Source: Nitrososphaerota archaeon
GTDB lineage: Archaea > Thermoproteota > Nitrososphaeria > Nitrososphaerales > Nitrosopumilaceae
Reading direction: 5' to 3'
DNA length: 64,000 nucleotides
NCBI GenBank assembly: GCA_028866895.1
Contig: JAGWHF010000003.1
Coordinates: 141,989 to 205,988, forward strand
Every line of letters starts with the position of its first letter. Within the stretch, counting starts at the first letter, position 1. The translations under genes were made by a program, and so were the position numbers. This document shows positions 1 through 64,000 of the stretch, in pieces. The notes under the pieces were generated by a model. That model was not told the DNA's origin. It saw nothing but the letters and a program-made list of their open reading frames with translations, and did not search any database.

Positions 1-354
1 GCTCCCGCAATAACAAAGAAGAACAGACCCGCCAGCCTTGTTTCCGTGATATGCGACCAGTCCAACCTTAACGAGATAATAAATGCCATAGTTTCCGAGA
101 CTGGAACTCTGGGCTTGAGGATAACTTCCGCCAGCCGCTACCTAGTCCCAAGGACCATTGTCACAGTACCAATAGACATAAACGGCAGAAACTTTACCGT
201 GCAATGCAAGATTGCCAAGGGCGTGGACGGCAGTAGCAGTTTCAAGGTGGAGGCTGACAACATAAAGGCTATCTCACAAGCGCTTGGAATATCCTTCAGG
301 GACGCCAATACATTGGTTATTACGGAGGTTAGGCGAAAGATACACCTGAAATGA
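1..354 (+). CDS. larC: Nickel pincer cofactor cyclometallase LarC, C-terminal part (5' end outside window)
   Basis: The reading frame is open from base 1, so this is the C-terminal end of a longer gene; the GTG at 46 is internal. The segment starts with a lysine/arginine-proline stretch (KKNRPA) followed by a VICDQ...ETGTLGLRI pattern, which fits the C-terminal domain of LarC (DUF111/TIGR00299). LarC inserts nickel into the pyridinium pincer cofactor using CTP. The stop overlaps the start of larE by four bases (ATGA), so the two are translationally coupled. Family assignment rests on remembered motif similarity plus the larE neighbour. The catalytic N-terminal part cannot be seen. Confidence 0.8.
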   Translation, partial: APAITKKNRPASLVSVICDQSNLNEIINAIVSETGTLGLRITSASRYLVPRTIVTVPIDINGRNFTVQCKIAKGVDGSSSFKVEADNIKAISQALGISFRDANTLVITEVRRKIHLK

Positions 355-1151
355 GCAAGCTAGATCTCCTAATCAGATGGTTCGACGGAAGGGGAAGCGT
401 CATGGTGGCACTTTCCGGCGGCGTTGACAGCGCCCTTGTGGCCTATGCCGCCTACAAATCAATTGGAGTTATGGCCACGGCCGTCACCGCAGACTACAAG
501 ACGCTCGCACAGGACGAGTTGAATTCTGCAAGGATGATCTGTTCCGAGATTGGCATACCGCACATAATTACAGAATACAATGAGCTTGAAAACCCGGATT
601 TTGTAAAGAATGACAAGACCCGCTGCTTCCACTGCAGGACGCAGCTGGCCTCACATCTGGTGGAAATTGCATCAAGTAAGGGAATATCCACGATTGTAGA
701 CGGCACAAACCTTGACGACTTGGGCGAATACAGACCGGGAATAGCTGCGCTGCGTGAGGGCGGAGTGCTGAGCCCTTTGGTAGAGGTAGGACTTGCAAAG
801 GCCGAGGTTCGAAATTTTGCACGAGAGGCTGGCCTCTCAGTTTATGACCGGCCATCAAACTCCTGTCTTGCATCAAGAATCCCATGGGGTCAGCAGGTTA
901 CGGCTGAAAAACTTGTAATGATAGAGAAGGGCGAGAACATAGTAAAACACCTGCTGGGTGCAAGGCAGGTACGTGTGCGATACCTCGGCAACGAGGCTCG
1001 CGTGGAGATTGGACGGAACGAGCTGCATCTCCTCTCCGATAAGCCGAGGATCTCCCTTGTGAGGGAACGCCTGATGCAAATCGGATTTGAGCAGGTATCC
1101 ATAGATGAGGAAGGTTACAGGCCAGGAAAACTAAATGTGATTGTTGATTGA
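351..1151 (+). CDS. larE: Pyridinium-dithiocarboxylate mononucleotide sulfurtransferase LarE
   Basis: A 266-residue PP-loop ATPase with SGGVDS at residues 22-27. LarE adenylates the carboxylates of the pincer-cofactor precursor and replaces oxygen with sulfur. Three cysteines stand out: C92 and C95 in an RCFHC motif and C172 in SNSCLASR. Family knowledge divides LarE into a single-cysteine sacrificial class and a three-cysteine class that holds a [4Fe-4S] cluster and recycles; this protein looks like the second. It lies between larC (4-base overlap) and a cysteine desulfurase gene (4-base overlap), so all three should be one transcript. LarA and LarB are not in the window. Confidence 0.9.
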   Translation: MSKLDLLIRWFDGRGSVMVALSGGVDSALVAYAAYKSIGVMATAVTADYKTLAQDELNSARMICSEIGIPHIITEYNELENPDFVKNDKTRCFHCRTQLASHLVEIASSKGISTIVDGTNLDDLGEYRPGIAALREGGVLSPLVEVGLAKAEVRNFAREAGLSVYDRPSNSCLASRIPWGQQVTAEKLVMIEKGENIVKHLLGARQVRVRYLGNEARVEIGRNELHLLSDKPRISLVRERLMQIGFEQVSIDEEGYRPGKLNVIVD

Positions 1152-2305
1152 TATACCTAGACAACGCAGCGTCCACGCCTGTTCACCCCAAGGTGATAGA
1201 CAAGATGATCCCGTACCTTAAAGAGCAATATGGAAATCCCTCATCCATCCACAGGCTAGGACGAGCAGCCAACAGCGCGATTCAGAACGCAAGGAGAGAG
1301 ATAGCGGATCTGATCGGCGCCGATTCCAGGGAAATTCTCATTACTTCCGGAGGTACGGAATCAAACAACACGGCCGTCAATGGCATAATGCAGCATGGAA
1401 GGGGCAGGCATGTCATAACTTCTGCAATAGAACATGATGCTGTTCTTGAGCCCTGCAGGCGCCTTGAAAAGGATGGATGTAGAGTATCATACCTTCCCGT
1501 TGACTCCCAAGGACTTGTGAGTGTAGAGGATCTCAAACGTGAAATCTCAGAAGAGACGGCCCTTGTCACAATCATGTTGGCAAATAACGAGGTAGGCACG
1601 CTGCAGCCCATCAGGGAGCTGGCAGAGGTTGCCCGAAGCAAGGGCATAGTCTTCCACACTGATGCAGTACAGGCCGTGGGCAAGACACACATCAATGTTA
1701 ACGACCTCGGAGTGGACATGCTCTCCATCTCGTCCCACAAGATAAACGGCCCCAAGGGGGTTGGGGCCCTATACATAAGAAAGGGTGTCCCCATCACTCC
1801 TCTGATTCTTGGAGGTGGGCAGGAGATGGGTATGCGGTCAGGGACAGAGAATGTTGCGAGCATAGTAGGCTTTGGAGAGGCCTGTAAGATTGCAAGAGAG
1901 AACATGGAACAAAACATCATTCATTTCAGGAACCTTTCAGCCATCCTTTCCAGAAGAATCCTTAGCGAGATCCCAGCGACCACAATTAACGGCCATCCCC
2001 AACAGAGAATTCCCAACAATGTTCACGTGACCTTCCTTGGAGTAAATGGAGAGGACCTGATAATCAAACTCGACGAGAACAAGGTCGCAGCATCCACCGG
2101 CTCCGCCTGCTCCGTGAAGATACAGAAGGCATCGCATGTACTCAAAGCCATGGGAATGTCCCATGAACAGGTGACTGGATCACTCCGCCTGACGGTCGGA
2201 ACGGCAAACACTCGGGAGGAGGTTGAGCAGACCGTGGACATCCTAAAGATGGTCGTACGCGAGCTTCGCGCCGTCTCTCCCTACAAGAGCAAGTACAACT
2301 TTTAG
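1148..2305 (+). CDS. Cysteine desulfurase (NifS/IscS family)
   Basis: A 385-residue PLP enzyme that starts at TTG 1148, inside the last codons of larE. It opens with the YLDNAAST motif. The PLP lysine is K198 in SSHKINGPKG, and the active-site cysteine is C321 in the STGSACS loop, a short-loop NifS/IscS-like arrangement. It mobilises sulfur from cysteine as persulfide. The four-base overlap with larE suggests it supplies sulfur to LarE or builds its iron-sulfur cluster, although a general Fe-S or tRNA-thiolation role is equally open. No IscU/SUF scaffold gene is adjacent. The next gene is convergent, five bases away. Confidence 0.92.
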   Translation: MIYLDNAASTPVHPKVIDKMIPYLKEQYGNPSSIHRLGRAANSAIQNARREIADLIGADSREILITSGGTESNNTAVNGIMQHGRGRHVITSAIEHDAVLEPCRRLEKDGCRVSYLPVDSQGLVSVEDLKREISEETALVTIMLANNEVGTLQPIRELAEVARSKGIVFHTDAVQAVGKTHINVNDLGVDMLSISSHKINGPKGVGALYIRKGVPITPLILGGGQEMGMRSGTENVASIVGFGEACKIARENMEQNIIHFRNLSAILSRRILSEIPATTINGHPQQRIPNNVHVTFLGVNGEDLIIKLDENKVAASTGSACSVKIQKASHVLKAMGMSHEQVTGSLRLTVGTANTREEVEQTVDILKMVVRELRAVSPYKSKYNF

Positions 2306-2309
2306 GAGC

Positions 2310-5300
2310 CTACGGAGGCATTACCGTGATGTTATACCCGTTCTGAACAGTAAGCGGAACAAGGGAGTCCATGCCGTTCCAGACATACACTTGGGCAGAA
2401 TATGCCCCAGGCTGGTTTGGAGTCCACTGTACCTGCTCCCTAACCTGGCTGGAGGGACCTATGGAGTCGCTTATCCACTTAAGGTAAACCACCTTACCTT
2501 GGTTGTCCTTCACCTGCACAATATAGGAGATCTTCTGGTCCTTTTGATAGTCGCCGTTTGAGATAATGTCGTTAAACGTCACTGCCTGCCCGACCTTTGG
2601 ATTTCCAAGCAGAGGCAAACCGTTAGCATCTCCCACCTGGGTCACATGGGTAATCTTGGTGACATATGGAATAGGCGGAGCGGTCGGAGGAGGGGCAGTC
2701 GTCCCGCCCCGCTGCGTAGGCTCCGTCGGTGTCGAAGTCGAAGAGGCCACAGTAGAACCTACTATTACCGACCTCCCGTAGGCATCCATGTAGTCGTGAT
2801 ACCAGGCTTGTACCGTACCACCGATGGGGGATATGAGCGCAGTGCCGTCCTGATTGCAAATCCAGGAAGGCATCTTGAATGATCCCTTGTAAATTCCCGA
2901 ACCGGGAGCCGTTTCCGTAAGCGTAAACCCGGTGGCGGCAAGTCCTCCGTGAAAGACCCCGTCTATCGTACATTGGTGGAACCTGAACCCCTTTATCCAA
3001 ACCTCAAGGAGTATGTTGCCATTCCCGTCACCAACGGTATCCGCATTTGGCGAGGTTGGATCGCTGACCGTGGTAAATGACTGTATTGTATCAGATGCAA
3101 GATCCGGATCATCCAATGTGATGGTAACGGTCGAGCCTAGCCTATAACTTGCAGAGTCGAGCGTTACCGTTCCCGTATGGGTGGGAAGGCTGCTCTTGGA
3201 GGTGACAGGTGCAGGCTGCCCCCCCGCAGAGCTCTTGATAGAAAAATTTATTCCATTCTGGTCCACCATCTGGCTGTTAACAAGGAAGACTATGTTGCTT
3301 CCAAAGGTCTGAAGTCCCTTTATGAAGTTTGGATCAAACTGGTTGAGCTGGTTTGCAACCACATATTCCACCGTTCCTGCAAACACTCCAGAGCCCGGGC
3401 CGGTCTCCTGCAGCTCGGCACGGTAGATCGCATTGTTTACAGGTTGGTTGTTCTTCATTCCAAAGGAAAAGATGTCGAAGACTATGGGTTGAGTATCCGT
3501 TTCCTGTGAGATGGCCCCTCCCGAGCTTCCAAAGTTTATCTCAAGATATACAGGAACGCTTGCGGGCTGGGATTCTATAGACGTGACTGCCGAGCTACTT
3601 ATCTGGACCAAACCGTTTGCGGAAGAAATGGATCCCGGCGGGACAAGCTGGACGGATGGTCCCGTTTTTGCACCACCGAAATGAAGTGTCATGCTCACCC
3701 CCGAAAACGATCCTACGCCCAGTTGGAGTTGGAAGGACCGGAGGTCATAGTTTACCCAGTCCGTACCGGCTGAATTTGGCTGGCTCGTATCAATAAGAAG
3801 ACTGTCAAGATCCCCGGCCGTCACCCCAAGGTTGGCCGTTACCGCATAAAAATTCGTGGCAGGAGTTGATCTGGTATCAATCACCAGCCTTGCCGAGTTT
3901 GGGTCTGTTACGCTCGAGGGCACCGAAATGGGGTTTGCAAGGGTAGCTGGGTCGGGGTAAAAGTTCACGCCCGATGCCCCAACAAGCGTAACCGGATCCC
4001 CGATCTTGAGTGTAGGGATGACTGCCGAGCTTCTGAAAACATTCAGGGTTTCGACAATTCCAGAGTTTAACACCTGGTCTCGGTCGGTAAGCGTGATTTG
4101 TTCCCTCTGCCCTGGGCCAAAGGTACCCTGCCCTCCTCCAAGGCTGAGGCCTGCCGTGGTTGTCCCGGATACTATGGATGCTGACTGGAGATCATATTCA
4201 AGCGTGGCAGCCTGCCCTCTTGGTGCGCTTGCCAGAACTCCCAGGGTAGATACGTCATTGTAATTGGTGGAAAATATCCCAGTGTTTGGCCCAGTCTCCA
4301 CAAAAGTCACCAAGTTATTGTAGGTGACTCCCTTGGCGGAAATTGATGAGCTGGTCTGAAGCCCGTTTGTCTTTAGGCCCACGACGTTTCCAGTGTTCAT
4401 CTCCACCCTGCCATTGTCCCTAAACCCCAAGCTTCCTAGGTACGGCGAGAGATTCACGAGGCCGGTAGTGCCTCCACCTCCGAATTCCGGAAATGCCTGA
4501 TAGAAGGTTGCGTCAGGACTTGCAACGTTAAATGTCCAAGAATCCACTGCGGTTGGATCCTCGTCAAGTTGGATGTCGTTTATTGTAGCAAACACATCCG
4601 AGCCTGCTGGATACATCTGCCTGTCAAGGTTCAGCGAGATGTTTGGGATGTCAAAGTAGGTCAGTGCAACGCTCTGAGTCCCCGTCGGCGCATCATATTC
4701 TACCGTTACGGCATTTGCGAGGCTGAATAGCTGTATTATGGGCCAGATGTTAGGGTTGATGCCAATCTGTCCTGTCGACACGGATGGATTCTGGTTCAAA
4801 GATGGCGGATTCTTGACCACGTTGTCCTGATTGACATTCGGCGGCTTTGGAGTACCGCTGCAGACACCAAATGATGCAAGACCCTGAGTGGTGCCCGAAA
4901 GCCCGTTTGAATCAGGGATTGCAACGCCGTCACTTTGTGAGAAATCTGCCCCCAGTACAGACGATGGCGTAGATGACGAACAAAAAACGCCGAAATCAAG
5001 GTTCTGCCCGGGGCTTCCTGCAAGTGATATCTGGTCTGCCTGCTTCGCCGCTTCCGTGTCTGCAAAGAACGCATACCAATACCCGTCCGAAGCCTGTGCC
5101 ATGCGAAGCTGCCTCCCGTTCACGTTGACGTTGGGTTCTCCCTGCGCCTGGTCAAGCTGGTTGTTGTTTCCCTTCACTATCACCTCTATTACCATTGAGC
5201 CGTCAAAGTGGTTCTCAAACATGCTGTTCTCCGCTGAGACGAAAAGGTTTGGATGATCCGAATAACCATGTGCGGCCGGGGCAAAAGAATTGGGAAGCAG

Positions 5301-5387
5301 TAAAATCACCAACAGCAGTAAGGCGTTTTTTCTGTACAACTGGGTAGGATTGCCCACTCTTGGAATTAACCTTGTCGAATGAATCAT
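2310..5387 (-). CDS. Large secreted S-layer-like surface protein
   Basis: 1025 residues with an N-terminal signal peptide (hydrophobic core KNALLLLVILLL, likely cleaved near AAHG). The early part has features I associate with Nitrososphaeria S-layer proteins: a FENHFDGSMVIEV segment, a VNVNGRQLRM...YWYAFFAD block, and a GVFCSSS segment. The rest is threonine-, serine- and glycine-rich beta-sandwich-like sequence, with repeated ETGPxxGxF/Y phrases (for example near residues 370 and 665) and a C-terminal Ig-like segment ending in YNITVMPP. There is no C-terminal membrane anchor. It is probably a structural cell-envelope protein. Whether it is the main S-layer subunit or a paralogue cannot be told here. 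Confidence 0.75.
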   Translation of the reverse strand: MIHSTRLIPRVGNPTQLYRKNALLLLVILLLPNSFAPAAHGYSDHPNLFVSAENSMFENHFDGSMVIEVIVKGNNNQLDQAQGEPNVNVNGRQLRMAQASDGYWYAFFADTEAAKQADQISLAGSPGQNLDFGVFCSSSTPSSVLGADFSQSDGVAIPDSNGLSGTTQGLASFGVCSGTPKPPNVNQDNVVKNPPSLNQNPSVSTGQIGINPNIWPIIQLFSLANAVTVEYDAPTGTQSVALTYFDIPNISLNLDRQMYPAGSDVFATINDIQLDEDPTAVDSWTFNVASPDATFYQAFPEFGGGGTTGLVNLSPYLGSLGFRDNGRVEMNTGNVVGLKTNGLQTSSSISAKGVTYNNLVTFVETGPNTGIFSTNYNDVSTLGVLASAPRGQAATLEYDLQSASIVSGTTTAGLSLGGGQGTFGPGQREQITLTDRDQVLNSGIVETLNVFRSSAVIPTLKIGDPVTLVGASGVNFYPDPATLANPISVPSSVTDPNSARLVIDTRSTPATNFYAVTANLGVTAGDLDSLLIDTSQPNSAGTDWVNYDLRSFQLQLGVGSFSGVSMTLHFGGAKTGPSVQLVPPGSISSANGLVQISSSAVTSIESQPASVPVYLEINFGSSGGAISQETDTQPIVFDIFSFGMKNNQPVNNAIYRAELQETGPGSGVFAGTVEYVVANQLNQFDPNFIKGLQTFGSNIVFLVNSQMVDQNGINFSIKSSAGGQPAPVTSKSSLPTHTGTVTLDSASYRLGSTVTITLDDPDLASDTIQSFTTVSDPTSPNADTVGDGNGNILLEVWIKGFRFHQCTIDGVFHGGLAATGFTLTETAPGSGIYKGSFKMPSWICNQDGTALISPIGGTVQAWYHDYMDAYGRSVIVGSTVASSTSTPTEPTQRGGTTAPPPTAPPIPYVTKITHVTQVGDANGLPLLGNPKVGQAVTFNDIISNGDYQKDQKISYIVQVKDNQGKVVYLKWISDSIGPSSQVREQVQWTPNQPGAYSAQVYVWNGMDSLVPLTVQNGYNITVMPP

Positions 5388-5456
5388 GCGGCCCTACTTG
5401 CGGATCCTTCGAGAAACCTACGAAGTTTTAACTAAGGGAGACGTAGGAGCCAAGCC

Positions 5457-5966
5457 ATGATAAACACCACAGGATTGCTCGTAGTGAGCGGCATCCTGGT
5501 GATTGTAGGGATGGTGATTTCCTACTTCCTCTCGGAAAACGAGATGAATGAAATCGGCATGTCGCAGCAGACCGTCCCGAGCGGTTCATTCATGAATGTA
5601 ACTAAAAGCCTAGACCCTGCAAAGAGCAGTGACGGAGTATATTCTGTTAAGATATCCGGGTTTACGGAGGGGGACGCTGTAAAGGCAAGCATAATTGATC
5701 CCATGGGCAGCACAATCATAACCCGGACCGTGGAGAAAAGCCCCTTTCAGGAAAACTTTACAGTTTCCTCCAACGGGACATACGAGCTCAAGGTTCAAAA
5801 TCACGCCAAGAGTGATCTTCAAGTGCTTGCAATAATCGGATATTATCCCCCAGGCGCTACGTGGCTCGACGCTGCAAGCATTATAATTCTGATAGTGGGG
5901 CTAAGCGGCCTTGCCATAGGCATGATGTATTTTATCAAGGGCCGCGGAAAGATGGGCGTCAGTTAA
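5457..5966 (+). CDS. Small membrane protein with two transmembrane segments, unknown function
   Basis: 169 residues. There is a hydrophobic helix near residues 6-25, a roughly 110-residue beta-rich extracytoplasmic part (motifs FTEGDAVKASI and SNGTYELKVQN), and a second helix near residues 140-160 followed by a short basic tail. This layout resembles the two-TM, emp24-like unknown proteins common in ammonia-oxidising archaea; no function is assigned. It is divergent from the S-layer-like gene. An AGTTTTAACT sequence at about 5423-5432 lies about 29 bp upstream and could serve as TATA element. Its 3' end overlaps the convergent winged-helix gene by eight bases. Confidence 0.65.
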   Translation: MINTTGLLVVSGILVIVGMVISYFLSENEMNEIGMSQQTVPSGSFMNVTKSLDPAKSSDGVYSVKISGFTEGDAVKASIIDPMGSTIITRTVEKSPFQENFTVSSNGTYELKVQNHAKSDLQVLAIIGYYPPGATWLDAASIIILIVGLSGLAIGMMYFIKGRGKMGVS

Positions 5967-6282
5967 GAAACTGGTCCAGTTCCGTCAAACCGCTGACCAC
6001 GCCATCAAAGTTCTCGTCCGATTCCATTATCTTGTTGAGTTTGTCGGCGTCCACTTTGAAAACTACCTGTCCTCCGTCCTCCCTTATGAGTACAAATCCG
6101 TGTTCCACGACGTATGACAGCCTCGCCCTAATTTCCCCTTCAGAAACTCGAAGCCTCTGCGCAAGGTATCCGGAATCCTTCTCTCCGTCCTCCAGTTCCG
6201 CCAGAATTACCGAGACGCTTGGGTCTACCAATACCTCCAACATCTTGCGCTTGTCATAACCTCCCATATCCCCATTATCCAT
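5959..6282 (-). CDS. Winged-helix DNA-binding protein (ArsR-like)
   Basis: 107 residues. The segment from about residue 18 to 75 reads as a winged helix: LVDPSVSVILAELED, then SGYLAQRLRVSEGEIRARLSYVVEHGFV (helix-turn-helix), then a short wing. The C-terminus is acidic. It is the last gene of a leftward operon after the AAA ATPase and VWA genes, overlapping the VWA stop by eight bases, so it may regulate that module or the S-layer-like gene downstream. The target is unknown. Confidence 0.7.
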   Translation of the reverse strand: MDNGDMGGYDKRKMLEVLVDPSVSVILAELEDGEKDSGYLAQRLRVSEGEIRARLSYVVEHGFVLIREDGGQVVFKVDADKLNKIMESDENFDGVVSGLTELDQFLN

Positions 6283-7669
6283 GCCTTGATCGAAGTACCC
6301 TTCTCTTGTTTAGGATAAAATCGTTTATCAGGATTCGGTCAATCTTTTCCGGATTGATATAATATGCCCTCCCCCTGAGATGCCTTTCTAGGTTCTCGAC
6401 GTAACTGAGAAGTTCAGCCTCCTCGCTTACCATGATGGTGTCAATCTCTATCCCCTCGCGCCTGCATTTTTTTGCCTCTTGTAGTGTACTTGCCTCGATA
6501 GCGGGATCAACCTGCCTGTACCTGTAGCAAAGGTACACCATCTCATCTCTAATGTCAAGGGTTGCCTGCCTCTCAGTCCTAAGTTTGGAGAGTGTTGCCT
6601 CGTCTGGCTTGTAGAAATGCGAATAAGGCTTGTCCGACAAAATCTGGTTTTTCTGCGACGCGTTATCCACAAAGCATGCCGAGGGCTGTCCGTCCGTAAT
6701 CATCACGATTCTCTTGTTTTGCGCCCCATCCTTTTTCAGAATCCTCAAGGAAAGCCTAAGTGCTGCCTGATAGTTTGTGTAGTGCAAAAAGTTGTCGTTT
6801 GCATCATAGGTCTTCAGGTACGGGATGTCCTGCGGTTTTATCTCCGATGCCAGAGATCCAAAGCCAACCACGTAGATAGAGTCACTTGGAAAGAACTTCT
6901 TGTTCAACACATAGAGTGCCCACAAGGCCTTCTTTGCAGCCTCAATCCTGCTTCCCTCGCCTGAGCTTAAAGAGTACTTCATTGTAGAGCTGAGATCTAT
7001 ACAGTAGACCACGGCCACCTTTACGTCCTCCCGCGTCTCAAATCTCTCAAAGTCATCGAACTCCACCCTTATCGGCAACTCTACCGCCTGTTTTTTGGCC
7101 CTGACCCTCTCCACAGAATTGAGTACCGTCCTTGCCACGTCTAGGTTTTTGAAATCCTCGCCCCGCTCCAGCTTCGTGGTGGAATCAAGGACAGTACTTC
7201 CCGAACCCAGGCTTTTCGTCTCGTGCAGGCCCAAGCCCCCCTCGTTTACCGCCTTTATTAGATCCTCTAACATTCGCTGCCCTATCTCATAGAACCCCTT
7301 GTTCGTAAGCCATCGCCTGTCATCTTTTAGGTAACCCTTCCTTTGCAAGTATCTCGTGATCGCCTCACCTGATCCCCGTATGTCAGGCTCGTTTTTTTCC
7401 TCGCCCTCTGCAGCCGGCTTTTCTCCCCTCAGTGCGTTTTGCAATATCTTCTCAAGATCCTGTACCGATGGCGTCCTTTCCTTCACCGCCTGCCTTGCAA
7501 GCGCCCTTAGAATCCCCCTCAGTTGGTCGTTTGAAACCTCAGGACCTGAGGAACTCTTACCCGAACTGTCCTCCTTCCTTAGGGAGTAAACAAAGTTGGA
7601 TGCCCTAGGCGGCAACGTATGCGCCCTCTTGCCTAGCCAAAATCCTGGGTTCGGTGAAACATAGGCCAT
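6275..7669 (-). CDS. von Willebrand factor A domain protein, partner of a MoxR-type ATPase
   Basis: 464 residues. The N-terminal half is charged and helical. The C-terminal half is a VWA domain with a MIDAS-like DLSST motif (in VVYCIDLSSTMKYS), a later ITDGQPS segment, and a central DAND...NYQAALRLSLRIL stretch. MoxR ATPase/VWA pairs act as metal-chelatase-like or protein-maturation machines. The ATG at 7669 makes a 65-base overlap with the ATPase gene. A TTG at 7615 (in HTLPPRAS) would reduce the overlap to 11 bases and is a reasonable alternative start. Cytoplasmic: no signal peptide or membrane helix is visible. Confidence 0.82.
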   Translation of the reverse strand: MAYVSPNPGFWLGKRAHTLPPRASNFVYSLRKEDSSGKSSSGPEVSNDQLRGILRALARQAVKERTPSVQDLEKILQNALRGEKPAAEGEEKNEPDIRGSGEAITRYLQRKGYLKDDRRWLTNKGFYEIGQRMLEDLIKAVNEGGLGLHETKSLGSGSTVLDSTTKLERGEDFKNLDVARTVLNSVERVRAKKQAVELPIRVEFDDFERFETREDVKVAVVYCIDLSSTMKYSLSSGEGSRIEAAKKALWALYVLNKKFFPSDSIYVVGFGSLASEIKPQDIPYLKTYDANDNFLHYTNYQAALRLSLRILKKDGAQNKRIVMITDGQPSACFVDNASQKNQILSDKPYSHFYKPDEATLSKLRTERQATLDIRDEMVYLCYRYRQVDPAIEASTLQEAKKCRREGIEIDTIMVSEEAELLSYVENLERHLRGRAYYINPEKIDRILINDFILNKRRVLRSRHG

Positions 7670-9242
7670 CTAGCGTCAACTCGAGTGCCGCGGCCCTCAG
7701 TTCGCTGCCTGCTGCCTGTGAAAATATCAGGGATTCAAGAGGTATGCCGTGGTGCTTTGCCACCTCCACAAACCTGTCCTGCTCCGAGAGAGCCTTCTGG
7801 TAGATCCCTTCCACAACACCCGACAACGATTTGAAATCTTTCAGCTGGTTTTCATAGGATGCCGCCATGCTGTTGGTCCCTACGATTGCCTGCGAGACTA
7901 GGAAATTCTTCCCCTCAAACTCTTTCCGGATGGCCTCATAAACCTCTTGCCCCACTCCCTTGAGGTACTCAAGTGATGTCTCTTTGATGGATTCTTCTAT
8001 CAAACTTGCAAGGGTTTTCTCCCTGTTCTCCTCCGTATCGTCAAGCTCGGCAAGTTCAAACTTGGCGCACTGCCCTATGCAACCTATGTCGCTTGGCCTA
8101 GGCAGCGGTAGCAATTTGTGGGAAAGCGCCCTTGTTCTTTCCGCCTCTCCCACAAGGAGTTCAAGTCCGTGGACGCTCATCCTGACGCTTACGCCCTTGT
8201 CCTGGTTTATCTCCTTGCTCTGCCGCGCCTTCTGTACGACACGCACTAGCACCTTCAACATGAATACAGGGATAAATGATATGGGCATCCTAGATTCCTG
8301 AGCCGCTATCAACATTTCATCGTCGAGGGTTTTTGGGTAGTGAGTACGAATATGGCTCCTAAGCCTGTCATAAAGGGGCTCTATTATCTTGCCCGCATGT
8401 GTGTAATCAATAGGATTTGCAGTGGCAACAAAGACGGTCTTTGGCTCAAAGGTTACCGGATACGATCCGGTGGTGAACCTTCCCTCTTGGAGTACGGACA
8501 GGAGGGCAACCTGTTTTCTAGTATCCAAGACCGGGAGCTCGTCTATACAGAACAGGCCATGCTTTGCCTGCATGAGCTGTCCAGGAGAGTAGGATTCCAT
8601 TTCATAAAGCTCCGTCCCTTTTTTAGTGACCTTTATGGCATCTATCTGTCCTACGAGATCCTTTACTGAGATATCAGGTGTTGCAAGCACGTACTTGAAC
8701 CTGTCTCTTCCTTCCACCCAATCAACTGGCGTGTCCAGCCCGCTGTTTCTTATCTTATTCATGCTTGCAGATTCCATGTAAAATGTCGGACTTGACATCA
8801 GCGGTTCTTTGTCACCCAACAAAAGGGCAAGATGGCTTGCCGGAAGATCCATCGGGCAGTCGTTGGTGATGCTTCCACGTACCACCGGCATCGGGGAAAG
8901 CAAGGTCTCCGCAATTGTCTGTGCAATCCTGGTCTTTGCCTGCCCTATCTGTCCCACAAGCATCATGTCGTGCCTTGACAGGATTGCACGGTCGAGCGCC
9001 GGTACGACGTCGTCATCAAATCCTATAATTCCCGGGTACCTTGTGGTGTTTGATCTTATCTTAGAAGCAAGATTTCTCCTCAACTGTTCCTTTGCGCCTA
9101 TCACCTTGTAATTTATCTCCAAAAGCGCCCCTAGCGTCTTTATCTCCCTGTAGTCCTCAGGTACGCCCGCCATTATCTCAGAGTACTTGGGATCGGCATC
9201 ATAGCTGCGATTGACTAGATTCTCAAAATCCTGGGCCAACAA
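7605..9242 (-). CDS. MoxR / magnesium-chelatase-like AAA+ ATPase
   Basis: 545 residues from TTG 9242 (the next codon is also TTG). Walker A is GQIGQAKT, Walker B is GLFCIDEL, sensor 1 lies in FVATANPIDY, and DRLRSHI follows as the arginine-finger region. The order and spacing fit the MoxR/ChlI clade of AAA+ ATPases. The C-terminal 200 residues are helical, charged and family-specific. It is the first gene of the operon with the VWA and winged-helix genes; the three probably form one functional unit that remodels or activates an unidentified client. The start region lies back to back with the uS13 gene. Confidence 0.85.
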   Translation of the reverse strand: MLAQDFENLVNRSYDADPKYSEIMAGVPEDYREIKTLGALLEINYKVIGAKEQLRRNLASKIRSNTTRYPGIIGFDDDVVPALDRAILSRHDMMLVGQIGQAKTRIAQTIAETLLSPMPVVRGSITNDCPMDLPASHLALLLGDKEPLMSSPTFYMESASMNKIRNSGLDTPVDWVEGRDRFKYVLATPDISVKDLVGQIDAIKVTKKGTELYEMESYSPGQLMQAKHGLFCIDELPVLDTRKQVALLSVLQEGRFTTGSYPVTFEPKTVFVATANPIDYTHAGKIIEPLYDRLRSHIRTHYPKTLDDEMLIAAQESRMPISFIPVFMLKVLVRVVQKARQSKEINQDKGVSVRMSVHGLELLVGEAERTRALSHKLLPLPRPSDIGCIGQCAKFELAELDDTEENREKTLASLIEESIKETSLEYLKGVGQEVYEAIRKEFEGKNFLVSQAIVGTNSMAASYENQLKDFKSLSGVVEGIYQKALSEQDRFVEVAKHHGIPLESLIFSQAAGSELRAAALELTLDGLCFTEPRILARQEGAYVAA

Positions 9243-9322
9243 GATAACTAGGATCCAATTCGGATTTAAAGCATGTTTGCTTTAGCATGGTTTTTATCGG
9301 GGAAAAAGCGGTTTTTCAGTGC

Positions 9323-9952
9323 TTGTCTTCGCAGGAATTCAGACACATTGTTAGGATAGCGGGTAAGGACATACCAGGTACTAAGAAGACAATAATAGGA
9401 GTAAGCCAAGTAAAGGGAATCGGCTACAATTTTGCTAAATCCATACTTGACATTTTAAAGATAAACGCAAACAGCAACGTCGGCTTTCTCACCGAGTCCC
9501 AAGTTGAGGAAATCGAAAAGGCCATGAAGAATCCGCCCTCCGTAAATATTCCCGCATGGTTTCTCAACAGGAGAAAAGACATCGACTCTGGAAATGATCT
9601 TCATCTAATAACATCCGATATTGACTTTAATGTAAGAAACGACATCGAGAGAGAAAAGGGAATGAACAGCTGGAGGGGTTTTCGTCATACTTATGGACTA
9701 AAGGTAAGGGGCCAGAGAACACGCACTACAGGAAGGAAGGGCGGAGCTGTGGGTGTACGCAAGGGTGGCAAAGTATTGCCTGCCGGCGCACCTGCCGAAG
9801 GTGCAGCCGCTCCTGCAGCTGCTGCAGCTCCGGCGGCCGCTGCAGCTGACAAGGGCGCAGCTCCTGCCACCGCGACAAAAGGTGCGGCAGCTCCTGCGAA
9901 GGATGCAAAAGCGGCACCTGCAAAGCCCGCCGCGGAAAAGAAGGCAAAGTAG
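9323..9952 (+). CDS. rps13: Small ribosomal subunit protein uS13 with a long alanine/proline-rich tail
   Basis: I choose TTG 9323, giving 209 residues that begin [16 protein letters not shown] as expected for archaeal uS13; an upstream in-frame ATG at 9287 would add 12 atypical residues. A TTTTTAT stretch (9291-9297) lies about 26-30 bp upstream. The body ends with the conserved [23 protein letters not shown] signature. It then continues with a roughly 65-residue Ala/Pro/Lys tail (runs such as [15 protein letters not shown]), which ordinary uS13 lacks. The tail is basic at the very end and could contact rRNA. The uS4 gene follows after ten bases. Confidence 0.93.
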
Positions 9953-9961
9953 GTGGAGTAG

Positions 9962-10513
9962 ATGGGAGATCATCCGAAGAATTCTCGCAAGCTGTGGAGA
10001 AAACCAAAGCGGCCCCTCAATTACGATCTGTTAAACGAGGAGCTCTTCGTTCTTGGGACATACGGACTCAAGAACAAGAGGGAACTCTGGAAGGCGCATA
10101 CAGAACTGTCAAGAATCAGAAACCAAGCTAGGTCACTCCTTGCCCTTACAAAGGATGTCAGGAGCAAGAGGGAGCCCACACTGATGAGATCGCTTATCAG
10201 GATAGGCTTGGTAAAGGACAACTCGACACTTGATGACGTCCTAAATCTCAAGGTGACCGACTTGCTTTCCCGTAGGCTGCAGACAATCGTCCAGAAAAAG
10301 GCGAACATCAAGAGCCCCTACCTTGCAAGGCAGGCCGTTGTCCACGGCCACGTCACCATAGGAGAAAGAACTGTGAACATTCCCTCGTACACTGTTACAG
10401 TAGATGAGGAGAACATTGTCGCCCTGGCCCCAAGCTTAGAGATTGGAAAGCCGAAGCAGTCAGAGGCCAAGCAGGAAGCACCTCCAGAAGAACCTAAGCA
10501 GGAACAAGGATAA
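9962..10513 (+). CDS. rps4: Small ribosomal subunit protein uS4
   Basis: 183 residues with the archaeal uS4 pattern: basic N-terminus (KNSRKLWRKPKRP), YGLKNKRELW, and the S4 RNA-binding domain (LSRRLQTIVQKK...ARQAVVHGHVTIGERTVNIPSYTV). A GGTGGAG ribosome-binding-like sequence sits just upstream of ATG 9962. The last 25 residues are a Glu/Gln/Pro-rich tail. It forms an operon with uS13. In many archaea uS11 and rpoD follow; here glmS follows instead, so the classical string is interrupted. Confidence 0.95.
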   Translation: MGDHPKNSRKLWRKPKRPLNYDLLNEELFVLGTYGLKNKRELWKAHTELSRIRNQARSLLALTKDVRSKREPTLMRSLIRIGLVKDNSTLDDVLNLKVTDLLSRRLQTIVQKKANIKSPYLARQAVVHGHVTIGERTVNIPSYTVTVDEENIVALAPSLEIGKPKQSEAKQEAPPEEPKQEQG

Positions 10514-10556
10514 AAGACGCAAAATCATTATCTATCGGACGAAACATAGTATCATC

Positions 10557-12323
10557 ATGTGTTCGATCATCGGTTATCTGGGCCTCAATGAGGCCGCGCC
10601 CATCATAGTAAAAGGGCTTAAGAGAATGGAGTATCGCGGCTATGACAGTGTTGGCGTAGCCACTTTCTCAAACGATCAGATAATGGTAAGAAAGGGAGTA
10701 GGAAGAGTAATTGAGGTAAACAAGACGGTAAAGCTCGAGGAACTATCTGGAAACGTCGGGATCGGCCATACAAGGTGGGCGACCCATGGGATGGTAACCG
10801 ACACAAATGCTCATCCCCACCCATCCAGTACGGGAGAGGTGGCCATCGTCCATAACGGCATAATTGAAAACCATGAGGAGCTGAAGAACGACCTCCAAAA
10901 GAACGGATATTCCTTTAGGAGTCAAACCGACAGCGAGGTGATAGCAAACCTGCTCCAGTACCATTATGACAAGACCAGAAACATCAAGCAGGCAATAGTT
11001 GACACAGTGGCAGTCCTCAAGGGAGACTATGCCTTCGTTGCAGTTTTCGAGGACGGCACCCTTGCAGCGGCGAGATTTCACGAGCCACTCATAATAGGAA
11101 TAGGAAAGAAGGGCTATTTCATCTCTAGTGATGTCCTCGGATTTGTAGAGCATGCAGACGACGTCATCTATCTTGACAACAAAGAGTTTGTCATCATTAG
11201 GCCATCAGGAATTCAAATCTTTGATTTTGAAGCCAATCCAGTACAGCACCAGATCACCAAGGTATCAAAAGAGTTTGCAGACGTATACAAGGGCGAATAC
11301 GCGCACTTTACCCTTAAAGAAATATCCGAACAGCCACTGACAATACCAAAGTCGGGCGACAACACGAAACTCGAGCTCGACCTAGCCGCTGACTTTATCA
11401 GGCACGCAAAGGCGGTCTACATAACAGGAAGTGGAACCAGCTACAACTCGGCCCTCGTGGCAAAGTTTCTCTTCGCAAAGTATGCCAAGATAAAAATCGA
11501 ACCCATAATCTCAAGCGAGGCGCACTTTTCCCCCGATGTCTTTGAGCAGCAATCCATACTTGTGGCACTATCACAGAGCGGCGAGAGTGCAGACGTCCTT
11601 GAGGCTGTGAAGATCGCGCAAAATTCAGGAGCAAAGATAATTTCCATAGTAAACATAATGACCTCTTCGCTAGCACAGATGTCCTCAATTGCGGTGGGCC
11701 TAGGTTGCGGTCCAGAGATAGGAGTTGCAGCAACGAAGAGTTTCACCTCCCAGCTTGCCATTCTTTACAAGATAGTTGAGAAGATATGCGGAGGCTGCAT
11801 GGGATTGGACCTTTCCGAGGTGGCGGAGACAGTACGGAAGGAACTCTCAGACGACTCCAAATCAAAGATAAAGGAGATCGCAAAGAGGCTCAAGAACGTG
11901 TCGGACATTTACATACTAGGCAGGGGAATCCACTACCCCATAGCTCTAGAGTCATCCCTTAAGCTTAAGGAGCTCACTTACATACATGCGGAGGGCCTCC
12001 CCGGCGGGGAGTTGAAGCACGGCCCGCTGGCACTCATGGACTCCAACACGCATGTAATCATGATCAACCCCGATGACTCTACCTACTCAGACACGTTGAC
12101 AAGCGCACGTGAGATCAAGGCAAGGGGGGCCAAAGTCATAGGGATATCAGACAAGCCAAGCGATGTCTACGACTATTGGATTGAGCTACCAAGAATCGAG
12201 GAATCAATGTATCCCTTCGTGGAGATAATTCCAATCCAGCTACTGGCATACTACGCAGCCGTTGAGAAGGACACAGATCCCGACTATCCAAGGAATCTGG
12301 CAAAGTCGGTAACAGTCAAGTGA
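10557..12323 (+). CDS. glmS: Glutamine-fructose-6-phosphate aminotransferase (isomerizing) GlmS
   Basis: 588 residues from ATG 10557; the start is set by the nucleophile Cys2 of the Ntn glutaminase domain (MCSIIGY). Residues 2 to about 220 are the glutaminase domain (YRGYDS, GHTRWATHG, HNGIIEN, QTDSE). Two SIS isomerase domains follow (GSGTSYNSA...SQSGESAD; LGRGIHYPIALE...LKELTYIHAEG). The C-terminus is the conserved PRNLAKSVTVK. It makes glucosamine-6-phosphate for amino-sugar synthesis (surface glycans, N-glycosylation). It starts about 44 bases after uS4 and overlaps the convergent cobT by eight bases. Confidence 0.96.
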   Translation: MCSIIGYLGLNEAAPIIVKGLKRMEYRGYDSVGVATFSNDQIMVRKGVGRVIEVNKTVKLEELSGNVGIGHTRWATHGMVTDTNAHPHPSSTGEVAIVHNGIIENHEELKNDLQKNGYSFRSQTDSEVIANLLQYHYDKTRNIKQAIVDTVAVLKGDYAFVAVFEDGTLAAARFHEPLIIGIGKKGYFISSDVLGFVEHADDVIYLDNKEFVIIRPSGIQIFDFEANPVQHQITKVSKEFADVYKGEYAHFTLKEISEQPLTIPKSGDNTKLELDLAADFIRHAKAVYITGSGTSYNSALVAKFLFAKYAKIKIEPIISSEAHFSPDVFEQQSILVALSQSGESADVLEAVKIAQNSGAKIISIVNIMTSSLAQMSSIAVGLGCGPEIGVAATKSFTSQLAILYKIVEKICGGCMGLDLSEVAETVRKELSDDSKSKIKEIAKRLKNVSDIYILGRGIHYPIALESSLKLKELTYIHAEGLPGGELKHGPLALMDSNTHVIMINPDDSTYSDTLTSAREIKARGAKVIGISDKPSDVYDYWIELPRIEESMYPFVEIIPIQLLAYYAAVEKDTDPDYPRNLAKSVTVK

Positions 12324-13371
12324 CCCGCCTGTATTCCTCTTCAGTCAGGTGGAGCAGTTTTCCTGCATCTATGCCGGTCTTTAGCATGCATGCGATAGAG
12401 GTGCCGCCCGCACCTGCCCCCTCCTTGACAAAACCCTCAGCATAGGACCGGAGACCCGAGATTTCCGAAAGTCCAAGTTTTAGCTTTGCGACAAGTATAG
12501 GCACGTCAAGGATTTGCCTGACAGTTTCCACGAGGTTGGCGGTCCTGTCATCCACTACATAGGAGGTCGTACCTATGGCAGTATTCTTTCCGTCGAACCC
12601 TATACTCTTTGCAAAAGAGAGTACTGCCGCCATCTGCGTCCCACCAGCAAGGATTACTCTCGTGATTTCAGACGATGTGCTCAATATGCCAGCAACGGTA
12701 GGTATCATTGGATCGCCCAAGCTTGCTACAACTCCAAATGGATCCCTTGACCGCAGGCGGCCCAGTGCTTTTCCTACAATTTCCTTCTTGAGGCGTACCG
12801 GATTTTCCGGCATGCTGCTACTGACAAGCCCCTTCTGCCCAAGCCCCTCAAGCACCCCCATGGCCGTTGTCGTTCCTCCCGGTATGCTCTCGCCAATCAC
12901 AAGGCAGTCGGTCGAGGCGCCCAGAAACCTCCCCACTATCCTGCCGTATTCAACGGCCTGCCTGACCGCCTGCTCGTCAAGTGCATCCTCCCTCGAGATA
13001 TCCTTCCCGTATTCCAGGCCCATATCTACGAAGGGAAGTTTTGGAGGTATCTTGCTTCCCGCATTTATTATCACGCTTGGTATGCTTGCTGCCTCAAGGG
13101 CAGTTTTTGTCAAGAGTGCAGGTGTCGGTTTTCCATCAGGAGTCATCGGGATGACTTTGATGCTCTTGCAGGATCCATAGTGAATAAACTCCGCATCCGC
13201 AGGTCCCGTGTATTTTATCAGATCAGGATGTTCACCTGCAACAGTTATGCCAGGTATCTCTGATGTTGCAGTATAAGATATTACGAGGGAAAAGGCAAAC
13301 TTTTTCTGCCTAGTCCTCTCTACAAAGTCAATTCCTGCGTCTCGGTTTCCCAGAATCTCTATGTCGTCCAA
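12316..13371 (-). CDS. cobT: Nicotinate-nucleotide-dimethylbenzimidazole phosphoribosyltransferase-like protein (archaeal CobT family)
   Basis: 351 residues. It matches the archaeal CobT-like family (UPF0284/TIGR00303): GESIPGGTTTAMGVLEGLG, FGVVASLGDPMIP, ILAGGTQMAAVL and GTTSYVVDDRTAN. The family activates the lower-ligand base in cobamide synthesis, which fits the known B12 production of ammonia-oxidising archaea. It is the last gene of a leftward operon, three bases after the metallo-beta-lactamase-fold gene. The substrate base cannot be read from sequence. Confidence 0.88.
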   Translation of the reverse strand: MDDIEILGNRDAGIDFVERTRQKKFAFSLVISYTATSEIPGITVAGEHPDLIKYTGPADAEFIHYGSCKSIKVIPMTPDGKPTPALLTKTALEAASIPSVIINAGSKIPPKLPFVDMGLEYGKDISREDALDEQAVRQAVEYGRIVGRFLGASTDCLVIGESIPGGTTTAMGVLEGLGQKGLVSSSMPENPVRLKKEIVGKALGRLRSRDPFGVVASLGDPMIPTVAGILSTSSEITRVILAGGTQMAAVLSFAKSIGFDGKNTAIGTTSYVVDDRTANLVETVRQILDVPILVAKLKLGLSEISGLRSYAEGFVKEGAGAGGTSIACMLKTGIDAGKLLHLTEEEYRRVT

Positions 13372-13374
13372 GTG

Positions 13375-13989
13375 CTAATCACTGTTCATAAATTCGACGA
13401 ACTCTTCTTCCGTCCTAGGCCTGAGTACAAAGTTGGTCCTCTTCTCAGTCCCAATGGTAGAGATCGCCGAGGTCCCATAGTTGTGACCTGGGTAAAGCAC
13501 CAGCTCATCGTCCATCTTGCAGAGCACGTCATGGAGGCTCCGGTAAAGCTCCCTTGAGCTTCCTCCCGGCAGGTCGACTCTTCCGCAGTTTCCTACAAAG
13601 AGGGTATCACCAGAAAAAACCTTTCCATCCCCTACAAGGCATATACTATCCTTGGAATGACCCGGAGTATGAAACACAGCAAGGCGCGAATTTCCAAAGA
13701 CAATCTCATCCCCCGCCGAGACTTCAATGTCGTGCTTTAGTCCAGAGTCCTTGTGCTGCACGATTTTTGCACCCGTTTTTTTTACAATGGCCTCGTTTCC
13801 AATCGTGTGATCAAAGTGGTGGTGTGTGTTCACAATGTATTTTACCATGAGGCCGTTCCTTTCCACCACCTCCAACACCGTGTCCAAATCCCAGGACGGG
13901 TCTATTATCACTGCCTCGCTTGTCTGCTCGTCTTCAAGTACGTACGTGAAATTCTGCATGTTTCCGACCTCAACCTGGTGGACTCTCAT
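13375..13989 (-). CDS. Metallo-beta-lactamase-fold hydrolase (glyoxalase II-like)
   Basis: 204 residues. The zinc-binding motif THHHFDH is near residue 56. Further metal ligands lie in FHTPGHSKDSI and FSGDTLF (Asp), and the final ligand is probably the histidine in LYPGHNYGTS. This pattern is typical of hydroxyacylglutathione-hydrolase-like enzymes. Because archaea generally lack glutathione, the substrate is open: a thioester, a persulfide or another small thiol adduct. It sits between the epimerase gene (4-base overlap) and cobT, in what looks like a metabolite-repair operon. Confidence 0.9.
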   Translation of the reverse strand: MRVHQVEVGNMQNFTYVLEDEQTSEAVIIDPSWDLDTVLEVVERNGLMVKYIVNTHHHFDHTIGNEAIVKKTGAKIVQHKDSGLKHDIEVSAGDEIVFGNSRLAVFHTPGHSKDSICLVGDGKVFSGDTLFVGNCGRVDLPGGSSRELYRSLHDVLCKMDDELVLYPGHNYGTSAISTIGTEKRTNFVLRPRTEEEFVEFMNSD

Positions 13990-14654
13990 AGTACTCCTGC
14001 CTCAGCTTCCGGAGGTATCCCTATCCTCTCCACAATTATGCTTCCACACATGTCTGCCCTCTTGGGCATTCCAGTCTTCATCCTATGATATGTGACGGTA
14101 ACGTCCGCCTTTACACACTTATCTTCCACCGCACCCGAATCTGGATTCAGGCCGGACGGGACATCAACTGCGAGCTTGAAGGCCCGTGACTTGTTAATCA
14201 TGTCGATCGCAGTAGAATAGGGCTCCCTAATCCTGCCCGCAATCCCAGTTCCCAGTATGCCATCAACAACAATATCCGCGTCAAAGTTAAGCTGACCGGC
14301 ATCAGAGGTAATTACCAGATCTACAGAGTTCATCCTTTCAAGAATCCTCCAATTCGAGGATGCCTCCTCCGTCTTTATCTTATCAGGACTGCCCAGTAGT
14401 ACCACGTTAGGCCTGCACCCGAACCCTGCAAGATGCCTTGCAACTACCAGCGAGTCACCCCCATTGTTTCCCAACCCTGCAAAAACAGTTATCTTCCTTC
14501 CATTAAGATTGGGAAACCTTTCAAGCAGGTGCCTCGCTGTAACGGCCCCTGCGTTTTCCATCATGAGCCTCCTGAAGAAGCCCATCTGATGTCCGTTTTC
14601 CTCAATCTGCATCATCTGCTTTACGCTGATCTCCACAACCTTCCACAAATCCAT
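13986..14654 (-). CDS. nnrE: NAD(P)H-hydrate epimerase (YjeF N-terminal domain)
   Basis: The YjeF_N fold is visible: MENAGAVTARHLLERFP, VFAGLGNNGGDSLVVARHL (nucleotide-binding loop), DIVVDGILGTGI and AVDVPSGLNPDSG. It epimerises damaged NAD(P)HX so that a dehydratase can repair it. No C-terminal dehydratase (NnrD) domain is fused. I place the start at ATG 14654 (MDLWKVVEISVKQM), with a weak TATA-like CATATTTGG about 24 bp upstream; GTG 14693 would add 13 residues. This is the first gene of the nnrE-hydrolase-cobT operon, and lies 86 bases from the left end of the integrated element. Confidence 0.9.
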   Translation of the reverse strand: MDLWKVVEISVKQMMQIEENGHQMGFFRRLMMENAGAVTARHLLERFPNLNGRKITVFAGLGNNGGDSLVVARHLAGFGCRPNVVLLGSPDKIKTEEASSNWRILERMNSVDLVITSDAGQLNFDADIVVDGILGTGIAGRIREPYSTAIDMINKSRAFKLAVDVPSGLNPDSGAVEDKCVKADVTVTYHRMKTGMPKRADMCGSIIVERIGIPPEAEAGVL

Positions 14655-14739
14655 GTCAAATAAGGGCTTTACCAAATATGCCCTTACCTGCACCTATGTC
14701 GTTCATGTAAGACATCAGGAGAACGCAGAAGATTTTCAG

Positions 14740-14750
14740 TGCGGGAGAAG
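14740..14750 (+). repeat. Candidate left attachment site (attL), copy of tRNA-Leu 3' end
   Basis: TGCGGGAGAAG is identical to bases 30146-30156, which encode the discriminator base, the 3' acceptor strand and the first T-arm base of tRNA-Leu. It lies at the border between core genes and the unusual region, which is where a recombinase acting on the tRNA 3' end would leave the second repeat. Confidence 0.6.
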
Positions 14751-14942
14751 TGTTTAATAACTTTCGGATTCAAATCTCCAAATCCATTTCCATGTCACTT
14801 GTAAAATGGAGCTGGATTCTGCTAGTTGTAGCTCAAAAGACATATTTTTTCCAGTTTTCCGACCTCTACCAAGTAATTCATTCCAACGTCATGGTCGTGG
14901 CGTTAATTTTAGGATAGGCTCTTAGGAATGATACTGCAGATT

Positions 14943-15794
14943 TTATGGTAAATGCCCCCAACCACGTGCGATAAGCATCTGAGCACCTGTAGACGTCACA
15001 CATGCAGGAGAACCATCTTCTGCTTTAATCATTAGCTGCAAGCCGGCTTTACAAACGATATCCCTTGCTTCAATACCTGACTTGAATTGGAGCAAGGGGG
15101 ACCACACTGGGGACAAAGTATTATTCGAGGAGATTACTTTGAATTCCTGACTTCCGTACCGATTACCGTCTGTTGCATTAATTAACCACCATCCTGAAAC
15201 TGCATCTGACGGTATCTTTAGTATGTTTGAAGAGAACTGTCCTACCTCATCTGAATTTGCTTGGACTGAGCTTACCGTATCACCGTTGGGATCTAGCAAT
15301 GAGAGGTTTATGGTTCCATCAGGGCGGTCAGTACCAAATATCGCGACAGAATCTCCCGCATAATATGTGCTATTGATGGTTTTTAGTGCAATAAAACCTC
15401 CCAATACCTGAACTTTGGTTACCCTGAAGTAGAGGGCCGCTTTGGCTGTAGAATCGTTTACGACTACCAAATAAAGACCCGGGGAGTATGACGATATGTT
15501 TAATGTGTAATTTGTGACGCCGCTTGGGGGCAGTTCAAGGTCATGCGAGAAAACCATGTTTTTTGATTCATTATAAACTTGGAGATATGCAAATGAATCT
15601 GGCGTTCCAGTTATGGTGATCATGGGACTTTCTGAATTTTGATAAGCCGGTTGGTGTGACCTTATTGAAACTGATATTGGATTCAAGTCATTACATTGTG
15701 TTCGCTCTACCGAAGAGCACACTGCATTAACATTGCTTGTAAAAAATAACACAAAGACCGCCGTCATAATTGCCGTGAAGTACCAAAATTTCAA
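14943..15794 (-). CDS. Secreted protein with thaumarchaeal DGSPACV C-terminal signature
   Basis: 283 residues with a signal peptide (FTAIMTAVFVLFFTSNVNA). Two Ig/MG2-like beta domains follow: PAYQNSESPMITITGTPDS with SYSPGLYLVVVNDS, then NSTYYAGDSVAIFGTD with GWWLINATDG. The C-terminus reads FKSGIEARDIVCKAGLQL...DGSPACVTSTGAQMLIARGWG, a block I associate with secreted proteins of this phylum, containing two cysteines that could form a disulfide. It is the leftmost gene of the element, about 190 bases from attL. The function is unknown; it is probably anchored or displayed at the cell surface. Confidence 0.7.
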   Translation of the reverse strand: MKFWYFTAIMTAVFVLFFTSNVNAVCSSVERTQCNDLNPISVSIRSHQPAYQNSESPMITITGTPDSFAYLQVYNESKNMVFSHDLELPPSGVTNYTLNISSYSPGLYLVVVNDSTAKAALYFRVTKVQVLGGFIALKTINSTYYAGDSVAIFGTDRPDGTINLSLLDPNGDTVSSVQANSDEVGQFSSNILKIPSDAVSGWWLINATDGNRYGSQEFKVISSNNTLSPVWSPLLQFKSGIEARDIVCKAGLQLMIKAEDGSPACVTSTGAQMLIARGWGHLP

Positions 15795-15987
15795 TTTTTA
15801 ATTTGTATTGCACATACATAATTAAAAGCTTGACGTTTCTTTGCCCCAATTAATTCGGAAGTTAGAGTCAAAACTTTTTTGTTTGCCAAAGGATAACGTT
15901 TTATTTCAGAAAGTGCCAAATTGTATTAAAGGTAGCTAATCACAGAATATGAAAATGGTTGTAAAAAAAATAAAGAGGAAAGATTTT

Positions 15988-16692
15988 CTAGGATATTGTT
16001 ACATATCCGCTGCCAGCGGTGGAACTAAAACAGCCGTTTTGTGGGTAATAGGCTGTATAAGTTGGAGTTGAAGACGTTCCATAGCTATTTTCTACCGAGC
16101 CACTAGTGAAGTCGACATTCCCCATACCGCTATAATCAGAGCAGTTCGTGTCATACCATTCTAGGTATAGTTGGATAGGACTCAAATAACTACCATAGGA
16201 TCCATTTGGATCGCTGAAGGTGTATGTCTGTGTCATCGAGGTGCAGCCGTTTGCGGAGCTTTGTTGCACATCTGCAAAGATATCATTTGTAGATGTGACA
16301 CTTTGGTCATACAGCACAGTACAACCCGGTTGTGCCAACGAATTGGTCCAAGTATTATCTATGGCCTGTCCATTCGAATTTTGACCATAAAATCCTATGT
16401 CCCATCCGCTTGATCCTGAAGGCTGATAATCATCCTCAAGAACTTCCTGCAAGAAGTAGCTGGTATCAGTATCAGCTCCCTGCCACACATATGTGCTAAG
16501 ATCTGCCTGTGTCGCGGTTACTACATTAGGCACGTTTGAATCTACCGAGCTGGCAATCAACTGTGGAGATGATTGACTATATGCACCTCCTGCACTCACA
16601 CTAGAAGCATAGACTAGAGGTGTTACTTGCATGGCCGATATCAAAAACAACATGCCCAACACTGTTAAAACTTTATAGCTCATTCCAGTCAT
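15988..16692 (-). CDS. Secreted protein of unknown function
   Basis: 234 residues with a signal peptide (VLTVLGMLFLISAMQVTPLVYA). The mature part is rich in Ser, Thr, Tyr, Asn and Gln and poor in charged residues, with aromatic pairs typical of extracellular beta-sandwich folds (YVWQGADTD, LEWYDTNCSDYSG). Four mature cysteines could pair. It overlaps the upstream secreted gene by four bases (ATGA), so the two are co-translated. It may be an eqolisin-like or lectin-like jelly roll, but I see no catalytic motif I can defend. Confidence 0.6.
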   Translation of the reverse strand: MTGMSYKVLTVLGMLFLISAMQVTPLVYASSVSAGGAYSQSSPQLIASSVDSNVPNVVTATQADLSTYVWQGADTDTSYFLQEVLEDDYQPSGSSGWDIGFYGQNSNGQAIDNTWTNSLAQPGCTVLYDQSVTSTNDIFADVQQSSANGCTSMTQTYTFSDPNGSYGSYLSPIQLYLEWYDTNCSDYSGMGNVDFTSGSVENSYGTSSTPTYTAYYPQNGCFSSTAGSGYVTIS

Positions 16693-17189
16693 CCTTGCAC
16701 ATAGAGATTGAAACCAGCTTGAAAAGTTTCACGTGTTTGACCAGCAAGATAGGTTGCATCAACTGCCATTGGATATACTCCAGATTTCACATTTCCTGCC
16801 AAATGTATTGACAATGGGATATGTGAGACTGGTATCGTTGTATGGCTTACCGGCATATTCAGTGTCATTCCATCTGGCAGAATACCATTGGAACTTTGAT
16901 ACCTGGCCACCACTGACACTGGATATGTTTGATTAGAGACCATATCCACAAGAATGACTATGTTGTGCCCACTTGTGACGGTATACGATGGATAAACTGC
17001 GCTGCCATTAAGTAAAATATGAAATGGCGGTTTTCCTAGAGGTTTTGTGGGAAATGGATGTGCTGTTGATGTTAGCGCACTTGCATTTACCAGATGAATT
17101 GAGTTAAGCATTTCCAATCCTACTACAGATAGAGCAGATACTGCAATTACAACCATCGCAGCTTTTAATGCCTTGTTTTGGATTCTCAT
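16689..17189 (-). CDS. Secreted protein of unknown function, first gene of a two-gene operon
   Basis: 166 residues with a signal sequence (ALKAAMVVIAVSALSVVGLEML). The mature part looks like a single Ig-like beta sandwich: GHNIVILVDMVSNQTYPVSVVARY, then GNVKSGVYPMAVDATYLAGQT. The alternating hydrophobic pattern and the GVYPM phrase suggest a surface-exposed domain. It is translationally coupled to the following secreted gene. Four 10-bp repeats lie 160-200 bases upstream and may control it. Confidence 0.6.
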   Translation of the reverse strand: MRIQNKALKAAMVVIAVSALSVVGLEMLNSIHLVNASALTSTAHPFPTKPLGKPPFHILLNGSAVYPSYTVTSGHNIVILVDMVSNQTYPVSVVARYQSSNGILPDGMTLNMPVSHTTIPVSHIPLSIHLAGNVKSGVYPMAVDATYLAGQTRETFQAGFNLYVQG

Positions 17190-17350
17190 TCTAGTTTTTT
17201 TCTCCTTTTGTTTTTTCCATATGAAGGGGCTTCGTCTTCATACCGCACATATGAACATCTGTGTCTTTTGCAAGACGCATCTCATAGTGGTTCATGTTTT
17301 TCATGTTATTATTTACGGTACAGCATTCAACCTAGACAAAGAAGATGTCT

Positions 17351-17392
17351 ACAAAGTTCGACAAAGTTCCACATTGTTCCACAATGTAGAAC
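17351..17392. repeat. Four 10-bp phased iterons
   Basis: Consecutive 10-base units ACAAAGTTCG, ACAAAGTTCC, ACATTGTTCC and ACAATGTAGA (then AC) run without gaps. Units three and four also form an inverted repeat (ACATTGT-TCC-ACAATGT). The period matches one helical turn, as expected for cooperative binding of a small dimer. The array sits between the stop of a ribbon-helix-helix gene (17398) and the secreted-protein operon, and is a candidate operator. Confidence 0.6.
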
Positions 17393-17397
17393 AGAAA

Positions 17398-17934
17398 TCA
17401 GACCTCAAAAGAAAATGTCACAACATGTGGTGTTACTTCGATGAATTTTACAGGTTTCATGGTCACAGATTCTATTAACGAGGACAGGAATACTTTCAGA
17501 TGAGTTGAAAATTGCATGTTGATGTCATGGTTGACGGCGTACCAGTGAATCCTGTCTTTTATTTTGTGTTGGTGCTGACCCAACCTGCTAAGCCACATGT
17601 CTAGAAATTCCACCAGTGTCTCGTTATTGACCACCTGGAAGATGTATGATATGTATTCCCTTGCTATTACAGAACCAAGTTCCTTTGCGTCTTTTACAAG
17701 GTCTTTTTCGTTTATTTTAGGAATCCATTTTCTCAGAAAGTCTTTGGGTACAGGCACAAATCCCAAATGTTTGAAATGCATGAATTGATTAATGTACGAA
17801 TCCAGTATCTCGTTTAACAGACTGCCGGTTGAGACACCCTTCTCTGATCTCTCTTTTTCTAGCTCTGACAGTATCGCCTCCTTTATTCTAAAGGAATAAT
17901 GGACTGTATTATGCCGTCTGTCGTATAATTCCAA
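17398..17934 (-). CDS. Ribbon-helix-helix-like DNA-binding protein with C-terminal domain
   Basis: 178 residues. Residues 10-50 (NTVHYSFRIKEAILSELEKERSEKGVS, then LLNEILDSYIN) read as a ribbon-helix-helix: one strand, then two helices. The C-terminal 120 residues (KHLGFVPVPKDFLRKWIPKINE...) are a separate domain of unknown role. A degenerate relative (HYSFRI/YSFRI block) lies about 600 bases upstream. It lies within the integrated element next to a phased 10-bp repeat array, which it may bind. Confidence 0.6.
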   Translation of the reverse strand: MELYDRRHNTVHYSFRIKEAILSELEKERSEKGVSTGSLLNEILDSYINQFMHFKHLGFVPVPKDFLRKWIPKINEKDLVKDAKELGSVIAREYISYIFQVVNNETLVEFLDMWLSRLGQHQHKIKDRIHWYAVNHDINMQFSTHLKVFLSSLIESVTMKPVKFIEVTPHVVTFSFEV

Positions 17935-18532
17935 GTCTTTACCACCAAAAAATGAACTATGATCTCCATAGATGTAATCTTTCTAATGTAACGATATACA
18001 TTAAGTATTGTACCGGATACATTCTACTTAAGTCTGGCGTATGTACTGTACCATTACATACTAGTGCAAATAACTTTAATGCTGATAATTCATAGGGATC
18101 GGTTTTATCTGATTGACTATGTAGATTATGGTTCAATGGTATCACCACATTGCTACCAACATACAGATAAGTTTTGATTAGATTTGGATGAAAGCAAAAC
18201 CTAAAAGCAACCACTGAAATCACGCACAGATTACCTCCAAACTTTTTCAAACCAGAAAGTAGTTCTCCACCTACCATACATATCAAATTTTGTCCAAACG
18301 ACCTGTACCGTTTTGATAAAATCATAAATATACTGTACATCAGGCCAACCTGCGAACTTTGCAACAGTTAAGTTTTATTGAAATCTAGATTTCACTTATC
18401 ATTTTATTAATCAGATAGTGACAAGTAACAGTTTTGGTAAATTCAGATTATCGATGGCACCACAGAACTTCTTGTTGGTAGGAGCGGTCAGACGGGAATG
18501 ACTTTAATCAACTTCGATGTAGAGAGCTGGGG
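17935..18532. other. About 600 bases without a supported gene
   Basis: A-T-rich sequence downstream of attL in the element. A 135-codon leftward frame (17957-18364) exists but lacks domain logic and has an odd, cysteine-rich composition. I see no RNA gene or strong repeat here. Confidence 0.4.
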
Positions 18533-18625
18533 TTACAGACTAGCTTCTGCCTCAAGCTCAGGGTAGATCTCGCTGTCTATTCTAAAGGAATACGAGATTG
18601 TCTTTTTGTTTTGGCTTGCAAGCAC
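18533..18625 (-). pseudogene. Remnant of a ribbon-helix-helix gene
   Basis: From GTG 18625 to the stop at 18533, 30 residues can be read (VLASQNKKTISYSFRID, then SEIYPELEAEASL). The TISYSFRIDSEIYPELEAEA part aligns with TVHYSFRIKEAILSELEKER at the N-terminus of the neighbouring 178-residue protein. The frame stops in the first helix, so the second helix and the C-terminal domain are lost. Read as a decayed paralogue. Confidence 0.5.
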
Positions 18626-18773
18626 GAATTTGTTACACCGTACAATCTACCGGACATTTTCCTATTTAAGAGATCCGTATGATTATTCTGTAACATACAA
18701 GGAGATTATAGGGGGGAATTTCCCGTAAATAGTTACCAACAATTTATCAACTATTGTACAAAAAATTCAAGCG

Positions 18774-18923
18774 TTGCCCAGAGGAGAGTATAGCACGCTT
18801 ACACTGCGAAACGAGACATATGATAGAATTATTGCGGCAATTCACAAGGCAAAGAAGAAGAACAGTAGAATGTACGCAAGTGAGTTTGTTGAGATGCTCC
18901 TTGATTTGTACGAGGATAAATAA
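18774..18923 (+). CDS. Small ribbon-helix-helix-like protein (49 aa)
   Basis: From TTG 18774, 49 residues read PRGEYSTLTLRNETYDRII, then AAIHKAKKKNSRMYASEFVEMLLDLYEDK. The strand YSTLTLRNE, helix YDRIIAAIHKAKKK and helix YASEFVEMLLDLYED fit an Arc/MetJ-type ribbon-helix-helix dimer. The frame is open upstream only to 18729. Start choice is uncertain because other in-frame starts are absent. It is typical of small plasmid regulators; the target is unknown. Confidence 0.5.
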   Translation: MPRGEYSTLTLRNETYDRIIAAIHKAKKKNSRMYASEFVEMLLDLYEDK

Positions 18924-19151
18924 GACAAGTCCGGGTTTTGGTAGAAGAGAAGGGGGTTGATTTCTCTTATCCCGGACTGGATATTATTTCGAGCAGTACT
19001 ATAAAAATATGGATATGTTTTCCAATCTTTGCAGATTGGATTATACGTCATAGAATATGAGCATAAAAGAGAGCGATCAGTCCCTTAATACCCCAAATGT
19101 CCTTGATTTTGTCCGGTACTCATAAATATCTGCATTTCTAAAAAATCACCC

Positions 19152-19487
19152 ATGCACAGTCAAGCGGCCAGACAGAAGCAGGTACATCTCTTTGATAACA
19201 TAAAACTTGACCTCCAAAGAGAACTACCGCAATTGCTGTATGACATTTATGAAATGTCAAAGAGGAACAGCTGTCTTGTAGATGTAGAGCTTAATGCAAT
19301 ATCATTGTACCAAGAGCAAGGCTCCAGACTCAAAGTAATAAAGATAGCAATAGGAAGAAACAAGCATGTAGAGAGGGTAACTAAGATGGTCTTTGAAAAA
19401 CCAAGAGTAGAACCTGTAGAACGGTACATCATGATAGGCATTGACGGTACCACTCCAATATGGAAACCTGATGATATAAAGTCCTAG
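19152..19487 (+). CDS. Hypothetical protein (111 aa)
   Basis: The sequence alternates amphipathic strands and helices (LFDNIKLDLQRELPQLLYDIYEMS; SCLVDVELNAISLYQEQGSRLKVIKIAIG; ERYIMIGIDGTTPIWKPDD). The pattern resembles a compact alpha/beta domain; I recognise no family. It converges on the TBP gene with a four-base overlap. Its composition is protein-like on this strand and not on the other. Confidence 0.5.
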   Translation: MHSQAARQKQVHLFDNIKLDLQRELPQLLYDIYEMSKRNSCLVDVELNAISLYQEQGSRLKVIKIAIGRNKHVERVTKMVFEKPRVEPVERYIMIGIDGTTPIWKPDDIKS

Positions 19488-20041
19488 TTTGCTATCAGCC
19501 TTTTCTCTTGTAACATGATACCAAGGTTATGCACGGCTCTATAGACCTCGGATTCCTTTTTTGTACCTGCACATACAAGTTTTCCCGACGCAAAGAGAAG
19601 CATCACTGCCTTTGGGTCCATCATCCTGTGAATCAGTCCCGGAAACTGTTCGGGCTCGTACATTGACCTTGGCATGGCCCGTGCTGCAGGCTCTAGATGT
19701 ATCTTACTTCCAAGATTCACAGATGCTACAATGTTCTGTACAGTAATCTCAGGTTCGTTGCTAATCTTGATGCCGCCCTTTCTGAGATTATCCACCACTG
19801 TCTTTACCGCAAGAATTGACTGCTTTTCAGACTTGGCACCCGTACAGACAAACTTGCCTGAGCTGAAGACAAGCGTCGCAGTCTTGGGAGAGCCCAACCT
19901 AAATACCAGACCTGGAAACTTTTCCGGGTGGTATTCAGTATCAGGAAAGCGTCGTGTTATTTCCATAAGGTTTATCCTCTGGTCTACCGATGCAGAGGCG
20001 ACAACGTTTTCTATAGATACAAAAGGTTTTGGCAGCGACAT
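19484..20041 (-). CDS. tbp: TATA-box-binding protein (TBP)
   Basis: 185 residues made of two TBP repeats of about 90 residues: VSIENVVASASVDQRINLMEI...PGLVFRLGSPKTATLVFSSGKFVCTGAKS, and VQNIVASVNLGSKIHLEPAA...PGLIHRMMDPKAVMLLFASGKLVCAGTK. This is full length for archaeal TBP, with the DNA-binding saddle residues intact. A strong TATA box (20062-20072) lies 26 bases upstream of ATG 20041, so the mRNA is probably leaderless. It lies inside the predicted integrated element, so it is either an extra TBP or evidence against the left boundary. Confidence 0.95.
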   Translation of the reverse strand: MSLPKPFVSIENVVASASVDQRINLMEITRRFPDTEYHPEKFPGLVFRLGSPKTATLVFSSGKFVCTGAKSEKQSILAVKTVVDNLRKGGIKISNEPEITVQNIVASVNLGSKIHLEPAARAMPRSMYEPEQFPGLIHRMMDPKAVMLLFASGKLVCAGTKKESEVYRAVHNLGIMLQEKRLIAN

Positions 20042-20061
20042 GTCCGGTAACTTGTACGGTG

Positions 20062-20072
20062 TTTTATATAAA
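20062..20072 (-). promoter_or_regulatory. TATA box of the TBP gene
   Basis: On the minus strand this reads TTTATATAAAA, centred 26 bases from the ATG at 20041. It implies transcription starting at or next to the start codon. Confidence 0.7.
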
Positions 20073-20430
20073 TAGTGATATCACAAACAACCAGATGGTA
20101 TACGATCATCTACAGATTTAGAATGTCGATCAGAAAACTATTAGTATCTTTTTTTGTAAGCTTGTTGATATTATATCTAGAACGAGAGAGTAAACTGCAT
20201 TTGATGGGCAAGCCCATCATGGTGGAAATTTATTCTCCTGGAAGGGGATCAAATGAAACATGCGTTAATTTTTTAAGATTGACGCATTGAAATTTTTTGT
20301 TGGTATTTTTAAATCCATCAAAATTTTATCCTATAATAAAAGAAAGATGGAAGAAGGCAATAAGGATAGATAATGAAGGAACTGTTCGGATCATGGGACA
20401 TAATTCTTTATGTTTTGGGTCGGGACATAT
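20073..20430. other. About 360 bases with no supported gene
   Basis: A 71-codon rightward frame (20075-20290) overlaps the TBP promoter and is probably chance. The rest is A-T-rich with no clear repeat or RNA gene. Confidence 0.4.
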
Positions 20431-21006
20431 CTAATTCCTACGCTCAAAAATCTCTATGAAGTTATTGATCTTATCTAGGTGGCTTTTCATCAAGGTCAAA
20501 GGATCTTGTGTTTCAAGAATTGTTTGAAAGTCTAATTTACTTTGTTGATCTAATTCTGAAAGCGGATATTTATCGAATAACGAACCATCTTCATGATTTC
20601 CATTTAATGCAATTCTGAATCCATCCTCAGTAAGTAAATACCCACTACCTTCCTCTAATGGAATATACCAAACAAAGTCTCTTTGAAATCTACGTAAAAT
20701 CACTTTCCCATTATTATCAACCTGTCTTTCAAAAATATGAGGTGATATTGTATGAACAATAAGATTTCGTAATGTTTTGAAATATCTAGCGAGTGAGTCC
20801 TGTTCTAATGTGCTTGATTTAGTTTTCCAGTCATTTAAGAAATCTATGATGTTTTGACTTTGTATATGATTGATTGATCTACTACCATTCAAATAGAATC
20901 TCTTATCTCTTATGATGTCCGATCTCTCACTAATTTTCATTCTTGGGGTAAGCATTTCAAGAAAATCGTTTATGACATAATCAGAGATTGAGTTACAAAC
21001 TACCAA
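20431..21006 (-). CDS. Hypothetical protein, probably 5'-truncated by the adjacent transposase unit
   Basis: 191 residues from TTG 21006, mostly helical and charged (DYVINDFLEMLTPRMKISERSDIIRD; ARYFKTLRNLIVHTISPHIF; KSHLDKINNFIEIFERR). The same frame stays open upstream to about 21119 and reads like protein (SSRQRFSLANEWFEKIKEI and on to EYFLVV). It stops only where the transposase gene begins, with no good start codon. I infer that the true N-terminus was removed by insertion. The LRNLIVH phrase resembles HEPN-like alpha-helical proteins, but the RxxxxH motif is not convincing. Confidence 0.5.
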   Translation of the reverse strand: MVVCNSISDYVINDFLEMLTPRMKISERSDIIRDKRFYLNGSRSINHIQSQNIIDFLNDWKTKSSTLEQDSLARYFKTLRNLIVHTISPHIFERQVDNNGKVILRRFQRDFVWYIPLEEGSGYLLTEDGFRIALNGNHEDGSLFDKYPLSELDQQSKLDFQTILETQDPLTLMKSHLDKINNFIEIFERRN

Positions 21007-21122
21007 AAAATATTCAACATAAGATTCTATTATATCGTCATTAATCCAGTAAATCTCTTTAATTTTCTCAAACCATTCATTTGCAAGTGAAAATCTTTGT
21101 CTACTACTAGTACACTTAATGT

Positions 21123-22253
21123 TTATCCACCTTTACTCGCGTTTTGTATCAATGTTTTCCATTTATCATTTCCGTTAATTTGTATTCCACATGCTTCACT
21201 AGGTGTCTTACCTGCTAGTCCTTCATGTGGTCTAATGTAGTTATGAAATATCTGATAACCGTTGATTAGTGGGGAATCTTCTTTTTTCAGTCCTCTTACT
21301 ACTTTTTCTCTATCTCTAAACTCACCATTGAGCCTTTCCATCTTGTTATTGTTCATATCACCTTGAAGTCTGATATGCTTAATGTGAACGGTTCTAGGAT
21401 TCTTTTGTACGAAAAATTCCTTCCTAAATGCTTCATCATAGGAAGGTAGTCCGTCAGTTATCATAACTTTAGGGCTTGTTTTTGTTACTTGTTTTGCTTC
21501 CCTGAATAGACCGCTAGCGTCATGACCTTCCTTCTTGTCTGATACTTCCTTTGCTATCCAGTAGCGTGTTTCATCATCCATAAGAGCAAACAAGTACTTC
21601 TTGTCGCCTTTTACTTTAACCCATACTTCATCAGCTCTCCAAGTATCTCCTACCTGTGGAGTTATGTTTTCAAGATATTTTTCCATCAATCCAGTGTATT
21701 TCTTAATCCAACCATAGACTGTACTATGTGCTACATTGACACCTTGTAATTTTAAGAACTGTGTTACTTTTCTTAACGATTCTCCTGTGAAATAGAGTTG
21801 CATGGCAGATGTTATCACTTTAGGATTGACTTTCATCTTTTCAAATCCAAGATTGAATGAAAATCTGTTCTTGCAATCCTTGCAAGTGTATCTTTGAAGA
21901 TCGTATTTCGTGTTGTGTCTGATTCCATGCTTTACTATATTGATTGATTGGCATCGTGGACACTTGTCATTAGCCTGTTGTTCTATTATCACTCGGTTCT
22001 TTTCTCGTACCTGTTGTCGTAGTTTTAGGCTAAACTCTACTGCGTGAATATGCTTGCAACATGTCTTTCTGAATTTATGATCGTCACAAGTACAGATCCA
22101 ACCGCTTTCAGTAGAGATTACATCGTATTCTCTCTTGGTTGTCTGTGATTTTACGTGGTAAGTGTAATCGTTAATCCTTAGAATCTGCTGATTGGGATTG
22201 AGGGCTATTTCCTTTCCTCTTTCTTCTCTGTTGCATTTGTTGTCTGATTTCAA
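21123..22253 (-). CDS. DDE transposase with SWIM and zinc-ribbon domains (IS6/IS240-like)
   Basis: 376 residues. The N-terminus has a SWIM-type zinc finger (CTCDDHKFRKTCCKHIHAV), then a zinc ribbon (CPRCQSINIVKHG...CKDCKNRF), a helix-turn-helix region (SLRKVTQFLKLQGVNVAHSTVYGWIKKY) and a DDE integrase core. Catalytic residues are the Asp in WRADEVW, the Asp in ITDGLPSY and the Glu in NNKMERLNGEFRDRE. All three are present and the frame is intact, so it may be active. I could not find terminal inverted repeats or target-site duplications. The gene interrupts a run of leftward genes. Confidence 0.85.
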   Translation of the reverse strand: MKSDNKCNREERGKEIALNPNQQILRINDYTYHVKSQTTKREYDVISTESGWICTCDDHKFRKTCCKHIHAVEFSLKLRQQVREKNRVIIEQQANDKCPRCQSINIVKHGIRHNTKYDLQRYTCKDCKNRFSFNLGFEKMKVNPKVITSAMQLYFTGESLRKVTQFLKLQGVNVAHSTVYGWIKKYTGLMEKYLENITPQVGDTWRADEVWVKVKGDKKYLFALMDDETRYWIAKEVSDKKEGHDASGLFREAKQVTKTSPKVMITDGLPSYDEAFRKEFFVQKNPRTVHIKHIRLQGDMNNNKMERLNGEFRDREKVVRGLKKEDSPLINGYQIFHNYIRPHEGLAGKTPSEACGIQINGNDKWKTLIQNASKGG

Positions 22254-22317
22254 TGGCTATCTATTGATATAATACATAGCGATATTATTAAATATATCGA
22301 TAGGTATCATTACATAT

Positions 22318-22458
22318 ATGGCAATGAAGCGTGTACTGGTTTCAATACCAGAAGAAATGGAAAGAGTGTTAGAGAAAGAACGTAAGGAAAGAATGTTAGA
22401 AACTATTCCCGAGGTGATTCGGGTGATTTTGAGTGAATATCTGAGGAAGAACGCTTAG
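22318..22458 (+). CDS. Small ribbon-helix-helix protein (46 aa), divergent from the transposase
   Basis: ATG 22318 opens a 46-codon frame: MAMKRVLVSIPEEMERVLEK, then ERKERMLETIPEVIRVILSEYLRKNA. It has one beta strand (KRVLVSIP), helix 1 and helix 2 ending in ILSEYLRK, a classic CopG/Arc-type layout. It is divergent from the transposase, with 64 bases between, and may repress it. The last 56 bases overlap the 3' end of the convergent membrane-protein gene, so one of the two 3' ends may have been created by insertion. Confidence 0.6.
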   Translation: MAMKRVLVSIPEEMERVLEKERKERMLETIPEVIRVILSEYLRKNA

Positions 22459-23233
22459 AGCAATTTTCTCTTGAATCTATCTTTTCTAATTGATAAATGT
22501 GATGTTCAATTCGATATTCCACCGCAAGACCTAATGGTACAGCAAAAACTATCACTAATGTTAATTCTGTGACAATATCATTATTGACGGTATTTTGTGC
22601 AATTTCTTTTTGAAGGTCTCTATTGGTTTCTGCTTGTAATTTTGGTAATGCTGAAGATACTGATAATGGAATAGGTTGATAGTATCCTTGATAAATATGA
22701 TTTCCTGAGAAAAATAGAAATAATGTATTTTGATCTCCTTCAAAAAAGGGTGTTATTGTGCCAACCGCTTCATAATTTCCATCACCTACATTTGTAATAT
22801 TATTTAATAATTGATTTCGACCAATCTTATTTGAGAAATTTTTAATGTCATTTACAAAATTATCTACATTTGACTGCGTTATAGAACTTGGATCATAAGA
22901 TAATGCTGTCATATTAACTCCTATCACTTCGCTAAAATAAGTTGAATTCAAAGTATTGGTAACTATTGCAGTATCATAATTGATTGTATTATTAACCATA
23001 AAATCATCATTTGTACTATAAACTGTATCTACGTGAATAGATGCAGAATCAATAACTTTTGCTGGAGAAATAATCATTTTGAAAATATGCAAAGGTTTTG
23101 GTATAGATGTGTTTATTTCTGTTGTATCGTTATTGATTTTTTCAAGATAATGAAAAAGTGTACCAATTATGCATACACTAAAAAACCCTATTGTTATCCA
23201 TGATAACCAATAAACAAATTTTTGATTTAGCAA
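22403..23233 (-). CDS. Membrane protein with two transmembrane segments, unknown function
   Basis: 276 residues. A hydrophobic helix lies at residues 9-30 (YWLSWITIGFFSVCIIGTLF). It is followed by a roughly 190-residue Asn/Thr-rich external part (many NxS/T sequons) and a second helix near 225-245 (ELTLVIVFAVPLGLAVEY). The last 20 residues (CSKRSSSDIHSKSPESPRE) are low-complexity and lie antisense to the small ribbon-helix-helix gene, so the natural C-terminus may differ. It follows a small two-helix membrane gene by four bases. I recognise no family. Confidence 0.5.
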   Translation of the reverse strand: MLNQKFVYWLSWITIGFFSVCIIGTLFHYLEKINNDTTEINTSIPKPLHIFKMIISPAKVIDSASIHVDTVYSTNDDFMVNNTINYDTAIVTNTLNSTYFSEVIGVNMTALSYDPSSITQSNVDNFVNDIKNFSNKIGRNQLLNNITNVGDGNYEAVGTITPFFEGDQNTLFLFFSGNHIYQGYYQPIPLSVSSALPKLQAETNRDLQKEIAQNTVNNDIVTELTLVIVFAVPLGLAVEYRIEHHIYQLEKIDSRENCSKRSSSDIHSKSPESPRE

Positions 23234-23237
23234 TAAG

Positions 23238-23441
23238 TCATGGTTTCATACAATAGCATAAAACCATGACTATTAGAATCGGACACGATAAAGCAATTCC
23301 TGCATAATATCCTCTATCTAGACCAAAAGCATATCTCAAACTCTCGTTTTGAAAGCCAAGATATGCAAAAATACCTGTGATTATCATTAAGCCTATAATG
23401 GTAAGAAAGATAGTGAGCACTATCTTTTCCTCTATGTTCAA
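23238..23441 (-). CDS. Small membrane protein (67 aa)
   Basis: Two hydrophobic helices (LTIFLTIIGLMIITGIFAYLG and YYAGIALSCPILIVMVLCYC) are joined by a polar loop. It is the first gene of a two-gene leftward unit with the 276-residue membrane protein (four-base gap). No function can be inferred. Confidence 0.5.
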   Translation of the reverse strand: MNIEEKIVLTIFLTIIGLMIITGIFAYLGFQNESLRYAFGLDRGYYAGIALSCPILIVMVLCYCMKP

Positions 23442-23602
23442 TCAGGACAAATGAATGAGGATATTTCATCTCCTTTAACATCAGTGTTCTGTTCTTTTGG
23501 AACATGTCCTTCCATGTCCCTACGGAAAACAGGTTTAACTGTGTCCCGTGAACGATACAGAACCATAATGAATCTGATGCTACATCGCTAGCTGGATTCA
23601 AT

Positions 23603-24034
23603 GTGAAATTTCCTTCAAATGTACCAACTGATTACAAGCTTCAATTTGGAGTGGTTGAAACGGCACCAGACAATGGAAAACATGTATTATTGTATTTTTC
23701 AAAAATTCCAATCACGGGTTCAATGAAAGTAAATGAGCTCTTTATTCAAAAGGGAATAACGGTATACTATAGAAAATGGGAATCAAAAGGAGCTGGTTTT
23801 GAATCTAATATTCGGGACTATCTTCGCGTTTTACAAAGAGATAAAGTTGAAGCCTCTGAGATTACAATAAATGGACATAAGGGAATATTTGGTAATCAAC
23901 TAGATAGATTGTTTCATGGATACGATATACATGATCCTTCTCAGGTTGAATTTGTAATGGATGAAACGCATGTAACACTACAGGGATATTTTGCAAAGGA
24001 GGAATTAATTTCAATAGCACAATCCATCAACTGA
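23603..24034 (+). CDS. DUF4367-like protein, probably missing its N-terminus
   Basis: 143 residues from GTG 23603. The sequence KFPSNVPTDYKLQFGVVETAP, then VNELFIQKGITVYYRKWES, then FHGYDIHDPSQVEFVMDETHVTLQGYFAKEELISIAQSI is like the extracytoplasmic DUF4367 type (phrases of the form GFxVxxPxxLPxGYxL). The in-frame codons just upstream (DATSLAGFNVKFPSN) complete that motif. They have no start codon before a stop at 23549, so a signal peptide and first domain appear to be lost or frameshifted. Confidence 0.5.
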   Translation: MKFPSNVPTDYKLQFGVVETAPDNGKHVLLYFSKIPITGSMKVNELFIQKGITVYYRKWESKGAGFESNIRDYLRVLQRDKVEASEITINGHKGIFGNQLDRLFHGYDIHDPSQVEFVMDETHVTLQGYFAKEELISIAQSIN

Positions 24035-24510
24035 AAAAGGGATTAGATTATTCAGAGAGTTTCAGAAATTCCAAGATACAGTAAAAGAGTTGAAAATTAG
24101 ATATTAGAGTGCAAGAGATGAGACGGTAGAAATAATAAAAAAGAAAAGAATTGAGAAGATGTAAAAGACAAAAATGTAAAAACGAACAATAAAAATTAGA
24201 ACCTAAAGCTAGAAAGCAAATATCAAAGAAATGTGAATTACGAAGTTCAAGAAAAAAGATAATCTGAAACTATATAGTTTTCAAGATAAGAGAAAACTGG
24301 AAAGAAAGAAGATGCTGCACAAGATGCAGAAAGAAAAAAGAAAAGAAAAAACAAAATACGTATAATATGGCGGTAAAGCGCATTTTTGGCAAAAACAAGG
24401 AAATCTTTAGGCATGAGTCATTCGTGATGATCAAATTTCCTTACTAGTTTTTGCCAGTTTCGTTGTGCAGCAGGTTTCAAACCTTTGTGCAGCATGTAAT
24501 CAAAGCCAAG
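24035..24510. other. Gene-free A-rich region with clustered repeats
   Basis: From 24035 to about 24380 the plus strand is strikingly purine-rich (many AAGAAAAG runs) with no credible gene. From 24313 onward it contains a decamer TTGTGCAGCA (inverted at 24313-24322, direct at 24463-24472 and 24485-24494), a palindrome AGGTTTCAAACCT (24472-24484) and a large inverted repeat (24388-24455). Next to an actin-like/AbrB gene set this is a candidate centromere-like site or origin. Confidence 0.5.
24388..24455. repeat. Composite inverted repeat
   Basis: GGCAAAAAC (24388-24396) and AAGGAAAT (24397-24404) recur inverted as ATTTCCTT (24435-24442) and GTTTTTGCC (24447-24455), separated by a 30-base centre. 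Seventeen of the arm bases pair perfectly, with a 4-base bulge on the right side. Confidence 0.7.
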
Positions 24511-24549
24511 AAAACCATATGGTTTTTAGTACCAAAACCCTATGGTTTT
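24511..24549. promoter_or_regulatory. Two near-identical palindromes upstream of an AbrB-fold gene (candidate operator)
   Basis: AAAACCATATGGTTTT (24511-24526) is a perfect 16-base palindrome. AAAACCCTATGGTTTT (24534-24549) is the same with one change. Their starts are 23 bases apart, roughly two helical turns. They end 34 bases before ATG 24584 of a SpoVT/AbrB-type DNA-binding protein, a typical position for autoregulation. Confidence 0.7.
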
Positions 24550-24583
24550 TCCATGCTTTTATGGATTGTATAATTGTAGTACC

Positions 24584-24880
24584 ATGACACAGAAAATCTA
24601 TGCAAGAAGTGTGATGAAGATGGGCCATGAGCCGCAGCACTCTCTTATGGTCACAATACCAAGAAAGATCTGCAAGATATTACAGATTGAGAAAGGAACG
24701 ATACTCTACTTCAAGCTTGAAGAGAATCGTTTTGTCGTATCAAAAGACAGAAAATTTCTTGAGTGCAGTCCAGAAGATATCCATGATGATACAGCCACAA
24801 TCGAATCTCTAAATCAGATAACAAAAGAAAAGAGGAATGTCATTATGGACGGGATATCTCTTGCTGACCTTCAGTACTAG
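24584..24880 (+). CDS. AbrB/SpoVT-type DNA-binding protein (98 aa)
   Basis: From ATG 24584 (MTQKIYARSVMKMG). Residues about 18-55 form a swapped-hairpin AbrB domain: HSLMVTIPRKICKILQIEKG, then TILYFKLEENRFVVSK. The C-terminal 45 residues are acidic and may be a partner-binding tail. An in-frame ATG at 24542 would lie within the second palindrome, so the later start is preferred. Twin palindromes just upstream suggest autoregulation. It converges on the actin-like gene with a 38-base overlap. In bacteria small AbrB proteins serve as antitoxins or plasmid regulators; no toxin is recognisable beside it. Confidence 0.7.
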   Translation: MTQKIYARSVMKMGHEPQHSLMVTIPRKICKILQIEKGTILYFKLEENRFVVSKDRKFLECSPEDIHDDTATIESLNQITKEKRNVIMDGISLADLQY

Positions 24881-25385
24881 GCGATATCATACTGCCAAGC
24901 TTGTACAATCCTGCAGCATTAGAGTACACTGGATCTTTTGCTATTCTAAGACTGTTTTGTACTTTTATCTGCAAAGATTCGCACAGCCCTTCTACAAGCG
25001 CTCCACCGCCTGACACATAGATGTCATATTCCTTGTTTAGCTTGGTCTGAAAGACTGCAAGCTTGTTGGCAAGGATTGTAGTAAGTGCGTCTATCCTTTT
25101 CTTATCTGCAGTATTTTTTTCATGTTCAAGATATGCAAGATCGTCGTACAGATAGTCACATGCTTGAGGAATCGATACACCAGTAACTGGCTTGAGGTCT
25201 TCAAAGAGGACAAGCTCCGTTGTTCCCTGTCCTATCGACAGTATGATTCCAGTCCTTGCATCTTCGGACAATAACGTGCCAATCGACTGCGGTATGACAA
25301 GCGCCTGTCTTGGCTTTAAGCTCCGCTCTACTAGTTTCTCAAGATACTGTTTCTGCTGCGCTGCACCGTATGGAAGTCCCATCAC
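24843..25385 (-). CDS. Actin-like ATPase (ParM/StbA type), C-terminal part after a frameshift
   Basis: About 180 residues from GTG 25385. It carries the phosphate-2 motif of the actin/Hsp70 superfamily (IILSIGQGTTELVLF) and the adenosine motif (IYVSGGGALVEGL). In front of them is IPQSIGTLLSEDA, which matches the connect-1 region. The same frame reads upstream through GSFVVVMGLPYG, a typical beta strand of these proteins, back to a stop at 25410. The N-terminal half lies in the adjoining frame (25388-25702), and together they make one actin-like fold of about 285 residues, close to archaeal ParM-like proteins. Confidence 0.7.
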   Translation of the reverse strand: MMGLPYGAAQQKQYLEKLVERSLKPRQALVIPQSIGTLLSEDARTGIILSIGQGTTELVLFEDLKPVTGVSIPQACDYLYDDLAYLEHEKNTADKKRIDALTTILANKLAVFQTKLNKEYDIYVSGGGALVEGLCESLQIKVQNSLRIAKDPVYSNAAGLYKLGSMISPSTEGQQEISRP

Positions 25386-25387
25386 AA

Positions 25388-25702
25388 CTACAAATGATCC
25401 AGATCTCTTTCACATCCTAGCTTTCGCACTGCTTCCCTGATGATAGCTACAAAGGCCTTCTCTTCTGCTATCCTGCCCTCAAGAACCGCCCTTACAAGTA
25501 CGGTATCAGGATAGATAGACATCCTTACAGCGTCGTATCCCACAGCTTCGATTGTTCCTTCCTTTGGGTCCTCCCATCGTGTCATCTTTCTGGTCCCGTA
25601 TACTGATGGGAATAATACCTGCATGTGTGCAGATACACATTTCACAAATCCCGTTACCGCATCTATTGCTATGATGTCATCATTGTTCTTGTATTCCATC
25701 AT
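25388..25702 (-). CDS. Actin-like ATPase (ParM/StbA type), N-terminal part before a frameshift
   Basis: 104 residues containing the phosphate-1 motif (IIAIDAVTGFVKCVS; compare D-x-G-x-G-x-x-K), then QVLFPSVYG, an EAVGYDAVR segment and the helix AIIREAVRKLG. It stops at 25388, while the -1 frame continues the fold. The two frames share only the window 25388-25409, so a single-base change or a -1 ribosomal shift there (around GAAAGA) would restore the full protein. It follows the 316-residue AbrB-like gene by 30 bases in the same direction. Confidence 0.7.
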   Translation of the reverse strand: MMEYKNNDDIIAIDAVTGFVKCVSAHMQVLFPSVYGTRKMTRWEDPKEGTIEAVGYDAVRMSIYPDTVLVRAVLEGRIAEEKAFVAIIREAVRKLGCERDLDHL

Positions 25703-25732
25703 ACCCCCAACGGTACAAAGTTTAAAAGGGCA

Positions 25733-26683
25733 TTAGAAATCCATTTCAGATTCGTCTTCATGATACGAGTCTTTGCTCTCAAATCTCTCTTCTCCATATA
25801 GCTCTGGATCGTCGCCTTTTGCCTCAATGTACGAGTCTGGATCATCAAGCATGTTCTCGCGGCGTGCATCATAATCGTAACCATACCTTTCAGACCTGAC
25901 GAAATCCTTCCTGTAGCGCCATGTTGTCCTGACACCAAATCTTTTCTGCAGAAATTGTTTCCTCTTTTGCTTCTTCTCCCTTTCCATTGCTACACGAAGT
26001 CTTACAAAATCGGTATACGATATTGAGACAAGGTTCATTGATTCAAGCTTGTTCCAGACCAGCCTGTGTATGTTCTTTCTCTCATAGATTATTCTCTTCA
26101 TGGCAATATCGTAATTGAGCGGACTGTTTCTTGTAGTCCAGTATGCATCGCTTTCCTCTTTTGCAAGATCCTCCTTTCTTCTTGCAAGCTTTGTCCTGTA
26201 GAGGCTTTTCATGTCACGGTATCTCTGAAATTTTACGATGCAGACATGCACTTCCTGTCCCGGTGTATCACCTTTTAGAAAGCAATTGCCATTCTTGTAT
26301 ATTGCACTATATACATACTCGTCTATCTGGGTATCAAACCCTATCACAAGCTCGGTTCCCGCACCCCATCCAAACTTGTTGCATACCTTCTTTGGTATGA
26401 TGATATATATGCTTGATTTACCGCTTCGCTGTATAGTTGTGGTGGATGTCTTGTCATGGATACCATTTGGAGGAAGCTCATTGTCCCAGACGCTGAGCAG
26501 AAAGCATCTTGGGTTTTCCACATCTTCGTAGAAGTAGCGAAATCGTGAAAAGTTTTCAAGCCTCCTCGATATGTTGGCATCATATGATGCTATCTTTTTC
26601 TCAAGCTTCCTTGGAAAAGATACGATAAAGGAGCTTTTGCTTGCACTCTTTTTGGTCTTTGTAATCTTTCGGATATAGTACAT
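25733..26683 (-). CDS. Large protein with two AbrB-like hairpins and a charged tail, candidate partition adaptor
   Basis: 316 residues. Two segments resemble SpoVT/AbrB half-sites: KSSFIVSFPRKLEKKIASYD near residues 17-36, and KSSIYIIIPKKVCNKFGWGAGTELVIGFD near 89-117. The middle is helical and basic (RTKLARRKEDLAKEESDAYW; KKQKRKQFLQKRFG). The tail is acidic and tyrosine-rich (YGEERFESKDSYHEDESEMDF). It is the first gene of a unit with the actin-like ATPase. I propose it binds DNA and links it to the actin filament; this role is an inference from gene order. Confidence 0.55.
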   Translation of the reverse strand: MYYIRKITKTKKSASKSSFIVSFPRKLEKKIASYDANISRRLENFSRFRYFYEDVENPRCFLLSVWDNELPPNGIHDKTSTTTIQRSGKSSIYIIIPKKVCNKFGWGAGTELVIGFDTQIDEYVYSAIYKNGNCFLKGDTPGQEVHVCIVKFQRYRDMKSLYRTKLARRKEDLAKEESDAYWTTRNSPLNYDIAMKRIIYERKNIHRLVWNKLESMNLVSISYTDFVRLRVAMEREKKQKRKQFLQKRFGVRTTWRYRKDFVRSERYGYDYDARRENMLDDPDSYIEAKGDDPELYGEERFESKDSYHEDESEMDF

Positions 26684-26848
26684 TGTATCCAGGATACAAA
26701 TCTGCCAGAAGTTAAAAAGGGAAAAAAGTGTTATCTGTGACTATTTCCTGTACTTGAGAGATTCTTCGTCTCATGATTTCCATTTCTTCTCTGTCTTCAT
26801 GAGATCATGGTCTAGTAGTTAGCGAGATATTTTTCGAGTTCGACAGGC

Positions 26849-27115
26849 TTAGAGATAAACTATTCTGACAACATGTATCTGTCTTTTGTGAGTAATGGTG
26901 GTGCATTCAAGATACGCGTTTAATTCGTGCAATGGATATTTGAAATTAAGATGGCATGGCAACACGCCTGTTTCTGTAAGAAAGCTGGCAAGCTTCCAAA
27001 GATTATCAAATGCCCGTATGATTTCTTCTGTTGCTTTAGGATTTGTCTGAAAGATTGGCCTGCATTGGCTGATCAAACTGATTGGGCATATGATGAGCCA
27101 TTCTGACTGTGACAT
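26849..27115 (-). CDS. Hypothetical small protein (88 aa)
   Basis: The sequence has a plausible amphipathic helix (KATEEIIRAFDNLWKLASFLTE) and a hydrophobic N-terminal strand. I recognise no domain. It lies between the partition-like module and the Topo VI-A-like gene, in the same orientation as its neighbours. Low confidence that it is expressed. Confidence 0.35.
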   Translation of the reverse strand: MSQSEWLIICPISLISQCRPIFQTNPKATEEIIRAFDNLWKLASFLTETGVLPCHLNFKYPLHELNAYLECTTITHKRQIHVVRIVYL

Positions 27116-27213
27116 GAAAATACAAAGTATTCAGTATATTTAACAGTAGTTTTGAATTGCCAAATTATCTTTTCCAGAAATTATTCAGGTGAAAAGATCT
27201 CTTGACTAACTTT

Positions 27214-27357
27214 CTATTTGGTTTTGACCAGATCTTTGAGATTTCTGGCAACAACAGTTTGTATCTCGCCTTTTTCGAGTTTTTTTAGATACTCCTCTAC
27301 ACTGTGGTCATTTTCAGCATTCCATTTTAGCTGTTCTGGAGTTACCATGTTATGCAT
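27214..27357 (-). CDS. Hypothetical small protein (47 aa)
   Basis: From ATG 27357: MHNMVTPEQLKWNAENDHS, then VEEYLKKLEKGEIQTVVARNLKDLVKTK. It is strongly charged with two helices, like many small plasmid-borne regulators. An upstream in-frame start (27408) would add 17 residues of poorer character. No family recognised. Confidence 0.4.
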   Translation of the reverse strand: MHNMVTPEQLKWNAENDHSVEEYLKKLEKGEIQTVVARNLKDLVKTK

Positions 27358-27457
27358 AACAACTCTAGAATATATTAATATATTGAGTTGCATTTTGCTG
27401 CATTCCAATAGAACGCATCACGATGAGATACGCAAGATCGTGTTATGCAGCTCAATC

Positions 27458-27709
27458 TCAATTCATCGCGGTTTTATGGTGTTTCAGGTAGTACTGATGA
27501 GCTTTCTTGTTTTCAGATCTCTCCTTCTTTGAAAGCTTTCTTGAATCATATTTCAAAAAAGCTTCTGCAGATTTTCCCTTTAATCGTAGCACCTCTTCTG
27601 ACATCGAAGCGCCTCTATGTGAAGATGGTTCTAGTCCCTTAAATTTTGTCATGTTTTTCTGCCCTTTGAAAGAAAATGGTGCCGTATGGAGTGTCTGCAC
27701 GAGAGACAT
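27458..27709 (-). CDS. Hypothetical basic small protein
   Basis: 83 residues from 27709, or 64 from an internal ATG at 27652 (MTKFKGLEPSSHRG). The C-terminus is very basic (DSRKLSKKERSENKKAHQYYLKHH). It follows the Topo VI-A-like gene by 22 bases on the same strand, so it may be co-transcribed with it and could act on nucleic acid. No domain recognised. Confidence 0.4.
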   Translation of the reverse strand: MSLVQTLHTAPFSFKGQKNMTKFKGLEPSSHRGASMSEEVLRLKGKSAEAFLKYDSRKLSKKERSENKKAHQYYLKHHKTAMN

Positions 27710-27731
27710 CTTTACACAAGATCACGTCTGC

Positions 27732-28646
27732 TCATCTTTTCTTGTTTCCCTTGGAGCCGTCAGCAAGCAACAAACCAAGCTTGTTTATCAGGGACGCAAC
27801 TTCCCTGCTCTTGAATTTTTTTTGCAGCGAGAGTTTCTCTTTTTCAATCTCCTTGAAGGTCTTGTTCCACCTTGATGCATCAATGTGTCCTTTTATTGCA
27901 TCCCTGATGATATTTTGTAATTCATTTGGAGGCAGTGCGTCAAGCTCCCAGCACTGATTCCCGTACTGTGAAGAATATTCCTTCCACCTGCTGTCACTTA
28001 TCTTGGTCGGCATTGGTTCAAGCCCAAACTGTCTCACCTGTGTGTATGTTAACGCTATGCGCTTTACCTTGGCATGTGAGCCATAGCGGTATAGTCTTGA
28101 CTGAATATCCTCTGTCATGTTCAGTCCGCTAGGATCGTGGTCTGCAAAGTGAAGTATCGTGATCGGTCTGTCCCCATACATGGAGAACCTCTTGTTGATT
28201 GCCTCGTATACCTTGGTAAAAGAAGAGTAGCCCCTGCTTGGATATGTCACCACCCTGTATCCGTCAGCAATGGTAGAAAACAGGGTGGCAAGAGCGTCCT
28301 TTTCTACCCACACCTCCACGTACTGCGGCTGGTTGTCCCATATCCTTCTTGTATATTGTTCTGTATCTTCAAGTTCTGATATTTTGGTCCTGACAAAATC
28401 CTGTACTGATGCATAACCGTAATCGCCGCCTATCACCTGCCTTGCGCGATCCACTATGCTTCTTGCATCGATATCACCCTTCTCCCTGCCCCGAGTTATC
28501 ATCCTGTCAAAGAGCTTGTAGCTGTTTATGGTATTCTGGATGAATCCACTTGATACGAGTCGGTAAAAGATCTGTCTTACGGTAAGAAGCATATTGTACT
28601 GTGACATGATATCGTTTGTAGCTCTAACATATTCTTGGTAACGCAA
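27732..28646 (-). CDS. Stand-alone Topo VI-A/Spo11-like protein with Toprim domain (Mini-A type)
   Basis: 304 residues. The N-terminal winged-helix (CAP-like) part has TVRQIFYRLVSSGFI, whose Tyr28 sits where Topo VI-A/Spo11 carries the DNA-cleaving tyrosine. The Toprim domain follows with Glu115 (EVWVEKDAL) and Asp169/Asp171 (HFADHDPSG), the metal-binding set. The length is shorter than Topo VI-A (about 360-390) and no Topo VI-B gene is nearby. This fits the compact A-subunit-only (Mini-A) proteins reported from mobile elements. It probably makes or relaxes DNA breaks during element replication or resolution. Confidence 0.75.
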   Translation of the reverse strand: MRYQEYVRATNDIMSQYNMLLTVRQIFYRLVSSGFIQNTINSYKLFDRMITRGREKGDIDARSIVDRARQVIGGDYGYASVQDFVRTKISELEDTEQYTRRIWDNQPQYVEVWVEKDALATLFSTIADGYRVVTYPSRGYSSFTKVYEAINKRFSMYGDRPITILHFADHDPSGLNMTEDIQSRLYRYGSHAKVKRIALTYTQVRQFGLEPMPTKISDSRWKEYSSQYGNQCWELDALPPNELQNIIRDAIKGHIDASRWNKTFKEIEKEKLSLQKKFKSREVASLINKLGLLLADGSKGNKKR

Positions 28647-28818
28647 GAGATATCATGGTTGACTAGTCACACAAATCTTCCTGTTTAATGCAAGCTTCTC
28701 GGTACGTAGTACAGCTTGAAACAAGACTTTATACACACATTTTCTGGGTTTATACGCTTTCATGATTTGAATATATCACAGTAAAAACTGCCTTTTAAAG
28801 AAGGCAGGATTATTTGGC

Positions 28819-28947
28819 ATGATTGTATCAGAGACAGAAAAAGATGATGATATATTTGTCGAGGTAAGAAAAGATGACCTTCAAAAGATTCTTGAACTTG
28901 TCAAGATACTTCAGACTCGCCTAGAACCCGCTCAACGATCCCCCTGA
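28819..28947 (+). CDS. Putative small acidic protein (42 aa)
   Basis: ATG 28819 opens MIVSETEKDDDIFVEVRKDD, then LQKILELVKILQTRLEPAQRSP: an acidic start and a clear leucine-rich helix with heptad-like spacing. Its 3' end overlaps the recombinase gene by 47 bases on the other strand. Small size makes this tentative. Confidence 0.35.
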   Translation: MIVSETEKDDDIFVEVRKDDLQKILELVKILQTRLEPAQRSP

Positions 28948-30079
28948 GTCTTTTGAGCTCCTCCCTTACCGTCTGGTCTTCAATTGACATCCTGCTCTGC
29001 TCCTTTGGGTCAAGAGGGCTTGCACACCTTGGGCAGTAAAGCATACCTGGAGATGCCCTCTCCGAGCATCTGGGGCATATCGCAGGTGCAAACTCTGGCT
29101 TTGGCGGCTCGACCGGTCTGCCAGAGTATAATGCAGATAGCTTGCCATCAAGATCCTTTCCGGAGAGATGAACGTATACAGCTGGCATCTTGGATCCCAT
29201 AGTCCACCCGTACATTATCTTGAGCTCAGAATCTGTCAAAAACTGGGCGTTCCTTGTTGCAGAGCCGTGCCTTAGCATATGGTTGAAGACCCGTTTCGAT
29301 ATTCCTGCCCGTCTTGCAAGAGATTTGAGCCTCCTGTTCCACATTGTCCAGCTCACCCGATAGTTTCTGTAGTTTGTGCTCTGGGTTAGCCAGAGCGGCG
29401 AGATTGGATCAGCTGGCAGAGGATGGGTCTGCATATACTGCGATAGTAAAGTTACTGAAGCTATAAGACGGACGATTCTCTCGCCCGTCTTGCCCTGTAC
29501 TCTTATCCTTGCACCCCTGTCATCAAATGTTACATCGCCTATATCCAGCAGTAAAAGCTCGGTTGCTCTAAGCCCTGCCTCAAAGCCGACTGCGAGCATG
29601 GCCTTGTCTCGTAATGTACAAGCTGTCTTTATCATCATCTCTACCTCGCTGCTTGTAAAAAACTCTGGCTGCCTTTTCTCGTTTGGCTTGATTGCCTTGT
29701 GCATCCATCTTACCTCGTCTGGCCACGGAGTCTCCTTGTCGACATTGCCATACCTTACAAACTTGTAGAACCTCTTTACAGCCAGGATATAGTCTGATGC
29801 AGTATGCGGTGCATAACCTGAGCTGTTCAACCAAGATACAAAGCGTTCTATATCTGCACGCCTTGCATCCTCAATCGGGACACCAAGATGCTCTGCAAAG
29901 TTCTTTAAATGAAACAAGTACTTGGCAAGCCTTCCCTTGCTTACGCCCATGCTGGAGAGATGATAGATGAACTTTCTGATGATATCTCTATCATGTTGTG
30001 ATATCTTGGATTCGTCAAGACGCTTGTAGGCATTTTGCATGGCATACTCGTAATTGTATATCTCGTCTACGACCTTCAT
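28901..30079 (-). CDS. Tyrosine recombinase (integrase) with C-terminal zinc ribbon
   Basis: About 392 residues from ATG 30079; a TTTTTAAGG (minus strand CCTTAAAAA) centred near 30103 is a fitting TATA box. An upstream ATG at 30136 would add 19 residues. The SAM-like N-terminal domain (RKFIYHLSSMG...SGYAPHTASDYILAVKRFYKFV) precedes the catalytic domain. Catalytic residues are Arg in GLRATELLLLD, His-x-x-Arg in HMLRHGSAT, and probably the Tyr in PAVYVHLSG. The C-terminus has a four-cysteine zinc ribbon (CPRCSERASPGMLYCPRC). It lies beside tRNA-Leu and should have inserted the element there. Confidence 0.9.
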   Translation of the reverse strand: MKVVDEIYNYEYAMQNAYKRLDESKISQHDRDIIRKFIYHLSSMGVSKGRLAKYLFHLKNFAEHLGVPIEDARRADIERFVSWLNSSGYAPHTASDYILAVKRFYKFVRYGNVDKETPWPDEVRWMHKAIKPNEKRQPEFFTSSEVEMMIKTACTLRDKAMLAVGFEAGLRATELLLLDIGDVTFDDRGARIRVQGKTGERIVRLIASVTLLSQYMQTHPLPADPISPLWLTQSTNYRNYRVSWTMWNRRLKSLARRAGISKRVFNHMLRHGSATRNAQFLTDSELKIMYGWTMGSKMPAVYVHLSGKDLDGKLSALYSGRPVEPPKPEFAPAICPRCSERASPGMLYCPRCASPLDPKEQSRMSIEDQTVREELKRLRGIVERVLGESEVS

Positions 30080-30145
30080 ACTATATGGAGACTGTTTTCT
30101 TTTTAAGGCATAATCGAATCCGCGATTTGAATGCATAGATTAGTA

Positions 30146-30156
30146 TGCGGGAGAAG
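30146..30156 (+). repeat. Candidate right attachment site (attR) in tRNA-Leu 3' end
   Basis: TGCGGGAGAAG, identical to 14740-14750. It covers the discriminator and 3' acceptor strand of tRNA-Leu. Integration at this point leaves the tRNA intact, as is usual for tyrosine recombinases. Confidence 0.6.
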
Positions 30157-30230
30157 GGATTTGAACCCTCGAAATCCTAAGATACTAGCCCCTCAAGCTA
30201 GCGCCTTTGACCAGGCTGGGCGACTCCCGC
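30146..30230 (-). tRNA. tRNA-Leu (anticodon GAG)
   Basis: An 85-nt type II tRNA. The acceptor stem GCGGGAG/CTCCCGC pairs perfectly, with discriminator A. The anticodon arm is CTAGC-TTGAGGG-GCTAG, giving anticodon GAG. There is a long variable arm (around CTTAGGATT) and a T-arm GAGGGTTCAAATCCCTT. CCA is not encoded. Its 3' end is the integration site of the element. Confidence 0.95.
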
Positions 30231-30250
30231 ATTTGCATTACCCATGTATG

Positions 30251-30261
30251 GTTTTTATAAG
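30251..30261. promoter_or_regulatory. Shared TATA box between tRNA-Leu and rpoN
   Basis: GTTTTTATAAG (minus strand CTTATAAAAAC) lies centrally in the 51-base gap. Its centre is about 26 bases from the tRNA 5' end on the left and about 26 from GTG 30282 on the right, so one element could direct transcription both ways. Confidence 0.55.
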
Positions 30262-30281
30262 CCTTGATTACTTTTTGAAAC

Positions 30282-30518
30282 GTGTTAATCCCCGTAAGAT
30301 GTTTTACTTGCGGCAACCTGATTGCGGACAAGTTCAAAGATTATCAAAACAGACTTAAAAGTGGCGAGGATCCAGCCAAGATTCTTGACTCTTTCGGCCT
30401 GAAGCGGTATTGCTGCAGGGCCATGATGCTCACGTCCGTGGAGACAATCCATCAGGTCATTCCATTTTACGAAGCTATAAGGAGAAGGGAGCAAGAAGTC
30501 CAATCCGAGCTAGAGTAA
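30282..30518 (+). CDS. rpoN: DNA-directed RNA polymerase subunit Rpo10 (RpoN)
   Basis: 78 residues from GTG 30282. It has the RPB10 zinc site: CFTCGN near residue 7 and RYCCRAMM near residue 43. The usual length is 60-70; the extra residues are an acidic C-terminal tail. The start lies about 26 bases from a TATA box, so the mRNA is probably leaderless. It is the first gene of the rpoN-eno-rps2 cluster that is conserved in archaea. Confidence 0.95.
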   Translation: MLIPVRCFTCGNLIADKFKDYQNRLKSGEDPAKILDSFGLKRYCCRAMMLTSVETIHQVIPFYEAIRRREQEVQSELE

Positions 30519-30521
30519 GGA

Positions 30522-31760
30522 ATGGCACGGATTACCTCAGTGAAGGGCAGGCTCCTCTACAACAGCAGGGGCAGCAAAACTATAGAGGTGGACGTGGTTG
30601 CTGACAACGAATACCTTGGAAGAGTCTGCGCCCCGTCCGGTGCAAGCGTGGGAAAGTACGAGGCGGTCAGCTTTCCAGACAACAAGCCCGAGAAAAGCCT
30701 CGAGATTCTAAAATCAAATGAAAAAAAGTTCCTAGGCCTCGATCCTTCCAACCTAGGATCTGTACATGAGACGTTAAGGTCTCTTGATTCGACACCCAAT
30801 TATTCCAAGGTCGGCGGCTCACTCGCCTTCGCCCTAACGATTGCTGCGGTTGACTGTGCAGCAAGGTGTGAAAGAGTGCCCATGTTCAAGGTCCTTACAA
30901 GCGATTCCGACCTGCGGTTTCCCGTCCCACTAGGCAACATACTTGGCGGAGGCGCACATGCAGGGCCAGGCACGCCCGATATCCAGGAGATCCTTGTCTG
31001 TGCAACAGGTGCCAAAACAATACGGGAGGCAATAGAGACCAACCTTGCAGTTCACAAGGAACTCGGCAAGATGTTAGCAGAGAAGGATCCCGGATTTACA
31101 AACGGCAGGGGCGACGAGGGCGGTTGGGCGCCCAAGCTGGACAACGAGGAGGCGTTGGAGGCTTCAGCGCAGGCGTGCGAGAAGCTTGGTTTTACGCTGG
31201 GAAAGGAAGTCTCGCTGGGTGTCGACTTTGCGTCCACCACCCAGTGGAACGAAAAGAAAAAGAAGTATGTCTACGAGAGGGCGGGTTTTGAGAACAGTTC
31301 CGAAAATCAGATCGAGTTTGCCTCAGAAATAATAAAGAAATTCAAGCTTGTCTATGCCGAGGATGCTGTCCACGAGGAAGCATTCGAGGATATGGCAGAG
31401 CTCACGAATAGGTTCCCCGACGTCCTCATTACTGGCGACGATCTGCTTGTTACCAATACCGAGATCCTAAAGGGGGCTGCAAGGAAGAAGGCATGCAATG
31501 CCGCCATTTTGAAGGTGAATCAGGCCGGAAGCCTGTTTGACGCGCTCCGGTTTGCCGAGGAGGCATCGAAAAACAACATAAGATTGATCACGTCCCACAG
31601 GTCAGGCGAATCCTCCGACTCCCAGATATCCCATATCGGCATCGCCACCAAGTCAAAGATGCTCAAGGTAGGCGTGGTTGGTGGTGAAAGAGTGGCAAAA
31701 CTGAACGAGCTGATAAGGATCTCAGAGTATGATTTAATACGTGGAATGGCAGAATTTTAG
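30522..31760 (+). CDS. eno: Enolase
   Basis: 412 residues: SVKGRLLYNSRGSKTIEVDV at the start, PSGASVGKYEA (mobile loop), GDEGGWAP, VYAEDAVHEEA (metal Glu region), LITGDDLLVTN, AILKVNQAGSLFDAL (catalytic Lys) and ITSHRSGES. It converts 2-phosphoglycerate to phosphoenolpyruvate, in gluconeogenesis here. It begins three bases after rpoN and is followed by uS2. Confidence 0.97.
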   Translation: MARITSVKGRLLYNSRGSKTIEVDVVADNEYLGRVCAPSGASVGKYEAVSFPDNKPEKSLEILKSNEKKFLGLDPSNLGSVHETLRSLDSTPNYSKVGGSLAFALTIAAVDCAARCERVPMFKVLTSDSDLRFPVPLGNILGGGAHAGPGTPDIQEILVCATGAKTIREAIETNLAVHKELGKMLAEKDPGFTNGRGDEGGWAPKLDNEEALEASAQACEKLGFTLGKEVSLGVDFASTTQWNEKKKKYVYERAGFENSSENQIEFASEIIKKFKLVYAEDAVHEEAFEDMAELTNRFPDVLITGDDLLVTNTEILKGAARKKACNAAILKVNQAGSLFDALRFAEEASKNNIRLITSHRSGESSDSQISHIGIATKSKMLKVGVVGGERVAKLNELIRISEYDLIRGMAEF

Positions 31761-31768
31761 GAAAACAC

Positions 31769-32440
31769 ATGGCAAAACAGGAAGAGGTCGATCATATGGA
31801 AAAGTACGTCCTATCCACGGGAATCAGGGTAGGGACCCAGGTAAAAACCAAGTTCATGATACCATTCATTACAAAGGCCACAAACGAGGGCCTGTACATC
31901 ATAGACAGCAAGAAGACGCTTTCGCGAATTCAGACTGCGGCCAAATTCATAAACAGGGCCACCATCTCCAAGGTTTTCATCTGCTCCGGGAGGGAATATG
32001 CCAGTACCCCCATAGAGAAGTTCTGCGAGCTTACCGGGGCCACGCCAATGCTCGGAAGGTTCATGCCCGGCACGCTAACGAATCCTCTCCTCCCATACTA
32101 CATAGAGCCTGAGCTTGTAGTAGTATCAGACCCGCAGGTGGACGAGCAGGCGGTCCTAGAGGCTACAAATGCTGGAATACCAGTCATTGCAATTGCAAAT
32201 ACCGATAACGTTACCTCAAGGGTCGACCTTGTGATCCCTGCAAACAACAGGGGCAGAAAGTCGCTTGCCGCGATCTACTGGCTGCTCGCCAGAGAAATTT
32301 TGCTCCAGAAAGGCACCCTCAAGGCGGAGGACTCCATGAAGTACGAGATAGACGACTTTGAGACAAAGATAACCGAGGAAGAGATGGAGGAAGAAAGCGA
32401 GAGAGCCCCTCCTCTCAAGATGAGAAGTCAGAGGCAATAA
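31769..32440 (+). CDS. rps2: Small ribosomal subunit protein uS2
   Basis: 223 residues with archaeal uS2 features: YVLSTGIRVGTQVKTKFM, the GRFMPGTLTNPLLPYYIEPELVVVSDP block, IPVIAIANTDN and a C-terminal acidic tail. It starts eight bases after enolase. The order rpoN-eno-rps2-MEMO-mvk is a recurrent archaeal gene string. Confidence 0.96.
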   Translation: MAKQEEVDHMEKYVLSTGIRVGTQVKTKFMIPFITKATNEGLYIIDSKKTLSRIQTAAKFINRATISKVFICSGREYASTPIEKFCELTGATPMLGRFMPGTLTNPLLPYYIEPELVVVSDPQVDEQAVLEATNAGIPVIAIANTDNVTSRVDLVIPANNRGRKSLAAIYWLLAREILLQKGTLKAEDSMKYEIDDFETKITEEEMEEESERAPPLKMRSQRQ

Positions 32441-32444
32441 TACG

Positions 32445-33281
32445 ATGCAGGTGAGAACACCAGCGGTTGCTGGGACGTTCTATCCAAAAAACAAAAAAGA
32501 ATTAAGATCAGCCATAAGAGAGTGTTTTCTTGACAGCTTCGGTCCCGGAAGGCTTTATCCCAACCCTGAAAATGAGAACCCGATAGGCGTGATCTGCCCT
32601 CATGCAGGGTACGAGTATTCTGGATCCGTTGCCGCAAATTCCTTTTACGCCATCTCCTCCCTCAAGCCGGACCTTGTAGTGATAACAGGTCCAAATCATT
32701 GGGGTATAGGATACAATGTTGCCGCCATGAAGGAGGGGGTCTGGGAGACCCCTCTCGGGGAAGTGGAGGTCGACACCGAGGCAGCACTGGAGATTCACGA
32801 ATCGTCCAAGATGATAGAGCTCGATTTTGTCTCACACATGAAGGACCACAGCCTCGAGGTCCAGCTGCCGATGCTGCAGGAGATTTATTCCCACAAGTTC
32901 AAGATCCTCCCGATAATCATAATAGACCAGAGCTACGAATCCGCCAAGGAACTTGGGACAGCCATAGCTAGGATTTCGAAAAGAAAGAAGACGGTGATCA
33001 TAGGCTCGTCCGATTTCACGCACTATGAAGACAACGAATATGCACACAGACAGGACAAGCCGTTGATTGATGCCATACTTGAGATGAATATCGATAGGTT
33101 TTACAAGGTTTTGCAGCAAAACCATGTAAGCGCTTGCGGTTATGGAGCGATAGCATCCACCATGACAGCCTGCAAGGAGTTGGGCGCTACCAAGGCCAGG
33201 CTGGCAAGGTATGCCACCAGCGGGGACGTGACAGGAGATAAGGCATCGGTGGTAGGATATGCGTCGATCATATTCTCATGA
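32445..33281 (+). CDS. MEMO1-family protein
   Basis: 278 residues: VRTPAVAGTFYPKNKKELR, CPHAGYEYSGSVAANSF, GPNHWGIG, SSDFTHYEDNE and ACGYGAIASTM. It is related to extradiol dioxygenases, and the conserved histidines of the family are present (HAGYEYSG, NHWG, DFTHYE). Its biochemical role is unsettled; human MEMO binds copper or iron. It overlaps the mevalonate kinase start by four bases, a conserved neighbourhood in archaea. Confidence 0.92.
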   Translation: MQVRTPAVAGTFYPKNKKELRSAIRECFLDSFGPGRLYPNPENENPIGVICPHAGYEYSGSVAANSFYAISSLKPDLVVITGPNHWGIGYNVAAMKEGVWETPLGEVEVDTEAALEIHESSKMIELDFVSHMKDHSLEVQLPMLQEIYSHKFKILPIIIIDQSYESAKELGTAIARISKRKKTVIIGSSDFTHYEDNEYAHRQDKPLIDAILEMNIDRFYKVLQQNHVSACGYGAIASTMTACKELGATKARLARYATSGDVTGDKASVVGYASIIFS

Positions 33282-34225
33282 CAGCCGTTGCCTCCGCTCC
33301 AGGCAAGGTCATCTTGTTCGGCGAGCATTTCGTACTCTATGGAGTCAAGGCCGTACTCTGCGCAATCGATAGGAGAATTACGGCAAGATCTCATGCCATA
33401 GGCGAGAGATTAATACGCATCAAATCATCGATGGGAAACGCTGAGTTCGTGCCTAGCTCTGCGGACATCATTAATGCCCATCCTATTTTCATGAGACCTT
33501 TCCTGACAATTGCGGAACAGGCCCTGAGGGAGTTTGGGGCAGATGGAGGCATAGAGATGGAGTTCGAATCCGAGATTCCGCCTGGAATGGGTCTTGGTTC
33601 CTCGTCTGCAGCCTGCGTTGCAGCAGCGGCATCAGTAGCAGCCCTATTTCGAAAAAAAACTAAAGATGAGATCCTAGATATGGCGATCAAGTCAGAACGC
33701 ACCATGTTCGAGGACGCCTCGGGAGCCGATTCTGCGGTCTCCACGTTTGGAGGCCTTGTCACATTCAGCAGTGAGGGCAGGGAGAAAATTGACTATGAGG
33801 ACGGTCTCGGCCTCATCATAGCAAATTCAAATCAGGCGCACAGCACAAGAGAGTTAGTCCTCAGAGTGCGGGAATTCAGGAGCAATAACGAGAGACTATT
33901 TGCAGAGATGTGCGACCTCGAGGACAGGCTGGTAGACGAGGCTCTGACCGCATTGCGAAAAAATGATCTTGTTACACTGGGTACACTCATGTCCAAAAAC
34001 CACGAAATGCTCAGGAGAATAAACGTATCAACGGATGTTCTCGACAAACTCGTGGCGGAAGCCTGTAATACATCCTACGGGGCAAAACTAACCGGTGCTG
34101 GCGGAGGAGGGTGTATTATTGCCCTCGTAGACGAGTCAAACACAGCACGCACGCTTGAGACACTCAAGAAAATTAGCGACTGTTTTGTAGCACGAATAGA
34201 CCTCAGAGGGGTCTGCAACGAATAG
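33278..34225 (+). CDS. mvk: Mevalonate kinase
   Basis: 315 residues of the GHMP kinase fold: APGKVILFGEHFVLYG, the glycine-rich ATP loop IPPGMGLGSSSAACVAA, the catalytic Asp region FEDASGADSAVSTFGG and motif 3 KLTGAGGGGCIIAL. It phosphorylates mevalonate in the archaeal isoprenoid pathway. It is coupled to MEMO1 by overlap and followed by isopentenyl phosphate kinase after 71 bases. Confidence 0.95.
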   Translation: MTAVASAPGKVILFGEHFVLYGVKAVLCAIDRRITARSHAIGERLIRIKSSMGNAEFVPSSADIINAHPIFMRPFLTIAEQALREFGADGGIEMEFESEIPPGMGLGSSSAACVAAAASVAALFRKKTKDEILDMAIKSERTMFEDASGADSAVSTFGGLVTFSSEGREKIDYEDGLGLIIANSNQAHSTRELVLRVREFRSNNERLFAEMCDLEDRLVDEALTALRKNDLVTLGTLMSKNHEMLRRINVSTDVLDKLVAEACNTSYGAKLTGAGGGGCIIALVDESNTARTLETLKKISDCFVARIDLRGVCNE

Positions 34226-34296
34226 GGCCCTGCCAGCATCCCGCCGCGAACAAACGTGAGAGGCTTTTTAAAACGGCAATATCACTGATAAAAATC

Positions 34297-35037
34297 ATGA
34301 TTTTGATCAAGCTCGGCGGCTCAATCATTACGGACAAGACCAAGCCCCTCACCGCGAACCTTGCGGCTGTCCGGAAGATCGCCCTACAACTAAGAAGACT
34401 CGAGGATCCATACATGATAGTCCACGGAGGCGGCTCTTTTGGACATTATTGGTCGGTAAGATATGACATGCATACAAAACCAGACAGATACAGCCCAAAA
34501 GGGATTTCGGTGGTAAAGAACTCCATGGTTGACCTCAACAGGCTTGTTCTTCAAACATTGTTCAGATCAAAGGTTCTGCCATACTGCCTTCCCCCAACCG
34601 ATTTTGTCTCTGGGAACAGTCCTATAGCAAGCAAGGTAAAGGAGATTCCAAAAATCGCCCATACAGGCCTAGTCCCAGTGTCCTACGGCGACGTGATGTG
34701 GTTTGGAAAAAACAGGTTCTACATTCTGTCAGGAGACAGGATAATGGGAATGCTGACCAGGATTCTCAGGCCACGCCTTGCCATTTTCGTTACCAACGTA
34801 GACGGTGTCTACTCCGACATCAAAACCAAGAAGATCATCCGAGAGATAGGCAGGGAGAGTCCGACCATAGCTGAGGTCAGGATGGACGTGACGGGCGGCA
34901 TGAGCCGCAAGATAAAAGAGGCCACGGAAATGTCCAAATGCGGTACGGATGTCATTTTTGTGAACGGGAGATTCCCCCAAAGAATTGCTGCTGCTGCAAA
35001 TGGTAAAGAATTTGAGGGGACTATATTTAGAGGATAA
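34297..35037 (+). CDS. ipk: Isopentenyl phosphate kinase
   Basis: 246 residues of the amino-acid-kinase fold: LIKLGGSIITDK, VHGGGSFGHYWS (with the catalytic histidine typical of IPK), LSGDRIMGMLTRIL, FVTNVDGVYSD and DVTGGMSRKIKEA. It makes isopentenyl diphosphate from isopentenyl phosphate, the last kinase step of the archaeal mevalonate route. A TTTTTAAAA at about 34265-34273 lies 27 bases upstream, suggesting its own leaderless promoter. Confidence 0.95.
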   Translation: MILIKLGGSIITDKTKPLTANLAAVRKIALQLRRLEDPYMIVHGGGSFGHYWSVRYDMHTKPDRYSPKGISVVKNSMVDLNRLVLQTLFRSKVLPYCLPPTDFVSGNSPIASKVKEIPKIAHTGLVPVSYGDVMWFGKNRFYILSGDRIMGMLTRILRPRLAIFVTNVDGVYSDIKTKKIIREIGRESPTIAEVRMDVTGGMSRKIKEATEMSKCGTDVIFVNGRFPQRIAAAANGKEFEGTIFRG

Positions 35038-35043
35038 TCAGAC

Positions 35044-35688
35044 ATGGAATATCTCATTCTGGTAGACGGCGATGACAATCCGGTGGGCACGGAGGAAAAG
35101 GTAACGTGCCACCTTCCCCAAGGCAAACTGCACAGGGCCTTTACAATCCTGCTCTTTGACAGGAATGGAAGACTCCTGCTTACCAGGAGAAGCATGAGCA
35201 AGATGCTCTGGCCCGGCGACTGGGATGGGACTGTTGCAAGCCACCCCAGAAAGTCTGAGACCTACGTCTCTTCAGCCGAGAGAAGGCTTCCCGAGGAACT
35301 CGGGATAAGATGCAGGCTGGATTACCTGTACAAGTTTGAATACCATGTACCGTATAAGAACGTAGGTTCGGAAAACGAGATCTGCGGCACCCTTATAGGA
35401 ATAGTGGAAGATCCCGGCAAGATAAAGCTGGTAGAAGATGAGATCTCTGAAATCAGATGGGCGTCATTTGAGGAGCTAATATCCGAGATTGAAAAGTCAC
35501 CCGGCAACTTCTGCCCTTGGATGCTGGTAGCGTTGTACTTCCTTTCCGAGTCAAAGGACGGGGTATCCGAAGACAACAAGAAGATCCTAAGGATGTGGAA
35601 CAGGGACGGGTTGAAGGACAGGCTCCAATCTCCACTGAAATGCCATTTTCCGGATAACAAGTGGGAGTTGAAGGTGGAACGCAGTTAG
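35044..35688 (+). CDS. IDI-like Nudix protein (type I isopentenyl-diphosphate isomerase family) lacking the catalytic cysteine
   Basis: 214 residues of the type I IDI layout: LHRAFTILLFDRNGRLLLTRRS, SKMLWPGDWDGTVASHP, the Nudix-like helix SSAERRLPEELGI, ENEICGTLIGI (metal-binding Glu pair) and ISEIRWASFEEL. Type I IDI needs a cysteine in the sequence (C)C-S/G-HP; here the position reads VASHP, so it is alanine. The gene lies between isopentenyl phosphate kinase and the prenyl synthase, where an isomerase is expected. Either this lineage uses another acid/base or the protein has a different job. Confidence 0.8.
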   Translation: MEYLILVDGDDNPVGTEEKVTCHLPQGKLHRAFTILLFDRNGRLLLTRRSMSKMLWPGDWDGTVASHPRKSETYVSSAERRLPEELGIRCRLDYLYKFEYHVPYKNVGSENEICGTLIGIVEDPGKIKLVEDEISEIRWASFEELISEIEKSPGNFCPWMLVALYFLSESKDGVSEDNKKILRMWNRDGLKDRLQSPLKCHFPDNKWELKVERS

Positions 35689-36659
35689 CAAAGATAGCAA
35701 GCGATACAAGGAAGATTGATGACTTCCTCCTGTCAAGGTTGAACGGCGAACCGGCCAACCTCTACAAGGCCGCAAGCTACCTCATAGAACACGGCGGAAA
35801 GCGCCTTAGGCCCTACTTGGTTTTGAAGAGTTGCCAGATCGTCGGTGGCCTACCAAGACAGGCCGTACCGGCGGCCTCGGCAATCGAGATGATCCACAAT
35901 TTCACGCTCGTACACGATGACATAATGGATAACGACGAGCTGAGGCATGGCGTGCCCACAGTACACACAAAATTTGGGATCCCCGTCGGGATACTTGCAG
36001 GTGATCTCTTGTTTTCAAAGGCCTTTGAGATCATATCAAGTTCAAGCCAGATTCCAAATGAGGTGGGCCTATCTCTCGTATCTGTACTTTCAAGATCCTG
36101 CAGCGACGTTTGCGAGGGCCAAGTTCTCGACATCAGCATGGCACAGTCAAGGTCGGTTCCAACAGAGTCCCAGTATATCAAGATGGTCGAAAAAAAGACA
36201 TCCTCCCTCTTCGTTGCTTCCTGTGCAATGGGCGCGATCTCTGCCAATACCACAAAAACGGACGTCGCAAAGCTCTCAACCTACGGAAGGAACCTCGGAA
36301 TCGCCTTCCAGATAGTGGATGATTTGATAGGCGTAGTGGGAGATCCCAAGGTAACAAAAAAGCCCGTTGGAAATGACATAAGGGAGGGCAAGAAGTCACT
36401 GCCAATCCTGCTTGCAATAAAGACGGCAAAGGGAAAAGAAAAACAGGGAATCCTCAGGGCCTTTGGCAATTCCTCGGCCTCGAGGAGGGAGGTAGAAGAT
36501 GCCGTGGATGTGATCGCCAATCTAGGCATCGAGAAGACCGTAAGAAAAAAGGCCGCGCATCATCTCGAGACTGCAAAAAGGTCAATATCCTGCTACGACA
36601 ACCCAGCAAGAGAGGACCTTGTCTCCCTGCTTGATTTTGTGGTGGAGAGGAGCCTATAA
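35661..36659 (+). CDS. Geranylgeranyl-diphosphate-type prenyl synthase
   Basis: 332 residues from GTG 35661, overlapping the IDI-like gene by 28 bases. It has GGKRLRPYLV, the first aspartate-rich motif (HDDIMDNDELRHG), GQVLDISM, and the second motif (QIVDDLIGVVGD). The residues before the first motif (IHNFTLV) are of the size expected for a C20 product, but chain length is not certain. It builds the isoprenoid chains of archaeal ether lipids. Confidence 0.93.
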   Translation: MGVEGGTQLAKIASDTRKIDDFLLSRLNGEPANLYKAASYLIEHGGKRLRPYLVLKSCQIVGGLPRQAVPAASAIEMIHNFTLVHDDIMDNDELRHGVPTVHTKFGIPVGILAGDLLFSKAFEIISSSSQIPNEVGLSLVSVLSRSCSDVCEGQVLDISMAQSRSVPTESQYIKMVEKKTSSLFVASCAMGAISANTTKTDVAKLSTYGRNLGIAFQIVDDLIGVVGDPKVTKKPVGNDIREGKKSLPILLAIKTAKGKEKQGILRAFGNSSASRREVEDAVDVIANLGIEKTVRKKAAHHLETAKRSISCYDNPAREDLVSLLDFVVERSL

Positions 36660-38366
36660 TTGGATGAGGATGTAAGAAAGACAGTACGCGGTATAGCCCT
36701 CTTGAACGCGTCAGAGCACGACGGAAGGACAAGAAACGACGCGGTGATCTCAAAAGTAATAGGCGCCATGCCCGAACTCAGGGCGCGCATAAAGGAGATA
36801 ATTCCGCTGATTTCAGAGGTGGTAGGTGATGTGAATGCCATTCCTCTTGACAAGCAAAAGTCCGAGCTAGAGTCGTCCTTTCCAGAGCTCTTGACGGCAA
36901 AACCAAGGCAGGACAGGAAGGGACTTCCAATGTTGGAGGGTGCGGAGCATGGGAAGGTTGTCACGCGTTTTCCCCCGGAGCCGAACGGGTATCCGCACAT
37001 CGGACATGCAAAGGCCGCAATAATAGACGAGGAATATGCCAGAATGTACGGCGGAAGGCTCATCTTCAGATTCGACGATACCAACCCGGAAAATGAGAGG
37101 CTCGAATATTATGCAGCAATAAAGGTAGGGCTTGACTGGCTGGGTGTAAGATACGACGCGGTAAAGAATACTTCCGATGATATGGAACTCATCTACAAGA
37201 AGGCGGAGGAACTCATACTGGCAGGACATGCATACGTCTGTACCTGTTCGAAGGAATCAATCAGCAAGAACAGGCGGGAGATGATCGAATGTAAGTGCCG
37301 CGCAGGGGATCTTGATCAAAATACAAAGAGGTGGCACAAAATGTTCGAGAAATTCAAGCCGGGCGAGGCCATCGTAAGGTACCGCGGAGATATGCATTCC
37401 GATAACACAGTAATGAGGGATCCTACACTTATGAGAATAATCGACGAGCAGCATCCCCTCCACAAGGACAGGTATCGCGTGTGGCCCAATTATGATTTTG
37501 CCGTAGCCATAGAGGACAGCATGGACGGCGTCACGCATGCGTTTAGGACAAAGGAATACGAGCTTAGAAACGAGATCTATTACGAGATACTCGACAAACT
37601 GGGCATGAGAAAACCCAGAGTCCTCGAGTTTTCAAGGCTCGAGTTCGAAGGAATGCCGGTTTCAAAGAGAGTCCTAAAGCCCCTTGTCCAAGAGGGCAGG
37701 GTTTCAGGCTACGACGATCCTCGGCTGCCCACGCTTGAAGCCCTGAAGAGAAGGGGAATAGTGCCTGAGGCGATAAGGAAGTTCGTGCTCTCGCTGAGCT
37801 TTACAAAATCTGACACACTGGCGCCTTTTGAAAAACTGGAATCGTTCAACAGGAAGATAATCGATTCCACATCACCGCGCCTGTTCATTTCAGTCGAACC
37901 CGCAAAACTCATAGTGAAAAACAACACAATGAAAGAGGTCGAGGTCCAGAACCACCCCCAGACGGATTTGGGAAGCAGGAGGATCCAGCTTGACGGGTCT
38001 TTCTACATTTCGGGCATGGATGCAAGATCCCTCAATGAGGGGGATGAGGTGAGACTCCTTGAGTTATACAATGTGAGAATTACAAAAAAAGGCACACCCA
38101 TGGAAGCAGAGATCACGGGCATGGATTTCAAATCTGAAATTCCCAAGATTCAGTGGGTTCCTGCTCAAAATGCCGTCAAAATTGAAGTCCTTGTTCCAAA
38201 AATTCTTTTTGTTGGCGACCAATTCAATGAAAATAGCCTCGAAGTCCAAGAAGCCTTCACAGAACCGCACTACTTAGAGTTAAATGTGGGCACCGAAATC
38301 CAGTTTATAAGATACGGCTATTGCAGGAAGGATTCTGCAAGTCAGGCGATATACACGCACAAGTGA
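36660..38366 (+). CDS. gltX: Glutamate-tRNA ligase (archaeal GluRS)
   Basis: 568 residues from TTG 36660, directly after the preceding stop. It is a class I synthetase: HIGH motif as PNGYPHIGHAKAA, and KMSKS-type motif as GMPVSKRVL. The GlnRS-like beta-barrel anticodon domain of archaeal GluRS follows (LGSRRIQLDGSFYIS...DEVRLLELYNVRI). It charges tRNA-Glu, and in archaea also tRNA-Gln for the amidotransferase route. It is the last gene of the isoprenoid/translation run before the FAH gene (5-base gap). Confidence 0.95.
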   Translation: MDEDVRKTVRGIALLNASEHDGRTRNDAVISKVIGAMPELRARIKEIIPLISEVVGDVNAIPLDKQKSELESSFPELLTAKPRQDRKGLPMLEGAEHGKVVTRFPPEPNGYPHIGHAKAAIIDEEYARMYGGRLIFRFDDTNPENERLEYYAAIKVGLDWLGVRYDAVKNTSDDMELIYKKAEELILAGHAYVCTCSKESISKNRREMIECKCRAGDLDQNTKRWHKMFEKFKPGEAIVRYRGDMHSDNTVMRDPTLMRIIDEQHPLHKDRYRVWPNYDFAVAIEDSMDGVTHAFRTKEYELRNEIYYEILDKLGMRKPRVLEFSRLEFEGMPVSKRVLKPLVQEGRVSGYDDPRLPTLEALKRRGIVPEAIRKFVLSLSFTKSDTLAPFEKLESFNRKIIDSTSPRLFISVEPAKLIVKNNTMKEVEVQNHPQTDLGSRRIQLDGSFYISGMDARSLNEGDEVRLLELYNVRITKKGTPMEAEITGMDFKSEIPKIQWVPAQNAVKIEVLVPKILFVGDQFNENSLEVQEAFTEPHYLELNVGTEIQFIRYGYCRKDSASQAIYTHK

Positions 38367-38371
38367 ATAAA

Positions 38372-39232
38372 ATGAAGATTGCAAGGCTGCTGAAAGAAAA
38401 TATGGAAACATATGGATTTGTCAACGGAGACAAGATCCTCACCAAGGAAAGCATGACTGCTCAGACTGGGATTCCCATCCCACAGAGCATCAAGGATTTC
38501 CTGTTTGACGGCTGGTACGACGAAATAAAAAAGACTGCCCCGCAGATGAAATATGACGCAGACCTGCATGATTTCAAGTTCCTTCCGCCGATTCCCAACC
38601 CCTCGAAGATAATCTGCCTTGCATTCAACTACAAGGACCATGCAAAAGAGCAGAACCTCATTCCTCCCGATGAACCGGCAATCATAATTAAACCCAGGTC
38701 AACCCTTAACGGAGCAACATCAGACATCATTTGCCCCTCATTCGTATCGAAACTCGACTACGAGATAGAGCTTGCGCTGGTAATAGGAAAGGACTGCAAG
38801 AACGTCTCAGAAGAGGATGCAAAGAAGGCAATATTCGGATATATGATACTAAACGACGCATCCGCACGGGACATACAGGCAAAGGACAAGCAGTTCACGC
38901 GCGCAAAGGGGTTTGATACGTTTGCTCCATGCGGCCCATGGATAACGAGCTCCGACGAGATCCCGGATCCCCAGAATCTCAAGATGATGACAAAAGTGAA
39001 CGGCACCATAAGGCAGAACTCCTCAACTTCAAACATGCACCTTAAGGTAAATTCAGTGGTATCCATCCTGAGCAGGGTCATGACCCTCGAGAAGGGCGAC
39101 ATAATATCTACAGGGACCCCTGCAGGCGTCATGTTAAACAAGCCTGATGCGGTATTTCTCAAGCATGGCGACAGGATAGAGATGGAGATCGAACGGCTGG
39201 GAAAGCTGGAAAACATGGTCAGGTTCGTTTAA
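38372..39232 (+). CDS. Fumarylacetoacetate hydrolase family protein
   Basis: 286 residues from ATG 38372 (MKIARLLKENM). The FAH catalytic domain shows ICLAFNYKDHAKEQN, IIIKPRSTLNG, YEIELALVIGKD, YMILNDASARDIQ, GFDTFAPCGPWI and DIISTGTPAGV; the metal-binding acidic residues (E-x-E in DYEIELAL, Asp in NDASARD) are there. Family members hydrolyse or decarboxylate beta-keto acids such as oxaloacetate or acylpyruvates; the substrate is unknown here. It may be co-transcribed with gltX. Confidence 0.9.
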   Translation: MKIARLLKENMETYGFVNGDKILTKESMTAQTGIPIPQSIKDFLFDGWYDEIKKTAPQMKYDADLHDFKFLPPIPNPSKIICLAFNYKDHAKEQNLIPPDEPAIIIKPRSTLNGATSDIICPSFVSKLDYEIELALVIGKDCKNVSEEDAKKAIFGYMILNDASARDIQAKDKQFTRAKGFDTFAPCGPWITSSDEIPDPQNLKMMTKVNGTIRQNSSTSNMHLKVNSVVSILSRVMTLEKGDIISTGTPAGVMLNKPDAVFLKHGDRIEMEIERLGKLENMVRFV

Positions 39233-39289
39233 AACCGTCCCATTTAGCCAGACCATCATTAAAATTAGAGCTGCACTCCAGTTGAGCCA

Positions 39290-39598
39290 ATGGGCAAGAT
39301 TATTGTCGGCAAGATATCAGAGATTACCCCCGGCAAGATGCAAAAGGTAAGAGCTGACGGGAAGGAAGTCCTGGTGGCCAACATAGGTGGCAACTTTTAT
39401 GCTGTCAACGACACATGTACGCATGCAGGTGCTAGCCTTTCCGAGGGTACGTTGGACGATTGCACCATCACCTGCGGATGGCATGGAGCCAAATTTGATT
39501 GCAAGACGGGAAAGCTTTCCGCCTTCCCGGCAAAGATAAAGGACCTCCAGCCATACAAGGTCGTAGTGGAATCAGACAACATCTTTCTGGAAGTCTGA
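39290..39598 (+). CDS. Rieske [2Fe-2S] ferredoxin-like protein
   Basis: 102 residues. The two cluster motifs are CTHAGA near residue 43 and CGWHGAKFD near residue 62, each with Cys and His ligands. The size fits soluble Rieske-type ferredoxins (NirD/BphF-like), an electron carrier. A TATA-like ATTAAAATTA about 26 bases upstream of ATG 39290 suggests a leaderless single-gene transcript. The redox partner is unknown. Confidence 0.92.
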   Translation: MGKIIVGKISEITPGKMQKVRADGKEVLVANIGGNFYAVNDTCTHAGASLSEGTLDDCTITCGWHGAKFDCKTGKLSAFPAKIKDLQPYKVVVESDNIFLEV

Positions 39599-39642
39599 TG
39601 CAAACTTTATAAAATAAGTATAGTTAGTTAGCGTGATCCCTT

Positions 39643-39915
39643 ATGGCTGAAAAAAAGAACGAAAATACCCAGACTCTCAACATGGCGGTGGCAACCCTTG
39701 AGGAGATCGCCGCAAATCCGTCGACCCCGAAGAACATCAAGAAAAGCCTCTCCGACCTGGTGGTCGAGCTCAAAAAACCGGAGTATTCAGTCTCCGTGAG
39801 GGCCGCAAACGCCATCAGCGCCCTTGACGAGATAACGCAGGATCCAAACATGCCGTCATATGTCAGAGTAACGTTGTGGCAGGCCGTATCCACCCTAGAA
39901 CGCATAAGGGAATAA
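39643..39915 (+). CDS. UPF0147 family protein
   Basis: 90 residues, all helical: TLEEIAANPSTPKNIKKSLSD, SVSVRAANAISALDEITQDPNMP and WQAVSTLERIRE. This matches the short archaeal UPF0147 family of unknown function, with its NPxxPxxIK and DPNMPxxxR phrases. A clear TATA box (CTTTATAAAAT, about 39606-39616) lies upstream. Confidence 0.88.
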   Translation: MAEKKNENTQTLNMAVATLEEIAANPSTPKNIKKSLSDLVVELKKPEYSVSVRAANAISALDEITQDPNMPSYVRVTLWQAVSTLERIRE

Positions 39916-39940
39916 ATTTAGCAAAAGCCAAGATACATCA

Positions 39941-40714
39941 GTGAAGATAGAGGAGTACCTAAAGACACTACCAGAGTCAATAATGACGGGCGAGGACGTG
40001 GACCTGCACGACGACACCGTCAGGCAGATCCTCGAGTTTGCTTCTGTCGGCAAGGACGACACCTTCTACCATCTGGGATGCGGGAATGGCCACAGCCTCC
40101 AGATTGCCCTCTCCGAGTTCGGCGTCAAAAAGGCAGTCGGAGTAGACTACAACGAGGAAAGGGCTGCATCCGCAATGAGAATAATCGGAGAAAAACGGGC
40201 GTCAGACTGCACCATAAGATGCGAGAACATCCTTGATTCAGACCTTTCGGATGCAACGGTGGTTCTCTTCTGGTTTTCCGACTACTCCATATTGGAAAAA
40301 ATGATTGAAAGGTTTTCAGTCCTCAAAAAAGGGTGCAGGATCGTAACGCTGTGGGGACCCCTGCCCGGCACCCTTCCCGACAGAGTGGAGTTTCCATACG
40401 TTTTGAATACCGTCCCCTTCAGGAAGGCACCTAGCTTGAGGGAGCAGGCCATGGCAGTCTTCGGGACAGATTGCATAGACTTTGTTACAGCGTGGGAGTT
40501 CGCGGAAAGGTACTCAAAGGCAGTGGCATCAAAGGATGCCGACCACGACAGGTTCCTGACAATACTTCAGACCCTCACCATATGGATAAACGCAAAGAAC
40601 CTCGGCATAGCCTGCGGTGACGAGATACCCATGCCCATCAGAAACTATCTTGGGATACTAAAGACATACTTCAACATAGAGATGGAGCACCTTCTTGACC
40701 AAAATTCCCCCTAG
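39941..40714 (+). CDS. Class I SAM-dependent methyltransferase
   Basis: 257 residues from GTG 39941. Motif I is FYHLGCGNGHSLQIA, followed by AVGVDYNEERAA (acidic end of beta 2), and a later VVLFWFSDYSI in the beta 4 region. The N-terminal part (MTGEDVDLHDDTVRQILEFA) resembles DOT1-like or lysine-type methyltransferase caps common in archaea. The substrate is unknown. It lies 26 bases after the UPF0147 gene. Confidence 0.85.
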   Translation: MKIEEYLKTLPESIMTGEDVDLHDDTVRQILEFASVGKDDTFYHLGCGNGHSLQIALSEFGVKKAVGVDYNEERAASAMRIIGEKRASDCTIRCENILDSDLSDATVVLFWFSDYSILEKMIERFSVLKKGCRIVTLWGPLPGTLPDRVEFPYVLNTVPFRKAPSLREQAMAVFGTDCIDFVTAWEFAERYSKAVASKDADHDRFLTILQTLTIWINAKNLGIACGDEIPMPIRNYLGILKTYFNIEMEHLLDQNSP

Positions 40715-40751
40715 AGTCATCTTTTTATCTGTAAAATGAAATAGTAATGCC

Positions 40752-41099
40752 GTGCAAGAAAGGATAAACATCAACGTGTCAGCCACAGATTACGAGGCAA
40801 CAAGCAAGGCGATCATAACAACCCTGAGCAGGCTTGAACAAATGGTGCATGGTGAAAACGACTTCATAGTGACGGACTCGGAATTTTCCTTTGGATGGCA
40901 TTTCTACGTGGTATGCGTAAACATGTCCCTCATAAGGAAGCTGTCGGACCAGATGGGCCCCGATTTTGAGCGGATAAAAGGCAAGACTCTCGAACACAAA
41001 TTTCTGAACTGGCTAGACAAGAAGGTGCCAAGGGACAACTTCAACTTGAAGCTTGCCATAAAGGAAGAGATGGAATCAAGCAAGTTTGGAATCTTCTAA
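40752..41099 (+). CDS. Conserved-looking hypothetical protein (115 aa)
   Basis: From GTG 40752; a TATA-like CTTTTTATCT lies about 27 bases upstream. It is an alpha/beta protein: INVSATDYEATSKAIITTLSRLEQM, a central FSFGWHFYVVCVNMSLIRKL, and a C-terminal FNLKLAIKEEMESSKFGIF. I recognise no family. Composition and codon use match the core genes beside it. Confidence 0.6.
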   Translation: MQERININVSATDYEATSKAIITTLSRLEQMVHGENDFIVTDSEFSFGWHFYVVCVNMSLIRKLSDQMGPDFERIKGKTLEHKFLNWLDKKVPRDNFNLKLAIKEEMESSKFGIF

Positions 41100-41221
41100 T
41101 GCCTTCCATAAGCCCCTGCCCTTCACGGTTGGACGAACGTATCTGGATGGTTAGAGCCAATCATCCCCCCACGAGTCCCAATCAAGCAGGTATTTATTTT
41201 CAACAGGTATTGTAAGTCAGA

Positions 41222-41608
41222 TTGGTGCGTAAAACCCTAACCATCGTGGTCGGTGCAGGCTTGGGTGCGGCCATTGTGGCAGCAGTCTACTTTCTGTTCT
41301 TTGCCAATGTTCCCGAGTACGCCCTGTCGGTAAGCCCGATAATCTCCGAGGGACAGTTTGGCACCTACACTCACGTGGTAATAAAAAATACTGGAAGGCG
41401 TCCCGTAACCAACCTTGTGGTCGATTACGGGAATAACACGAAACCCGACGTAATCCCAGTCCTAAATCCCGGTGACAGGATACTACTCTCCCCGCCCGTA
41501 GGAAGCAACCTCTCCGAGGTTAGGGTTACAACAGCTGAGGGCATCGACATTGTTAAACAGTACATCAGACCGCCGGGTGGCCCTCTAGTTGGAATAAGAG
41601 GCTTCTGA
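41222..41608 (+). CDS. Membrane-anchored extracytoplasmic protein (128 aa)
   Basis: From TTG 41222. A TATATTT-like box (TATTTATTTT, 41191-41200) is centred 26 bases upstream, which supports this unusual start and a leaderless mRNA. There is an N-terminal helix (LTIVVGAGLGAAIVAAVYFLFF), then an Ig/CARDB-like beta domain (THVVIKNTGRRPVTNLVVDYG...NPGDRILLSPP). It is exposed outside the membrane; function unknown. Confidence 0.6.
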   Translation: MVRKTLTIVVGAGLGAAIVAAVYFLFFANVPEYALSVSPIISEGQFGTYTHVVIKNTGRRPVTNLVVDYGNNTKPDVIPVLNPGDRILLSPPVGSNLSEVRVTTAEGIDIVKQYIRPPGGPLVGIRGF

Positions 41609-41805
41609 ATGGGCCAGGTTCCTTCCCGGACAAGGTGCAGAGTGCGGCCTTTCAGATTCCGGATCAAAAACAGATCATCATTACTGTTCAAAATAATCTC
41701 GTACAGGATCAATCAAGGGGTTTTCCAGGTGCTTTTCATGGATAAGAATGGCGCATGCAGATCAGGTGGATAAACGCATTATTTTCTACCTGTACGTCCC
41801 CGTGA

Positions 41806-43002
41806 TTAACTCTCAAGTCGACATATTGATTTGCCATTTTTTGGAATATTTATCAAAAATGTAGATGCGGGAATTGCCGTTATTGTCCAACCATGTTGTT
41901 CTAGGAGATTTTTGCAGGTAGTAAGCCCTAGGCCCGTCCCATCCCTCTTTGTAGTAAATAAAGGCTCAAATATCTTGGACAGAATCGCTTCCGGAATTCC
42001 AGGACCAGAATCCGAAAACATGACCGTGTCGAATTCCACTTTTCTATCAAAAGCTATCTTTATTTTTCCGGTAGATGCCCCTATTGCCTGAATCGAGTTC
42101 CTTACCAAGTTCTCAAACACTATTTCAATCTTTACACAGTCGCAAAAAACTTCAAGATCGTCCTCAGGCAGGTCCACCTTCACGTTTTCCGGCACGGCCG
42201 CCTTTTTTATACAGGAGGATATCATATGCCTCATGGAGCATGGCGATTTTTCAGTATCTGTGTTCCTGACATAATTTAGGACATCATCTATCTGGTACGT
42301 AATGCGTTTGACCGACCTGCCGGTTGCTTCAATCAGCAAGAAAACCTTCGGGTCACCGCTGCCAAGACGCATCCTCAGAAGCTACGCGGCATTGCTGATT
42401 GCCATGAGCGGGTTACGTATGTCATGCGTGAGCCTAGCCGATGGTTGCCCGATGGTCATCAGCCGCTTTGCCTTCTCCTCCTGGAGTGCTTCCCTTGCAT
42501 CAAGAATTTCCGTCATGTCCCTCAGTGATACCACCCTTCCCACTATGGTCCCGCGCTCGTCTAGCAGATTCGTCCCCGATAGCAGAGTAGGAAACTCGCT
42601 TCCATCCTTTCTCCTGAGCCATATGGTCTGATTTTTTACCCTTCCGTTCTTTTTCCATTCCTCAAAGCCCTTCATCAGATCACCCTCGCTCCTTTCTGCG
42701 GCATGATGAATTATCGAGGATCCGGTGACTTCTTCCTTTGTGTAGCCCAAGCTCTTTGCATAGTTTTCATTGCAGTCAAGGATTATCCCGTCGTCAGAGA
42801 TTGACCGGAGGAGATCCGGCGAGTGCCCGTAAAGGTTCCTGTATTTCTCCTCTGTAGTTGGAAGGATCTGATAAGCAATCCTGAGCTCGGCATATTGTGC
42901 CATGAGAATTTTTTCAGCCAGCTCCAATTGCTGCGCATATCCTTCCTTCCGTACCACCCCACCACAACTTGCAACGGATTCTTCGATGGGACTCTTTTCC
43001 AT
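41806..43002 (-). pseudogene. PAS-domain sensor histidine kinase interrupted by an amber codon
   Basis: From ATG 43002, 206 residues contain a PAS domain (YRNLYGHSPDLLRSISDDGIILDCN...GRVVSLRDMTEILDAREAL) and the phospho-acceptor H-box (ARLTHDIRNPLMAISNAA). A TAG at 42382-42384 then stops the frame. The same frame continues at once with LLRMRLGSGDPK and a complete HATPase domain (VFENLVRNSIQA; SDSGPGIPEAIL; GTGLGLTTCKNLLEQHG) to 41806. Related H-box domains often read NAAQLL, so a single CAG to TAG change would explain it. No response regulator is adjacent. Confidence 0.8.
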
Positions 43003-43305
43003 AGCGCCAAACCCCCCACTCGCCCGACATCCCTAAGAGTATTCTCAATACCATGCCGGAAGTTTTTTGACTTGATTTTCACGCCATCCTGGTCTTTTAT
43101 CAAGAGCAATTCATGGTGGCCATATTTGTATATCACAACTTGTTATTGCAAAAAAGACGAACAGTAAGCACCGGACATGTCACACCAAGGCAAATCAGGT
43201 GTCTGCCCTTCCGCATCTGGCATGTGAGAAATCCTATGAGCACTCATGAGAAATGATGATTTTTGTAGCACCCTTTGAAATCGGCCTGTAGTAGGTAACA
43301 GGGAG

Positions 43306-46300
43306 CTATTTTTGCGGAATTACTCGGAAATCCGAGATTCCTGATCCCAACGGTTTCGTGCACTCGAAGACAACCTCGTTTTGCCCCCTAGAAAAAAGGC
43401 CTTGAATGCCATATAGTTTGCAGCTTAGCTGGTATGAATTCAGAGATATCATGGGTGCATCACTGGTTCCGGAGTAAAACCCACTGGCTAGGATTCTTGA
43501 GCCACCAATGTCCATCCAGGAATCCGTACAGTATCCGGATAATTTCTGGCATGATGTAGAGAATCCAAATGGAATGTAAGCCAGACCATCATAGGTAAAG
43601 TTCCCCCTCCCGGAAAAGACGAATGCCTGTTCAGCATCCTGCCCGTTGGCAGCGGGGTTATCTACCATATTGATGATATGCATGTTCTGGACTCTTGGGG
43701 CAAGGTTGTCCTGCAGAGTAGCTGTGCTTGTGGTATTGGTGGACTGAGGGAGCGACGTTACTACCTGTAGCGCCCTGTGGAATACCTCATTGAAGGCGTT
43801 CTTGTCCTGGTCCCAGCTGCGTATCAGTACGTCTGATGTCTTCATGTCCCTTGCGAATGTCATGTTAAAGGTAACTATCAGGTTGTTGCCACTCTCAGAC
43901 TCCGTTGCATTCGCATAAGACAGGAAATGTCCGGGATCGTACACCGCAAGAGGCTGGCCGGGTTCATACATGACATACGTTTGACCGTTCTGATCATCCG
44001 GGCCGTTAAAATTGGTGTGCAGCCCTACATGCTCCACGAACATCGGTCCCTGTGGATCGCTGATATCAATTCTCATGCTAACCGGTTCACCCACCGTTAT
44101 CGTTTGGGTCACGTTGTCGCGCAATGGAAGGATGCCGCCAAAACCTCCCGTTTGCATCGCGGGGGTTATCGGTGAAAGGCTTGCAACCGCAAGTGAGGGC
44201 GGGGTGGTATATATCCGGACATCAGCACCTCCCCCACTATTCACCTGGAGTCCACCTATGCCAAACTGTGAAAAGTGCGGTACTTGGATCACATAGTCGC
44301 ACTCGTTGCTTATCAGAGAGTCTGGTGATTCTGTCAGTATGGTTACCTTGTTAGAGGTCCAGCTCTTTGTGGAGGGATCAAACAGAAAGACTGCAGGTAT
44401 GGCGCACCCGTCCGAGTAGATCTGGATGTCGGAATCGGCTGAAGGCTTCGGTAATGTCACCGTCATATTTGGAGCGTGGGCATAATTTGAGGCATTTCCC
44501 CAGTTGAACCCAACGCCGCTTACCTCGTATGAATAAGTCACATTTACAAATAACGTGCTGCTTTTGTTCACCGAGGCCGGGAGTGCAGGCAGGCTACTCG
44601 GTATGCTCTGATTTGCGCGTATTACAAACCAGTCCGAGGTCGGATTACCTGAAGAATTTGATGACGGAGAGGACTGGACAAAGATTTGTTTTACCCCTCC
44701 CGTGCCAGGCAGGGTTGGGCCCTGTACCGGAATCACCATAGGCTGGCCTGGAACTATCTTGTTTAGCGGAGGTGTCGTAACTATCTGACCGTTCGTAGCA
44801 TTGTAGGCTGTAACTATGGATGGAATGACGGACAAGACGTTCCGGTCTGTCGGCATTGAATATGTCGGAACTTGAAGCGTGTTGATGATGTCGAGTGGCG
44901 AAGTGCCGTGCGAAAACGTGGTATTAAGCTGTATGGTGGCTTGGCTCGAAATTGCCTGATTTACTGCAGTCGCATTCTGTGAACCGGCAGACAGTATGGG
45001 CGGAAGCTGGGATACTGCGTTTATCAGGCTTGAAGTCTTGTTTACCTTGAGCGCGTGGAATGTCTTGCCCCAAGTAGTTAGGGTGGTATCATTGAGATCG
45101 GGTGGGGTGGTAATCACAGTAGATCCAAGCTGCGAGAAATTCGCAGTGGTGGGAACTAGTCTGAATACCATTATGCCGTTAAGCGAGTCTGTTTCCTCGG
45201 TATATAGTGTCCAGTTTCCAAGCACGTTATAACCGGCTGGTATAGAGCTCATCGTAATGTTGTAGGTCCCAAAGGGCACAAGATTGACGGTGGTTGTTCC
45301 ATCCAGTTTGTTGTCGGCGTCTCCGGAACTTCCATCAATCAAGGTGTTGGGAACACCGCTTGGATCAGGGCTTATGGTGTATTTTGCCCCAGGTACAAGA
45401 TCTCCCGAGACGGTCTGCGCCTCGATCTGAAGTGGGGGTAGGGCCGTGGCGGTCTGCGAGGATGTTCCACTTGGACTTGTATCGAGGGCGTTTGTTGCCT
45501 CAACCCGCCATTGGTAGGAGGTGCCGTTGTCAAGGCCCGTGACAGCATAGCTGGTTGCAGGAGGACTGCCCGTAATGGTCTTGATTGTTGTGAAAGTTCC
45601 ACCGGAGGTCGACTGATCCACAGAGTAGGATGAAACGGAATAACCGTTAGAGGCAGGGGCCGTCCACGATAATTCCATGATTCCTCCGGACAGGATGGTG
45701 ACGGTGGGTGATGTCACTAAAGATGGGGCGTCCCCCCCTACGATACCGGATGATTGCGAGGAATACAAACCGGTACCGCCAGCGTTTACCGCGGCTACCT
45801 TGTAATAGTATGTAGTCCCCGCAGTAAGACCAGAATCCTGATAGGTGTTGGAGGTCCCAATTGATGTAGGAGAGCCCCACGTGATCCCGTCAGTGCTCCT
45901 CTCTATCTGGTATCTTATGATGACGCCATCTCCGGACGGCGGCTGCCATGATACGTCCATTTCAAGTCCTGCCTCTGCCTTTGCAACCACCTGTGTGGGT
46001 GCAGAAGGATAGGTTGTCGCCGAGGCTGTTCCCGATGGGGAACTTACGGCTCCAGTTTGGCCTAGCGCGGAAACGCGATATATGTAAACAGTGTTTGATC
46101 CAAGGCCGACATCGGAATAGGAGGTGGCAGTGATACCGGATACAACCTGGGTCCATGCCGTACCGTCAGTGCTCCTATCTATCTCATATCCAGTAACAAT
46201 CCCCGAGGGGGCGGTCCACGAGAGGTTAACCTGCGAGTCAGCAACTGCGATAGCAGAAAGGCTGCCCGGGGAGGACAGATCGGTTTCTGCGGCAGCCACG

Positions 46301-47841
46301 TTAGACGTGCTGCTTGTGAGCCCCGAATTTATCGCTGATACCCTGTAGTAGTATAACGTTCCTGACTCGAGCCCGGTGACAGAATACTTTGTGGTAGAGT
46401 TGCCGGTATCCCGGACAAGAACCTTCCAGTTGGCGCCATCCGTGCTATTCTCTATTTCATACCCAGTGACAGTTCCGTATGGGGAGGTCCACGTGAGATC
46501 AATCTGAGAGGTTGAGGTAGTATTGGCAGCAAGATTGGAGGGGGGCAGCAGTACGGTTGTAGCATAGGCGGTATCGGAGGGGTTTCCAGTACCCAAGATG
46601 TTGGTTGCTGAAACCCTGTAGTAATACAGCGAGTTGGGAAGGAGGTTTGTAGTATCATTGTACGAAGTTCCCTGTGCATTCGACTGGATAGTGGTCCAAT
46701 TCGTACCGTCGTTGCTCCTCTCTATCATGTACCCGGTGATGCCGTAACCATTGCCACTTGGCTCGTTCCATGAAATGCCGATTTCCGATGTAGATACCGG
46801 CGAGGCAGTAAGACCAGTCACCTTGGACGGGACGGCTCCTGCCATTACGGTTGCCTCATTTGAACGCGGAGACTCCCCTACGGAGTTTATTGCAGTCACC
46901 TCATAATAGAATGTTTGACCGAAGGCAAGCGATGACGTATCGGTGTACGTCGTGACGTTTCCCACCTTTGTCAGGAGCGTTTCGCTACCGGAAGATGTTC
47001 CACGAAAGATGTCATAACCCGCAATTGCCGAGCCCTCGTTGTTTGACGGTGGCGTCCAAGAAAGGACGACGGTGGCATTCCCCGCGGAGGCTGTTGTGAT
47101 TAAGGGCGGGGTTGGAACGAGATAGACCAGAATGCGATTGTCGCCGGTATCTGCCACTGACAGGTCACCTAGTGAATCAACCGCTACGCCGCTTGGGTTG
47201 TTGAGAGAGGAGCTTGTAAGATGGCCGTCATCATCATTTCGTGATGTGAAGCCAGTGTGGCCAAGCACTACCGTTGCGGCCCCGCCCGTTATCTGGTCTG
47301 CCTTTGGAAACTCCAGGACTCGGTCGTTCTGCGAGTCTGCGACCCACAGGTTTCCCGACGAGTCAAAGGCCACGCCGCTTGGGTTGTTCATCGTAGAGTT
47401 TGAAAGCGCATTGTGGTCATCTCCATGTGGACCTCCCTGTCCAAACCCCGTCTGCCCCAGCACGACGGATGCTCCCTCGCCGTCAGTGAAGGGTGACTTG
47501 AACTCCAGGACTCGGTCGTTCTGCGAGTCTGCGACCCACAGGTTTCCCGACGAGTCAAAGGTACTGGATGTTGGAAAATGAAGGCCCGGCTGGTCCAGGA
47601 TGGGATTTTTAGTGCTAAAGTCGGTTTGACCCAAGACGACAGACGCCGGTAGATTGTTTGAAAATGCAAGGGACCTGGGATACGGCGTTGCAAGAAATAT
47701 TAAAAATATCGAGAAAATAACGGCAGTTAGCAATTTTTTTGAATTCAGCCTTTTTGTACTGTAATGGCTACTTTTCAAGGCAATGACCCCCACGTATAGA
47801 AGAAAAACCTCCGGAATTCGAGCGATTTGACAATATGCCAA
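43306..47841 (-). CDS. Giant secreted protein with NHL repeats and six fibronectin type III domains
   Basis: 1511 residues with a hydrophobic signal segment (LLTAVIFSIFLIFLATPY). About residues 65-245 carry three NHL-type propeller blades (SGNLWVADSQNDRVLEF repeated, with VVLGQTGF phrases). About residues 245-830 hold six fibronectin III domains (repeats of the form VxLSWTPPS...GYxIERSxDG...YYRVSAIN). The C-terminal 680 residues are unique beta-rich sequence without a membrane anchor. Probably a surface adhesin or scaffold. It is divergent from a second secreted propeller gene. The exact start is uncertain because the first 33 residues are atypical. Confidence 0.85.
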   Translation of the reverse strand: MAYCQIARIPEVFLLYVGVIALKSSHYSTKRLNSKKLLTAVIFSIFLIFLATPYPRSLAFSNNLPASVVLGQTDFSTKNPILDQPGLHFPTSSTFDSSGNLWVADSQNDRVLEFKSPFTDGEGASVVLGQTGFGQGGPHGDDHNALSNSTMNNPSGVAFDSSGNLWVADSQNDRVLEFPKADQITGGAATVVLGHTGFTSRNDDDGHLTSSSLNNPSGVAVDSLGDLSVADTGDNRILVYLVPTPPLITTASAGNATVVLSWTPPSNNEGSAIAGYDIFRGTSSGSETLLTKVGNVTTYTDTSSLAFGQTFYYEVTAINSVGESPRSNEATVMAGAVPSKVTGLTASPVSTSEIGISWNEPSGNGYGITGYMIERSNDGTNWTTIQSNAQGTSYNDTTNLLPNSLYYYRVSATNILGTGNPSDTAYATTVLLPPSNLAANTTSTSQIDLTWTSPYGTVTGYEIENSTDGANWKVLVRDTGNSTTKYSVTGLESGTLYYYRVSAINSGLTSSTSNVAAAETDLSSPGSLSAIAVADSQVNLSWTAPSGIVTGYEIDRSTDGTAWTQVVSGITATSYSDVGLGSNTVYIYRVSALGQTGAVSSPSGTASATTYPSAPTQVVAKAEAGLEMDVSWQPPSGDGVIIRYQIERSTDGITWGSPTSIGTSNTYQDSGLTAGTTYYYKVAAVNAGGTGLYSSQSSGIVGGDAPSLVTSPTVTILSGGIMELSWTAPASNGYSVSSYSVDQSTSGGTFTTIKTITGSPPATSYAVTGLDNGTSYQWRVEATNALDTSPSGTSSQTATALPPLQIEAQTVSGDLVPGAKYTISPDPSGVPNTLIDGSSGDADNKLDGTTTVNLVPFGTYNITMSSIPAGYNVLGNWTLYTEETDSLNGIMVFRLVPTTANFSQLGSTVITTPPDLNDTTLTTWGKTFHALKVNKTSSLINAVSQLPPILSAGSQNATAVNQAISSQATIQLNTTFSHGTSPLDIINTLQVPTYSMPTDRNVLSVIPSIVTAYNATNGQIVTTPPLNKIVPGQPMVIPVQGPTLPGTGGVKQIFVQSSPSSNSSGNPTSDWFVIRANQSIPSSLPALPASVNKSSTLFVNVTYSYEVSGVGFNWGNASNYAHAPNMTVTLPKPSADSDIQIYSDGCAIPAVFLFDPSTKSWTSNKVTILTESPDSLISNECDYVIQVPHFSQFGIGGLQVNSGGGADVRIYTTPPSLAVASLSPITPAMQTGGFGGILPLRDNVTQTITVGEPVSMRIDISDPQGPMFVEHVGLHTNFNGPDDQNGQTYVMYEPGQPLAVYDPGHFLSYANATESESGNNLIVTFNMTFARDMKTSDVLIRSWDQDKNAFNEVFHRALQVVTSLPQSTNTTSTATLQDNLAPRVQNMHIINMVDNPAANGQDAEQAFVFSGRGNFTYDGLAYIPFGFSTSCQKLSGYCTDSWMDIGGSRILASGFYSGTSDAPMISLNSYQLSCKLYGIQGLFSRGQNEVVFECTKPLGSGISDFRVIPQK

Positions 47842-48564
47842 ACGGCGTTTTCAACTTCCCCCATCACCAACGTATTGATTCCACAGGCTGCCTTTTGGAA
47901 CAAGGTGTCAAATTTATCAGTCTGGAGGGCAAATCGTAAATCATCCGGCCCTTCGCGTTTTGTACCAGTTCCCTAGATCCTCTAGATGGTTGGCAACTAC
48001 CCCGCACATATTGATGGCAGGCAGCGCTATACGAAACCCCAACAATGTTACCTTCTTTTAAGAAATCATCCACACGAATCTAACACCCACAGGCTTCATA
48101 TCTTGACCGGAAATTAATGTCCTCCCATGATACCAATGTGGAATTTTTGTTACTTTTCGTCCCTTTTTTCAGGATATGGTAAAGACTTGGAATTTCGACC
48201 ATGTTTATTGTCTAAATAGACAAATTCCAAGTAAATTCTCCAATAATGGACACTGCTTTGGCCTTTCCGGTGTCTCTCACCCAAAGGCCAGATCATAACA
48301 GGAAATGCAGTGGTTCATCACGAAACCGCCGTCAGATATTCAGACCCTGATTGAAGCCTCCAGTCAATTTCAAAAAATGGAAATTGCCAAGTAACAGGAG
48401 AGATAAAGAGGACGAACAAAAAATTCCGGGTTCTCCACAGGACTTGCCATAAAATCCTCTCGTATCCACGTTTGGTGTGGCGTGTTGTCATCCATATCAA
48501 CTTGACACCAATTTCATATCGTGTCGGCGGACCCACTTTTCCTCGGCCCGACCACGAACTCTCA
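47842..48564. other. Intergenic region of about 720 bases between two divergent secreted-protein genes
   Basis: No gene is supported. It contains one strong nested inverted repeat (48185-48232). An open frame leads into the propeller gene from 48472 but lacks a signal peptide at that start. Confidence 0.45.
48185..48232. repeat. Nested inverted repeat
   Basis: ACTTGGAATTT (48185-48195) recurs inverted as AAATTCCAAGT (48222-48232), 11 of 11 bases. Inside it TTGTCTA (48208-48214) is inverted as TAGACAA (48217-48223), sharing two bases with the outer arm. It is either a regulator binding site for the divergent secreted genes or an RNA hairpin. Confidence 0.65.
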
Positions 48565-49713
48565 ATGATTAAATTTCAGGTCGGCCCCATCAGCATCAGG
48601 TTGTCAAGATATCGGTTTTTCTTCCTGATATTAGTGCTGTCCGCATCATTTTCAACCCAGAATTCCCATGCACAGATTTGGAAACCTGGTCTAGGACAAC
48701 TTGAGGTAGGCATTACGGAATTCAGGGCCCCAAGCAGAGTTATGCTCTCCCCGTTTCTGGCATATGATGCCCACCGGGACGCGGTATGGAGCGGCGACAT
48801 ATCAAACAACGGTAGTAGGTTGGTGGAGTTCTCCCTGAGATCCCACGTGTACACTGTGCATGCCCTTTCTGGAAACGCGATACCCACACACGTGGTCCTG
48901 GATTCCAAAAATACTGTATGGTATCTTGATCCCTATGGAAACATGCTAGGGCACTATTACCCAGACAACGGTTCGAACAATGTATACCAAGTCCCCACGA
49001 CTTACGAGTCACTAGGAATGGCATTGGACCCTTCTGATAACGTCTGGATCATAACGACTGACTCCAACCATGTTCTGGAGTTTGATTCCGCAACCCAAAA
49101 GTTTCATTCCTTCAACCTACCGCCGACAAGCACAACACCTTATGCAATAACATTGGACAAAGCCTCGGGCAAGATCTGGATAGGCGAGTCAATGGAAAAA
49201 ATGGTTAGCATCGAGCCTCAAAACCAAACAATTCTTGAGTACGATCCGAAGGAAATCTCAACTGGATACCCAGTGGTTGTCTTAGCAGATCCCTCAACTG
49301 GAAAGATCTACTTTTCAGAGCATGACTTGTACGATGTAAAGGTCCTTGACCCCAAGGACAAAGATCTTACAGGATATTCTGTGGATTTTGGAGGATATCC
49401 GACCGGCCTTGCCTTTGACAGATATGGCCACCTCTGGGTATCCCAGCACACGCTTGACAAGGCTGCTGTCATCGACACATCAACTGGGAGGATCAGGCAG
49501 TTTGATCTGCCACAAGGCTCCCTGGTTCAGTGGTTGACGGCGGGTCCAAACGGCAACATCTTATTTTTAGACTACGGCTCAAACTCCATAGGAATGATAA
49601 CAATAAGCTCCTCAGACCAAATTCCTCAGATAGGTCACATAATTCCCATGTTCTACAAGATACTTTCCATGGCAACAAGGATCTTCTCGAGCATCATCAA
49701 TTTTCCACATTAG
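48565..49713 (+). CDS. Secreted Vgb/SMP-30-like beta-propeller protein
   Basis: About 382 residues from ATG 48565, chosen because a signal peptide follows (RYRFFFLILVLSASFSTQNSHAQ). The mature part has six to seven blades with the streptogramin-lyase-like rhythm (DSKNTVWYLDPYGNMLGHY; DPSDNVWIITTDSNHVLEFD; DKASGKIWIGE; DRYGHLWVSQHTLD; GPNGNILFLDYGSNSIG). The catalytic histidines of virginiamycin lyase are not evident, so a binding or structural role is likely. It pairs with the divergent NHL/fibronectin protein. Confidence 0.8.
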   Translation: MIKFQVGPISIRLSRYRFFFLILVLSASFSTQNSHAQIWKPGLGQLEVGITEFRAPSRVMLSPFLAYDAHRDAVWSGDISNNGSRLVEFSLRSHVYTVHALSGNAIPTHVVLDSKNTVWYLDPYGNMLGHYYPDNGSNNVYQVPTTYESLGMALDPSDNVWIITTDSNHVLEFDSATQKFHSFNLPPTSTTPYAITLDKASGKIWIGESMEKMVSIEPQNQTILEYDPKEISTGYPVVVLADPSTGKIYFSEHDLYDVKVLDPKDKDLTGYSVDFGGYPTGLAFDRYGHLWVSQHTLDKAAVIDTSTGRIRQFDLPQGSLVQWLTAGPNGNILFLDYGSNSIGMITISSSDQIPQIGHIIPMFYKILSMATRIFSSIINFPH

Positions 49714-50010
49714 GCCCCAAGGAATGGCCATCATACCACATACCACCTCCTCAGAGGAAGGGATGATGCACACAATGAAAAACTATGATCAGGCTGAATT
49801 TTGCCCGACTCTACGACTAGGCTCATGCATTACATTAGGCTGTGTCTGGTCATTTGAATTAAAACCTAGGGCCCTTGAGGGGTTTGATCTAATTAGTTTA
49901 GTACCCTCTAACAACATTAAATGACCAATTTAACGGATTTTCATCCATTTACAGCAAATAACAACTCTTGAAGCAACACCTTAGGCTCTCTGACATGTGA
50001 TCTTGAAGTA
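49714..50010. other. About 300 bases between convergent genes, nothing recognised
   Basis: Lies between the propeller gene and the 3' end of TFB. A possible 66-codon frame at 49724-49924 has no protein-like character. No RNA gene or long repeat is seen. Confidence 0.4.
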
Positions 50011-50958
50011 TCAAACTGCTACGTTTGTCTTAGAAGGCATTTTGATATCCAACAATTCTCGCAATCCTTTGTGTCTATTCCTTATTGTTACTTCCGTGAC
50101 GCCTGCTGCCATAGCAATGACTTTCTGCGTTACATCTTCCTTGTTTATTACACATGCGAGATAAAGCGCCGCAGCAGCAAGGCCCATAGGATCTTTTCCT
50201 GCAGTAATTTCCATCTTGTTGGCATCTTCCAAAATTGTAAGTGCATAACGTTTTACTTTTTCATTTAGTTTGGCTTGACTTGATATTCTCGATATGCATT
50301 TTATAGGATCTAAAACGGGCATTGTGAGATCAAGCTCTTTTAGAAGCAATCGGTAGCATCTTGACACATCCTTTCTTTTTATGTTGATTTGACATGCTAC
50401 ATCATTTAGTGTTCTTGGGGTGCCAGTTTCCCTACATGCCAAGTAAATAGATGCTGCAATCATTCCAGAAATTGATCTTCCTCTTGCAAGATTTTTTTCT
50501 ACGGCTTTTCTATAAATATACGCAGTCTTTTCTACCACTGAATCAGACAGTGCAAGTTTGTCTTTTATTCTACCAAGATCACTAAATGCCTGTCTAAGAT
50601 TCCTCTCGTGGGACTCTTTAGCCTGGCTCCTACTATCCCATGTTCGGAGCCGCTTGATTGTAATCCTCATTGAAGCTGAAAGTGGTTTTCCAGTGGCATC
50701 GTTATCGTAATGTCCTATGACTGTTGCTAGCCCCATGTCGTGTTTCGCAAGTGATGATGATCCTCCAGTTCTTGATCTTTCCTCATACTCCTCTTTTGAA
50801 AATGAGCGTTTCTCCGGACCCGAGTCATCAATTCGTTCATTAATAACAAAACCACATCCTCCACAAAATCTCTCACCAGTTGATACATCAGTAACCATTA
50901 AGCCTTTTCCACAACGATTGCAGCGCATACTAGCACCATCATGATTTTGAAAAACCAT
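50011..50958 (-). CDS. tfb: Transcription initiation factor B (TFB/TFIIB)
   Basis: 315 residues. The N-terminal zinc ribbon is CNRCGKGLMV...FCGGCGFV. The B-linker/reader has GPEKRSFSKEEYEERSRTGG, and two cyclin folds follow (about residues 115-205: RGRSISGMIAASIYLACRETGTPRTLNDVA; 215-305: DPMGLAAAALYLACVINKEDVTQKVIAMAAGVTEVTIRNRHKGL). It recruits RNA polymerase to TBP-bound promoters. Ammonia-oxidising archaea often hold several TFBs; this one lies in an accessory stretch. Its start region is duplicated upstream. MRCNRCGK at residue 11 is an alternative start. Confidence 0.95.
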   Translation of the reverse strand: MVFQNHDGASMRCNRCGKGLMVTDVSTGERFCGGCGFVINERIDDSGPEKRSFSKEEYEERSRTGGSSSLAKHDMGLATVIGHYDNDATGKPLSASMRITIKRLRTWDSRSQAKESHERNLRQAFSDLGRIKDKLALSDSVVEKTAYIYRKAVEKNLARGRSISGMIAASIYLACRETGTPRTLNDVACQINIKRKDVSRCYRLLLKELDLTMPVLDPIKCISRISSQAKLNEKVKRYALTILEDANKMEITAGKDPMGLAAAALYLACVINKEDVTQKVIAMAAGVTEVTIRNRHKGLRELLDIKMPSKTNVAV

Positions 50959-51020
50959 CAGAATATCGCAGATGTATAGTTCTTATTCAATAAGAATGGT
51001 TGTATTTTGACAAACCATCA
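50944..51020 (-). promoter_or_regulatory. Duplicated start region and 17-base palindrome upstream of TFB, with a small upstream frame
   Basis: ATTTTGAAAAACCATCA (50944-50960, holding the TFB start) recurs as ATTTTGACAAACCATCA (51004-51020), 60 bases upstream and 16 of 17 identical. The upstream copy opens an 11-codon frame (51018 to 50983: MVCQNTTILIE) in register with TFB, whose protein starts MVFQN. Between them TTCTTATTCAATAAGAA (50980-50996) is a perfect palindrome. The arrangement could control TFB expression. Confidence 0.55.
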
Positions 51021-51064
51021 CACCAATAGCAACAGATAGTAATATCAGATCCGCATCCTACTGC

Positions 51065-51301
51065 ATGAAAGCAAAGGATAAACCCGTTGATTTGATCTGG
51101 GTATCAACTAACTTTTCTAGTGTGTTCTTTTCTGAAAAGGAAATAAAACGGTTCCTAAGTTCACTCATACCTAAAAATGGTAACGCATCCAAGGGATTAG
51201 GCATAGAATTTCTCGAAACGCATTTGAATAAGAAATACCCCAAAAATGAAATCATGAATGCAACTCCAGAGCAGCTTAAAAAGATGATAATCTTACCTTA
51301 A
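51065..51301 (+). CDS. Hypothetical small protein (78 aa)
   Basis: It reads MKAKDKPVDLIWVSTNFSS, then FFSEKEIKRFLSSLIPKN, then NEIMNATPEQLKKMIILP: a strand-helix-helix pattern with good protein character. No family recognised. It is divergent from TFB, and its start lies just upstream of the duplicated TFB leader. Confidence 0.5.
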   Translation: MKAKDKPVDLIWVSTNFSSVFFSEKEIKRFLSSLIPKNGNASKGLGIEFLETHLNKKYPKNEIMNATPEQLKKMIILP

Positions 51302-51400
51302 AACATCGTCTTGTCCACAGCAGGCCGTCAATTGTATTTCTCGTTATGCTTTGAAGTTTGTCATGCGTCATATTTCCCAGATTGTCCCTTATGCCTCATC

Positions 51401-51694
51401 TTACGCCATACTTACGGATTTTAAGGTCATAACAGAACGCACTGTTCTCATACTTCGTATTTCTTTGTCAATCAGTTCTGTCAAATCCATTTCATTCATG
51501 CCTTCAAATTTGACGATTATATCATATTGTCCCATAGTTCGTTGGATCTCACTAATTGGTTTGAGTGTCGCTATTTTTTTTAAAATTAGTTCTTCTTTGC
51601 CTACATCACATGTAATTAAGACATAAGTTGTATTTAGGGTATAATTTTTTATCATTTCATCGTGATCAAGATGTTCCACTATGTGTTGTTCCAT
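51401..51694 (-). CDS. Stand-alone Lrp/AsnC ligand-binding (RAM) domain protein
   Basis: 97 residues of the alpha/beta RAM fold: TTYVLITCDVGKEELILKKIATL, then ISEIQRTMGQYDIIVKFEGMNEMDLTELI, then IRSMRTVRSVMTLKSVSM. There is no helix-turn-helix, so it is not a DNA binder alone. Such stand-alone RAM proteins form octameric rings that bind amino acids or partner with full-length Lrp proteins. Several copies are usual in this phylum. Confidence 0.85.
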   Translation of the reverse strand: MEQHIVEHLDHDEMIKNYTLNTTYVLITCDVGKEELILKKIATLKPISEIQRTMGQYDIIVKFEGMNEMDLTELIDKEIRSMRTVRSVMTLKSVSMA

Positions 51695-51831
51695 GCTATA
51701 ATTTTCCTAGTTGTATTACGTTATCACTCCTAATAAAGCAGCGTAATGTCTTATTCCGGTAGAAAATGGCAAAATAGGTTTTATTTGACATGCCATACAT
51801 CATAGTAAATGAAAAGATTACCCTCAACATC

Positions 51832-52227
51832 CTATTGATTTGTTTCTTCAACATTTATTTTTGCGTATTTTCCGGAGCCAGACGGAATGTGTTCTGCATC
51901 TACAAAGCTGTGCTTGTATTTAGAATACAGGCCCTTTTCCAGATCCTTCCTTGTTGAATCGCCGTTTATTTTCACGTATCTGAAAAAAGACTTTTTTTCT
52001 TTCAAAAACCGACGTAGTTTTTCGTTTGACGCGTTACCTCCAAGATGTTTCAGGTACGTCTCTTTGAGATCAGTGCTTGTGCCGACATAACGCCTGGTAT
52101 AGGTCCCATCAGACGTTTTTCTACCCTGAATCTCATACACTCCGCCAGTTGACGGAATTGATTCTGTGTTTTCATTACGACATTCAATTTTTTCGGACCA
52201 AATGATCCTCAGCGTAGCTTCTGCCAT
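51832..52227 (-). CDS. GIY-YIG-like protein (131 aa)
   Basis: The segment STGGVYEIQGRKTSDGTYTRRYVGTSTDLKETYLKH has the order GVYEI...RYVG-S-DL of a GIY-YIG nuclease core (Tyr, Tyr and Arg positions present). A later KDLEKGLYSKYKHSFVDAE could supply the metal-binding Glu. There is no extra DNA-binding domain, so it is smaller than homing or UvrC-like enzymes. It may act in DNA repair or phage defence. It stands alone, with no cognate methylase. Confidence 0.55.
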   Translation of the reverse strand: MAEATLRIIWSEKIECRNENTESIPSTGGVYEIQGRKTSDGTYTRRYVGTSTDLKETYLKHLGGNASNEKLRRFLKEKKSFFRYVKINGDSTRKDLEKGLYSKYKHSFVDAEHIPSGSGKYAKINVEETNQ

Positions 52228-52474
52228 GCATACTTATGTATAGAATGTAATAAAAGGGCTCGTATTCTTTGCATAGGATGAACACCCCCCCCTTCAATTT
52301 AATATGAAACGATTTTTTCAAAATTTTTTATTAATTTTTTACAAATTCAGCAATAGATAGAATTTAGGAAAAAACGAAAGGCTACAAGTATTTGAGAGAC
52401 ATTTTGAAAAACGTGAGGAAAAACCATTCTGTTTGCTCTAAAGGTTTAGGTTAGGCAAATGACTGACATAATCT

Positions 52475-52741
52475 GTGGTAGAATTCAAAACGTGTAGAAA
52501 GTGTCAAGCAAACAGGGTTGGCATTGAATGGATTAGAAATAGTGTTAATGATGTTATGATATTTAGCAAACCCAAGACTGGCACTGAAAGTCAGAACGTC
52601 TTAAATCATTTAATAGCACACGTAAAACTAGAAATCAACAAAGATGGAAAACCGCCTTGTTCCCTGTGTCTGTTTGAATATGGGCAGATGATCAACGATG
52701 CGATGTATGCATTCAAGAAGCAAAACTATACTCAAAGATAA
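52475..52741 (+). CDS. Hypothetical protein with two CxxC-like pairs (88 aa)
   Basis: From GTG 52475. FKTCRKCQANR near residue 4 and PPCSLCLFEYG near residue 61 could bind one zinc. The middle is QNVLNHLIAHVKLEINKDG. No family recognised. Its A+T-rich surroundings and orphan position fit accessory DNA. Confidence 0.45.
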   Translation: MVEFKTCRKCQANRVGIEWIRNSVNDVMIFSKPKTGTESQNVLNHLIAHVKLEINKDGKPPCSLCLFEYGQMINDAMYAFKKQNYTQR

Positions 52742-52959
52742 AAGAATAAGTTTCGCTTCAAAAGAATTGTTGATAGTAGATTTGTAGTAAAAAAGGGAGA
52801 CAGGATATTCAGCCTCCGTTTGTTTTTATCACCTGGTCTTTGTTGTAGACTTTTTCTGTTTAGTTGCCATTTAGACTAGGAATTTAGAGTAGGAATTTAC
52901 AGAATTATTAAGCATGTTAATGACGTCAAAATACGACAGTTCTTATTAATAGACGATGT

Positions 52960-53361
52960 ATGGCACGTATGCAAAGATGGTGCAAGGTTAGATTTAGTTT
53001 TACCACAGTTGAATCACATTATTATGCAGGAGGACAAACAGATTACGCGATTATTGAGGAAGATATTGAAAGAAAGCTGCCCCCTCACATCAAAAAATCA
53101 CAGCAAGGCAGAGATAAGAGTTTACCAAAAGGATCCTTGGAATATTCCATCAGCTATGATGATGTTGATCTTCCAAAACAAAAAGAAGAGGGCTCGTTTG
53201 CCTGGTTTCTAGCCAAAGATCCTTGCGAGGAGTTGCTTGAAGATGATATTGAACTAGTAAAAAATATCATAAAAAAGACACATGGTGTATCAAAGGATGC
53301 AGATAACAAGGTCAAGTACAAGATAATTCCAGAAGGTGCTATGTACGGAAATAATGGGTAG
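52960..53361 (+). CDS. Hypothetical protein (133 aa) upstream of a radical SAM enzyme
   Basis: ATG 52960. The sequence has VRFSFTTVESHYYAGGQTDYAIIEEDIE, a charged middle, SFAWFLAKDPCEELLEDDIELVKNIIKKTHG and KVKYKIIPEGAMYG. Its last 26 bases overlap the start of the radical SAM gene, so they are likely coupled. It could be a partner or substrate-binding protein, but nothing in it is diagnostic. Confidence 0.5.
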   Translation: MARMQRWCKVRFSFTTVESHYYAGGQTDYAIIEEDIERKLPPHIKKSQQGRDKSLPKGSLEYSISYDDVDLPKQKEEGSFAWFLAKDPCEELLEDDIELVKNIIKKTHGVSKDADNKVKYKIIPEGAMYGNNG

Positions 53362-54295
53362 AGGTTTTTGCCAGATAATTCGAGAATCCCCTGCGTATTT
53401 CCACGTAGGTCTCAAGATTGCAGGCTATAAACTTCTCAATAGGCGTAGCCCAATTTACGGTTCTGCCGATATCATCAACGTATGCAATTTGCATTGCGCC
53501 CACTGTTACTGGTGGCTTAACAGGAAAGAAAACGAGGAACTCACAGTAGAGCAATGGAAAAAAGTAATCGATGAGAAATTCAAAAAGAAACACGTCTTTC
53601 TAATTACTCTTGTAGGAGGAGAACCAACATTAAGGCCGGATGTCATACGGTTGTTTGCAAAAGAATATCCAAATCGAATATGCGTGGTCTCGAATGGAAC
53701 TTTGCCGCTGGTGAAGGTTCCCGGAGTATACTTTTATTGGATTTCAATTGATGGCACAGAACAGGTCCATGACCGCATACGAGGTCAGGGGACATATGAA
53801 AAGACCAGAAACAACATACTAGATTACATTGAAAAAAATGGGAAAAAGGGATGGAAGGACATCTGGATATCCATGACAATAAACTCCTTAAACTACAAAA
53901 CCGTCAGGGAGGTCATAGATGAGTGGCATTTCCATGTCAACAAGATAGGGTTTCAGTTCCACACGCCATTTATGAAAGGCGATCCTCTCTGGCTGCCCTA
54001 TGGTCCGGAAAGGACAAAACTTGTGGACGACATAATAGCACTCAAATCCAGTTACAAGGATGATTACATAATAAATCCAAAAAAACAACTTGAACTTATG
54101 AAGCAAAACTGGGGAGGTAAAGGGACAACCCCTATTGACTGTCCAACGTGGTCGATAATTTCAGTCGATCACATGGGAAGAGAAAAAAGACCATGCTGTA
54201 TTGGAAGTGCGGAAAAAGATTCCCTCAAGCCAATATGCGAGGACTGCGGACTGGGATGTTACTCTGTTTTTGTAGCAAACGGAATGAAAGGGTAA
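53336..54295 (+). CDS. Radical SAM protein with C-terminal cysteine cluster
   Basis: 319 residues (MGRGFCQIIRES at 53354 is an alternative start). The radical SAM cluster motif is CNLHCAHCYW (C-x3-C-x2-C), followed by LVGGEPTLRPD (GGE motif), CVVSNGTL and YFYWISIDGTEQVHDRIRG. The C-terminus has CPTWSI, RPCCIGSAEKDSLKPICEDCGLGCYS, a short cysteine-rich block like a reduced SPASM or HpnH-type tail. It may modify a peptide, a lipid or a cofactor; the substrate is unknown. Coupled to the upstream unknown gene and followed by tRNA-His. Confidence 0.8.
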   Translation: MLCTEIMGRGFCQIIRESPAYFHVGLKIAGYKLLNRRSPIYGSADIINVCNLHCAHCYWWLNRKENEELTVEQWKKVIDEKFKKKHVFLITLVGGEPTLRPDVIRLFAKEYPNRICVVSNGTLPLVKVPGVYFYWISIDGTEQVHDRIRGQGTYEKTRNNILDYIEKNGKKGWKDIWISMTINSLNYKTVREVIDEWHFHVNKIGFQFHTPFMKGDPLWLPYGPERTKLVDDIIALKSSYKDDYIINPKKQLELMKQNWGGKGTTPIDCPTWSIISVDHMGREKRPCCIGSAEKDSLKPICEDCGLGCYSVFVANGMKG

Positions 54296-54364
54296 ACTAT
54301 AACAGATTCTTTGACTCCAAGCGACCTTGCAACAACATCGTATCACCAGTACAAATAGTACAGG

Positions 54365-54437
54365 GGCCCTTGAGGGGAATCGAACCCCTGTCCGGGGATC
54401 CACAGTCCCCTATACTCGCCACTGTACTACAAGGGCC
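54365..54437 (-). tRNA. tRNA-His (anticodon GTG)
   Basis: The anticodon arm is GGGGA-CTGTGGA-TCCCC, anticodon GTG. The acceptor stem GCCCTTG/CAAGGGC is preceded by a genomically encoded G at position -1 facing C73, the identity pair of tRNA-His. The T-arm is AGGGG-TTCGATT-CCCCT. CCA is not encoded. Confidence 0.95.
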
Positions 54438-54512
54438 ACATATGGTCAAGTCCTTTTCAGTCCAGTATTAATCTTAACTAAACTTAGCCGCCTGAATTTA
54501 ATCCAACGATTA

Positions 54513-55565
54513 TTACGGGTTTATTATTCCCCGCCCTATTATCTTGCCCTGTTTTAGCATAGTAAGCGCCTCGGTTGCCTCGCTGAGCTTGAATTTGTTC
54601 GAGATCACTGGCTTGATGACCCCTCGTTCTGCAAGGGATACAAGTTCTATCATGTCATTCATCGAACCCGTGTACGACCCGATTAGCTTGTATGCTCTTG
54701 TGGGCATTGAGACTAGGTTCAGCTGGAGTGCACCGCCGAAAAGTCCCACCAAGACCACACGTGCCCTCCGCCTGAGCACCTGCATGTCTGTTTCCACCGT
54801 CTTGCTGCCATTGACAAAGTCTATTACAGCATCAGCACCTAGATTTCCCGTAAGCTCCATCACGGCCTTAACCGCGTCCTCATTTTTTGAGTTCACTGTG
54901 GCATCAGCACCGTTCTCCCTTGCAACCTTCAATTTGTTATCATCAATATCCATGGCAATTATTCTTGCCCCCGTTATCGCCCTTGCCAGCTGCATTCCCA
55001 TCAGTCCCAGTCCGCCGGCGCCCACTATAACCACATTATCGTTAGGCTTGAGGTTAGCGTTCTTTACGGCACCGAAAGCTGTAAGTGCGGAACATGACAG
55101 AGGGGCGCTTACATCCGTGCTAAGATTTTGCAGCCTAGCAAGGTACTTGAAGCTTGGTACAAGGACATATTCGGCATAGCCACCATCATTATAGACTCCA
55201 AGAGACCTCGGCTTGTCACATAGGTTCTCCTCCCCCACCCGGCATGCTGGGCACAGACCCTCTCCAATCCAGGGAAATACAAGCACCTTCTCGCCGTTTG
55301 CAAAACCTTCAACATCCTCGCCCATTGAATCCACGACCCCTGCCACCTCATGACCCGGAGTCAGCGGATACTTTACGCCCCTGTCTGTGGTCTTCATTAT
55401 CTGTCCTCCGGGGCCCTCATATCCTCCGTCCCACAGATGGATGTCGCTGTGACATACGCCTGCAGACTGGACCTTTACCAGAACCTGGGATCCCTTGGGC
55501 TTGGGCGTATCAAGGGTTTGAACCTCGAGAGGTTCCTTTATCCTTACTATCCTCGCGGCCTGCAT
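54513..55565 (-). CDS. Zinc-dependent alcohol dehydrogenase (MDR family)
   Basis: 350 residues from ATG 55565 (MQAARIVRIKEP). A TATA box (minus strand CTTATATG, about 55588-55595) lies 26 bases upstream, so the ATG at 55583 would be ahead of the transcript start. Catalytic zinc ligands are in GVCHSDIH and PGHEVAG. The structural zinc loop reads GEGLCPACRVGEENLCD, with Glu replacing one Cys as in Sulfolobus ADH. The NAD-binding loop is VIVGAGGLGLMG. It oxidises or reduces alcohols/aldehydes; the physiological substrate is unknown. Confidence 0.93.
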   Translation of the reverse strand: MQAARIVRIKEPLEVQTLDTPKPKGSQVLVKVQSAGVCHSDIHLWDGGYEGPGGQIMKTTDRGVKYPLTPGHEVAGVVDSMGEDVEGFANGEKVLVFPWIGEGLCPACRVGEENLCDKPRSLGVYNDGGYAEYVLVPSFKYLARLQNLSTDVSAPLSCSALTAFGAVKNANLKPNDNVVIVGAGGLGLMGMQLARAITGARIIAMDIDDNKLKVARENGADATVNSKNEDAVKAVMELTGNLGADAVIDFVNGSKTVETDMQVLRRRARVVLVGLFGGALQLNLVSMPTRAYKLIGSYTGSMNDMIELVSLAERGVIKPVISNKFKLSEATEALTMLKQGKIIGRGIINP

Positions 55566-55749
55566 ACCTGAACCTACCAGCATGTCATATAAGATAGTTT
55601 TTGTGATTCCTACCCCGCCTGCCTAAAATGACCCCCTCCTTGCAAACACACCACAGAATTACCAGTTAGACCAAAGATCACAACCTGCTGTTTTTTGAGC
55701 CAGACAATCACCTCTAAGTTTATTACTACCAGAAAAATACTTCGCAGTT

Positions 55750-55884
55750 ATGAAGTTTAGAATGTGGTTTGTCTCAATGGCAATCGCGGCCGCGGTGGTC
55801 TTTTACAGCACCTTTTACCTTGGCCACTTCCTCTGCGTACCAATGGAAGGTGCACCGTGCGTGTCATTGATAGGTTCTACTTAG
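55750..55884 (+). CDS. Tiny membrane or secreted protein (44 aa)
   Basis: ATG 55750: MKFRMWFVSMAIAAAVVFYS, then TFYLGHFLCVPMEGAPCVSLIGST. It has one hydrophobic helix after a basic start, then a tail with two cysteines. It lies 30 bases before the TYW1 gene in the same direction. No family recognised, but the composition is strongly membrane-protein-like. Confidence 0.5.
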   Translation: MKFRMWFVSMAIAAAVVFYSTFYLGHFLCVPMEGAPCVSLIGST

Positions 55885-55914
55885 ATTTAATTAAAAGATG
55901 GTGGGACAATTGTC

Positions 55915-56946
55915 ATGAGCTGTTCTGGAGAGACTACCGAGGCCAGCGATGAGTTCATCCAGATAAGGCCCACCCTGCTGAATCAGCTAAAGAAGGCAAA
56001 GTACGGTGTTGCTGATCACGGCACCGTCGAGCTCTGCCACTGGACAAAAAAATCATTCAGAAATGAAGGCGACTGCTACAAGCACAAGTTTTACGGCATA
56101 TCAACCCACAGATGCATGGAATTCTCGCCTGCAGGCATGTTCTGCGAGAACAGGTGCGTCTATTGCTGGCGCCCAATGGAGTTTTACAGCTCCATGAAGA
56201 TGCCCCAGGACAAGGTAGCTCCTCCCGAAGTAATCCTGTCGAGGCTGATGGAGGAGCGCGAGAGGTTGATAATGGGCCATTATGGAGACCCCAAATCAGA
56301 CGCAAAGAAGATAGACGAGTCACTCCTTCCTAGCCATTATGCCATATCCCTCTCCGGCGAGCCCACCATGTACCCCCAGCTCCCCGAGCTGATAAGATAC
56401 CTCAAGCAGATCCCCGCCACAAAGTCGGTCTTTCTTGTCACAAACGGCCAGGAGCCAGAGATGCTCGAGAGGTTGAGGGATGAGGACTCCCTGCCAACCC
56501 AGCTCTACCTTTCAACCAACGCGCCAAACGAGAAGGTCTTCCACCTTGTCAACAAGCCCAAGTACAAGGATGCGTGGGAGAGGTGGAATTCAAGTCTAGA
56601 CATAATTTCAAGACTTGACGGCACAAGGTCTGTTCTGCGGTTCACCCTCATACGCGGCCACAACGAGGATGAGGGGCTAGTCCCAGAGTATTCCGAGATG
56701 GTGAAAAGAGGAAATACCCACTTTATCGAGATCAAATCCTACATGCATGTCGGGCGCTCCACCAACAGGCTTGCATACTCTGACATGCTGGACATGTCGG
56801 AGATTAGAAGTTTCTCAGGCATGCTGGCAAGACAGAGCGGCATATATTCTGTTATGGATGAGAGTGAGATCTCAAGGATCGTCGTATTGCAGAACATGAG
56901 GAGGTTCAAGGACCGACTGATTTCCTCGTATGCAGATACCAATTAG
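55915..56946 (+). CDS. taw1: 4-demethylwyosine synthase TYW1 (Taw1)
   Basis: 343 residues. The radical SAM motif is CENRCVYCWRP, with a second cluster built from upstream cysteines (ELCHWTKKSFRNEGDCYKHKFYG...THRCMEF). SLSGEPTMYPQL, FLVTNGQEP and STNAPNEKVF follow. It converts N1-methylguanosine at position 37 of tRNA-Phe to 4-demethylwyosine using pyruvate. There is no flavodoxin domain, as in other archaea. It overlaps the rdgB 3' end on the other strand by 41 bases. Confidence 0.93.
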   Translation: MSCSGETTEASDEFIQIRPTLLNQLKKAKYGVADHGTVELCHWTKKSFRNEGDCYKHKFYGISTHRCMEFSPAGMFCENRCVYCWRPMEFYSSMKMPQDKVAPPEVILSRLMEERERLIMGHYGDPKSDAKKIDESLLPSHYAISLSGEPTMYPQLPELIRYLKQIPATKSVFLVTNGQEPEMLERLRDEDSLPTQLYLSTNAPNEKVFHLVNKPKYKDAWERWNSSLDIISRLDGTRSVLRFTLIRGHNEDEGLVPEYSEMVKRGNTHFIEIKSYMHVGRSTNRLAYSDMLDMSEIRSFSGMLARQSGIYSVMDESEISRIVVLQNMRRFKDRLISSYADTN

Positions 56947-57469
56947 CAAATTTTCTCAGTGCAAGATACCTGTGTGATATCAAGTTCTTATCAGGGATTT
57001 GGGAGTACGTAAGGCTGTGCCCCTCCGGAATAAAAATCGGATCATACCCCCACCTGCTGCCTTTCTCCCTGCCGGCAATCCTACCCCTCACGTTTGACGA
57101 GAACAGCATCACCCTGTCTCGCGCTCCGCAATAGGCTATTACTGACCGAAACCTTGCCGTCCTATCTCTTGAAACGAGTTTGAGAAGCCCCTTGTTTCCG
57201 AGGGTATCAAACACGTATGACGAGTACGGACCGGGGAACCCTTTAAGCGAGCTTATGAAAAGCCCGACGTCCTCCACGATGACAGGTTTTGAAATCATGG
57301 AATATGCCTCCCTTGCCTTGTGCCGTGCAATTTTCTCCAGTCTTTCATCCTGTACCTCCTCCAGTGAACACCTGTAAAATTTGAGATCTAATCCAAACCC
57401 TGCAAGTATCGACTTTGCCTCCTCGAACTTGTGCCTGTTCGATGAGGCAAAATATATTCTAGACGACAT
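56906..57469 (-). CDS. rdgB: XTP/dITP diphosphatase (RdgB/HAM1)
   Basis: 187 residues from ATG 57469. GGGAGGT five bases before it fits a ribosome-binding site inside the bud32 end; ATG 57475 would be too close. The family signature IYFASSNRHKFEEAKSIL is at the start, with KAREAYSMISKPVIVEDVGLFI, FPGPYSSYVFDTLG and WGYDPIFIPEG following. It removes deaminated purine nucleotides from the pool. It overlaps bud32 by 11 bases, the same order seen in many archaea. Confidence 0.94.
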   Translation of the reverse strand: MSSRIYFASSNRHKFEEAKSILAGFGLDLKFYRCSLEEVQDERLEKIARHKAREAYSMISKPVIVEDVGLFISSLKGFPGPYSSYVFDTLGNKGLLKLVSRDRTARFRSVIAYCGARDRVMLFSSNVRGRIAGREKGSRWGYDPIFIPEGHSLTYSQIPDKNLISHRYLALRKFANWYLHTRKSVGP

Positions 57470-58103
57470 TGGCATACCTCCCCCTCCCCTCAATCACCGA
57501 GACCTGAGAGAGAACCTGTCCCAACCTCTGCGTGCCCACAGAATTGGCGTAACCCCTAAGGAACGACCGCCAGGCCGAATCCACAATACTGGCATGTGCG
57601 CTGTTGAGTACCTCCTTGAAAAGCCTGAGGTCTATTGCATGATCCTCAACTCTTTCGGTATGTTGGGCAAGCCCAAAGTCCAGAATTACCAGCCTGCCGT
57701 GAGACAGTATGAAGTTGGATGTCGTAAGATCCCCGTGCATCACGCCGTTCTTGTGCAGAATTCCCACCATCCTCCCAATCCTCTCGCATAACTTCACTAT
57801 CGCCACCCCATGAAGGTCCCGTACCAACATTCCTCCCACATACTGCAGGTAGATCTCGAAATTTTCCTGATTTACAAAATAAACCAGCGGCGTGCTTACC
57901 CCGAAGGACTTTACCTCAGAAATCATCCTTGCCTCCCTGGCGGTCCTCTGTGCCCGGATCCTGTTGTCAAGCACTTCGTTCCTGTACTCCTTTCTTTTCC
58001 TGATCTTCAGGACTGCCCTACTCCCTCCCCATGTAGTCAGATAGATGTCTGCCTCCGCCCCCTTCTTTACAAGCCTCAACACCGTGCAAATACTGCCGCT
58101 CAT
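57459..58103 (-). CDS. bud32: KEOPS complex kinase/ATPase Bud32
   Basis: 214 residues of the small RIO-like kinase fold: KKGAEADIYLTTW (nucleotide loop), AVLKIRKRKEYRNEVLD, GILHKNGVMHGDLTTSNFIL (catalytic loop) and VILDFGLAQHTERVEDHAIDL. It works with Kae1 in making the t6A modification of tRNA. Kae1 is a separate gene nearby (58835-59818), not fused as in some archaea. Confidence 0.93.
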   Translation of the reverse strand: MSGSICTVLRLVKKGAEADIYLTTWGGSRAVLKIRKRKEYRNEVLDNRIRAQRTAREARMISEVKSFGVSTPLVYFVNQENFEIYLQYVGGMLVRDLHGVAIVKLCERIGRMVGILHKNGVMHGDLTTSNFILSHGRLVILDFGLAQHTERVEDHAIDLRLFKEVLNSAHASIVDSAWRSFLRGYANSVGTQRLGQVLSQVSVIEGRGRYANVV

Positions 58104-58415
58104 AATTTAAGTGGCTCTGATGCAAATTCGGCTGATAATGATATTACACCCCTTTTTATTCATGGGTGTGGTCTCTCCAAATCTTTGTTTGCAATAAAGA
58201 CAACAAGCCAGCCGTTTGTTCCCACTCTTGAACTGTCAGGCTTCAACTTCAGAAAGTATGGTGCATGAATTGCAGGAGAACGATAGTCGCGATATTGTCT
58301 CTGCCATGAATATCTCTTACAAGGGGTGGAGTAGGTTTTGCCATCCACGACGGCTTTCAGATGAAGTAGTGAGGGTGGAACCCGGACATCTTACAGCCTG
58401 GAATCCTCAGAGTCG
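58104..58415. other. About 310 bases with no supported gene
   Basis: Only weak frames run through it (for example a 62-codon leftward frame, 58160-58348). It should hold the promoters of bud32 and of the PH-like gene; an A-T-rich CCTTTTTATTC at about 58151-58161 is a possible TATA element. Confidence 0.4.
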
Positions 58416-58841
58416 ATGGAAGCAAGCCGCAAGCTCTGGGATGACTGCATGTCATCTGACAAATTTGTAGCAGAACCAGTTACAATTATAACGCACGGCG
58501 GAAGAGAAGACAAAATGCTGCCAAACGAGAAGAGGATAATGCAGGAGGACTGTTCAGAAGAGGGTACCGGGCCTGGAGTCCTCACACTAACGAACATGAG
58601 AATTGCGTTTGACAAGACAGAGGGAAGAATCGCCGATTTTTCCAAGAGATTTGTCGATTCCATCTTTGAGGCAAGGTTAGACCGTGTAGCCGAGGTCTCC
58701 AGACAGGGCAGGTTCATAAAGACTCTGGGGATCAAGATAAGGACAGACTCTGGAGAGAAGGCCTTCAAGTTTGGCGTCTTCAACATAGGAAAATGGGAAA
58801 AGGCAATCCGCAAGGCTATGGCGGACTACAAGGATCAATAA
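58416..58841 (+). CDS. PH/GRAM-like domain protein (141 aa)
   Basis: The block PGVLTLTNMRIAFDKTEGRIADFSKRFVDSIFEARLDRVAEVSRQG, then TLGIKIRTDSGEKAFKFGVFNIGKWEKAIRKAM has the strand-rich body and final helix of a PH/GRAM-like fold, with the typical LTNxRI phrase of bacterial and archaeal members. Cytoplasmic, no membrane segment. Its role is unknown; it may bind lipid or protein at the membrane. The last seven bases overlap kae1 convergently. Confidence 0.6.
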   Translation: MEASRKLWDDCMSSDKFVAEPVTIITHGGREDKMLPNEKRIMQEDCSEEGTGPGVLTLTNMRIAFDKTEGRIADFSKRFVDSIFEARLDRVAEVSRQGRFIKTLGIKIRTDSGEKAFKFGVFNIGKWEKAIRKAMADYKDQ

Positions 58842-59818
58842 TCAACCTCGACCGAGTCTACCCTCCATGATTGGCGCACAAACGTATCCTCAAGCTTGGC
58901 GCCCTCCTTCCTTGTTGATTCCAGCAAGGCCAACCACGAGATCTGCGAGCCGCAATCCCCCGCATATTCCTTGGGAGATACGAAGAACCTGCAACCATGC
59001 CGCCTGCATATGCTTTGAAGGATTTCCGAGAGCCTCCTGTTGGCAGCCACTCCCCCTACAACAAGGAACTCCTTCTTCCCGGTAAAGGAAAGGGCCCGCT
59101 CTACCGCCTCCCCCACCATAGAGAAGGCGGTCTCCTGAAGAGAGAAGCAGGCGGTCTCAAGGCCGCCCGGAATTATCTGCTTTGTGGCCGAGAAAAGTCC
59201 CGAGAAGGATACATCATTACCCTTCACGACGTACGGAAGAGGCTCGTACCTTGAGGATTTAGAGGCAAGATCCTCTATCTTCGGACCGCAAGGCGACGCA
59301 AAACCCGCATATCTCCCGATCTGATCAAGCAGCTGTCCCAGCGTGATATCAAGGGTTTCCCCAAAAACCCTCCACCGCCTGCCAAGAAAGGCAAGAATCA
59401 TCGTGTGCCCGCCAGATACTAGGAGCACCAGGGGATCCCTTGCCCCCGTAAGCATCTTGCCCAGCTCTATATGCCCCAATGCGTGATTGACTGGATAAAT
59501 CGGGATTCCATAGTAGGACGCAATAGAACGTGCTACAACGGCACCTATCCTAAGGCAAGGACCCAGTCCTGGACCAGCAGCATATGAGACAATGTCAAGG
59601 TCCGAGATTCCCACGCCTGCGCTTGCGAGGCATTCGGAGAGTACATGTGGCGAGTTTTCGGCATGGTGCCTTGAAGCCTCCCTTGGATGTATCCCTTCCC
59701 CCTCGGGCGGCCTGTAAATCCTCCTTACATCAGCCAGTATCCTTCCCTTTTTTCCCCGCCTCTCAAGGAGGGCGCAAGAAAATGTGTGAGCGGTGCTTTC
59801 TATCCCAAGGCAGAGCAT
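58835..59818 (-). CDS. kae1: tRNA N6-threonylcarbamoyladenosine transferase Kae1
   Basis: 327 residues of the ASKHA fold: GIESTAHTFSCALLE, the metal-binding HAENSPHVL (family HxxxH), AAGPGLGPCLRIGA, NHALGHIELG, LLVSGGHTMILA and VVGGVAANRRLSEIL. It transfers threonylcarbamoyl to A37 of ANN-decoding tRNAs. It follows the YchF-like GTPase gene by one base and is likely co-transcribed with it. Confidence 0.95.
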   Translation of the reverse strand: MLCLGIESTAHTFSCALLERRGKKGRILADVRRIYRPPEGEGIHPREASRHHAENSPHVLSECLASAGVGISDLDIVSYAAGPGLGPCLRIGAVVARSIASYYGIPIYPVNHALGHIELGKMLTGARDPLVLLVSGGHTMILAFLGRRWRVFGETLDITLGQLLDQIGRYAGFASPCGPKIEDLASKSSRYEPLPYVVKGNDVSFSGLFSATKQIIPGGLETACFSLQETAFSMVGEAVERALSFTGKKEFLVVGGVAANRRLSEILQSICRRHGCRFFVSPKEYAGDCGSQISWLALLESTRKEGAKLEDTFVRQSWRVDSVEVDY

Positions 59819-59819
59819 C

Positions 59820-61013
59820 CTATCCCCTACTCATGGACGATACTATCTTGATAACATCCCCGTTTTTTAACTGGTGTTCTGCTCCTACTCTCTGCTTTGT
59901 CTTGGCGTCTACCGCATGAAGGAATCCCTTTGCAAGATCCTCGTGGACCGATCTCGCAAGATCCCGCGCCGTGGAACCGGATGGGAGCAGCCTTGCATCT
60001 GGGAGAACTTGGCCGTCCTTGTTGGAAAGCCTCGACTCGTCCTCAACTGGGAAAACCACTATTAGCTTGAGCAGGTCAAAACATGCAGAATCAAGAATCT
60101 GCTGCACCCCAGTACCTCCTATCCTTTCCATTACCTTGCAGGCAAGATCAAGCGCCTTTTTCTGCTGAGTGCTTGGATTCACGCCCTCCTTCATGGCAAA
60201 CGCCTTTGCCCCTGGGAGATATTCAATCAGACCCGACTTGGTAGCCTTCCTCAAGAGGAGCTCAGTCTCGGCACTGCAGGCAACCGCGGCATGTACTTTT
60301 TGCAAGTCTTCCAATACACCCAGGTCATTGCACAGGTCTGCCTTGTTTGCAGCAATTATTATTGGCTTTGTCCTCTTCCTCAGCTCCTTTACAAACAAGA
60401 ATATGTCTTCCTCGGACCACTCGGCAGGCTTCCTTGTGAGCAGGTTGAGGTGATGAAGGACGGCTTCCACATCATACTCGGCTATCCCAAGCCCGCTGAA
60501 CCTCTGTGTTATAGACTGGATAATCTTTCCGCCCTTTGATTCCAGCTCCCTGCTTAGTTTTTGCCATTCTCTCTGTAATATCTGCCTCATCCACTGATCA
60601 AACTCGTCTTCCACGAACCTTACGTCATCAAGCGGATTTCCAGTACCCGGAGGCACGGGCTGTCCCTGCATGTCGGTAGACCCCGAGGCATCTACCACAT
60701 GTATGAGTGCGCTTGCCTGCCTGGCGTCGTCAAGAAACTTGTTTCCTAGCCCCTTGCCTTCGTGGGCCCCCGGTACAAGTCCTGCCACGTCAATAATCTT
60801 GACTGGGATGTACCTGGTCCCCTTCACGCAGAGCTCGTGGGCATGAGCAATACCGAAGTGTTTGCACGCACATTCAGACCTTACATAGACAATCCCGACA
60901 TTTGGGTCGATTGTTGTGAACGGGTAATTTCCCATCTGGGCAGTTGTCTGGGTCGCTGCCGAGAAAAACGTCGTCTTGCCAACGTTTGTCTTCCCAAGCA
61001 ACCCTATCTGCAT
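59820..61013 (-). CDS. YchF/Obg-like GTP-binding protein
   Basis: 397 residues. G1 is GLLGKTNVGKTTF, G3 DVAGLVPGAHEGKGLGNKF, and G4 ANKADL. A helical insertion lies in the middle, and a C-terminal TGS domain ends with VGAEHQLKNGDVIKIVS. Archaeal members are probably ribosome- or translation-associated. It starts at 61013, 101 bases from the divergent AK6-type gene, and precedes kae1. Confidence 0.93.
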   Translation of the reverse strand: MQIGLLGKTNVGKTTFFSAATQTTAQMGNYPFTTIDPNVGIVYVRSECACKHFGIAHAHELCVKGTRYIPVKIIDVAGLVPGAHEGKGLGNKFLDDARQASALIHVVDASGSTDMQGQPVPPGTGNPLDDVRFVEDEFDQWMRQILQREWQKLSRELESKGGKIIQSITQRFSGLGIAEYDVEAVLHHLNLLTRKPAEWSEEDIFLFVKELRKRTKPIIIAANKADLCNDLGVLEDLQKVHAAVACSAETELLLRKATKSGLIEYLPGAKAFAMKEGVNPSTQQKKALDLACKVMERIGGTGVQQILDSACFDLLKLIVVFPVEDESRLSNKDGQVLPDARLLPSGSTARDLARSVHEDLAKGFLHAVDAKTKQRVGAEHQLKNGDVIKIVSSMSRG

Positions 61014-61114
61014 GAAGTTCCAATCATTGAACTGCTCATATTAGTATTGGCGAAAATCCCGGCAAGTCCCTGATCCGCAAGCGTTTAATTGAATTCATCA
61101 CAGTGCTACTATAG

Positions 61115-61666
61115 TTGCGGATAATAACAGGCACTCCAGGGACCGGCAAGCACACAATAGCAAGGAGGGTTGCCAGGGAACTTGGCCTCCACCTGGTGGA
61201 TGTCAACGAGGTTGCCAAAACCTGCGGCCTTGCCAAGAGGAAAGGCGGGGCACTTGAGGTTGACGTTGTAAAGCTTTCCAACATGATAAAAAGGAAGATC
61301 CCACAAGCCTCGCTTCTTGTGGGCCATCTTGCCCCCTATGTAGTGTCAAAAAGGAATGTTGAATCCTGCATCGTTTTGAGGCGCAGCCCCTACAAGCTTG
61401 AGCGATCTTACAGGGCAAGAGGGTATTCTAGAAAAAAAGCGCTTGAGAACCTTGGCTCGGAGATTTTGGGCACTATTTACTACGACGCCGTAAAAAATTT
61501 TGGAAGAAAAAAAGTGCTGCAACTTGACACCACAAATCTGACAGTCCCTGATACTGTGAAAAAGGCAAGATCACTCCTAGCCGGAAGGCGCACTGGTAGC
61601 AAGGATGTAGACTGGCTGAAGATAATATCGAAAAAGGGAGACCTTCGGAGATTTTTCCCTTACTAG
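61115..61666 (+). CDS. Adenylate kinase-like protein (AK6/Fap7 family)
   Basis: 183 residues from TTG 61115, so the P-loop lies right at the N-terminus (RIITGTPGTGKHTIARRVA). VDVNEVAKTCGL and VLRRSPYKLERSYRARGYSRKKALEN (LID region) follow. The family acts as an ATPase/adenylate kinase in final maturation of the small ribosomal subunit. It forms a unit with the TGT gene (16-base gap). Confidence 0.9.
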   Translation: MRIITGTPGTGKHTIARRVARELGLHLVDVNEVAKTCGLAKRKGGALEVDVVKLSNMIKRKIPQASLLVGHLAPYVVSKRNVESCIVLRRSPYKLERSYRARGYSRKKALENLGSEILGTIYYDAVKNFGRKKVLQLDTTNLTVPDTVKKARSLLAGRRTGSKDVDWLKIISKKGDLRRFFPY

Positions 61667-61682
61667 GTTCAAATTACGTGGC

Positions 61683-63263
61683 ATGGATTCAAGGTATGAA
61701 ATGTTTGAGATAAAAAAATCCGATCTTGCCGGAAGGATAGGAGTACTCCACACGAACCACGGCAGGGTGGAGACTCCTGCCTACGTCCCGGTCATCCATC
61801 CTGTCAGGCAGTCCATACCTGCAGGCAAGATCCGCCAGATGGGATTTGATCTTGTAATAACAAATGCCTATATCACGCTCAAGCAGCATGGCGACAGGGC
61901 CGCATCTGAGGGGATTCACGGTATAATCGGGTACGATGGCGCCATAATGACTGATTCTGGCGGCTACCAAGTTCTAGAATATGGGGACATCGACACAGAC
62001 TACAAAAGGATGGCTGACTTTGAGAGGAGGATAGCTACGGACTTTGCGATCCCCCTTGACAGGCCTACCGGCTTTGGCCTGCCAAAGAAAAAAGCCTCAA
62101 GCTATGTGGACCACACCCTCAAGGTCTCAAAGGAGACCCTTGAGGCAAGCGCCGACAACGGCCAGATATGGATAGGACCCATCCAGGGAAGCGAATACAA
62201 TGATCTGGTAAGGAAATCCACTAGGTCCCTTGTCAGTTACGGGTTCAAGATGCTCGCCCTTGGAAGTCCCGTCGAGTTCATGGAGTCATACGAGTACAGG
62301 CTTCTGGCAGGCATGATAGTAGCAGCAAAAAAGGAGATGCCCCAGTCCATCCCGCTACACCTCTTCGGCGCCGGCCACCCCCTGACGATTCCCCTTGCAG
62401 TAGCCCTTGGATGCGACACATTCGATTCAGCCTCATACATGCTGTATGCCAAGCATGACAGGTACATTACCGAGGACGGCACGTCCCACCTTGGAGAAAT
62501 GGCCTACTTCCCATGCAATTGCGAGGTCTGCAGCAGGTTCAGGCCAAAGGAGATTCTGGGCCTCCCGAGGGAGGACAAGATAAACAAGATCGCCATTCAC
62601 AATCTTTATTCCATAAAGGCCGAAGTTGACAGGGTAAAGCAGGCAATCCACGAAGGAAGGTTGTGGGAATATGCACTAAAGAAGGCCCGCGCGCACCCCA
62701 AGCTTTTTGAAAGTTTGCCGGTCCTGACATCCAGCACGGCCTTCCTTTCGGAAGGAACTCCAAGATTTAAGGAAAATGCGATTTTCATCTTCTCCGGGGA
62801 AGACCAGTTCAGACCGGAGGTTGCTAGGTTCCATAGCATGGTAAGAAAATTCAGGACTGCAAAGAAGAGCCTCGTAATAATTCCCGACTGGGGCACAAAG
62901 CCGTTCTACCTGTCACCGGAATACAGGAGGTTGAGAAGGCGGTTTGCAGCCAGTCTTGATGACGTCCAGTTCTGCCAGTACAATCCCTACCTCGGACTGA
63001 TACCGCTTGAACTCTCCGATGTCTATCCAGCATCCCATTATGTCATGTCCGACTCGAAGGGGAACCCCGAGGATTTTGCCGAGTTTGCCCGGACACTTGC
63101 AATATTCCTGAGAAACAACAAGTTCAAAGCAATCCACGCCGCAAATGACGAGTTTCTAAAGTATCATGCAAAACATGCCGGAAAAAAGGTTCGGTTCTTC
63201 GACCTACAAAAGCCGAGCACGAGGAAGAATAGAAGACATGCAGCAAAGGCATCCACACCATAG
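61683..63263 (+). CDS. tgtA: Archaeosine tRNA-guanine transglycosylase TgtA
   Basis: 526 residues. The catalytic TIM-barrel domain has TPAYVPVIHPVRQ, ITNAYI, MTDSGGYQVLEYG (Asp), DRPTGFG, GPIQGS, LGSPVEFMESY, HLFGAGHP and DTFDSASYMLYA (nucleophile Asp). The zinc site is CNCEVC plus a later His. The C-terminal 180 residues are the archaeal-specific extension (IFSGEDQFRPEVARFHSMVRKF; DDVQFCQYNPYLGLIPLELSDVYP). It inserts preQ0 at position 15 of tRNAs as the first step to archaeosine. A PUA domain is not evident. Confidence 0.94.
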   Translation: MDSRYEMFEIKKSDLAGRIGVLHTNHGRVETPAYVPVIHPVRQSIPAGKIRQMGFDLVITNAYITLKQHGDRAASEGIHGIIGYDGAIMTDSGGYQVLEYGDIDTDYKRMADFERRIATDFAIPLDRPTGFGLPKKKASSYVDHTLKVSKETLEASADNGQIWIGPIQGSEYNDLVRKSTRSLVSYGFKMLALGSPVEFMESYEYRLLAGMIVAAKKEMPQSIPLHLFGAGHPLTIPLAVALGCDTFDSASYMLYAKHDRYITEDGTSHLGEMAYFPCNCEVCSRFRPKEILGLPREDKINKIAIHNLYSIKAEVDRVKQAIHEGRLWEYALKKARAHPKLFESLPVLTSSTAFLSEGTPRFKENAIFIFSGEDQFRPEVARFHSMVRKFRTAKKSLVIIPDWGTKPFYLSPEYRRLRRRFAASLDDVQFCQYNPYLGLIPLELSDVYPASHYVMSDSKGNPEDFAEFARTLAIFLRNNKFKAIHAANDEFLKYHAKHAGKKVRFFDLQKPSTRKNRRHAAKASTP

Positions 63264-63350
63264 CGAGAGGATTGACGGTTTCTCACAGAAAATTCCAAAA
63301 TATCCTCACCTAATACAAAAAAATAATAAAAAATGAAAGAGCGGCTTCGT

Positions 63351-63653
63351 TTAAAGTGCGGCGTCTTCTGCCCAGCCTTTTACGAAGATACCATTCTTGT
63401 GTAGAGGTACTGGTTGACCAGGTGTGTAGGTCATTGGTCTCATCCAGAAAATTGCCTTTGTTGGGCAAACTCCTATGCATGCACCGTCTGAGATGCATCT
63501 TTCTGGGTAGAAAACAAATGCTTTACCTCTCTTCCAGCCTTCTACTGGCTTGACACGAAGAACGTCCGGACCAAGAGATGTACAGATCTCTACGCAAAGC
63601 GCACAGCCTATACATCTTTGTTCATCGATGTCTGGAATGATTGCTATTGGCAT
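63351..63653 (-). CDS. Two-cluster ferredoxin with an Asp ligand in the second motif
   Basis: 100 residues from ATG 63653. The TATA box (minus strand TAGTTTAAAT, 63681-63690) would put transcription start near 63659, after the other possible ATG (63668). Cluster motif one is CIGCALCVEIC. Motif two is CISDGACIGVCP, where the second cysteine is aspartate, as in archaeal ferredoxins that hold a [3Fe-4S] or Asp-liganded [4Fe-4S] cluster. It carries electrons in the cytoplasm, possibly for 2-oxoacid oxidoreductases. Confidence 0.9.
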   Translation of the reverse strand: MPIAIIPDIDEQRCIGCALCVEICTSLGPDVLRVKPVEGWKRGKAFVFYPERCISDGACIGVCPTKAIFWMRPMTYTPGQPVPLHKNGIFVKGWAEDAAL

Positions 63654-63773
63654 TCTGAATTTTATCATTCACCGTTTGCTATTTAAACTATCTGCAAAAT
63701 CCATAACGGAGTTATAGAATTATTTCAAGTTCTGAAAGAAAAGAAAAACAAAAAGAAAGTAATAATTTGAAAT

Positions 63774-63995
63774 TTACTTCTTTGACTGGCGCATCGCCTC
63801 GATCTGGCCTGATGTTACCCAATCGAGCAACTCTGCGGAGCTAGGATTTAGATCGCCTTTTTGATTCATCATATTGTGAACCCAAATCCAGTTTATCTGA
63901 TTCAATAATGGTTTGTTTCCCTCATCGCCTCTTCGGACTTTGTCTCGAAGATCTTTTGGGATAGTACTCCACCATTGTTCAAAGGTTCTACCCAT
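63774..63995 (-). CDS. Small protein of unknown function (73 aa), near right edge
   Basis: MGRTFEQWWSTIPKDLRDKV, then RRGDEGNKPLLNQINWIWVHN, then LNPSSAELLDWVTSGQIEAMRQSKK. It is tryptophan-rich and helical, with clear protein character. The frame continues upstream for at least a codon beyond the window start, so a longer N-terminus cannot be excluded. No family recognised. Confidence 0.6.
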   Translation of the reverse strand: MGRTFEQWWSTIPKDLRDKVRRGDEGNKPLLNQINWIWVHNMMNQKGDLNPSSAELLDWVTSGQIEAMRQSKK

Positions 63996-64000
63996 GCTTT

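Follow-up and report, generated by a model that had tools for sequence, protein, structure and literature searches.

Segregation of archaeal plasmids and integrative elements is, to our knowledge, poorly known, and known archaeal examples such as SegAB and AspA-ParB-ParA of pNOB8 rely on Walker-type ATPases. Among the described actin-type systems, ParMRC of plasmids R1 and pSK41 shares with the locus reported here an actin-fold ATPase, a small (here putative) DNA-binding protein with a C-terminal tail, a repeat-bearing cis site and the location on a mobile element. However, the adaptor of ParMRC is a ribbon-helix-helix protein encoded downstream of the actin in one operon, and its centromere normally lies upstream of that operon, whereas here the proposed adaptor is AbrB/MazE-like and convergent with the actin gene, an extra protein precedes the actin, and the palindromes lie upstream of the adaptor gene.

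Actin-type partition in an integrative element has a precedent in SrpMRC of SXT/R391 (PMC4489591), where the partition genes also stand beside the integrase and the adaptor is unrelated in sequence to ParR. SrpMRC is, however, bacterial, is organised as an srpM-srpR-int operon with srpC upstream, and, in the part of the source available, is not reported with AbrB proteins. The AlpA-AlpC-alpS system of the Corynebacterium prophage CGP3 (PMC5539076) likewise combines an actin-like protein, an adapter and DNA sites in an integrated element, but it is bacterial and, in the accessible part of the source, is reported in viral DNA transport and replication and not with an AbrB fold. Salactin (PMC10746226), volactin and crenactin belong to the archaeal actin family, and actins related to ours match the Pfam Salactin and Volactin models weakly; the sequence similarity is marginal, though, and the available portions of these sources do not describe them on mobile elements with AbrB genes. 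Finally, TFIIB-ParB is a gene pair reported for thaumarchaeal ICEs (PMC6563490). Our actin family is mobilome-bound and also follows a TFIIB-ParB-wHTH cluster in thaumarchaeal ICE-like elements; there, however, ParB, wHTH and c15 stand in place of the AbrB trio, and PMC6563490 does not mention the actin. No earlier description of an actin-AbrB module was found in the literature searched.

The window, that is, the whole 64,000-nucleotide stretch analysed, carries an element of a Nitrosotalea-like archaeon, recognised as integrative by an integrase beside a tRNA gene and by foreign composition. The features of the locus are as follows.

24266-24281, no strand: array site 1, 16-bp palindrome GAAACTATATAGTTTT (consensus AAAACTATAKGGTTTT), kept in 8/8 arrays examined
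24340-24399, no strand: noncoding core AAATACGTATAATATGGCGGTAAAGCGC...GGCAAAAACAAGGAAAT, the best-conserved stretch of the AbrB98-side region
24387-24402 and 24441-24456, no strand: arms of the inverted repeat CAAAAACAAGGAAA / TTTCCTTAC..GTTTTTG, kept between copies
24511-24526, no strand: array site 2 AAAACCATATGGTTTT, whole-genome matches only at four modules
24534-24549, no strand: array site 3 AAAACCCTATGGTTTT, its spacing to site 2 being 23 bp, or about two helical turns
24584-24880, plus: AbrB98, AbrB/MazE-like, with an in-frame upstream ATG at 24542; ORF confirmed
24843-25385, minus: actin-like gene, C-terminal part, frameshifted relative to the N-terminal part; ORF confirmed
25388-25702, minus: actin-like gene, N-terminal part, P1 loop mutated from DAGTG to DAVTG; ORF confirmed
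25733-26683, minus: AbrB316, first gene of the actin operon; ORF confirmed
27732-28646, minus: topoisomerase-like protein (PHROG 6247 'DNA topoisomerase', 9.1e-71)
28901-30136, minus: tyrosine recombinase (integrase) of the element (PF00589, 9.3e-17; XerA-like, NF040815, 1.4e-31)
30145-30231, minus: tRNA-Leu(GAG), the presumed integration target

An Rfam search of the window returned tRNA only. No repeat of the tRNA end, and with it no flanking att duplication, was found. The earlier note had placed a gene-free, repeat-dense region beside these genes. The ORF survey of the window indeed gives no plausible gene from 24035 to about 24583, and the palindromes, the composite inverted repeat and the three copies of the decamer TTGTGCAGCA (at 24463 and 24485, with an inverted copy at 24313) are all located there.

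The actin-like protein falls into PHROG 691 'partition protein' (E 8.8e-19), and its PDB profile matches are MamK, MreB and actin (best 5.5e-10). Structure prediction, which the earlier note had named as a check, gives a confident AlphaFold actin fold for an intact orthologue (pLDDT 88), with MreB, MamK and actin as the nearest structures, and we regard the predicted actin fold of the family as secure. The family retains P1, the adenosine motif and the catalytic Gln; the P2 Asp of actins is replaced by Ser or Asn in 29/29 sequences, thus ATP hydrolysis may be altered. The assignment to the actin family stands for the fold, but the gene differs from the earlier description: in the window it consists of two fragments, owing to a 1-nt deletion relative to three paralogues of the same genome, and has also lost the otherwise invariant glycine of P1. 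Because of the frameshift and of this substitution, the window copy is probably a pseudogene, and the partition system proposed for the window would no longer be functional, since its actin gene is broken. The deletion alone is possibly an assembly error. A programmed frameshift was rejected, as the three paralogues are in a single frame, no obvious slippery site is present and the P1 glycine is lost as well. The element is not evidently lost although its actin gene is broken; this is expected for an integrated element and lends partition no support.

For the convergent AbrB protein of 98 residues (AbrB98), PF04014 (AbrB/MazE) is matched by 7/8 members of the family (best 1.2e-5), although the window protein itself scores 20.5 bits, under the gathering cut-off of 24.7 bits, and there is a profile match to AbrB58 of the ICEs (7.2e-5). 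Judged by these profiles, AbrB98 is convincingly AbrB/MazE-like. Its gene converges with the C-terminal part of the actin gene and shares the final 38 bp of the latter. The protein ends in the conserved tail GISLADLQY, preceded by a variable linker, an architecture like that of ParR. Nonsynonymous changes in the overlap number 13/30 in the AbrB98 frame versus 27/30 in the actin frame, thus the tail is under selection in its own frame. We propose AbrB98 as the putative DNA-binding adaptor.

Of the two AbrB-like hairpins ascribed to the 316-aa protein, one finds some support. Only residues ~78-116 of AbrB316 match AbrB models, and weakly (TIGR01439, E 0.0024; PHROG 661, 1.7e-4), and PF04014 is matched by 3/8 members (best 0.0032); the N-terminal hairpin has no match to AbrB models, and the AlphaFold model (pLDDT 45) is too poor for use. 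A single AbrB-like hairpin in that segment is probable. AbrB316 has no match to A10; its C-terminal half is predicted to be helical, and its acidic tail bears DDPDSY/DDPE.Y motifs. Lying just upstream of the actin gene on the same strand, it is probably co-transcribed with it. The palindrome TTGTATCC-A-GGATACAA at the start of AbrB316 was discarded, since most copies do not conserve it.

The module is not confined to the window. Three intact copies are present elsewhere in the same genome (G000, four copies altogether), and the trio recurs in five genomes (G000, G360, G363, G370 and G348) with the same order and orientation, the same convergent overlap and the diagnostic cis-array, so the co-occurrence sought by the earlier note is found. 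Contigs of G368 and G370 are cut inside the trio. AbrB316 occurs in 6/37 genomes of the genus, where its usual neighbours are an integrase and a tRNA; the trio itself adjoins an integrase, usually near a tRNA. IMG/VR holds nothing with AbrB316 or trio-type actins and one distant actin-like match; plasmid and phage records gave no match, and no extrachromosomal form was found.

Within 4.5 kb of members of the actin family, AbrB-like ORFs give 19 matches at 18/30 loci versus 1.4 expected. No conserved ribbon-helix-helix ParR accompanies the actin, its conserved neighbours being AbrB98 and AbrB316, thus the module is not canonical ParMRC. A family that by eye resembles RHH proteins, but has no Pfam match, adjoins only some arrays (L107, L020 and L140); the window element carries no relative of it. 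The suggestion that an AbrB-fold adaptor replaces the ribbon-helix-helix one is thus plausible from this enrichment, but AbrB316 is only weakly AbrB-like and the window copy of the module is broken.

The noncoding region, kept in 8 copies, contains a conserved array in which three 16-bp palindromes surround the core. Over the whole window the palindrome pattern is matched 7 times, against 0.44 expected, and 6 of these matches (three sites on both strands) fall in this region. Taken from a single sequence alone, a pair of 16-bp palindromes within 344 bp is a modest result (51/2000 shuffles). In the 2.26-Mb genome G000 the array sites lie at the four modules only (11/11; 4 matches in the reversed control), and the exact double site occurs in 4/37 genomes of the genus, all within the six having AbrB316. 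Within the core, 44/60 positions are invariant over 7 copies, which is above the AbrB98 coding sequence. A small ORF over it (MAVKRF...KNKEIF) has probably arisen by chance, since its third codon positions are conserved as well as the others and it ranges in length between 22 and 80 codons.

Taken together, the module is, in our judgement, rather likely to be an actin-driven DNA-partition system of integrative elements in Nitrosotalea-type archaea, with an AbrB-fold adaptor. We suggest that AbrB98 dimers, possibly with AbrB316, would bind the three-palindrome array as a centromere-like site via the AbrB fold. The flexible C-terminal tail of AbrB98 would capture filaments of the actin-like ATPase, and ATP-driven filament growth would separate the copies of the element while it is excised and replicating. 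AbrB316 may serve as an additional factor that binds DNA or filaments. Against this reading stand the number of palindromes, three, which is below the iteron count of typical centromeres, the position of the array upstream of AbrB98 and not of the actin operon, the weak AbrB likeness of AbrB316, the altered P2 residue, and the searches that gave neither an extrachromosomal form nor an att duplication.

Sites 2 and 3 are situated just upstream of AbrB98 in 7/8 arrays, and AbrB proteins are commonly regulators. It is conceivable, though improbable, that the module is a transcriptional switch, in which AbrB98 represses itself or element functions via the palindromes of its own promoter and the protein with the actin fold regulates without polymerising, as the missing P2 Asp might suggest. 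However, in the related pair of elements (L107 and G363; G360/G363) the array is found at a distance from AbrB98, flanked by two genes that converge on it, and so controls no adjacent promoter there; the AAAACC palindromes of L106/L107 are present but displaced by an inserted ATPase gene. This displaced position indicates that the array is more than an operator and disfavours a plain autoregulatory one. In addition, the sites are found nowhere else in the genome, other promoters of the element included, and the nearest folds are filament-forming actins.

Somewhat less improbable, but still unlikely, is a replication module with the array and core as origin, AbrB316 (perhaps with the topoisomerase-like protein) as initiator, AbrB98 as regulator and the actin positioning or assisting the replisome, a role proposed for phage actins. 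Pfam recognises no other replication initiator in the window element. No DNA is better conserved than the core, which remains a discrete block even where the array is displaced, as in L107. The topoisomerase-like gene is conserved nearby in G000-type elements and adjoins the actin at several marine loci, but it is absent from the G360/G363/G348 type; moreover, AbrB316 matches no replication family, whereas the actin matches a partition family. We consider it very improbable that AbrB98 is the MazE-type antitoxin of a toxin-antitoxin or addiction module. It does match the MazE/AbrB family, and one copy (L004/L021) has a PemK/MazF-like gene (PF02452, 5.2e-12) nearby, but it is the only copy with such a toxin-like neighbour, the slot being held by GNAT acetyltransferases or small ORFs at others, and the constant partner is the actin.

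Returning to actin-driven partition, we put forward more tentatively, as a reading just short of an even chance, that archaeal mobile elements have a separate class of actin-driven DNA segregation, where AbrB-fold proteins replace ribbon-helix-helix adaptors and one actin family of the thaumarchaeal mobilome works with a lineage-specific, tailed DNA-binding partner. In the present elements this partner would be AbrB98; marine Nitrosopumilaceae would use longer AbrB proteins whose tails are of the EKLRM type, and ICE-like elements ParB with a small basic protein.

The analysis also brings to light an actin family that is widespread among ammonia-oxidising archaea and goes unmentioned in the published survey of the thaumarchaeal mobilome. 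With a recurrent actin-AbrB module and a defined, element-specific cis site of 300 bp, the question of segregation becomes directly testable. If the proposal is true, the AbrB fold would be able to serve as a centromere-binding adaptor.

The module of AbrB316, the actin-like gene and the convergent AbrB98 lies inside a low-GC segment of the window (GC ~0.33-0.46 from ~14.5 to 30 kb versus ~0.50 outside), which ends in a tyrosine recombinase and tRNA-Leu(GAG); the best interpretation of this segment is an integrated element. An att duplication was sought for this element and none was found.

Module and element end in the window
24584-24880, forward strand: AbrB98, ORF convergent with actin; upstream in-frame ATG at 24542
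25388-25702 and 24843-25385, reverse strand: actin-like gene, two fragments (ORFs)
25733-26683, reverse strand: AbrB316, ORF
28901-30136, reverse strand: tyrosine recombinase at the end of the low-GC segment
30145-30231, reverse strand: tRNA-Leu(GAG), adjoining the recombinase

The trio, proposed in the earlier note from this copy, recurs in the same order in G000, the genome of the window (4 copies), and in G360, G363, G370 and G348. Contigs of G370 and G368 that end inside the module carry either AbrB316 with a portion of the actin gene or only AbrB98. AbrB316 is present in 6 of the 37 genomes of the genus. The actin and AbrB98 genes overlap by 38 bp in the window, compared with 41 bp in the remaining complete copies. 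An integrase is located upstream of the module in every contig reaching far enough, with a tRNA (Leu, Ser, Gly or Glu) beside it in most scanned contigs. In G370 (the REEA14 MAG), AbrB316 is present four or more times and AbrB98 on one additional contig (C133, C264, C272, C256, C316), thus multi-copy carriage of the element family is not peculiar to G000.

The element region also encodes a TATA-binding protein (19484-20041, reverse strand; Pfam TBP, 3.5e-56), a possible general transcription factor carried by the element; a relative lies close to the module in another copy (L019 6871-7431). A DDE transposase (IS240 type, 4.8e-18; 21123-22253, reverse strand) within the element is consistent with decay. 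The slot between AbrB316 and a topoisomerase-like gene (L019 12346-12849, L020 8275-8778, L021 8738-9097) varies in cargo: two copies hold a GNAT acetyltransferase there, one holds a PemK/MazF-like gene, and the window has small ORFs. Immediately before tRNA-His (54363-54436), another low-GC stretch (0.38; 50000-54000) may represent a further integrated element.

G000 contains the 2.7-kb region three more times, at 72-80% identity to the window copy, and the actin genes of these copies are each one uninterrupted frame of about 284 aa. Alignment with these paralogues reveals a 1-nt deletion at the fragment junction of the window gene. Its P1 loop reads DAVTG, while the glycine of D-x-G-T is kept in 29/29 aligned relatives. 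Because of these two lesions the window gene is likely a pseudogene; an assembly error could account for the deletion but hardly for both lesions together. The actin-like ATPase announced earlier for the window is of the actin family, but split and without its P1 glycine.

The intact protein matches PHROG 691 ‘partition protein’ (8.8e-19) and, with scores below the family cut-offs, Pfam MreB/ALP_N; its profile finds MamK, MreB and actins in the PDB (E 5.5e-10). The predicted actin fold is borne out by an AlphaFold model of an intact relative, built from a 29-sequence alignment (pLDDT 88.4, pTM 0.86), with MreB, MamK and actin as the closest folds. The 29 aligned members retain P1, the catalytic Gln and the adenosine loop. 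However, unlike MamK, which has the P2 Asp at the aligned position, this family has Ser in 28 members and Asn in 1 (residue 155 in the protein of L107, the G360 locus).

AbrB98 is AbrB/MazE-like in 7/8 members (best 1.2e-5), as first proposed. For AbrB316 one of the two claimed hairpins is retained, as a weak AbrB-like match, whereas the N-terminal one is unsupported; its AlphaFold model is unusable (pLDDT 45). AbrB98 ends in (G/D)(I/V)SL(A/S/V)(D/E)L(Q/G)Y, after a linker varying in sequence and length, and this tail is encoded within the overlap with actin. Selection acts on the AbrB98 tail, because the 30 changes from consensus in the overlap, where changes shared by descent enter more than once, are nonsynonymous 13 times in AbrB98 and 27 times in actin, with ~75% expected for each. 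Short conserved tails are also found in actin-linked AbrB proteins of marine relatives (SRIEKLRMR, SRLEKLKMK, NPLDKLRL), and the small protein downstream of ICE-type actins has C-terminal SILDMNKMA or FENW-type motifs. In ParR, a short tail attached to a DNA-binding domain grips the filament. AbrB98, a DNA-binding-type domain followed by a short tail, resembles this plan, and by analogy its tail may bind actin.

Three 16-bp palindromes, AAAACYMTAKRGTTTT, are located upstream of AbrB98: site 1 is separated by about 210-245 bp from sites 2 and 3, which themselves have a spacing of 23-24 bp. The core between the sites is invariant at 44/60 positions in seven copies, which exceeds the neighbouring AbrB98 coding sequence. 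In some copies the arms are altered symmetrically (AAAACTATATAGTTTT in L108, AAAATCATATGATTTT in L109), the pattern that a dimer-binding site would show. With up to one mismatch, the pattern occurs at 11 places in the whole 2.26-Mb genome, all within the four modules; the exact double site occurs in 4/37 genomes of the genus, each of which belongs to the 6 that carry AbrB316.

With the broader profile, the actin family is found in 30/250 genomes of the host's family and, in the sampled phylum, is nearly confined to it, apart from a single broken copy in G432. In many loci a TFIIB-ParB-wHTH cluster precedes actin, either immediately or with a few other genes in between. This arrangement is seen in the ICE-like thaumarchaeal loci L022, L026, L029, L114 and L123, where actin is often followed by a small basic protein whose C-terminal tail is conserved. 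Krupovic et al. 2019 (PMC6563490) reported the TFIIB-ParB gene pair in thaumarchaeal ICEs; their text does not mention actin. In 12 genomes, 19/101 AbrB-family matches lie <=4.5 kb from one of 30 actin genes versus 1.4 expected, and in the marine genus alone 10 versus 0.74; the copies are related, so p-values overstate independence. Topoisomerase-like (PHROG 6247-related) genes adjoin actin, with no AbrB316 gene, at the marine Nitrosopumilaceae loci L124, L127, L129, L135 and L137. L129 (CATQGX010000001.1), labelled Gammaproteobacteria, carries an actin of this thaumarchaeal family, an AbrB protein and a topoisomerase-like gene, and is probably a mis-binned archaeal contig.

Canonical ParMRC is rejected: it is defined by a ribbon-helix-helix adaptor, and when such an adaptor was sought here it did not prove to be the conserved partner. 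A protein family whose N-terminus looks ribbon-helix-helix-like by eye adjoins several arrays or actins (L107 12849-13394 and 13855-14499, L020 11823-12416, L140 1811-2287, L119 10994-11563); it has no Pfam match and no relative in the window element. A transcriptional switch is improbable and ranks after a replication module: in G360 (L107) and G363 an inserted ATPase gene, near-identical in both and hence one event, separates the array from AbrB98, and the displaced array, its core intact, lies between two convergent genes. A role as promoter operator alone is thus ruled out, and a centromere-like site or an origin would fit the array better. The origin alternative, in which the module would serve replication, is the main rival, and we consider it unlikely.

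In the literature searched, which consisted mainly of openly accessible papers, we found no description of an archaeal partition system of actin and AbrB. Integrative elements can use actin-type partition, as SrpMRC of SXT/R391 shows (PMC4489591). We suggest, with reasonable though limited confidence, that the module serves partition of the excised element: the actin-like protein would drive partition, AbrB98 would be the adaptor acting on the array, and AbrB316 may be a second DNA or filament factor.
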